IMG/VR virus record: IMGVR_UViG_3300034198_007289
Span: 1 to 26,569 of that record
Strand: one strand, 5' to 3'
Length of the DNA stretch: 26,569 nucleotides
Origin: a virus
Shown here piece after piece: positions 1 to 26,569 of this stretch (position 1 is its first letter; every line of letters begins with the position of its first letter). Position numbers and translations under genes: made by a program. Under the pieces are notes generated by a model. It did no database searches. It was given only the letters and a program-made list of their open reading frames with translations, and had not been told where the DNA came from.

Positions 1-2
1 GA

Positions 3-227
3 CTAATCGAAAAATCCTTGCGTGATGCTGGGCTTTCCCGAAAAGATGCGACCACCGCATCTTCAATCCTCAAAAAAGTATTGGAACAGCGTGATGTTGA
101 ACCAGAAACAGTTGAGGTAGCCCCTATTCAGAGTGAGCCTGAAGCGGTGGTCGAAGAAGCTGATGAAATTCTACAAGCCTTAGAGCAAAGAGAACTTCTA
201 AAGCAATTATCTAATCGCATTAAATAA
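3..227 (+). CDS. C-terminal end of probable prohead protease (partial)
   Basis: The reading frame is already open at the left edge (codons from base 3), so only the last 74 codons are present. The visible text LRDAGLSRKDA is the kind of short helix-turn motif found near the C-terminus of HK97-type prohead proteases, followed by a Glu-rich tail of low complexity. Position supports the call: it ends 9 bases before the major capsid gene, and proteases of this family normally sit directly upstream of the capsid gene, where they cut off the capsid scaffold arm. No catalytic residues lie in the visible part. A scaffold protein is the alternative. An internal TTG at 18 could be read as a start, but the frame stays open before it. 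Confidence 0.6.
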   Translation, partial: LIEKSLRDAGLSRKDATTASSILKKVLEQRDVEPETVEVAPIQSEPEAVVEEADEILQALEQRELLKQLSNRIK

Positions 228-236
228 GGAAAAATC

Positions 237-1610
237 ATGTCTGAAAAGATCATTGAAAAACTTGATGCAATTGAAGCTACTCAAGTAGCTGAAATGGCTA
301 AAGTTAAAGAAGAAACAGTAGCGGCAGTTGAAGCAATCAAAAATGAAATGACTGAACAAGTTGTTGCATTAGAAGCTAAAATTTCTGCTATTCAAGCACC
401 AGAAGTTATGCGTACTCCAGCTAAATCTGTTAAACAAGATGTAAACCGCAAGGTTAGAGAACAGTTAGCTAAGTTTGTTAAAAAAGGTTCATTAAACAAA
501 GAATTTGAAATGTTTGCTGATGAATCTGAGTATCAAGCATATTTACAGGAAGATGGTTCACAAATTGGTAATCCTGCTGGTTATGGTGGTGGTTACAATG
601 TTGGTGGTCGTACTGCCTATGATCCTGTATTTCACAAATTGCGTTTGATGAACCCTTTGCGTGGTGCAAGTCGTAATGTCACTACAGATGGTTCTGTATA
701 TCAATTCCGGGCAAAAACTGGAAATGCTGGCGCACAATTTGGTTATGCAATTCAAAACAATGGTGCTCCAACAACTGAAAACACAAACATTTGGCAAACA
801 GTTTTGCAAGATATGAACTGTCAATTCCCAATTCGTACAGCGGCACTTGATGATATTGATGGTTTAGAATCTAATGTTGTTGATGATATGCTTCTAGAAT
901 TTTCGGCTCTAGAAGGACTTGCGATGATTCAAAATAATAATCAATCATCACCAACAGGAAATCCTACTGGTGGTTCAAATGGTATTATTGGTTTGAATCA
1001 ATATGCTAATGGTCAAATGGGATACAATGGTGGCACAATTTCTACTGCGGCTTTTGGCTCAAGTGGAACTGCATCTACTGATGGCTTGCATACTATTGCT
1101 ACTTATGACCAGATCACAACCAATGGCTATGCAACAACTGGTGCTGGTGCAAACAATGTAACTTTTGATGACATCATCACTTTCTTACATAGCTTGCCAC
1201 AAGAATATTGGACACCAGATGCTAAGATTATTGTTAATCCATTCTTCCTTGCTCAGATTCGTGGCTTGAAAGATACCAATGGCACTCCAATTTTTGATCG
1301 TATGACACCATTGATTACTGATGGCATCGTAGGTCAAATTGCTGGCTTTGATGTTGTGGTTAATAAGTATCTTGATACTCCATATCAAACTGCTTCTAAT
1401 ACTACCAATGAAAACCTTTATCCAATGTACTTCGGACAATGGAGTCGTTTCCACACAATCGTGGATCGTCTAAACATGGTATTGCGTAGATATGATCAGA
1501 CGCTCCCCGGTTTCATAACTTTCTTTGGAGAAAAGCGGCTTGCCACAAGCGTAGTCGATCCATTCTCTGCAATTCGTTATCGTTCCACAGCAACTGCTCT
1601 TGATGCATAA
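237..1610 (+). CDS. Major capsid protein, HK97 fold, with N-terminal scaffold-like arm
   Basis: Forms the icosahedral shell. Residues 1-60 are a Glu/Lys/Ala-rich coiled coil, as in the delta (scaffold) domain of HK97 capsid proteins; a Lys-rich linker follows, and the shell domain begins near GGRTAYDPVF (residue 123). The pattern of acidic helix plus paired Glu residues (DDMLLEFSALEGLAMIQNN) and the C-terminal block (QTLPGFITFFGEKR, then VVDPFSAIRYR) fit the family, as does the 457-residue length. The start is backed by AAGGA 7 bases upstream. The next gene is a paralogue with the same shell-domain landmarks but without the arm, and a terminator lies between the two. Likely processing by the upstream protease is inference. 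Confidence 0.88.
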   Translation: MSEKIIEKLDAIEATQVAEMAKVKEETVAAVEAIKNEMTEQVVALEAKISAIQAPEVMRTPAKSVKQDVNRKVREQLAKFVKKGSLNKEFEMFADESEYQAYLQEDGSQIGNPAGYGGGYNVGGRTAYDPVFHKLRLMNPLRGASRNVTTDGSVYQFRAKTGNAGAQFGYAIQNNGAPTTENTNIWQTVLQDMNCQFPIRTAALDDIDGLESNVVDDMLLEFSALEGLAMIQNNNQSSPTGNPTGGSNGIIGLNQYANGQMGYNGGTISTAAFGSSGTASTDGLHTIATYDQITTNGYATTGAGANNVTFDDIITFLHSLPQEYWTPDAKIIVNPFFLAQIRGLKDTNGTPIFDRMTPLITDGIVGQIAGFDVVVNKYLDTPYQTASNTTNENLYPMYFGQWSRFHTIVDRLNMVLRRYDQTLPGFITFFGEKRLATSVVDPFSAIRYRSTATALDA

Positions 1611-1617
1611 TAAAGTT

Positions 1618-1651
1618 GGGGTGGTCAAAAGCCACCCCGCTTTTAATTTTT
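1618..1651 (+). terminator. Intrinsic terminator between the two capsid genes
   Basis: A perfect 7-bp stem GGGGTGG / CCACCCC (1618-1624 with 1632-1638) closes a 7-base loop and is followed directly by GCTTTTAATTTTT. Strong GC stem plus T-rich tail is the classic Rho-independent form. It lies in the 57-base gap after the first capsid gene, so it should reduce or end transcription before the second capsid gene and the connector genes unless it is leaky or antiterminated. Confidence 0.85.
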
Positions 1652-1667
1652 AACATTTGGAATAAAT

Positions 1668-2723
1668 ATGGCAAACCTAATTCTTGAAGCAGTCAAAACC
1701 GCCCTTAAAGATGGCGAAGCTACAGTAAACCTTAATGAAACTGGCTCTGCACTTACTGGCTCTGGTTCTGGAGTTGGTGGTCGTGTAATTTATGATGATG
1801 CTTTTGCATCTTTGCGTCAAAACAACCCTATTCGTAATGCTGGTGCAAGAATAATCACCACCATAGGTTCAGATGAAGCCTTTGTGGTTAAAACTGGCAA
1901 CATTACCAATGTTCAACAAGGCAGTACATATAACCCTTGGGGTTATCCAATTAACAATAACAATGCCCATGCTTCAACAGGCATTGCTACTACATACTGG
2001 CAATTGCCAGTTCGTGCCATTAATGCTGTAGTACCAGTAAGAAATGCTGTGATGGGCGATATTAATAATATCAATGAAGCTATTGTTAGCGACATAGCGC
2101 TAGAATTTGCTCAACAAGAAGCACTTTCAATGATGCTCAATAATGACCAATCAGGATCAACAACTTATAACTATGGGGCTACTCAGGGTTTGCGTGGTTT
2201 AAATAGCTATCCTAGTTCTACATCTGCCGCATCTTTTGGTTCTAATGGTCCAGCTATTACCAATGGTAGGCATACAGTTTTAGCAGTATCACAAGCATCT
2301 GCTGGGGCAGTTTCTTATAATGATTTAGCTAATTTGGCTGGTGCTTTGCCCCCTCAATATTGGTGTGATCCATCAACTTGCTGGATGATGCACCCAACGA
2401 CTATTACTTTATTGCGTGAATTAGTAACAACTACTTCTGGTATTCCTTACTTCTTAGAAGTTGGCGATGAAGATGGTGGTGCAGTTGTTTATATGTTTGG
2501 CTTCCCTGTAGTTCCTAATCCTTATATGGATTTGGCTGGTGCTGGCAAATTCCCAGTTTACTTAGCGGCATGGAATCAATTTGTAACTGTTGCTGATAGC
2601 GAATTAATGAGCATCAAAGCATTTGAACAAACTCAGCCCGGTTTCACAACTCTGTTCTGCGAAAAAAGGGTAGTTTCTACAATTCGTGATGTATTTGCTG
2701 GTGTTCGTTTGACCCACAGTTAA
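1668..2723 (+). CDS. Second HK97-fold capsid protein lacking the scaffold arm
   Basis: Paralogue of the preceding capsid protein. The shared landmarks are GGRVIYDDAF (residue 37, against residue 123 in the first protein), NPIRNAGA / NPLRGASR, the acidic helix SDIALEFAQQEALSMMLNND, a GLRGLNSY loop, and the C-terminal QPGFTTLFCEKR followed by a DVFAGVR block. At 351 residues it lacks about 86 N-terminal residues, including the coiled coil. That is seen directly; what it means is not. It may be a minor shell component, a penton or decoration-like subunit, or a second major subunit that relies on the scaffold of the first. It follows an intrinsic terminator, so it is probably made in a different amount. 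No strong Shine-Dalgarno is seen (TTGGAATAA before ATG). Confidence 0.82.
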   Translation: MANLILEAVKTALKDGEATVNLNETGSALTGSGSGVGGRVIYDDAFASLRQNNPIRNAGARIITTIGSDEAFVVKTGNITNVQQGSTYNPWGYPINNNNAHASTGIATTYWQLPVRAINAVVPVRNAVMGDINNINEAIVSDIALEFAQQEALSMMLNNDQSGSTTYNYGATQGLRGLNSYPSSTSAASFGSNGPAITNGRHTVLAVSQASAGAVSYNDLANLAGALPPQYWCDPSTCWMMHPTTITLLRELVTTTSGIPYFLEVGDEDGGAVVYMFGFPVVPNPYMDLAGAGKFPVYLAAWNQFVTVADSELMSIKAFEQTQPGFTTLFCEKRVVSTIRDVFAGVRLTHS

Positions 2724-2731
2724 GGTAAGCT

Positions 2732-3400
2732 ATGCCATTAGATAGTCTAACTAATGGTCCTTTTTTAGGGACTACTAGGAATCCATATAGCTATGAAAAA
2801 ATAGAGCAAATCAACCGGGACATTCAAACTGGTTGGCTTACTCTTGATCAGATTACCCAACAGCTAAACCTATTTCAAGATGAAAGCCAAGATAGTTATC
2901 TATCAGGACTTGAATTGGCAACTCGTATGGCGATTGAGGACTATCTTGGGATGTCCATATTTCCCATCACTTACAAAGTGTACTATGGCACTTTTAATGG
3001 CATGACAGGAACACAAATGTCTTTGGATTTGCCAGAAGTTAGTCAAGGAAGCCAAAATCGTGCTGGAGTGGTAATTAAAGAAGTAGCTTATTATTCTGGG
3101 GCTACACCCCCTGTATATACCATTATTAGTCCAACAAGCTATTACTATGATCCAACTGGCAATAAAGTTATTGTTACTGGTATTCCAGATTCTGCTAGTC
3201 AAATAATGACTAACCCAATTGTTTGCACTTATCAAACTAATGCAAATCCTTTGGCACAATACCCAATAATTCAACAAGCTGGATTATTGCTTTTAACTCA
3301 TTTATATAACAACCGCAGTAATACCTTTAATGGAAAATTGGATGAAATTCCTTTTGGAGTAGCCCAGTTACTTAGACCTTACAAGCCTTTGGTGATGTAA
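2732..3400 (+). CDS. Head-tail connector protein (gp6 / phiE125 gp8-like)
   Basis: Adaptor that docks under the portal ring and begins the neck. The helical core near residues 53-75 (DSYLSGLELATRMAIEDYLG) followed by a beta segment (ITYKVYYGTF) is the usual layout of the Phage_connect_1 / gp6 group: two helices, an inserted beta domain, and a C-terminal helix (here QAGLLLLTHLYNNR) ending in a short PYKPL tail. A length of 222 residues is normal for the phiE125 gp8-like subgroup. It directly follows the capsid genes and shares its stop/start with the next gene (TAATG), implying coupled translation. The N-terminal 45 residues are not recognised. Confidence 0.75.
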   Translation: MPLDSLTNGPFLGTTRNPYSYEKIEQINRDIQTGWLTLDQITQQLNLFQDESQDSYLSGLELATRMAIEDYLGMSIFPITYKVYYGTFNGMTGTQMSLDLPEVSQGSQNRAGVVIKEVAYYSGATPPVYTIISPTSYYYDPTGNKVIVTGIPDSASQIMTNPIVCTYQTNANPLAQYPIIQQAGLLLLTHLYNNRSNTFNGKLDEIPFGVAQLLRPYKPLVM

Positions 3401-3744
3401 TGGCTATTGCTCGTTATGAAAATATTACTGTAAATAATGTAACCAATTCTGTAGATGATTTGGGGCAGTACACCACCAATATTACAAAGTGGTTTGAAAC
3501 TAGGGCTAGAGTTATGGATGTTCATAACAACCTACAGATAACCAAAGATGAAAGGGTTTATACCGATTTAGTGAAACTTACACTAAATTACACTCCAAAC
3601 ACAAAGAATATAGTCGATAATCAACCCCTTTATTCAATTACTTGGCGAAACCATGATTGGAGAATTACTGATTGTTTTGAATCAAATGATCGTATGAATG
3701 TTACATTCCTATGCTATAGAAATGATCCAGTAGTCCCAGTATGA
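3400..3744 (+). CDS. Head-closure / head-tail adaptor protein (SPP1 gp16-like)
   Basis: A 114-residue beta-rich protein lying one gene after the connector, the usual place of the head-closure (stopper) protein. It carries the short pattern of the Phage_H_T_join group: a beta-strand start, a WFETRARVMDVH segment in place of the usual W-x-R-V strand, ERVYTDLVKLTLNYTPNT, then SITWRNHDWRITDCFE, close to the typical tail end of this family (y..i.g..y.I..v....). The start overlaps the previous stop by one base, and its stop overlaps the next start by four (ATGA), so the three neck genes are translationally linked. Confidence 0.65.
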   Translation: MAIARYENITVNNVTNSVDDLGQYTTNITKWFETRARVMDVHNNLQITKDERVYTDLVKLTLNYTPNTKNIVDNQPLYSITWRNHDWRITDCFESNDRMNVTFLCYRNDPVVPV

Positions 3745-4154
3745 GCCAAAATAACCCAGTCGAATATGCAAAAGCTATTCAATATCAGCTTTCTGATATT
3801 GTTAGCCCAGTGCCTGTATATGCTAATTTCAATAGAAATTTTGCTAGTGAGCCAAAGTTTATAACTTGGCAATTAAGAAATGTCCATCAGCCTGTATATA
3901 CTGGAGTTAATCAGAATAATAAGGGCATTGACAGACCAGTATTCCAAATATCGATATTTGCTCAAAATATGGCAGATGCTTTTAATATTGCCAATTCCAT
4001 ATTACAATCATTACATGGATATAATGGGCAATTTGGTGGTATAAATGGTTTTTATATATCCAAGGCAGATATAGTTTGGCTTTATAATACATACGATAAT
4101 ACTGTAGGATTGCACCAAATTATTATGGATTGCACCTTAGACATTCCAACATAA
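3741..4154 (+). CDS. Tail terminator / tail completion protein (DUF3168-like)
   Basis: 137 residues. The pattern PVPVYANFNRNF at residues 22-33, then a strand with FITWQLRN, and a later helix with MADAFNIANSILQSLHGYNG and a closing strand with HQIIMDCTLDI, resembles the DUF3168 / SPP1 gp17 / lambda gpU group, which caps the tail tube and joins it to the head. It follows the head-closure gene with a 4-base overlap and comes right before the major tail protein, which is the expected place. Family assignment is from short patterns and position; confidence is moderate. Confidence 0.65.
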   Translation: MSQNNPVEYAKAIQYQLSDIVSPVPVYANFNRNFASEPKFITWQLRNVHQPVYTGVNQNNKGIDRPVFQISIFAQNMADAFNIANSILQSLHGYNGQFGGINGFYISKADIVWLYNTYDNTVGLHQIIMDCTLDIPT

Positions 4155-4186
4155 GAATTTACTAATTATTTTTTAAAGGAATTAAA

Positions 4187-4708
4187 ATGGCACTCCCAAA
4201 TCAAATATTACCCGGATTTTCGGCATCGTTATGGTGTCAGACTGCATCCACTCCTACAGCATTAACAACAAGTCAATTATCTACTTGGACTGCTCAAGTA
4301 GCTAGTATTGTTGGAACTACTGCTAATGGTACTGGTGGTTCTGGTTCACAGTTAAATGTTGAAGCTATCCCTGCTTTTGGTCAAGATGATGCATCAGCTT
4401 CTTTTATGGTTGCTGGTAGTAGACAGTCTGATAAGATTCCTACACAGTCAGCCCCTACATCAATGACCATTGTTGCCGCTTGGAATCCAAGTGATGCTGG
4501 TTTGTTGTTAATGAGAGCAGATGCATATAGTGGAATTATTGATCGTACATTTGTAATTGCCGCTGTTTCTGGTGCTAATACTGTTGCCTATGCTTTCAAT
4601 GGTCGTGTAAGCGAATTTAAAATTGATGCCGCCCCCGGAGCAGAAGCTAAATGCACTTTCACAGTTCATCCTCGTGGCAATCAATATGGTTGGTCAAATA
4701 ACACTTAA
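4187..4708 (+). CDS. Major tail (tube) protein
   Basis: 173 residues, preceded by a strong AAAGGA. It sits between the tail terminator and the G/GT chaperone-tape measure block, where siphophages place the tube protein. The sequence is beta-rich with many small residues (Gly, Ala, Ser, Thr). The middle part SMTIVAAWNPSDAGLLLMRAD, then IDRTFVIAAVSGANTVAYAF and GRVSEFKIDAAPGAEAKCTFTVHPRGNQ, matches the usual tube-protein scheme: strand-helix-strand and a C-terminal beta-rich stretch. No unique motif is visible, so the call rests mainly on order, size and composition. Confidence 0.7.
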   Translation: MALPNQILPGFSASLWCQTASTPTALTTSQLSTWTAQVASIVGTTANGTGGSGSQLNVEAIPAFGQDDASASFMVAGSRQSDKIPTQSAPTSMTIVAAWNPSDAGLLLMRADAYSGIIDRTFVIAAVSGANTVAYAFNGRVSEFKIDAAPGAEAKCTFTVHPRGNQYGWSNNT

Positions 4709-4712
4709 TATT

Positions 4713-4883
4713 ATGAATATTCAATTTGCTAATGGTAAGATTTATGAAGTGGCAGATGTCGATGAAGCTATTGCCAAATGCCTAGCTGATGGAAATGATC
4801 CATTTAACCCTGTGATTTTGGAAACAAAATCTGTTAATTTAAAACAAAATAAGACTGAACCAAAAGATGAACATAGAGAATAG
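4713..4883 (+). CDS. Small tail-region protein of unknown function
   Basis: 56 residues, starting with MNIQFANGKIYEVADVDEAIAKC and ending in a Lys/Glu-rich tail. The frame is open upstream to 4623, but that longer form would overlap most of the major tail gene's end; the ATG at 4713, four bases after the previous stop, is preferred. No Shine-Dalgarno is evident, so reinitiation after the tail gene is likely. Its stop overlaps the start of the next gene (ATG at 4867). Family not recognised. Confidence 0.55.
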   Translation: MNIQFANGKIYEVADVDEAIAKCLADGNDPFNPVILETKSVNLKQNKTEPKDEHRE

Positions 4884-5097
4884 TTCAGACTTATTAAGTT
4901 ATCTATTAAGCCAAGCCAATTCTGGAGTTAAGAATTGGTTTGGTTTTGCTCAACAGCGTATCACAGGAATTTATTTAGCACATGAAATAGCTAAATATCA
5001 TGCTGATAAATTTACCCCTGATGAAATCTCTGATTATGTAATTAAATTAAATAATTCCATATATCAAAAATTAATCAAGGGTGATGGAAATGGCTGA
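4867..5097 (+). CDS. Small helical tail-region protein of unknown function
   Basis: 76 residues, mostly helical by composition, with amphipathic segments (SDLLSYLLSQAN, RITGIYLAHEIAKYHADKF, EISDYVIKLNNSIYQKLI). The start at 4867 overlaps the preceding stop by 17 bases, with AAAAGATG in front but no strong ribosome site. Its end overlaps the start of the gp10-like gene. It lies between the tube protein and the gp10-like gene, where small accessory or minor tail genes occur. Function not recognised. Confidence 0.55.
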   Translation: MNIENSSDLLSYLLSQANSGVKNWFGFAQQRITGIYLAHEIAKYHADKFTPDEISDYVIKLNNSIYQKLIKGDGNG

Positions 5098-5611
5098 TGT
5101 AATATCTATTCAATTTGAAGGAATTGAAGAATTTACTCAATTGCTAAATGAAATAAAAGATGACTTTAGCGAAAAAGACAGCAAAAAGATTTTAAACAAT
5201 GCAGTCAAGCTGGCTATGAAACCAGTGTTAGACAAAGCTCAATCCCTTGTGCCAATAGATACTGGAGCACTTAGGGCATCCCTTAGAATTGAAGCTAGAA
5301 AGCCTACAGGCAGGGACAAAAGATCAATATATGTTAATCCTACAGATGTAGTCATTGGAACAGTTACTACTGCTCCCGGTAATGTTCTTAAAAAGAAAAA
5401 GTTTGTAAATCAGAAAACAGGGAAAAAAGAAACTGGTATTGCTAGTGATGCAAGAGCAGTGGCTAATGAATTTGGTACAGCAAAAATTTCAGCAAAGCCA
5501 TTTATGCGACCAGCAATGGAAACTAGCACTCAACCAGTTTTAAATTCTTTATCACAATCATTAAAAGTAGCATTAGAAAAATATCATGCAAAACAAGCTA
5601 AGAAAGGCTAA
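5090..5611 (+). CDS. HK97 gp10-like minor head-tail/tail protein
   Basis: 173 residues from the chosen ATG. The N-terminal pattern FEGIEEFTQLLNEI, a helix with KKILNNAVKLAMKPVLDKAQ, and the conserved VPIDTGALRASLRIEARK are diagnostic of the HK97-gp10_like family (PxdTGxLrxSi). The later ANEFGTAKISAKPFMRPAMET block is the second family hallmark (EfGT...p..PFmRPA). Starts at GTG 5081 and ATG 5084 are also possible; ATG 5090 is preferred because AAGGG at 5077-5081 then has an 8-base spacing. The family usually lies before the tail terminator and tube genes; here it lies after them, an order change worth noting. Confidence 0.8.
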   Translation: MADVISIQFEGIEEFTQLLNEIKDDFSEKDSKKILNNAVKLAMKPVLDKAQSLVPIDTGALRASLRIEARKPTGRDKRSIYVNPTDVVIGTVTTAPGNVLKKKKFVNQKTGKKETGIASDARAVANEFGTAKISAKPFMRPAMETSTQPVLNSLSQSLKVALEKYHAKQAKKG

Positions 5612-5617
5612 AACAAA

Positions 5618-6106
5618 ATGAATCAATTTGCACAAGCATTAGGCGATAAATTTGTAGAGCAAAAAGAAGCAATCCGAATGAGATCATTTGAATTTGCTGG
5701 GCATACTTTTAAAGTTAAAGTTCCATTAACTTCTGAATTTGAATTAATCCAAAAAGACATAAATAGTATTGATGAAAATATTATTAATAAATATTATGAA
5801 GAATTATCTAAGGAATTAATTGAAAATAAAGATAAAGCAAAAGAAGATTCTGAAATTGAATATAAAGATAATGACATTTTTGTTAAAGGAAAATCATTAA
5901 AAGAAGCATCTAAAAATAAAGCATTAACTGAAAAAAGGATTACTACTTTATTTAGATTTCTTGTGCCAGAGCAAAAAGACTTTGACATGAATACCATTAC
6001 TTATGACATGATTGAAGAATTATTCCCATTTTCAATTCAGATGGAATTAATTAGTCTAATTGGCGATACCATTTCCCCTAACTATAAAGAAACTAGGGGA
6101 AAGTAA
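5618..6106 (+). CDS. Tail assembly chaperone, G-like (zero-frame product)
   Basis: 162 residues. Beta-rich start (RSFEFAGHTFKVKVPLTSEFE) followed by long Lys/Glu-rich helices, the layout of G-type tail chaperones that coat the tape measure protein before tube assembly. It sits two genes upstream of the tape measure gene in the reading order G - (T) - tape measure. The last codons read AGG GGA AAG TAA: the heptamer G GGA AAG at 6097-6103 is exactly the lambda gpG/gpGT slippery site, in the correct phase, with the stop immediately after. Most ribosomes would stop here and make G; a fraction would shift -1 into the next frame. Confidence 0.82.
   Translation: MNQFAQALGDKFVEQKEAIRMRSFEFAGHTFKVKVPLTSEFELIQKDINSIDENIINKYYEELSKELIENKDKAKEDSEIEYKDNDIFVKGKSLKEASKNKALTEKRITTLFRFLVPEQKDFDMNTITYDMIEELFPFSIQMELISLIGDTISPNYKETRGK
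6097..6103 (+). promoter_or_regulatory. -1 programmed ribosomal frameshift site GGGAAAG
   Basis: Zero-frame codons AGG-GGA-AAG form X XXY YYZ with X=G, Y=A, Z=G. This is the same heptamer documented for lambda G/GT. The zero-frame TAA follows at 6104-6106, and the -1 frame is open from 6097 (just after a TAG at 6094-6096) to 6453, so a shift here is the only way to fuse the two frames. No clear downstream stem-loop or pseudoknot is obvious by eye; lambda also has no strong one. Confidence 0.88.
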
Positions 6107-6453
6107 TTGGGTCAGTTCGCAGACAAGTAAAAGCCTATTTGACTGCTCATGGAACTGATCCAGATAGTATTGATGAGCAGACATTTACTGATATATGCAT
6201 TATGTTCCATGATGGCATTATTGGTAATCTTGGAATAATAGAAGTTTTAGGAGTTTTGACTGCTGGGCATTTTAATATGACCTTGCCAAAAGATAAAATT
6301 CCATTTAAACTTCAGGATATTATTCCCCAAGCGTATAATTATTTATACCCGCCATTAACTAAAAAACAAGAGCAAGAACAAGTTAGCAAAAATTTGCTGG
6401 CTTTTGCAATGATGCAACCCGGAGCACCTGATGAGTTATTTAAAGGAAACTAA
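6103..6453 (+). CDS. T-extension of the tail chaperone GT, made by -1 frameshift
   Basis: Read in the -1 frame from the slippery site it continues ...TRGK-VIGSVRRQVKAYLTAHG, giving a 278-residue GT fusion (162 + 116). The extension is helical and ends with LAFAMMQPGAPDELFKGN. An independent start would have to be a TTG at 6139 with no Shine-Dalgarno, which is far less likely than the frameshift. By analogy with lambda, the T part binds tube subunits and brings them to the tape measure-chaperone complex. Its stop lies 3 bases before the tape measure start. Confidence 0.82.
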   Translation, partial: VIGSVRRQVKAYLTAHGTDPDSIDEQTFTDICIMFHDGIIGNLGIIEVLGVLTAGHFNMTLPKDKIPFKLQDIIPQAYNYLYPPLTKKQEQEQVSKNLLAFAMMQPGAPDELFKGN

Positions 6454-6456
6454 AAA

Positions 6457-8316
6457 ATGGCACAAAATGTAGCAAGATTAGGGGTAATTCTAGGGATTGA
6501 TGTTGCCGAATTTACCAAAGGTTTAAATTCTGCAAAAACCAAATTAAAAGAATTTGCTAATATTGCTTCTGATGTTGCTGTTGCTGGTATAGCCGCAATG
6601 ACTTATAAAGCATTGGAATTTTCTGATGCTATGTCCGATTTATCAGATTCCACAGGGATTGGAATCGCCAAAATCCTACAGATTTCTGATGCCTTAGAAA
6701 TGTCTGGTGGTCATGCTGAAGATGCTGGGAAAATCCTAGTTAAGTTTTCAGATAATATTGATAAAGCCGCCCAAGGTTCTAAACCCCTTCAAGAAGCATT
6801 TGCAAGAGTTGGGGTAAGTTTGCAAGATTTAAGCAAATTATCTACAGAACAATTATTGCAAAAATCAACAGATGGAATGTCAAAGCTAAATGATAAAGCT
6901 AGTCAAACTGGTGCTAGTTTGGCATTACTTGGCAAAGGATTTAGAGGAACTGATGTAGAAGGATTTAATCAGTTAATTCAACAAGGCACAAAAGAATTTG
7001 ATAAATTTGCTGATGCTGTAGCTAATGCGGCTGATCTGCATGATAAGTTAGCAAAAAAAGCAATGGTAACAGGACTTATTTTTACAGAAAAAGTATTGCC
7101 TGTATTAAATCAAATATTTGAAACCATTAATGCCAAAGGTGGCATGGCTGAAGATATATTTGAAGGTTTAAGAAAAGTCTTAATGGGTCTTTGGGGTGCT
7201 GGTGTTTTGGTTGGCAAATCTTTTGAATATGTTGGAATTGTTAAAGACAGAATATTTGGCAATATTGATACTTCTCAAATGGAAGCCAAACTAAAAAAAC
7301 TGGATGAAGATGCCAAAGATTTTGTTCAAAGGTGGCGAAAAATTGATGCTGGTGTTTATGATGTAAAAGCAAAGCCCGGAGAAGCTGGTGGTAATCGCCC
7401 TGTAACTCCCGGAAAAGACCCAGCCGCAGAAAGAATGGCGGCAATGTTGGCAATGGCAAAGTTAGTATCTGTAGAGTATCAAAGGCAAATGTCCACTATG
7501 CTTCAACAACAAGCTATTAGAAATAATATGCTTGGGATGACAACAGATGAAGCTAGAGTACAAGCAACAGTAAATCAAGTAATAGATGCTACTAGTCGAA
7601 AGTTAGAGGAAATTTCTAAAAAGAAAGAAGAAGCAGCGGCTCATAGCACAGGAGATAAAAAAGAAATACAAAAAGTAATAGATCAACTTAATGCAGAAGC
7701 AGAAGAAGTTACTAGGCTTGGCGATATTTATGCTCAAATGGCTAAACAAAATGAAGAATATTCTATTCAAACTCAAAGAACTTTTGAATTTGGATGGAAT
7801 CATGCTTTTAATCAATTTAAAGAGGATGCTGGAAATAATGCAAAAATAGTAGAAGATATATTTGGCTCTGTAATGAATACAATGAATTCAGCTATTGATA
7901 CTTTTGTTACTACTGGAAAACTAAGTTTTAGCGATTTTGCTAGAAGTGTTATTCAAGATATTGAAAAAATTATTCTTAAAGCATTATTAGCTAAAACATT
8001 AACAGCCGCTTTTGGTGGTACACCATTTGGCAGTTTTTTAGGGTTTGCTGATGGTGGCGATCCACCAGTGGGAGTTCCATCTATTGTTGGTGAGAGTGGA
8101 CCAGAACTATTTATTCCAAAGCAATCTGGTACTGTTATTCCTAATAACAAACTAAATTCTATGGGTGGTCAAACAGTTAATAATGTAACCAATAATTATA
8201 TTCAAGCTATTGACACCAAGTCTTTTGAAGAAAGACTATATGGAAGTAATAAAGCTATTTGGGCGGCTAATCAATATGCAGATAAAAATATATCTACATC
8301 TAGGAGTAGAACATAA
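6457..8316 (+). CDS. Tail tape measure protein
   Basis: 619 residues, the longest gene of the tube block, directly after the G/GT chaperones with AAGGA before ATG. It starts with the common tape-measure pattern (LGVILGIDVAEFTKGLNSAKTKLKEF) and has long helical, Ala/Lys/Glu/Gln-rich coiled coils (residues about 330-450). Hydrophobic stretches lie near residues 36-55 and 238-258, as expected for segments that enter the membrane during DNA ejection. The C-terminal region (FSDFARSVIQDIEKIILKALLAK..., a Gly-rich loop with VGVPSIVGESGPELFIPKQSG, then TVNNVTNNYIQAIDTKSFEERL) matches the lambda-type tape-measure C-terminus. At about 0.15 nm per residue this predicts a short tail, near 90-95 nm. Confidence 0.88.
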   Translation: MAQNVARLGVILGIDVAEFTKGLNSAKTKLKEFANIASDVAVAGIAAMTYKALEFSDAMSDLSDSTGIGIAKILQISDALEMSGGHAEDAGKILVKFSDNIDKAAQGSKPLQEAFARVGVSLQDLSKLSTEQLLQKSTDGMSKLNDKASQTGASLALLGKGFRGTDVEGFNQLIQQGTKEFDKFADAVANAADLHDKLAKKAMVTGLIFTEKVLPVLNQIFETINAKGGMAEDIFEGLRKVLMGLWGAGVLVGKSFEYVGIVKDRIFGNIDTSQMEAKLKKLDEDAKDFVQRWRKIDAGVYDVKAKPGEAGGNRPVTPGKDPAAERMAAMLAMAKLVSVEYQRQMSTMLQQQAIRNNMLGMTTDEARVQATVNQVIDATSRKLEEISKKKEEAAAHSTGDKKEIQKVIDQLNAEAEEVTRLGDIYAQMAKQNEEYSIQTQRTFEFGWNHAFNQFKEDAGNNAKIVEDIFGSVMNTMNSAIDTFVTTGKLSFSDFARSVIQDIEKIILKALLAKTLTAAFGGTPFGSFLGFADGGDPPVGVPSIVGESGPELFIPKQSGTVIPNNKLNSMGGQTVNNVTNNYIQAIDTKSFEERLYGSNKAIWAANQYADKNISTSRSRT

Positions 8317-8918
8317 TGGCTGGATTCCAAGATATTGTTGAAATTCAACAACAAATAACTGTTAATAATCGTAGAACTGTTGGTCAGCAAGTAAGCAGAT
8401 CAGGTCAATTAAGAGTAGCCCAATACCTTACATCTGTTCCTTGGGTGTTTACAGTTACACCACACAACTTTCTTTATTACCCACAAGCTAGAGCAATTAT
8501 TCAAGCTATTGATAATTTAGATAGACAAGTACCACAAACCATTACTTTTGCATCAGACAATCTGAAATGGTTTACTGCAATGCAAGGCACTGCTACAAGT
8601 GCTGTATTGGCATCTACTCCACCAGCAAATACACAAACTTTAGCATTGACTTCTAATGGCACTTATAAAGCTGGTGATTTTATTCAAGTTGGTGGATATA
8701 CCTATAAAGTAACTGCCGATTCATCTGGAAGTACTGTATCTATTCATAGACCCCTTATAGGAACTCCATCAGTAGGTGCAACAGTTACTATGGGTAATAA
8801 TGTAACTTTTAATGTGGTAGCAGAACAATGCCCTACTTATACTCTTGTTCCTATGACAAATGGTGCTTTTGTAAAATGGGATAACCCATTTGTATTTAGA
8901 GAAAATGTAGCAAACTAG
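8316..8918 (+). CDS. Minor tail protein downstream of the tape measure (M/distal-tail-like)
   Basis: 200 residues, start coupled to the tape measure stop (TAATG). An N-terminal part with SRSGQLRVAQYLTSVPWVFTVTPHNFLYY resembles proteins at the tube-tip junction. A second part, from about residue 110, reads as a small beta domain (LALTSNGTYKAGDFIQVGGYTYKVTADSSGSTVSIHRPLIG), the kind of all-beta insert seen in tail-tip proteins. The position after the tape measure gene corresponds to lambda M or distal tail proteins. No catalytic motif is seen. Confidence 0.6.
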   Translation: MAGFQDIVEIQQQITVNNRRTVGQQVSRSGQLRVAQYLTSVPWVFTVTPHNFLYYPQARAIIQAIDNLDRQVPQTITFASDNLKWFTAMQGTATSAVLASTPPANTQTLALTSNGTYKAGDFIQVGGYTYKVTADSSGSTVSIHRPLIGTPSVGATVTMGNNVTFNVVAEQCPTYTLVPMTNGAFVKWDNPFVFRENVAN

Positions 8919-8926
8919 GAGAATAT

Positions 8927-9616
8927 ATGACAACAACAATGGCGGCATTAAACTCTGGGTCAATCAGAGTTGTTGAATTTGTTAGATTAACAATGCCAAC
9001 TGCCACCTATACCTTTTGTAATGCGGCTAGTCCTATAACAGTTAATAGCATTACATTTAATGGTTTGGGGTCATTACTTGGTATTTCAGAAATTCAAAAT
9101 GACATTAAAGCCAATAGTGCAGATTTAAAAATATCTTTAGTTGGTATTGATCCAGCTAATATTGTCATTATCTTAGGTGCTGATATAAAAGGAAGCAAAA
9201 TAGAAGTATGGAGAGGATTCTTAGATTCTAATAATCAAATTCAAACCATTAGTAGTGTTCAACAATTTTTTAAAAGATACCAAGGCATTATTAATAATGT
9301 GGCAATTACAGAAGATTTTGATGATAAAGCAAGAATAAGAACTGCTACTTGCATTATTTCTTCAGCTTCCATGCGATTGGTATTGGAATCAAGAAAAGCA
9401 GGAATAAGAACCAATCCACAAAGCTGGAAAGCATTTTATCCAACTGATACAAGCATGGATAGAGTTCCAATTATTGCTTCTACTTATTTTGATTTTGGAA
9501 AAGAGCCAAAAGGGGGAAGTCAATCTGGTGGCAATACTTTCCTTGGTCGTAGTGTTGGTGGTGGTGATGGTGGTGGTGGTGGTGGTGATACAACTCAAAC
9601 ATTTGATCAACCTTAA
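8927..9616 (+). CDS. Tail-tip protein (lambda L / DUF2163-like) with Gly-rich tail
   Basis: 229 residues with an AGGAG ribosome site. The N-terminal segment (IRVVEFVRLTMPTATYTFCN, then a strand-rich IEVWRGFLD region and an RIRTATCIISSASM region) resembles the tail-tip proteins related to lambda L and DUF2163/DUF1833, which bridge the tube and the central fibre. The short Cys positions (C32, C146) may reflect the metal site that L-type proteins have, but not all four ligands are clear. The C-terminus is a nearly pure Gly/Asp stretch coded by GGT/GAT repeats, followed by TTQTFDQP. It precedes the GNAT and J-like genes. Confidence 0.6.
   Translation: MTTTMAALNSGSIRVVEFVRLTMPTATYTFCNAASPITVNSITFNGLGSLLGISEIQNDIKANSADLKISLVGIDPANIVIILGADIKGSKIEVWRGFLDSNNQIQTISSVQQFFKRYQGIINNVAITEDFDDKARIRTATCIISSASMRLVLESRKAGIRTNPQSWKAFYPTDTSMDRVPIIASTYFDFGKEPKGGSQSGGNTFLGRSVGGGDGGGGGGDTTQTFDQP
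9557..9589 (+). repeat. GGT trinucleotide repeat encoding a Gly/Asp tail
   Basis: Eleven in-frame codons: three GGT, GAT, six GGT, GAT. The tract lies near the end of the tail-tip gene. Slippage by whole units would change linker length without breaking the frame. Confidence 0.8.
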
Positions 9617-9621
9617 AAATT

Positions 9622-10068
9622 ATGATAAGAAAAGCAACAAGATACGATATTCCAATATTATTGAATATGCTTAAAGAGTATTGCAAAGAAATACCAATAA
9701 AATCATATAAAAGAAATGAATTACAAAATGTTGAATATGCTACAAATTTATTATTTACTATTATTAAGGCTAGAGGATTTATATTAATTGATAATGATTA
9801 TCGGGGAATGTTAATAGCTGTAGTAACAGCAAATATTTGGTTTCCAAAGTCTTATGAATTAAATGAATTGGCTTGGTGGGTTAAACCAGAATTTAGACAG
9901 GCTTCAATAGGTGGTAAATTATGGTTGGAATTTAATAAAGAAGCACAAAAAATGTTAGATGAAAAAAGAGTTGATGTTATATATACATCCTTAATGGAAA
10001 ATAGCCCATCAATAGATTATGAAAAGCGAAAATTTAAAAAGCTAGAAACAAAATATTTTAGGGAATAA
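9622..10068 (+). CDS. GNAT-family N-acetyltransferase
   Basis: 148 residues with the GNAT outline: start IRKATRYDIPILLNMLKEY (strand 1/helix 1), middle strands, then motif A as ELAWWVKPEFRQASIGGKLWLEF (residues 82-104; the V-x-P-x-x-R-x-x-x-I-G-G-x-L pattern binds acetyl-CoA pyrophosphate), and a following helix plus IYTSLMENSP strand. It would move an acetyl group from acetyl-CoA to an unknown amine. It lies inside the tail-tip block, between the L-like protein and the J-like fibre, the place lambda uses for K and I. The gene is more AT- and Lys-rich than its neighbours and has no Shine-Dalgarno, hinting at a later insertion. The substrate (virion protein or host target) cannot be told. Confidence 0.75.
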   Translation: MIRKATRYDIPILLNMLKEYCKEIPIKSYKRNELQNVEYATNLLFTIIKARGFILIDNDYRGMLIAVVTANIWFPKSYELNELAWWVKPEFRQASIGGKLWLEFNKEAQKMLDEKRVDVIYTSLMENSPSIDYEKRKFKKLETKYFRE

Positions 10069-10070
10069 AG

Positions 10071-13000
10071 ATGCCAACCACATTAGTTGCCGCCATAGTA
10101 TTAGAACTTGCAGTCGATTGGGCAGTTGCAGAAACCATTGTTTATGCAAGTATGTATATGGCAGTTACATTTGCCACATCAACTATAGCGGCAAGATTTT
10201 TATCGCCAAATCAAAATCAAGGTTCAAATGGAACTACAGGAAATACTGGTGCAAGACAACAAGTACCACCAGACACAACAACTCCTGTTCCTATAGCCTA
10301 TGGATCATGCTATTTAGGTGGCAAATTTGTTGATGCCGCATTAACCACAGATCAAAAAGTAATGCTATATGTAATGGCAATTTCATGCCTTAGTGAAAAT
10401 GCAACTTTTACATATGATGGTGCAAGAATGTATTATGGTGATCGACTAATTACTTTTGATGCAACAGATAGAACAAAAGTAGTAAGCCTTACAGATACTG
10501 CTGGTAATGTCGATACAAAAATTAATGATTTATTGTATATAAATTTATACACATCAAATGCGGCTGGTGTAATTAGTGGAATAAATACCACAGTTATGCC
10601 TGATGTATTTATGGGTCCGGCACAAGGGTTGCCAGCAGATCAGCAATGGGCTTCAACTAATCGTCAAATGAATGGATTGGCTTTTGCAATTATTCGTCTT
10701 TCTTATAGCCAATCTGCTGGAACAACATCTTTACAGCCAATAACATTTTGTATAAATCAATATTTTTCTGGTGTTGGAGTGGTAAAGCCCGGTGATGTAT
10801 GGAAAGACTATATGACTAATACAGTCTATGGTGCGGCTGTTCCATTGGAGTTTATTGATACTGCTTCAGCAGATGCTTTAAATGCTTATTCAGATGAACT
10901 TATTACCTTCAAAGATTACAATGGATATACACAAACCCAGCCAAGATATAGAATTGCTGGTGTTTTAGACCCATCACAAAGTTGCCTATCTAATGTAGAT
11001 CAAATTATGACTGCTTGTGATAGCTGGCAAAGATATGATGCTACTACAGGCAAATGGTCTGTAGTTATTAACAAAGCAACTGCATCTTCTTATAGCTTTA
11101 ATGATTCAAATTTAATAGGTCCTATTACAGTTGGTACTGTAGATATTACACAGATGCCAAACCAAGTAGAAGCTAAATTTATAGATGGCACTAATAGAGA
11201 TCAATATGGATATGTAAATGAATCAGTACCAGATTCTTTATTGTTGCCAAATGAGCCAGTAAACAAACAAACTCTTGCTTTTGATTTGGTAAACAATAGT
11301 GTTCAAGCCTTATATCTTGCCAATCGAATTTTAGAACAAGGTCGTGAAGATTTACTTGTAACAATTAGTACTACCTATGATGGTATTCAAGTCAATGCTG
11401 GTGATGTAGTAGATATTACTAATAGCTATTATGGATGGACAAATAAATTGTTCAGGGCTATGCAAGTAAAAGAATACATTTCTCCAGAGGGTGTTCTTGG
11501 AGCACAAATACAACTTATAGAATATAACGCTGGTGTATATGACAATTTTGATATTACTCAATTTACTCCAGCAGATAATGGTAATTTATCAAGCCCTAAT
11601 TATTTTAGTGCTTTAAGTGCTCCCAATCCTGTAAATATTTACCCTTATATTTCAGTGCCATCATTTGATATAAATGTAGCTATTCCAACTACAGGAAGGG
11701 TTACTTATGTCATTCTTTATTACACAACTGTATCAAGTCCATCTGCTACTGATTGGAAAGTATTAGATCAACAATCATTATCTAATGGTCAAGTCTATGC
11801 TGGTGGCACAACTATTACTTTTCCTCATTACACACTTCCAGCAAGCAGTTATTATTTTGCTTATGTAGTTGGTAATGAAGTAGCACAATCATCACTTTCT
11901 CCAGTAACTACAGCATTTGTATGGAATCCTGACCCAGCCAATGCTTCTAGCTTTACATTAACTTTTAATCCAGCAACTTTACAAGTTCCTTATTCTGGTG
12001 GCACACCTACTTTTGCTGGTGTAACTTGTAAGCTATATGGTCAAAATGGTTTAGGTGGAGTTGATTTTGTAGTATCACAAACTGATAGCGATTCCGCATT
12101 TATTAATGGCACATGGCGAATTGGTAATAGTTCTACTACTGGCTATGCAGATATTGTAGAAACAGGAATTACAGTACCTACACCTACAGATGGTGGCACT
12201 CATGCTGACTTTGGCATTCCTACAGCAATGCCATCTAGTCCAGCAACAATGCTTGTCCCAGTTCGATATAAAGATTTAGCTGGAGTAGTGCATCAAGTAT
12301 CCCCAGCAACTATTCAATATACTTATCAGACTGCTGGAGTATCTGCCAATAAATATGCTACTGGCTTTTTATATCAATGGAGTACAACAACTCCATCTAA
12401 TCCTAGTGGCACATCTATATACACTTGGTCTAATGGTTCAATGTCTAGCTATACAGGTGGTGGCAGTTGGCAGACAAGTATTCCAACTAATCCGGGAATT
12501 CCTTTAATACAATTATGGCAAGCATCTAAACAAGTAACTGATGTAGCAACAGCAACCACTACTTCTGTAAGCTGGACAAGTGGTTATTCAGTTTCTAATA
12601 TCACACAAAATGGTCAAGCTGGATCACAGGCGGCAACACCTACTGTATTTCAATGGGCTGTAACAATTCCATCTGCACCAACAGGCACATCTACCTACAC
12701 TTGGGCAACTACTTCATTTACTCCAATACCAAGTGGATGGTATTTAGATGCTGGAACAGCACCAAGCACAGGATATACACTTTGGGGAGCTAGTGTTCAA
12801 TTAGTAGATAGTGCAACAGTAACCACTTCATCTATTAATTGGACAACTGCAAGTATTACTGCAAGAGGATTTTCTGGTCAAACTGGTGGTTCTGCAAGAA
12901 TTTGCTATACCAAAACAACTTTATCTTCATTAGCATCTACACCTTCTACCATTACAACTTCTGGAAGTTCATCTTTTCCACCAAATGATTCTTGGGGAAC

Positions 13001-14117
13001 AGGAACAGTATGGCAAGCAACACCGCCAAGCATTGTCGCTGGTGAATCTGTTTATCAATCTGATGGTATTTACAGTCCAACTACAGGCAATACTGTATGG
13101 AATGTACCTTATCTTTCAGCATTAAAGGTAGGTTCTTTATCTGCTATTTCTGCTAATTTAGGAACAATTACTGCTGGTTCTATTACTGGTGCTGTAATTC
13201 AAACTGCTAGTTCTGGTGCAAGAGTAGTAATGGACTATTCAACTAATTATATAAATACTTATAATTCATCAGGCACTTTAACTACGCAAATTGGCGGTAA
13301 TAATGGGACTATTTATGCTAATTGTTTAACTACACTTAGCCCAACAATTTATTCTCAAAATACCTCTACTGGAACTCCAGCAGTAGCTGGCGAAAACACA
13401 GGAAATGGAATTGAAGGTTTAAGCACTGCTTCTGGTCTTGGTTTATTAGGAACTGCGGTTAATACTGGATCAACTAATCATGGAATTAGAGGTCAAAATT
13501 TAGCAAATAATGGCGGCACAGCAACTAGCGGATTAGTTGGGGTTGCCAATGGTTATGATTTCTATGCTGATGGTGCTGGCACTAACTATGGTCCATTCAC
13601 AGGAGCACACGATGTATTGATTCCTGTAGGCACAATTATTCCTGTAGGCAATATTGTTTGTGATATAAAACTAATTATTGCCAAAAATATATCTAATACT
13701 GTATTTGAAGTTGCACAATCAACATCTGCCAATCAAGTTCCTATTGGAGTAATGGTTACAAATAATGGCTTATTGGCTAACTCTAAGCCAGCCGCATTTA
13801 TTGAAAAATATGATTTTTCTATTGTTAATGGTTGCGTTATTTCTGTTCCTGTAATGTGTCTAGAGTATGATGCCAACAAGGATTTATATGATTATTGCGG
13901 TGCAAATGCAGTAGGCGAAGGTCAAGTCTATGTTTGTGGCGAATCTGGCAATATAGCTGTAGGTGACCTAATTGTTACTAGTTCTGTAGCTGGTGTAGGC
14001 ATGAAGCAATCTGATAATATTGTAAGAAATATTACAGTTGCAAAAGCTAGAGAAGCAGTTACATTTACTGATACTGCAACCCCAGTTTTAGTTGCTTGTA
14101 TCTATTTATGTGGTTAA
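10071..14117 (+). CDS. Central tail fibre / tip attachment protein (J-like)
   Basis: 1348 residues. The start has two hydrophobic segments (residues 3-45), then SPNQNQG... and PVPIAYGSCYLGGKFVDAAL, typical of J-like tip proteins. Residues about 60-480 match the J core style (YRIAGVLDPSQSCLSNVDQIMTACDSW, later NSVQALYLANRILEQGREDLLVTISTTYDG). Residues about 510-1050 are beta-rich Thr/Ser/Pro repeats, fibronectin-like, including related copies near 12365-12600 and 12645-12850 (YQWSTTTPSNPSGTSIYTWSNG / FQWAVTIPSAPTGTSTYTW). A collar LSAISANLGTITAGSITG is a common phage fibre trimer motif. The C-terminal 180 residues (AHDVLIPVGT..., GEGQVYVCGESGNIAVGDL..., VACIYLCG) match a terminal module common in environmental phage fibres. 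Confidence 0.82.
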   Translation: MPTTLVAAIVLELAVDWAVAETIVYASMYMAVTFATSTIAARFLSPNQNQGSNGTTGNTGARQQVPPDTTTPVPIAYGSCYLGGKFVDAALTTDQKVMLYVMAISCLSENATFTYDGARMYYGDRLITFDATDRTKVVSLTDTAGNVDTKINDLLYINLYTSNAAGVISGINTTVMPDVFMGPAQGLPADQQWASTNRQMNGLAFAIIRLSYSQSAGTTSLQPITFCINQYFSGVGVVKPGDVWKDYMTNTVYGAAVPLEFIDTASADALNAYSDELITFKDYNGYTQTQPRYRIAGVLDPSQSCLSNVDQIMTACDSWQRYDATTGKWSVVINKATASSYSFNDSNLIGPITVGTVDITQMPNQVEAKFIDGTNRDQYGYVNESVPDSLLLPNEPVNKQTLAFDLVNNSVQALYLANRILEQGREDLLVTISTTYDGIQVNAGDVVDITNSYYGWTNKLFRAMQVKEYISPEGVLGAQIQLIEYNAGVYDNFDITQFTPADNGNLSSPNYFSALSAPNPVNIYPYISVPSFDINVAIPTTGRVTYVILYYTTVSSPSATDWKVLDQQSLSNGQVYAGGTTITFPHYTLPASSYYFAYVVGNEVAQSSLSPVTTAFVWNPDPANASSFTLTFNPATLQVPYSGGTPTFAGVTCKLYGQNGLGGVDFVVSQTDSDSAFINGTWRIGNSSTTGYADIVETGITVPTPTDGGTHADFGIPTAMPSSPATMLVPVRYKDLAGVVHQVSPATIQYTYQTAGVSANKYATGFLYQWSTTTPSNPSGTSIYTWSNGSMSSYTGGGSWQTSIPTNPGIPLIQLWQASKQVTDVATATTTSVSWTSGYSVSNITQNGQAGSQAATPTVFQWAVTIPSAPTGTSTYTWATTSFTPIPSGWYLDAGTAPSTGYTLWGASVQLVDSATVTTSSINWTTASITARGFSGQTGGSARICYTKTTLSSLASTPSTITTSGSSSFPPNDSWGTGTVWQATPPSIVAGESVYQSDGIYSPTTGNTVWNVPYLSALKVGSLSAISANLGTITAGSITGAVIQTASSGARVVMDYSTNYINTYNSSGTLTTQIGGNNGTIYANCLTTLSPTIYSQNTSTGTPAVAGENTGNGIEGLSTASGLGLLGTAVNTGSTNHGIRGQNLANNGGTATSGLVGVANGYDFYADGAGTNYGPFTGAHDVLIPVGTIIPVGNIVCDIKLIIAKNISNTVFEVAQSTSANQVPIGVMVTNNGLLANSKPAAFIEKYDFSIVNGCVISVPVMCLEYDANKDLYDYCGANAVGEGQVYVCGESGNIAVGDLIVTSSVAGVGMKQSDNIVRNITVAKAREAVTFTDTATPVLVACIYLCG

Positions 14118-14151
14118 AATAGAAAAATAATATAAAACATGATTCGTGAGT

Positions 14152-14167
14152 GAGTGGAGTGCCATTC
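14152..14167 (+). other. Small hairpin in the gap before the fibre operon
   Basis: The 76-base gap 14118-14193 contains a 6-bp stem GAGTGG / CCATTC (one G-T pair) with loop AGTG, followed by no T-run, and a clear ribosome site GGAGAG before the next ATG. An AT-rich TAATATAAAA (14128-14137) could be part of a -10 region, but no convincing -35 is seen. Weak evidence for a regulatory role. Confidence 0.25.
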
Positions 14168-14193
14168 CTCATTAACCTAGTAATGGAGAGATC

Positions 14194-14679
14194 ATGGCAG
14201 TTTTTAACAAAAATACCTTAACTCAGGTATCAGGGTTTGACAATCAAATTATTGCTGGCGAACTTGTCTGGCAACAAAAAACCTTTTGGAATCTAGCACT
14301 TAACGCTGATGATGGAACTCCTTTAGATTTATCAACTGCCACGATTGAAGCAGAAATTATCCGCAGAACTTTGACCAATGTTCGTGATAGTCGCTATGGT
14401 TTAGCATTTGATATTGGTAACTATGACCCTACACCAGACCCTATTGTTTTAACTATTACAAATGTGGTTGGTGCAACTGGCTCTTTTACCCTTGTAATTG
14501 ATAGCGATTCTTGGGATTTAATTGAAGGTCAAGTAGGATTAGATATTGCCAATATTAATGGTGTTGGTTACTCTGGTCGCATTAAAATCAGCTTTCCACA
14601 GGAAGGCTCTACTCCAGCAAATGACTTGATTATTTTCTTGTTATTTTTAGTTCGTTCTGATGCAATCGTAAATAATTAA
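14194..14679 (+). CDS. Putative fibre-module structural protein (BppU-like N-terminal domain)
   Basis: 161 residues with a strong GGAGAG ribosome site. It is a beta-rich single domain: LVWQQKTFWNLALNADDGTPLDLSTATIEAEIIRR, then LTITNVVGATGSFTLVIDSDSWDLI and GYSGRIKISFP. This strand order (a hydrophobic strand, D-G-x-P-L-D-L turn, A-x-I-E-A-x-I-x-R) is similar to N-terminal baseplate-upper/fibre anchoring domains that attach receptor-binding proteins. Nothing catalytic is seen. It sits 9 bases before the repeat fibre, so a role as its anchor or adaptor is a reasonable inference. Confidence 0.5.
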   Translation: MAVFNKNTLTQVSGFDNQIIAGELVWQQKTFWNLALNADDGTPLDLSTATIEAEIIRRTLTNVRDSRYGLAFDIGNYDPTPDPIVLTITNVVGATGSFTLVIDSDSWDLIEGQVGLDIANINGVGYSGRIKISFPQEGSTPANDLIIFLLFLVRSDAIVNN

Positions 14680-14688
14680 GGAATTGTC

Positions 14689-17600
14689 ATGGCAGAACTA
14701 AAAGTTACTAATGCTAGTGGCGATACAGTAAATGTTGATGTAGCTATAGGCAATCAAATTACTTTAACAGTAGATAAAGGAAATGCTGGTGCATCTGGTT
14801 TCTCAGGGAAATCGGGGTATAGCGGTTTTAGCGGGGTTGGTTTAAGTGGGACATCGGGCTGGTCAGGGTATTCTGGTTCAGGAATCAGCGGCTACTCAGG
14901 AAGCGGGATTAGTGGTTTCTCAGGGTTTAGCGGGGAATCAATTTCGGGATTTTCTGGGTACTCAGGAAGCGGGATTAGTGGTTTCTCAGGGGAATCTACA
15001 TCAGGCTTTTCGGGCTATTCAGGCGAATCAACTTCTGGTTTTTCTGGGTATAGCGGGCAAGACGGGCAATCGGGCTATTCAGGCGAAACAATTTCTGGGT
15101 ACAGCGGCTATTCTGGCGAAACAGTAAGTGGGTACTCTGGGTTCTCAGGCGAATCTATTTCTGGCTATTCTGGTTATAGTGGGACACAAGGCACATCCAT
15201 TAATGTAAAGGGAACTGTTCCTACAGTTGCAGATTTACCAACAATAGGCAATCTTCCTAATGATGCTTATATAGTTTCTGCTGATGGCAATTTATATGTA
15301 TGGGATGGATTTGCTTGGAATAATGTTGGACAAATAGTAGGACCACAAGGGCAAAGCGGTTTTTCAGGGTATAGCGGGGATTCAACATCTGGTTATTCTG
15401 GGTACTCTGGCGAATCTATATCTGGCTACAGCGGGCAAGACGGGCAGTCGGGGTTTAGCGGGCAAGATGGGCAAAGTGGCTACTCAGGATTTTCAGGGAT
15501 AGGTTTATATTGGCAAGGCACTTGGAGTTATTATTCTGCTTATATTGCAAATTCTATTACTATTGGTTCTGATAACAATACTTATATTGCCATTACTGAT
15601 GTACCACCATATAACTATGACCCAAGCATAAATCCTACTTATTGGTCTTTATTTGTTCCTCAAGGTACAAGTGGATTTTCAGGGTTCTCAGGCGATTCAA
15701 CATCAGGGTACAGCGGTTACTCAGGCGATTCTACATCGGGCTTTAGCGGGTTTAGCGGGCAAGATGGGCAATCAGGTTTTTCAGGCGAATCAACTTCTGG
15801 CTTCTCAGGGTATAGCGGCGAATCCACATCGGGCTTTAGTGGTTACTCTGGCGAATCAATTTCAGGATTTAGCGGTCAGGATGGGCAATCGGGCTTCTCT
15901 GGGTTTAGTGGGGAATCAATTTCAGGGTTCTCTGGGTACTCTGGCTATTCAGGAATTGATGGAGATGGGCGTAGCGGGGACTCTGGGTTCTCGGGTTACA
16001 GCGGGGAATCAATCTCAGGGTTTAGCGGCTATTCTGGGCAATCAGTTTCGGGGTACAGCGGTTACTCAGGCTCTGGTATATCTGGCTTTTCGGGAAGCGG
16101 AATTTCTGGGTGGTCGGGTTTTTCAGGATCGGGAATCTCTGGATTCTCTGGAAGCGGCATAAGCGGTTGGTCTGGCACATCGGGTTATAGCGGGGCTTCT
16201 ATAAGCGGTTATAGTGGGTTCTCAGGATCAGGTATATCTGGGTATAGCGGAAGTGGAGTTTCGGGCTACAGCGGCTTCTCAGGGGCTACTGTTAGCGGGT
16301 TCTCAGGATTTAGCGGTAGCGGAATTTCTGGGTATTCTGGGACATCAGGGTATTCAGGCTCTGGCATATCGGGTTTTAGTGGAAGCGGTGTATCGGGGTA
16401 TTCTGGCTTCTCAGGATCGGGCATATCTGGATTTTCGGGATCAGGCATAAGTGGCTGGTCAGGGTTTAGTGGTTCTGGTATTAGCGGGTATTCTGGAAGC
16501 GGGATCAGCGGCTGGTCAGGTTACAGCGGGGCAACAGTTTCTGGGTTCAGCGGTTACAGCGGAAGCGGTATAAGTGGGTACTCAGGATCGGGCATAAGTG
16601 GGTACTCAGGGTACAGCGGTAGCGGTGTATCGGGCTATAGCGGATCGGGCATAAGCGGTTGGTCGGGCTTTTCAGGATCGGGCATTAGCGGCTATTCAGG
16701 AAGCGGTGTATCTGGGTATTCGGGCTATTCGGGATCAGGAATTTCTGGCTTTAGCGGTAGCGGAATTAGCGGTTGGTCAGGGTACTCAGGATCAGGGATT
16801 TCGGGTTACTCTGGAAGTGGGGTATCAGGATTTTCGGGGTACAGCGGTAGTGGCATTAGCGGGTACTCAGGTTCTAGTGATACTTGGTTGGGTGCTTGGT
16901 CAAGTTCTACAGCTTATGTAGTTAGAAATATTGTTTCTTATAATGGTTCTAGTTATTACTGTATTCTTGCTAACACAAATCAACTTCCAACAAATACTAC
17001 TTATTGGAATTTATTGGCACAAAGCGGTTACAGCGGGTATTCAGGCTCAGGGGTAAGTGGCTGGTCGGGTTACAGCGGTATTGGGATCAGCGGTTACTCT
17101 GGGTATAGCGGAAGTGGTCTATCGGGCTACAGCGGATTGGGGGTCAGCGGGTACAGCGGTTACAGCGGTAGTGGTCTATCGGGCTACAGCGGAAGTGGTC
17201 TATCAGGGTACAGCGGATCGGGCATAAGCGGGTACAGCGGTTACAGCGGTAGTGGCTTGTCAGGCTACAGCGGAAGTGGCATATCGGGTTACTCAGGGTA
17301 TAGCGGAAGTGGTTTATCAGGGTATAGCGGTTCAGGGGTCAGCGGGTACAGCGGTTATAGCGGTACAAACTCAATGGCTTTAATTAGCACATTGACTGCT
17401 TCAAGTTCAGCAAACTTAGCATTTACAGGGTTATCAACTTACGATAGATACATCTTAATATTTAGAAATTTAGTCCTTGGTACTTCTAGTAATGGCATAA
17501 CTTTGCTATTTGGATATGGAGCAACACCAACTTATATTACAAGCGGATATGTTTATCAAAGATTTTCCAGCACAGGTCCTTCAGGTGCTAGTGATGGTTC

Positions 17601-17859
17601 AACCAGTGCTAGCAGTGGGTATATTTTTAATTTTAGTCTTTCAAGTACTTACACCATTTCTGGTTTTCAAATTATTACAGGAACTGGACAAACTGGAAGT
17701 ATTATGGCATCGGGTGAGTTTGGTTCAAGTACAACTGCCGCTGGAATTGTGTCAAGTTATGTAAGTTCAGGGGCTAATATTATTACTGCAATTAAAATTA
17801 CTCCTAGTGCTGGAAGTTTTACTTCTGGCACAGTATCACTTTATGGTCTTTCATCTTAA
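14689..17859 (+). CDS. Long repetitive tail fibre with GYSG/GFSG repeats and globular modules
   Basis: 1056 residues. Layout: N-terminal beta domain 1-35; repeat block 36-168; module 171-221 (GTVPTVADLPTIGNLPNDAY...DGNLYVWDGFAWNNVGQ), a common phage-fibre knob; repeat block 222-272; Trp/Tyr-rich module 273-326 (WQGTWSYYSAYIANSITIGSD...YWSLF); repeat block 327-729; related module 730-778 (WLGAWSSSTAYVVRNIVSYN...YWNLL); repeat block 779-892; C-terminal 164-residue beta domain ending VSLYGLSS, the likely receptor-binding head. The two Trp modules look like CBM5/12-type carbohydrate-binding modules. About 700 residues are Gly/Ser/aromatic repeats; the dominating unit is GSGISGYS. The gene is richer in GC than its neighbours. 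AAGGA precedes the ATG. Sugar-modifying genes follow, so the Ser/Tyr-rich shaft could be a modification target (inference). Confidence 0.85.
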   Translation: MAELKVTNASGDTVNVDVAIGNQITLTVDKGNAGASGFSGKSGYSGFSGVGLSGTSGWSGYSGSGISGYSGSGISGFSGFSGESISGFSGYSGSGISGFSGESTSGFSGYSGESTSGFSGYSGQDGQSGYSGETISGYSGYSGETVSGYSGFSGESISGYSGYSGTQGTSINVKGTVPTVADLPTIGNLPNDAYIVSADGNLYVWDGFAWNNVGQIVGPQGQSGFSGYSGDSTSGYSGYSGESISGYSGQDGQSGFSGQDGQSGYSGFSGIGLYWQGTWSYYSAYIANSITIGSDNNTYIAITDVPPYNYDPSINPTYWSLFVPQGTSGFSGFSGDSTSGYSGYSGDSTSGFSGFSGQDGQSGFSGESTSGFSGYSGESTSGFSGYSGESISGFSGQDGQSGFSGFSGESISGFSGYSGYSGIDGDGRSGDSGFSGYSGESISGFSGYSGQSVSGYSGYSGSGISGFSGSGISGWSGFSGSGISGFSGSGISGWSGTSGYSGASISGYSGFSGSGISGYSGSGVSGYSGFSGATVSGFSGFSGSGISGYSGTSGYSGSGISGFSGSGVSGYSGFSGSGISGFSGSGISGWSGFSGSGISGYSGSGISGWSGYSGATVSGFSGYSGSGISGYSGSGISGYSGYSGSGVSGYSGSGISGWSGFSGSGISGYSGSGVSGYSGYSGSGISGFSGSGISGWSGYSGSGISGYSGSGVSGFSGYSGSGISGYSGSSDTWLGAWSSSTAYVVRNIVSYNGSSYYCILANTNQLPTNTTYWNLLAQSGYSGYSGSGVSGWSGYSGIGISGYSGYSGSGLSGYSGLGVSGYSGYSGSGLSGYSGSGLSGYSGSGISGYSGYSGSGLSGYSGSGISGYSGYSGSGLSGYSGSGVSGYSGYSGTNSMALISTLTASSSANLAFTGLSTYDRYILIFRNLVLGTSSNGITLLFGYGATPTYITSGYVYQRFSSTGPSGASDGSTSASSGYIFNFSLSSTYTISGFQIITGTGQTGSIMASGEFGSSTTAAGIVSSYVSSGANIITAIKITPSAGSFTSGTVSLYGLSS
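14794..15192 (+). repeat. Fibre repeat block 1 (coding GxSG repeats)
   Basis: About 133 codons of GYSG/GFSG units, with SGES and GQDGQ variants (for example SGESTSGFSGYSG). Serine is coded by TCA, TCT, TCG, AGC and AGT in mixed order, so the DNA units diverge although the protein units are nearly identical. Confidence 0.85.
15352..15504 (+). repeat. Fibre repeat block 2 (coding GxSG repeats)
   Basis: About 51 codons between two globular modules, rich in GQDGQSGFSG-type units. It begins right after the GPQG hinge. Confidence 0.85.
15667..16875 (+). repeat. Fibre repeat block 3 (longest)
   Basis: About 403 codons. The first part uses SGES/SGDS/SGQD units; from about 16050 onward it becomes a regular SGSGISG[Y/F/W]SG array (24-base unit). 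GWSG units recur at irregular intervals. This is the largest tract for possible slippage or recombination. Confidence 0.88.
17023..17364 (+). repeat. Fibre repeat block 4 (coding GxSG repeats)
   Basis: About 114 codons, rich in GLSGYSGSG units. DNA here is the most uniform of the four blocks (tacagcggtagtgg and close variants recur), which suggests recent unit duplication. Confidence 0.85.
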
Positions 17860-17869
17860 TAGGTAAATC

Positions 17870-18277
17870 ATGGCAGACTTAAATTCAAAAATTATTGCTT
17901 ATTTGACTGTAAACAATATTGCTTTTACCGATACTGATTTTATGACTGGTCAGCCAGAGGGCGAACCTAATCAAATTCTTTATTGGAATACAAGTGCTTT
18001 AGGTACACAACCAACACAAGAGCAACTTGATTCAGCTTATTTTGTTTGGGAAGAACAACAAATTCAAAATGGAAACTCAGCACAAGCACAATCATTATTG
18101 TCTGCTACTGACTGGACTGCTATTGCTAGTGTTGCCGATCCAGCATTATCAAATCCTTATTTAACAAATCAAGCGGCTTTCTTGTCATATCGTAGCGAAG
18201 TTCGTAATATAGGTGTTAATCCACCAACAGTACCAGCTACATTTCCAACACAACCAATAGCCACTTGGAGTAGCTAA
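17870..18277 (+). CDS. Tail fibre assembly chaperone-like protein
   Basis: 135 residues. The C-terminal half, LLSATDWTAIASVADP... then LSYRSEVRNIGVNPPTVPATFPTQP-x-x-TW, is the pattern of the Phage_TAC-type/tail fibre assembly family (pfam16778-like: LLa.tDWt...d.......w..YR..lRdi......fP...W). Such proteins help fold or trimerise the fibre coded just upstream. The N-terminal half (residues 1-60) is a small unrecognised domain with WNTSALGTQPTQEQLDSAYFVWEE, resembling the prefix domain often seen in environmental phage versions. The gene starts 10 bases after the fibre stop with AGGT in front, so the two are very likely co-transcribed. Confidence 0.72.
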   Translation: MADLNSKIIAYLTVNNIAFTDTDFMTGQPEGEPNQILYWNTSALGTQPTQEQLDSAYFVWEEQQIQNGNSAQAQSLLSATDWTAIASVADPALSNPYLTNQAAFLSYRSEVRNIGVNPPTVPATFPTQPIATWSS

Positions 18278-18295
18278 ATAGAAAGATAATACAAG

Positions 18296-19525
18296 ATGAA
18301 ATACAGCATAGTAATACCAACATACAATAACTGCGAAAAATACTTAAAACCCTGTATTGATTCCATCATCAAATATACTGATATGGAATTAGTGGAGTTA
18401 ATTATTTCTGCCAATGGTTGCACAGACAATACTAGGGATTACCTTAGATATTTAAAAACTGCTATTCCCAATATGAAATTTACTTGGGAAGATAAACCAT
18501 TAGGATTTGCTAAAGCTACCAATGAAAGCATTAAAATTGCTACAGCAAATAAAATTATTTTGCTAAACAATGACACTATTTTGCTAGATCAACCTAAAAA
18601 TAGATGGCTAGAATGGTTAGATCAAGGCGATGTTAATTATGTTCTTGGTCAATATTCCCCAATTACTCAAAGGCAATTTGGTGTTTTCTTTTGTGCTTTA
18701 ATCAAAAGATCAGTTTTTGCTAAAGTTGGTTTGTTAAATATTGATTATGAAACTGGTGGTTGTGAAGATATAGAATTTTGTTATTTAGCTGAACAATCAG
18801 GGTTTACCCTTGTAGATTGTGGCAACAATGGCACTTATCCAATCTACCATGTAGCAGAAGGCACAATGCACGACCCAGCATTAGTGCAAAATTGGAAAGA
18901 TAAATTCCATGCTAATGAACTGAAACTGGCTAAGAAATATAACCTAGATCAATACCGCTATTTGCTATCTAACAATTATGAAAGAGCAGTATTCTTAAAG
19001 GGTGATCCAGTTTTTCCTAGAGAAACACAGCGATATGAATGGGCGGCAAAAAATCTATTAGATGGCTCAATATTTGAATTAGGATGCACAACAGGCTATG
19101 GAATCCAATATCTTTCAAACAAGCATGGTTATACTGGTCTTGACTATGATCCTATCATTATTGATGTCGCAAAAGAACAACAATGGTCAGACAATGCAAG
19201 ATTTATTTCTGCCAATATTAATGTATATGACTTGGATTTTTATACTAATATCATTGCTTTTGAAGTCATTGAACACCTAGACAATGGATTAGAAATAGCA
19301 CAAAAGCTAAAAAACCATTGCAAGCGATTATTGCTTACAGTCCCTTGGAATGAGCCTAAAGGCTTTTGGGGTGAACATCATAAACTACATGGTTTGAATG
19401 AATCTCATTTTGAAGGATTTGAATTTGAGTATGTCAATGAGCATGGCGATATATCTAGCCTTCCACAAGTTATTGATGCCAACAACAAATGCAACCTAAT
19501 GTTATGCAAATACTCTGCTCAGTAG
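18296..19525 (+). CDS. Glycosyltransferase family 2 fused to a SAM-dependent methyltransferase
   Basis: 409 residues, two domains. Residues 1-215 are a GT-A/GT2 domain: start YSIVIPTYNNCEKYLKPCID, IISANGCTDNTRDYL, DXD-like NND at 91-93 in ILLNNDTILLD, and the acceptor-site ED motif GGCEDIEFCYL (154-164). Residues about 240-409 are a class I methyltransferase: motif I ELGCTTGYG (261-269), motif II acidic GLDYD (281-285), and FEVIEHL (322-328). The protein could build and O-methylate a sugar on the same acceptor. Acceptor candidates are the upstream fibre or host surface glycans; the sequence does not decide. Its end overlaps the next gene. Confidence 0.82.
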   Translation: MKYSIVIPTYNNCEKYLKPCIDSIIKYTDMELVELIISANGCTDNTRDYLRYLKTAIPNMKFTWEDKPLGFAKATNESIKIATANKIILLNNDTILLDQPKNRWLEWLDQGDVNYVLGQYSPITQRQFGVFFCALIKRSVFAKVGLLNIDYETGGCEDIEFCYLAEQSGFTLVDCGNNGTYPIYHVAEGTMHDPALVQNWKDKFHANELKLAKKYNLDQYRYLLSNNYERAVFLKGDPVFPRETQRYEWAAKNLLDGSIFELGCTTGYGIQYLSNKHGYTGLDYDPIIIDVAKEQQWSDNARFISANINVYDLDFYTNIIAFEVIEHLDNGLEIAQKLKNHCKRLLLTVPWNEPKGFWGEHHKLHGLNESHFEGFEFEYVNEHGDISSLPQVIDANNKCNLMLCKYSAQ

Positions 19526-20466
19526 CCACTAGAGGTCGCTACACAACGACTTTGCCAATGGTTTTAATGGCTATAGCCAATCAGACAAAAGTGCCTGATA
19601 AGCTGGTTATATTTGATGATAACGATGAACCACAAGATATGAGGGAAAACCCTATATATCAGCATATATTTCAAATATTGAATTACAAAAAGATAGCTTG
19701 GGAATGGGTTTATGCTGAGAAAAAAGGACAGCATCATATTCATCAAAGAGCAAACACAATGGGCTTTGATTGGGTTTGGAGAGTAGATGACGATGCCATC
19801 CCAGAACCTAATGTCTTAGAACAGCTTTGTAGTCACATTGATACTACAGTTGGGGCTATTGGTGGCTCAATCTTTACCATGCCCAATGTATTTGATACCA
19901 GCAAATCTACAGGAAAAATTGCTAATATTGATTCTGAACCTAATATTCAATGGGGTAACATATATGTTACTAAAGAAGTAGAGCATTTACATTGTTCATT
20001 TCTATATAGGGCTGGAATCCATGATTACAATTTAGGCTTGTCTAGGGTAGCACACAGGGAAGAAACGCTATTTACCAATGGTATATACCAAAAAGGGTAT
20101 AAAGTTTTGGTAGTTCCAAATGCAATTACTTGGCATTTAAAAGCACAAGGGGGAATCCGAAGTGAAAATAAGCAAGAACTATATTCCCATGATGAAACTA
20201 TTTTTAGAAATATTAGTGGACTTTGTGATAGCACCATTGTTGTTCTTAATTGTGGTATTGGAGATCACCTTGTTTTCAGCCATATACTTCCTGAGATTTC
20301 TAATCCTATCTGTTTTACTTGTTATCCTGAAATTATAGAAGGGAAGTCAATAGCTGAAGCACAAGCATTGTTTGGTGATATAGACCAATGGAATATTTAT
20401 AAAAAGATGGCTCAATGGAATTGGAAAGGCAGTCTTGAAGATGCCTACAGAAAGCTATATTTATGA
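19504..20466 (+). CDS. GT2 glycosyltransferase with a C-terminal half GT-B (GT9-like) domain
   Basis: 320 residues from the preferred ATG (an in-frame ATG lies 15 bases upstream; MQILCSVATRGR fits the usual GT2 strand 1). The GT2 part has KLVIFDDND (33-41) and the DXD motif WRVDDDAIP (92-100, DDD at 95-97), with a later EETLF acidic motif. From about residue 235 a second domain starts: DSTIVVLNCGIGDHLVFSHI, which resembles the N-terminal Rossmann half of GT9/heptosyltransferase-like proteins, but the protein ends after only 85 residues of it. The remaining half seems to be the next gene, started through ATGA. It overlaps the preceding gene by 22 bases. Confidence 0.78.
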   Translation: MQILCSVATRGRYTTTLPMVLMAIANQTKVPDKLVIFDDNDEPQDMRENPIYQHIFQILNYKKIAWEWVYAEKKGQHHIHQRANTMGFDWVWRVDDDAIPEPNVLEQLCSHIDTTVGAIGGSIFTMPNVFDTSKSTGKIANIDSEPNIQWGNIYVTKEVEHLHCSFLYRAGIHDYNLGLSRVAHREETLFTNGIYQKGYKVLVVPNAITWHLKAQGGIRSENKQELYSHDETIFRNISGLCDSTIVVLNCGIGDHLVFSHILPEISNPICFTCYPEIIEGKSIAEAQALFGDIDQWNIYKKMAQWNWKGSLEDAYRKLYL

Positions 20467-20891
20467 TTGTTATTCATCCTTATGCCAAAAAATTAATGAA
20501 TGGCAAAGAAAACCCTAAAAACTATCCATATTGGAAAGAATTGATTGCATTGATTGATGAGCCAATTATCCAAGTAGGCATAGAGGGCGAAGAACCATTA
20601 GTGCATGAATTTTTAAAAAATTTACCAATTGCAAGACTTAGAGAGTTAATAGCAGAATGTCGTATCTGGATTGGGGTTGATAGCTTTTTTCAGCATCTTG
20701 CTTGGGACTGTAACAAACCGGGTATTGTTTTATGGTCAGTATCAGACCCATTAATATTTGGGCATTCTGAAAACATTAATTTATTAAAAAGCAGGGATTA
20801 TCTAGCCCCAAATCAGTTTTTATGGTGGGATTTTACTGAACATAATGCTGAAGCATTTGTTTTACCAGAAGAGGTGGTAAAATTCCTTTAA
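20463..20891 (+). CDS. GT9-like C-terminal (nucleotide-sugar binding) half of a GT-B glycosyltransferase
   Basis: 142 residues, start overlapping the previous stop by 4 bases (ATGA). It begins with a Rossmann strand (MIVIHPYAKK), has PIIQVGIEGE, then CRIWIGVDSFFQHLAWDCNKPGIVLWSVSDPLIFGH (residues about 67-102). That last block is the hallmark of the C-terminal domain of ADP-heptose:LPS heptosyltransferase-like (GT9) proteins: D-S/T-x-x-x-H-x-A...gKPgi..wg.S.P..fGh. Full GT9 enzymes carry both halves in one chain; here the first half is fused to a GT2. The two chains probably assemble into one GT-B enzyme, or the gene was split by mutation. Last gene of the sugar block. Confidence 0.75.
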   Translation: MIVIHPYAKKLMNGKENPKNYPYWKELIALIDEPIIQVGIEGEEPLVHEFLKNLPIARLRELIAECRIWIGVDSFFQHLAWDCNKPGIVLWSVSDPLIFGHSENINLLKSRDYLAPNQFLWWDFTEHNAEAFVLPEEVVKFL

Positions 20892-20938
20892 ATCCATAAG
20901 ATAATATATATTTATAACCCTTTGCTTAATGGTGTCCT

Positions 20939-21172
20939 ATGGATTGGCAGAATATTTTTAATCTGGTAGGTGGTGCAATATTAGCCGCTATAGGTTGGTG
21001 GTGCAGACAAATCTGGGATTCTGTCCAAGCACTTAAGGATGATGTCAAGAGAATTGAAATTGACCTTCCCACAAATTATGTAAAAAAAGATGACATGACT
21101 GTTCGATTTGACAGAATTGAGGTTTTGTTAGATAAACTTTATGAAAAACTAGAGCAGAAAGCAGATAAATGA
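20939..21172 (+). CDS. Small one-TM protein of the lysis cassette (possible holin)
   Basis: 77 residues: one hydrophobic helix (residues 5-24, IFNLVGGAILAAIGWWCRQI), then a charged, coiled-coil tail (VQALKDDVKRIEIDLP..., then FDRIEVLLDKLYEKLEQKADK). It lies immediately before the endolysin gene and overlaps it by 4 bases (ATGA), the common site for a holin or holin-like gene. A single TM with a long cytosolic coiled coil resembles class III or pinholin-like proteins, but accessory proteins of unknown role look the same. The 47-base gap in front is very AT-rich (ATAATATATATTTATAA) with no clear promoter. No strong Shine-Dalgarno. Confidence 0.55.
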   Translation: MDWQNIFNLVGGAILAAIGWWCRQIWDSVQALKDDVKRIEIDLPTNYVKKDDMTVRFDRIEVLLDKLYEKLEQKADK

Positions 21173-21624
21173 ATCGCACAACTGCCGCATCTATTGTTGC
21201 AAGTGCTTCAGTTTTAGTTGGTATTGCTATGCATGAAGGCTACAAAGACAATGCCTATCAAGATACTGCTGGTGTAGCTACAGTAGGATTTGGTCAAGCT
21301 GATGGGGTCAAGATGGGCGATAAAACTGATCCTGTAAGAGCCTTGATAAAATTAGAGCAAAGCATAGACGATCATGCGAAGGGCATGAGTAAATGCATCA
21401 AAGTTCCTGTTAGCCAGAATGAATATGATGCCTATTTAGATTTTACCTACAATGTAGGAGTTTTTGCATTTTGTACTTCAACCCTTAATAGAAAGCTAAA
21501 TGCTGGAGATTATGATGGTGCTTGCAAAGAATTATTAAAATGGGATAAAGCTGGTGGCAAAGTGGTTGCTGGATTGGCTAATCGCAGACAGGAAGAATAC
21601 AATAAATGCATCAAACCAAATTAG
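21169..21624 (+). CDS. SAR endolysin, T4-lysozyme-type muramidase (GH24)
   Basis: 151 residues. It cleaves the MurNAc-GlcNAc bond of peptidoglycan. Catalytic triad E23, D32, T38 in HEGYKDNAYQDTAGVATVGFG has the T4-type spacing (E-x8-D-x5-T). The later NEYDAYLDFTYNVG and the end block ANRRQEEYNKC are family landmarks (N..G...F..ST; RR..E...). The N-terminus TTAASIVASASVLVGIAM is weakly hydrophobic and Ala/Ser/Gly-rich, the form of a signal-arrest-release anchor, so the enzyme probably waits tethered to the membrane until depolarisation. Cys residues near 77 and 103 could take part in disulphide control (inference). Start coupled to the previous gene (ATGA). Confidence 0.88.
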   Translation: MNRTTAASIVASASVLVGIAMHEGYKDNAYQDTAGVATVGFGQADGVKMGDKTDPVRALIKLEQSIDDHAKGMSKCIKVPVSQNEYDAYLDFTYNVGVFAFCTSTLNRKLNAGDYDGACKELLKWDKAGGKVVAGLANRRQEEYNKCIKPN

Positions 21625-21630
21625 GCTTTT

Positions 21631-22029
21631 ATGATTGATTATGCAAAATTGGCTATTATCATTAGTGTTGTTCTTGCTATTTTTGGTAGTGGCTTTTGGG
21701 TGGGCAATTCACGATATACTCGCTATAAAGCAGAGGTTGAAATTATCGCCAAAACACAAGAAGCCCATGTAGAATCAATCCAAAAGCAACATGAACTTAT
21801 AAAGAAAGCCGCTGATGAAGAATATACCGCTAAACTTGCTTTATTGCGTCAGTATTATGCTAATGGGGTGCGCCAGCCCAGTTCCAACAGTTTGTCCGGC
21901 TTATCCACAACCGCCAGCATCGCTAATGCAACCACCGCCTACAATGTTTTTGCTGGACAATGTAGTGAAACAACCTTAATGCTTGTAGAACTTCAAAAAT
22001 TTATTGCTGAAGCCTATTCAGTAAAGTGA
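21631..22029 (+). CDS. i-spanin (Rz-like inner-membrane subunit)
   Basis: 132 residues: N-terminal TM (residues 6-24, KLAIIISVVLAIFGSGFWV), a periplasmic coiled coil (YKAEVEIIAKTQEAHVESIQKQHELIKKAADEEY, about 33-66), then a Pro/Ser linker and C-terminal SETTLMLVELQKFIAEA, the signature end of Rz-like i-spanins. It joins the o-spanin across the periplasm to fuse inner and outer membranes in the last step of lysis. It is 6 bases after the endolysin. The region 21869-21930 is unusually GC-rich for this genome because a second gene (the o-spanin) is read from it in the +1 frame. Confidence 0.85.
   Translation: MIDYAKLAIIISVVLAIFGSGFWVGNSRYTRYKAEVEIIAKTQEAHVESIQKQHELIKKAADEEYTAKLALLRQYYANGVRQPSSNSLSGLSTTASIANATTAYNVFAGQCSETTLMLVELQKFIAEAYSVK
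21815..21979 (+). CDS. o-spanin lipoprotein (Rz1-like), nested inside the i-spanin gene
   Basis: 54 residues in the +1 frame within the i-spanin gene. It begins MKNIPLNLLYCVSIMLMGC-ASP: positive start (K2), hydrophobic core, and a lipobox L-M-G-C (residues 16-19) where signal peptidase II would cut before C19. The mature part is Pro-rich (SPVPTVCPAYPQPPASLMQPPP), the defining trait of Rz1-type o-spanins, and the gene is fully embedded in Rz as in lambda-like lysis cassettes. The A at +2 after Cys favours outer-membrane sorting. Stop TAA at 21977-21979. The extra Cys near residue 25 could form the intermolecular disulphide known from Rz1. Start is backed only by an AG-rich AAAGAAAG. Confidence 0.85.
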   Translation: MKNIPLNLLYCVSIMLMGCASPVPTVCPAYPQPPASLMQPPPTMFLLDNVVKQP

Positions 22030-22065
22030 CTGCCTGATAGGAAGATTCTGGGCAGTCGCAGAATC
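22028..22065 (+). other. Two mutually exclusive hairpins at the end of the lysis cassette
   Basis: Hairpin A: GACTGCC (22028-22034) with GGCAGTC (22051-22057), 7 bp. Hairpin B: GATTCTG (22044-22050) with CAGAATC (22059-22065), 7 bp around an 8-base loop GGCAGTCG. The 3' arm of A is the loop of B, so only one forms at a time (or a strained pseudoknot). The structure starts at the i-spanin stop codon. No T-run follows, so a simple intrinsic terminator is not supported. Confidence 0.55.
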
Positions 22066-22093
22066 GTGAAGTAATAGTCCTATCTGCTATTTA

Positions 22094-22126
22094 GGGTGGG
22101 TTACTCGCTAATTGGGTAATCATCCC
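22094..22126. other. Imperfect hairpin in the convergent gap
   Basis: Stem GGTTAC (22099-22104) with GTAATC (22116-22121), extended by an outer GGG / CCC (22094-22096 with 22124-22126) across a small internal loop. It lies between the end of the + strand lysis genes and the end of the - strand early operon, where bidirectional termination is expected. T-rich sequence (TTTATATTT) follows on the + side, but not directly. Confidence 0.35.
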
Positions 22127-22128
22127 AA

Positions 22129-22187
22129 ACTTTATATTTAACTGCTACTTGCCTGAAAGAATAAAGGTTTTTCAATTAAATATAAGT
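22129..22187. repeat. AT-rich inverted repeat in the convergent gap
   Basis: Arms TTATATTTAA (22132-22141) and TTAAATATAA (22176-22185) are perfect complements; with one bulged T, they extend to ACT / AGT outside. Loop about 34 bases. It is 17 bases past the end of the SSB-like gene on the - strand. Together with the two nearby hairpins it fills most of the 174-base gap; no gene is seen in it. Confidence 0.45.
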
Positions 22188-22203
22188 GCTTTCACCCATA
22201 GAC

Positions 22204-22446
22204 TTAAAAGGGTATATCTTCTTCTATACCACCTAATGCTACAGCCTGTGGTGCATTTTCCCTTGGTTTTGGTTCTGCTAGAGAAATCCAACCATCCCAA
22301 GTAACAGGGATAGCTTCTAATTTGATAGCCAAACCACCTTGTTTGGTATCGACACAAACACCAATTTTTTGCCAGCGGTTCTTTTCATTACCACTTTTAT
22401 CAGTATAAGTGCCATTTTTGACGATGCAATCGTATTTAACGCCCAT
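22204..22446 (-). CDS. SSB-like single-stranded DNA-binding protein with acidic tip
   Basis: 80 residues. It begins KYDCIVKNGTYTDKSGNEKNRWQKIGVCVDTKQGGLAIKLEAIPV, a compact strand-loop-strand that fits a small OB-like fold (GTYTDxxGxEKxRWxxIGVxxxT), and ends GGIEEDIPF, like the acidic D-D-D-I-P-F tip by which bacterial SSB recruits replication and repair proteins. It is the last gene of the early operon and overlaps the exonuclease gene by 11 bases, consistent with a job in recombination. Length is less than half that of E. coli SSB, so this is a phage-type SSB rather than the cellular one. OB fold is inferred, not proven. Confidence 0.65.
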   Translation of the reverse strand: MGVKYDCIVKNGTYTDKSGNEKNRWQKIGVCVDTKQGGLAIKLEAIPVTWDGWISLAEPKPRENAPQAVALGGIEEDIPF

Positions 22447-23122
22447 TATTTCTCGCTTTCAATTGTGTATAAAGTTGTTTAACTTCTTCTAAAAACTCTT
22501 GAACTTCTGTTTCTATTTGCTGGATATATGCTTCATCCCTATCCAAGCGCACTACAAACAACTGCAACTCTGATGGCAGTCTAGGGTCAAAAGATACAAA
22601 ATCACACCATTTTGCCCCTGTACAAGCCATTTGAGTTTGCATTTGTGGGATATATTTTGATGGTGGAACTTCAGCCAACAAATATTCTATATGAGTAGAA
22701 GTGTTTGGGCATTTAATTTCCATTAAGCCATCAGCTACTAGCCCATCTGGACTACAACCGAACCATTCAATAGTAGGATGTGGCACAAAAGCTACTTGAT
22801 CTACAAATACTCCTTTAAAGGCTTCATAAGCCATTCTAGCAAGTGGTTCAGTTTCTGTACCCCAAGCCATTGCCGAATTGCTAAAACTGCTTGTAGGGGT
22901 GTTTGTGAGCCTTTCAACCACCAAATCCATTTTATAGTTCTTTCTGCCAGCAGATTCTCCAGATTTAATTTTGGATATGACATCAGCGACCCGGCTGGCT
23001 GTTACTTTGCCAAGCCGAATCTGATGCCATTCATCTGTGCCTTGTTTAACTTCTAAATCAATCATCCCAGCAAAAGGGATAGGTTCAGCATTAAGCCGAT
23101 CTTCTGTTGTGAATGTAGTCAT
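22436..23122 (-). CDS. YqaJ / lambda-exonuclease-like recombination nuclease
   Basis: 228 residues of the PD-(D/E)XK family that resects double-strand ends 5' to 3' and hands single strands to an annealing protein. Visible motifs: QGTDEWHQIRLGKVTASR at 27-44 (conserved N-terminal block), MAWGTETEP (85-93), SPDGL with D126, MEIKCP with E135 and K137 (catalytic), and YIPQMQTQMACTG at 157-169 (QxQ block). These correspond to lambda exonuclease D119, E129, K131. The start overlaps the previous small gene by 32 bases; AGGAAACC lies 16 bases upstream, a poor spacing, so the GTG/ATG choice is uncertain (an ATG at residue 20 would still keep the motifs). Confidence 0.88.
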   Translation of the reverse strand: MTTFTTEDRLNAEPIPFAGMIDLEVKQGTDEWHQIRLGKVTASRVADVISKIKSGESAGRKNYKMDLVVERLTNTPTSSFSNSAMAWGTETEPLARMAYEAFKGVFVDQVAFVPHPTIEWFGCSPDGLVADGLMEIKCPNTSTHIEYLLAEVPPSKYIPQMQTQMACTGAKWCDFVSFDPRLPSELQLFVVRLDRDEAYIQQIETEVQEFLEEVKQLYTQLKARNNGR

Positions 23123-23279
23123 ATTGTTTTATGGTTTCCTGTAATTGTTTTGCATATTTTGATGCCGCTTCTGCGGCTTTTCCTGCTCCATCCCAATCGC
23201 TTTTTAAACAAAGCAAATGACAATTTTTGATGGCACATTGTGTGTCTAAATAGAGTTCTGAGTAATCTTTAGTTTGCAT
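23091..23279 (-). CDS. Small unknown early protein (62 residues)
   Basis: Starts MQTKDYSELYLDTQC, with TAGGAAACC directly before the ATG (good ribosome site). Centre is a helical AGKAAEAASKYAKQLQETIKQY stretch, and it carries C15, C20 and C24 (CAIKNCHLLC). The last 32 bases overlap the exonuclease start in another frame. No family recognised; the gene fits the packed operon and has its own strong start, so it is likely real. Confidence 0.55.
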   Translation of the reverse strand: MQTKDYSELYLDTQCAIKNCHLLCLKSDWDGAGKAAEAASKYAKQLQETIKQYDYIHNRRSA

Positions 23280-23479
23280 GGTTTCCTACTGTTAGTTGAA
23301 AAATAAATTGCTTCTTGAGGAATACATCTATTTTGTTTTTGCATTTCAATTGAATATTTTGGATCACAATCATCACAAACCGAAGCAACTTCATGGGCAT
23401 AATTTCTTGCATCCACCCATGATTGATATTTCTTTTTGGATTCAAAGCAAACTGGATACCAATCATTCTGCTTCATCAT
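23246..23479 (-). CDS. Small Cys-containing early protein (77 residues)
   Basis: Begins MMKQNDWYPVCFESKKKYQSWVDAR; the middle SVCDDCDPKYSIEMQKQNRC is the common phage pattern C-x2-C-x-P-x-Y-x-x-x-M-x-x-x-x-R-C of short putative zinc-binding proteins found near replication genes. Start ATGATG at 23479 (or 23476) overlaps the preceding gene by 17 bases; ribosome site weak. Its end overlaps the next gene's start by 34 bases. Role unknown; zinc or nucleic-acid binding is inference. Confidence 0.6.
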   Translation of the reverse strand: MMKQNDWYPVCFESKKKYQSWVDARNYAHEVASVCDDCDPKYSIEMQKQNRCIPQEAIYFSTNSRKPCKLKITQNSI

Positions 23480-23666
23480 CTGGCATAGGGATATGTTGAT
23501 GTTGATGAATCAATTGGGTATCTTCCAATTCTGCTTGTTCCCATTTGGTCATAAATTCTTTGGATAGAGTATTGATTGCCGCCATCCAACCCAGTTCAAA
23601 ATATTCTTCAGGTGCATAAACAGCCTTTGGTATTTTGTCAAATTCCTTTTGTGCAAATGGATTCAT
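23463..23666 (-). CDS. Small unknown early protein (67 residues)
   Basis: The start ATG at 23666 overlaps the previous stop by 4 bases (ATGA) and shows no strong ribosome site, implying coupled translation. Sequence has helix EYFELGWMAAINTLSKEFMTKWEQ, then a His/Gln run (LIHQHQHIPMP) and an acidic end DDEAE. No family recognised. Confidence 0.55.
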   Translation of the reverse strand: MNPFAQKEFDKIPKAVYAPEEYFELGWMAAINTLSKEFMTKWEQAELEDTQLIHQHQHIPMPDDEAE

Positions 23667-23875
23667 ACTTTATGCTTTCGCCAAATTTGTTGCACTTTAG
23701 GATCAATAAATATAGCATCAGAATCATCAAGTGTCTTATTGCATTTTGATTTAAAATCAGACCATTTAGTTTTATAGCTTTCTTGTTCACTTGCTGGAAC
23801 ATAGCCATAAAGTTTTTTCCAGCGAATAGTAATGTCTGTGCTGGCAGGGGTATAAATATAATCGTTATTTAACAT
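23663..23875 (-). CDS. Small unknown early protein (70 residues)
   Basis: AGGAGC ribosome site 7 bases before the ATG at 23875. Contains TDITIRWKKLYGYVPASEQ, a W-x-x-Y-x-Y-x-P pattern, followed by a basic stretch and WRKHKV. This small form is seen in various phages with no known function. It overlaps the CxxC protein start region by 11 bases upstream and the next gene by 4 bases downstream. Confidence 0.6.
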   Translation of the reverse strand: MLNNDYIYTPASTDITIRWKKLYGYVPASEQESYKTKWSDFKSKCNKTLDDSDAIFIDPKVQQIWRKHKV

Positions 23876-24017
23876 TTTTCTTGCTCCTATATTGTTGATC
23901 GGATTGCCTTTTTAAACAAACTGCACATTTCCAAACCTTTGTCTTATTTCTTACTACCAATTTAAAGCCTTCTGCTTCTCTTGATACTTGACAGCTAACA
24001 CAAAACTTCTTTTCCAT
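23865..24017 (-). CDS. Small zinc-ribbon protein (50 residues)
   Basis: Too short for routine gene prediction. Reads MEKKFCVSCQVSREAEGF..., with two CxxC pairs: C6-x2-C9 and C31-x2-C34, 21 residues between pairs, the layout of a zinc ribbon. The basic C-terminus (KRQSDQQYRSKK) suggests nucleic-acid contact. The start at 24017 (preceded by AGGTTGGG) overlaps the preceding gene's end by 23 bases; the stop overlaps the next gene's start by 11. The conserved Cys spacing and tight fit between two genes support it as real. Function not known. Confidence 0.62.
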   Translation of the reverse strand: MEKKFCVSCQVSREAEGFKLVVRNKTKVWKCAVCLKRQSDQQYRSKKNVK

Positions 24018-24192
24018 CCCAACCTACTTTCAAATACTTATATTCTGATGCATCACATACTGCACTTAATTTTTTACAAACATCACACTTATCAAGCCAA
24101 ATTCTGTAATCATGGTTTCTAGGTTTTTCTTGACCCCATTTTTCGCCACAATCAAAACAAACATTATCAGGTTGATCTTGTGCTAGTCGCAT
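23995..24192 (-). CDS. Small Cys-rich early protein (65 residues)
   Basis: Contains VCFDCGEKWG (C12-x2-C15) and KCDVCKKLSAVCDASEYKYLKVGW (C36-x2-C39, C46), plus a terminal Cys, resembling the phage/host 'CDVCgk...' two-CxxC group sometimes placed near zinc-finger or DksA-like small proteins. A zinc-binding fold is inferred. It overlaps the annealing-protein gene by 26 bases upstream and the zinc-ribbon gene by 23 downstream. Ribosome site is AAAGGCAG, modest. Confidence 0.62.
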   Translation of the reverse strand: MRLAQDQPDNVCFDCGEKWGQEKPRNHDYRIWLDKCDVCKKLSAVCDASEYKYLKVGWDGKEVLC

Positions 24193-24715
24193 TTAGTTCT
24201 GCCTTTTTCTTTTCATAGGTTGGTTGAATTTGCTCTTTTTGTTTCTTAGTTTTCAACTCAGCCCATGCTAAACCAAAGACAGTTTTAAGTTCATCGGCAG
24301 TTTTACAATCTTCCAGTTGCTGAATTATTTTATCTGCTGGTGATTCTTCTGGTTCATCCCAAAATTCATCGCCTGCATACAAGGATAATCCAATACCAGT
24401 ACAAATTGCAATACACTTTACCAAACATCTTTTCATTGCTGAATTAACTTGCATTGCATTTGGGTTAAGTATTGCTTTGTTTGCACCATCTAGCACTGGT
24501 AAATACTCAGTCATTTCTTTGCCAAAAGCAGTAACAGAACAACTAACCATCATAGTGCTATTAAAAGGAATTACATCACCATAAGACCAGTTTGCTTCTG
24601 GGTCATGTATCAACAATGTATCTACTGCATAAGTCCAAGGAAGGTATGTAAATCTTCCTTTCTTTTTTGTTTCACCAGATACATCTATTGTTCTAAGTTC
24701 TTTGTACTTGCTCAT
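24167..24715 (-). CDS. Single-strand DNA annealing protein (DUF1071 / Erf-Sak-like)
   Basis: 182 residues from ATG 24715 (AAGGA at 9-base spacing, ATGA overlap with the preceding gene); a TTG at 24724 would add three residues. Motifs of DUF1071/Erf-superfamily recombinases: FTYLPWTYAVDTLLIHDPEANW (22-43), MMVSCSVTAFGKEMTEYLPVLDG (55-77), NKAILNPNAMQVNSAMKRCLVK (79-100) and the terminal GIGLSLYAGDEFWDEPEE (107-124). Such proteins bind resected single strands and anneal homologous DNA, working with a 5'-3' exonuclease. The YqaJ-type nuclease and SSB lie in the same operon, making a Red-like set. The C-terminal 50 residues form a helical, Lys-rich tail. Confidence 0.85.
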   Translation of the reverse strand: MSKYKELRTIDVSGETKKKGRFTYLPWTYAVDTLLIHDPEANWSYGDVIPFNSTMMVSCSVTAFGKEMTEYLPVLDGANKAILNPNAMQVNSAMKRCLVKCIAICTGIGLSLYAGDEFWDEPEESPADKIIQQLEDCKTADELKTVFGLAWAELKTKKQKEQIQPTYEKKKAELNATSTRST

Positions 24716-24981
24716 GGCTGGCAATCCTTTTCTGCTTTAGATTCCCAATATTCATAAATGCAAGTAGAAACAATAACACCAATCATTTCTTTATTATTGT
24801 TTTGTAGTGCATTGACTAGAGTATCCCAATGTGAACCAAAGAAAGCATCATTCAAAAAGGCTTCTTTAATATTTTCTTCTAGGTCTGGGTTATATTCACC
24901 ATTTAGCAACTCTGCAACTTCTTCTTCAAAGTCCTCATTATCTTCTGGCTCATAGTAGCGATCATGCATTGACATTCCCAT
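24712..24981 (-). CDS. Acidic unknown early protein (89 residues)
   Basis: ATG at 24981 (GGGG at 9-base spacing) is chosen over a TTG at 24996. Very acidic N-terminal half (EPEDNEDFEEEVAELLNGEY), then a helical half NIKEAFLNDAFFGSHWDTLVNALQ and IVSTCIYEYW. Acidic small phage proteins sometimes mimic DNA; no match to a known inhibitor is claimed. The gene is coupled to the annealing-protein gene by ATGA and follows the membrane peptide by 2 bases. No family recognised. Confidence 0.6.
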   Translation of the reverse strand: MGMSMHDRYYEPEDNEDFEEEVAELLNGEYNPDLEENIKEAFLNDAFFGSHWDTLVNALQNNNKEMIGVIVSTCIYEYWESKAEKDCQP

Positions 24982-24983
24982 GA

Positions 24984-25058
24984 TTAAAATCCCCAACCAA
25001 ACATACAGCCAAGCAACATACCCAAAAGTATTACACCAATAATATCGACTTTATTCAT
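24984..25058 (-). CDS. 24-residue membrane peptide
   Basis: Reads MNKVDIIGVILLGMLLGC followed by MFGWGF. A single hydrophobic segment covers residues 5-24. GGGAG lies 7 bases before the ATG, the start shares bases with the previous stop (TAATG), and the next gene starts 2 bases after its stop: it fits exactly between two genes. LLGC also looks like a lipobox, but only 7 residues would remain after cutting, so a plain one-TM peptide is more likely. Function unknown. Confidence 0.55.
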   Translation of the reverse strand: MNKVDIIGVILLGMLLGCMFGWGF

Positions 25059-25333
25059 TAGATGCTCCCAACTGGATTATAAGAATATTTTGAAAAAGAA
25101 ATGCCAAAGGCTTTTCGATCTTCAAATACTACTTTATTTTTAGTGCCATCTAAGTAAGCATAGGTGCTAAATGCAAATGGGGATTCTTGATGCAACTCTA
25201 ACAAAACTAAATCAATTTGATGAACAATTGCATTTGTTTCGCCTAAAGAAAGTTCATTAAATCGATCTCTTGACATACCACTAGATGCTTTTTTAAGTTT
25301 AGCTTGTTGTTCTAAAGTTAATGGGTTTTTCAT
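25058..25333 (-). CDS. Unknown early protein (91 residues)
   Basis: AGGA 6-7 bases before ATG. N-terminal helical part (TLEQQAKLKKASSGMSRDRFNELSL, with a SxGMSRxxF turn) and C-terminal beta-strands (FSTYAYLDGTKNKVVFEDRKAFGISFSKYSY). It starts 3 bases after the preceding 58-residue gene and its stop overlaps the membrane peptide start by one base. No family recognised. Confidence 0.6.
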   Translation of the reverse strand: MKNPLTLEQQAKLKKASSGMSRDRFNELSLGETNAIVHQIDLVLLELHQESPFAFSTYAYLDGTKNKVVFEDRKAFGISFSKYSYNPVGSI

Positions 25334-25336
25334 ATT

Positions 25337-25513
25337 TTATCCTAATTGAATTTTTGTCCAGTTGTGTTTTTTTTCTTCAATACAATATGAAAACCAAGCA
25401 AAATTGTGTTGGCTTTCAAGTTTTAATACTAATTGCTTTGCTTCTTGTTCTGAATAAACAGTTTTATAAAAAAAACCATTTTTATGAACATTGTATGAGT
25501 AGATGTATTTCAT
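25337..25513 (-). CDS. Small unknown early protein (58 residues)
   Basis: ATG at 25513 with AAGGA at a 6-base spacing, one of the clearest ribosome sites of the operon. Reads MKYIYSYNVHKNGFFYKTVY..., then a helix SEQEAKQLVLKLESQHNF and AWFSYCIEEKKHNWTKI, a small alpha-beta layout rich in Tyr/Phe/Lys. It ends 3 bases before the next start. No family recognised. The cUUCGg hairpin lies 18 bases upstream of its start. Confidence 0.62.
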   Translation of the reverse strand: MKYIYSYNVHKNGFFYKTVYSEQEAKQLVLKLESQHNFAWFSYCIEEKKHNWTKIQLG

Positions 25514-25531
25514 TGTAATTCCTTGTAAGAT

Positions 25532-25545
25532 GCCCCCGAAGGGGC
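25532..25545 (-). other. GCCCC-UUCG-GGGGC hairpin in the early transcript
   Basis: On the - strand RNA it is a perfect 5-bp GC stem closed by a C(UUCG)G tetraloop, an unusually stable fold. It lies between the first operon gene (stop at 25553) and the next ribosome site. No U-run follows, so it is not a typical terminator; it may protect or delimit the transcript, or act on translation, as cUUCGg hairpins do in T4 messages. It stands out from the AT-rich surroundings. Confidence 0.6.
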
Positions 25546-25552
25546 TGGTTAA

Positions 25553-26167
25553 TTAAACTGCTTTAGGTCTTTGAATTAGGGTTTGCTTGACACCATTGCG
25601 AACCCCATGCTCTTTAATACTGGTTTTTAATGTGACTGTTTCACCTTCTGATAATTCCCAGATTGATGAAGCATTACCTTTGTAGATTACAACATTTTGT
25701 TCTGCATCTTCAAAAATAAACAATCCAATTATTCCAAAATGACTATTTAAATTAATTACTTTTTTTAATGTCAAAGTTAAAGTAATTTTTTCGCCAATAA
25801 CCCCAATATGCTGTCTTTTGGCATCAATAAGGGCTTGCTTGCTTGCCCATTCAGCTTTACGAGCCGAATTAGCAATAATACATTTGCGTACAGCTTCAAC
25901 TTGTTTTTCAGACAATTTGCCATAAGTAGCATAAGCAGAAGCTAATGAACCAACAAAACCTTCTTTGTAACATTTGAAGTTACCTTCATCATCGTAAACA
26001 CGACCAGATGATAAAAACCCTTCAATATCAGCATAATCTTCATAAGTTTTGCAAAAAGTTTTATTAGCATTAGCAAGAATACGAGCATGAGTAGCTTTTC
26101 TATAAGCATCTTCATTTTCAATGATTGAACCCCATTGATAAGGTTTTTGGCTAATAGTGGCTTCCAT
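25553..26167 (-). CDS. Early phage protein with probable C-terminal OB-fold (204 residues)
   Basis: First gene of the leftward operon, AAGGA 6 bases before ATG. N-terminal 120 residues are helical (YGKLSEKQVEAVRKCIIANSARKAEWASKQA), with a Cys/Tyr-rich part (NKTFCKTYEDYADIEGFLSSG). The C-terminal 80 residues read as a strand series: GEKITLTLTLKKVINLNSHFGIIGLFIFED, then VVIYKGNASSIWELSEGETVTLKTSIKEH and TLIQRPKAV. That G-x-x-x-x-x-x-x-x-V pattern with a GE/GD-xVxxxxxxxxH and a RPK end is the outline of OB-fold domains in phage DNA-replication proteins. Single-strand nucleic-acid binding is inference. Confidence 0.6.
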   Translation of the reverse strand: MEATISQKPYQWGSIIENEDAYRKATHARILANANKTFCKTYEDYADIEGFLSSGRVYDDEGNFKCYKEGFVGSLASAYATYGKLSEKQVEAVRKCIIANSARKAEWASKQALIDAKRQHIGVIGEKITLTLTLKKVINLNSHFGIIGLFIFEDAEQNVVIYKGNASSIWELSEGETVTLKTSIKEHGVRNGVKQTLIQRPKAV

Positions 26168-26224
26168 TGTGATTCCTTGTTGGTTGTTGATGTAATAACT
26201 TTAATACTAGATTTTGATTAAAAT

Positions 26225-26240
26225 CTTGACCTAGATCAAG
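26225..26240. promoter_or_regulatory. FNR/ANR-like palindrome upstream of the early operon
   Basis: CTTGACCTAGATCAAG is a 16-base palindrome with one mismatched pair; inside it is TTGAC-CTAG-ATCAA, one base off the FNR/ANR consensus TTGAT-N4-ATCAA. It lies about 60-70 bases from the - strand start at 26167. With a -10 TAAAGT placed 24-29 bases downstream on the - strand, the site would be centred near -41.5, the class II activator position. A phage repressor operator is the alternative. Confidence 0.5.
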
Positions 26241-26312
26241 AAAATGAAAAATAGTTATAAGCGTAAACCCTAATATTTGTTTCTCAAAGTTTACAGATCA
26301 GGATATTTTCAA

Positions 26313-26410
26313 CAGATTTGTGGGTCATCAGGGTACTCAGGCTATTCTGCCTACCAGAACAACCAGAACAGGCAGAACACCCAGATTTGTGGGTCATCAG
26401 GGTACTCAGG
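26313..26410 (+). repeat. Exact 29-bp direct repeat pair with period-9 core, fibre-like sequence
   Basis: Copies at 26313-26341 and 26382-26410 (start CAGATTTGTGGGTCATC, end GGGTACTCAGG), period 69. Between them CCAGAACAA / CCAGAACAG / GCAGAACAC / CCAGATTTG is a 9-base period (26354-26389). Read in frame from 26313 the DNA gives CGSSGYSGYSAYQNNQNRQN and then CGSSGYSGYCGY, and TCAGGGTACTCAGGAT (26397-26412) is identical to 16777-16792 in the tail-fibre repeats. There is no ATG for this frame. The region could hold iteron-like sites or a fibre-derived remnant. Each copy also carries TTGTGG; the right copy has GATACT 17 bases on, a possible promoter. Confidence 0.65.
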
Positions 26411-26439
26411 ATACTGCGGTTATAGGTTATTATTGTTAT

Positions 26440-26569
26440 ATGACTAGCTTAAACCAGCGAACAGTTGCACTTCTCAAAGACAGGGGCTACCAATGCGATG
26501 TAGTCGAAAGCTACAATGCCTTTACCAAAAGAAAAAAAGACCTATTTGGAATATTCGATATATTAGCTA
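26440..26569 (+). CDS. Start of a + strand gene, nuclease-like (partial)
   Basis: 43 residues before the window ends: MTSLNQRTVALLKDRGYQCD, then VESYNAFTKRKKDLFGIFDILA. The pattern L-L-K-x-x-G-(Y/W)-x-x-x-V-V-E-x-(Y/W)-N-x-F/A-x-x-x-R-x-D-L-F-G-x-x-D-x-L-A is typical of short phage proteins with a restriction-endonuclease-like or Holliday-junction-resolvase-like fold, where D of LFGIFD is a metal ligand. Only the first half is present, so the E-x-K part cannot be checked. No strong ribosome site (TTATATG). Divergent from the early operon. Confidence 0.6.
   Translation, partial: MTSLNQRTVALLKDRGYQCDVVESYNAFTKRKKDLFGIFDILA

Follow-up and report, generated by a model that had tools for sequence, protein, structure and literature searches.

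The window analysed here, i.e. a stretch of 26,569 bases from the virus record IMG/VR IMGVR_UViG_3300034198_007289, carries two shell-protein genes side by side, which are tandem HK97-fold paralogues and are called A and B in the following. The reading towards which we lean is that the pair is an independently evolved counterpart of gp23 and gp24 of phage T4, in which A would build the hexamers and B most likely the pentamers at the vertices, a vertex position that we infer.

Both genes lie on the plus strand. A (positions 237 to 1610) encodes a major capsid protein of 457 residues with a scaffold-type N-terminal arm of 105 residues, and B (1668 to 2723) encodes a protein of 351 residues that has no coiled coil. 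Against the Pfam family PF05065 (Phage_capsid; curated cut-off 24.2), A scores 89.9 bits (E = 2.4e-25) and B 66.7 bits (E = 3e-18), and both match PHROG 10, 'major head protein' (5.4e-29 and 1.2e-15, respectively). The two proteins align with 33% identity over 336 residues (E = 2e-50), and there are 67 alignment columns of at least 90% conservation in which the residue is identical in both families, including GGR, YD..F, the acidic helix and Q..PGF...EKR. The tandem HK97-fold capsid paralogues and the common shell-domain landmarks that an earlier note on this DNA had proposed are thus real. The same holds for the fold of B, which had been named beforehand as a point on which the proposal might fail. 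Modelled with its family alignment at moderate confidence (mean pLDDT 59, pTM 0.60), B is HK97-like, the best Foldseek match in the PDB being the capsid of the Rhodobacter capsulatus gene transfer agent (RcGTA; 6tb9, E = 7.7e-15), with HK97 prohead I (8fqk) at 8.6e-13. The model of A finds the same capsids more weakly (6tsu, 2.5e-7), because it is itself poor (mean pLDDT 49).

The surroundings of the pair are those of a head operon. The window begins within a gene of which only the end is left (3 to 227, plus strand; SLRDAGLSRKDATTASSILKK...), and this appears to be the C-terminal end of a prohead protease: on its own the open reading frame has no family match in PHROG and Pfam profile searches, but its C-terminus matches the complete reading frame in the protease position of a relative (L144), and the gene upstream of A in Methylophilaceae phage P19250A is a Peptidase_S78 (E = 3.8e-9). 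Directly 3' of B lies a head-tail adaptor (2732 to 3400, plus strand; connector matches to PHROG 442 and 40), after which tail genes follow (PHROG), and this places B inside the head operon.

Several features were observed in and behind the tail region. Amid the tail genes, positions 14689 to 17859 encode a protein of 1056 residues that consists mostly of GYSGFSG/GSGISG-type repeats, with several tandem repeats in the DNA, and that looks like a collagen-like tail-fibre protein. A reading frame at 9622 to 10068, likewise amid the tail genes, resembles a GNAT acetyltransferase (by eye only), while a run of TGG triplets at 9544 to 9587 (14.7 copies) gives the reading frame at 8927 to 9616 a Gly-rich tail. 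After the tail genes, three reading frames (18296 to 20891) have, by eye, the look of glycosyltransferases or sugar-modifying enzymes; the one at 18296 to 19525 has a GT2-like start and seemingly runs into a methyltransferase-like part (also by eye).

Other genomes with the same pair, for which a search had been suggested, exist in large number. IMG/VR was queried with each protein singly and with an alignment joining the two (309 relatives for B and, for the combined alignment, at least 593), and the reading frames of all fetched loci were classified with profiles of the A and B families. After removal of pair duplicates 155 loci remained, 149 of which hold both genes, and in each of these 149 distinct contigs A lies directly upstream of B on the same strand. 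In five of the six single-gene loci the contig edge is immediately beside the gene. The sixth (L132) is a metagenome-assembled bacterial contig that carries the final 69 residues of A at its end, then a PHROG-26742 protein (the stretch of interest is 1 to 753) and then bacterial-type genes. It holds the sole A without a B within several kb, and is more likely a prophage remnant or a chimeric contig than a true relative with a lone A.

The distance between the two genes is nearly always 36 to 77 bp, but reaches about 350 bp in three distinct pairs (L144, L145 and L066/L068), and the gap is a place where genes insert. In L144 it contains a reading frame (5363 to 5689) that by eye resembles an HNH endonuclease, and the gap of L145 is equally long. 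In L068 (6077 to 6379) and L066 a domain of 100 residues, which matches PHROG 2859 (unknown function; E = 2e-24), is read in the same frame as the N-terminus of B, with no stop in between, so that a fusion of this domain with B is possible.

In 50,697 records, no cultured phage other than P19250A has the pair (E <= 1e-5). At E <= 1 the other matches are weak, mostly partial and to C-terminal parts of capsid proteins; six of these weakly matching phages (e.g. Bcep176 and SfIV), which served as tree outgroups, have one annotated major capsid gene each in the stretch shown. In P19250A (KX815270; genome 38.7 kb), a siphovirus (PMC8163748), genes 0005 and 0006 form the same tandem pair in the operon order portal, protease, A, B, head-tail adaptor, with 57.6% (A) and 52.3% (B) identity to the proteins of the window. 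The record names A 'gene transfer agent capsid protein' and lists B under 'hypothetical protein', i.e. the pair went unrecognised there.

The earlier note held that only A has a scaffold arm and that B lacks about 86 N-terminal residues. As far as the coiled coil is concerned the first claim stands, but calling B armless goes too far: B keeps a conserved N-terminal peptide of 24 residues that ends at the same invariant Glu as the arm of A, and is better described as short-armed. The figure of 86 is correct when counted at the GGR landmark (residue 124 in A versus 38 in B), although the difference is better expressed as N-peptides of 105 versus 24 residues. The arm of A (residues 1 to 105; positions 237 to 551, plus strand) ends at a proposed protease site, L103-Q-E105, and the peptide of B (residues 1 to 24; positions 1668 to 1739, plus strand) ends at L22-N-E24, where L22 and E24 are invariant in one of the family alignments. 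The junction just before the shell domain is common to A and B and consists of hydrophobic-x-Glu followed by (A)SALTGSGxGxGGR. Its Glu (residue 105 in A, 24 in B) is invariant across both families, and the motif reads L-x-E in 80 of the 81 unique B proteins (V-x-E in the remaining one) and M/L/F/Y/I-x-E in all 72 unique A proteins. Small insertions occur on either side of this Glu, i.e. after it in the A of the window (EDGSQIGNPAGYGGGYNVGGR) and immediately before it in the B of P19250A (8 residues). Upstream of it there is no obvious likeness between A and B, which differ there in length and make-up. The arm of A changes nearly twice as fast as the shell part (dN 0.37 versus 0.21), whereas the peptide of B is as conserved as its shell (0.23 versus 0.22).

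The junction Glu is probably a prohead-protease site shared by both proteins, and the likeliest meaning of the common sequence behind it is that cleavage would give the mature forms of A and B nearly the same N-terminus. The S78 protease of HK97 itself cuts after Lys103, so that a Glu site in the A/B family is one that we infer. The head proteases of T4 and of giant phages do cut after Glu, in SPN3US at A-x-E (PMC5694885). HK97-type major capsid proteins that scaffold themselves can be recognised by an N-terminal delta domain, a coiled coil some 100 residues long, and by a neighbouring S78 protease. A has this combination, with the long helix (residues 2 to 51) taken from a low-confidence model and the protease from P19250A, whereas B has its 24-residue peptide instead.

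Between the two genes lies a hairpin resembling an intrinsic terminator (1617 to 1651, plus strand; stem-loop 1617 to 1639), with a T-rich tail and six G-C pairs; no other hit in the region scanned has as many. A strong hairpin (MFE <= -12) is present in 119 of 120 unique A-B gaps of the relatives, while its stem sequence varies widely, with at least four pair types at every stem position; for the 56 gaps scored first, z-scores relative to dinucleotide shuffles had a median of -2.7. The lone gap without a hairpin is that of L071, in which the reading frame of A continues beyond its usual stop, and in L068 the hairpin stays right behind A despite the domain inserted in the gap. The ribosome-binding sites differ as well: judged by sequence and pairing with the 16S tail, A has a strong Shine-Dalgarno sequence (AAGGA, 226 to 230, plus strand) and B a weak one (TTTGGAA, 1656 to 1662, plus strand), with duplex energies of -6.2 and -3.3, respectively, in L003, a locus with identical proteins. 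The pairing is stronger for A in 69 of 74 pairs (Wilcoxon p = 1.6e-13). A hairpin between the genes, together with the stronger ribosome-binding site of A, suggests that less B than A is probably produced. The hairpin could alternatively protect the 3' end of the A mRNA rather than reduce transcription of B, which would shift the ratio in the same way.

When the A and B proteins are placed in a tree with the six outgroup capsid proteins, each family comes out as a clade of its own (support only 74 for A, 96 for B), and the two proteins of P19250A fall each within its own clade. The simplest account of these separate clades is a single duplication that predates the radiation of the group. The stem branch of B is the longer one, at 1.02 changes per column, and in combination with its lower score against PF05065 this marks B as the more changed copy.

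The closest parallel to such a pair is found in T4, where the vertices are made of the minor protein gp24, which shares about 20% identity with gp23 and probably arose from it by duplication, and where gp23 loses a propeptide of 65 residues and gp24 one of only 10 (PMC9958956). In both cases the shell proteins are HK97-fold paralogues, and here, too, the major member would carry a long propeptide and the minor one a short one. B is, like gp24, a paralogue of the major capsid protein, and the junction that it has in common with A would give it a propeptide of 24 residues against 105. Both T4 proteins are trimmed by a head protease that cuts after Glu (PMC9958956, PMC5694885), as is proposed here for A and B. 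In these respects the two pairs are comparable except for this cleavage, which is predicted for A and B, and for the location of B, which is proposed. T4 differs in having a separate scaffold protein (gp22) and a genome of 170 kb, compared to an arm that is part of A and a genome of about 38 kb here. Membership of A and B in the T4 gp23/gp24 family was considered and rejected, as a Pfam scan (E <= 0.1) gives PF05065 only, which points to an independent origin, i.e. a separate duplication in self-scaffolded phages.

The closest solved relative of both A and B, by profile as well as by fold, is the RcGTA capsid protein (6tb9, 6tsu). The solved RcGTA particles have one capsid protein, and the PDB entries 6tb9 and 6tsu list no second paralogue. 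HK97 and D3 agree with the phages here in operon order and in the family of the protease, and their arms of 102 and 113 residues, respectively, are of similar length to that of A. Arm length correlates with shell size (T=7 for HK97, T=9 for D3; PMC12749128), and a genome of about 38 kb combined with an arm close to that of HK97 in length suggests a T=7 shell. Unlike in the phages described here, which have a second shell gene, a single major capsid protein forms both hexamers and pentamers in HK97-type phages, and the pentons of D3 also bear scaffold towers (PMC12749128). A penton protein is therefore not needed a priori. A literature search (open-access papers only) found nothing comparable to this pair in small siphophages.

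Following these comparisons, A and B would be two shell proteins of one small (~38 kb) siphophage head. As a conventional major capsid protein, with HK97 fold and N-terminal coiled-coil scaffold arm, A should form the hexamers. B would have come from an A-like gene through the one duplication before the group diversified, keeping the fold and its N-peptide of 24 residues, and would have lost the coiled coil or never had it. A single prohead protease of the S78 type would probably process both precursors, cutting behind the Glu of hydrophobic-x-Glu and leaving almost the same residues in front of both shell domains, while the hairpin and the weaker ribosome-binding site would hold B below A, as a minor subunit requires. 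B would then most likely occupy the eleven non-portal vertices, with about 55 copies compared to about 360 of A if T=7, as gp24 does beside gp23 in T4.

Of the other roles that can be envisaged for B, a mixed shell has roughly one chance in four in our judgement: B would join A inside the hexamers at fixed positions and rely on the coiled coil of A as scaffold. Its shell domain is complete, with the 67 fixed columns that it shares with A, and the almost identical mature N-arm to be expected could make the contacts compatible. However, the expression signals indicate less B than A, and the hairpin and the weaker ribosome-binding site would favour a minor component such as a penton over an equal mixed shell. 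In addition, the class-specific fixed differences and the long stem branch of B point to a distinct environment for this protein, and no precedent for a mixed shell was found in the open-access papers searched. It is more doubtful still that B has another job altogether, be it as an alternative capsid, as an inner or neck component, or as a targeting subunit that brings the protease into the head. In favour of such a job it could be argued that the N-peptide is about as long as the sequences that target internal proteins to the T4 capsid (10 to 20 residues; PMC5694885). Yet B has a full-length HK97 fold with all shell landmarks and is located in the head operon directly after the major capsid gene. 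To our knowledge, HK97-fold proteins that are not part of the shell are rare in phage heads.

Decay of B after the duplication is very improbable. B is shorter than A and less like ordinary major capsid proteins, as its PF05065 score indicates, but it is retained in every adequately flanked viral contig, its reading frame is intact across the group, and its median dN/dS (0.18) is the same as that of A (0.19). B is thus as constrained as A and under purifying selection, by which decay is excluded, in agreement with what the earlier note had argued from the conserved landmarks. An assembly artefact or a chance likeness can be dismissed, as the same arrangement occurs in independent metagenome contigs and in the complete genome of a cultured phage, and the similarity between A and B is far too strong (E-value given above).

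With B as a vertex protein still the preferred reading, the chances seem about even that in widespread, small (~38 kb) self-scaffolded siphophages a second HK97-fold protein arose independently of T4 and is dedicated to the vertices (or to set places in a mixed shell). This protein would share the protease site of the major protein, and the conserved hairpin would help to fix their ratio. Hexamers and pentamers come from one and the same protein in the HK97-type phages that have been studied well, whereas here the two tasks would have been split independently, in an arrangement kept universally in a large environmental group. With genomes of T=7 size, this group may serve as a simple model for the question of why dedicated vertex proteins evolve and whether pentamers need a scaffold arm, as well as how the stoichiometry of a capsid is set. 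It also provides a likely function for the 'hypothetical' gene of P19250A, which is present in hundreds of viral contigs.
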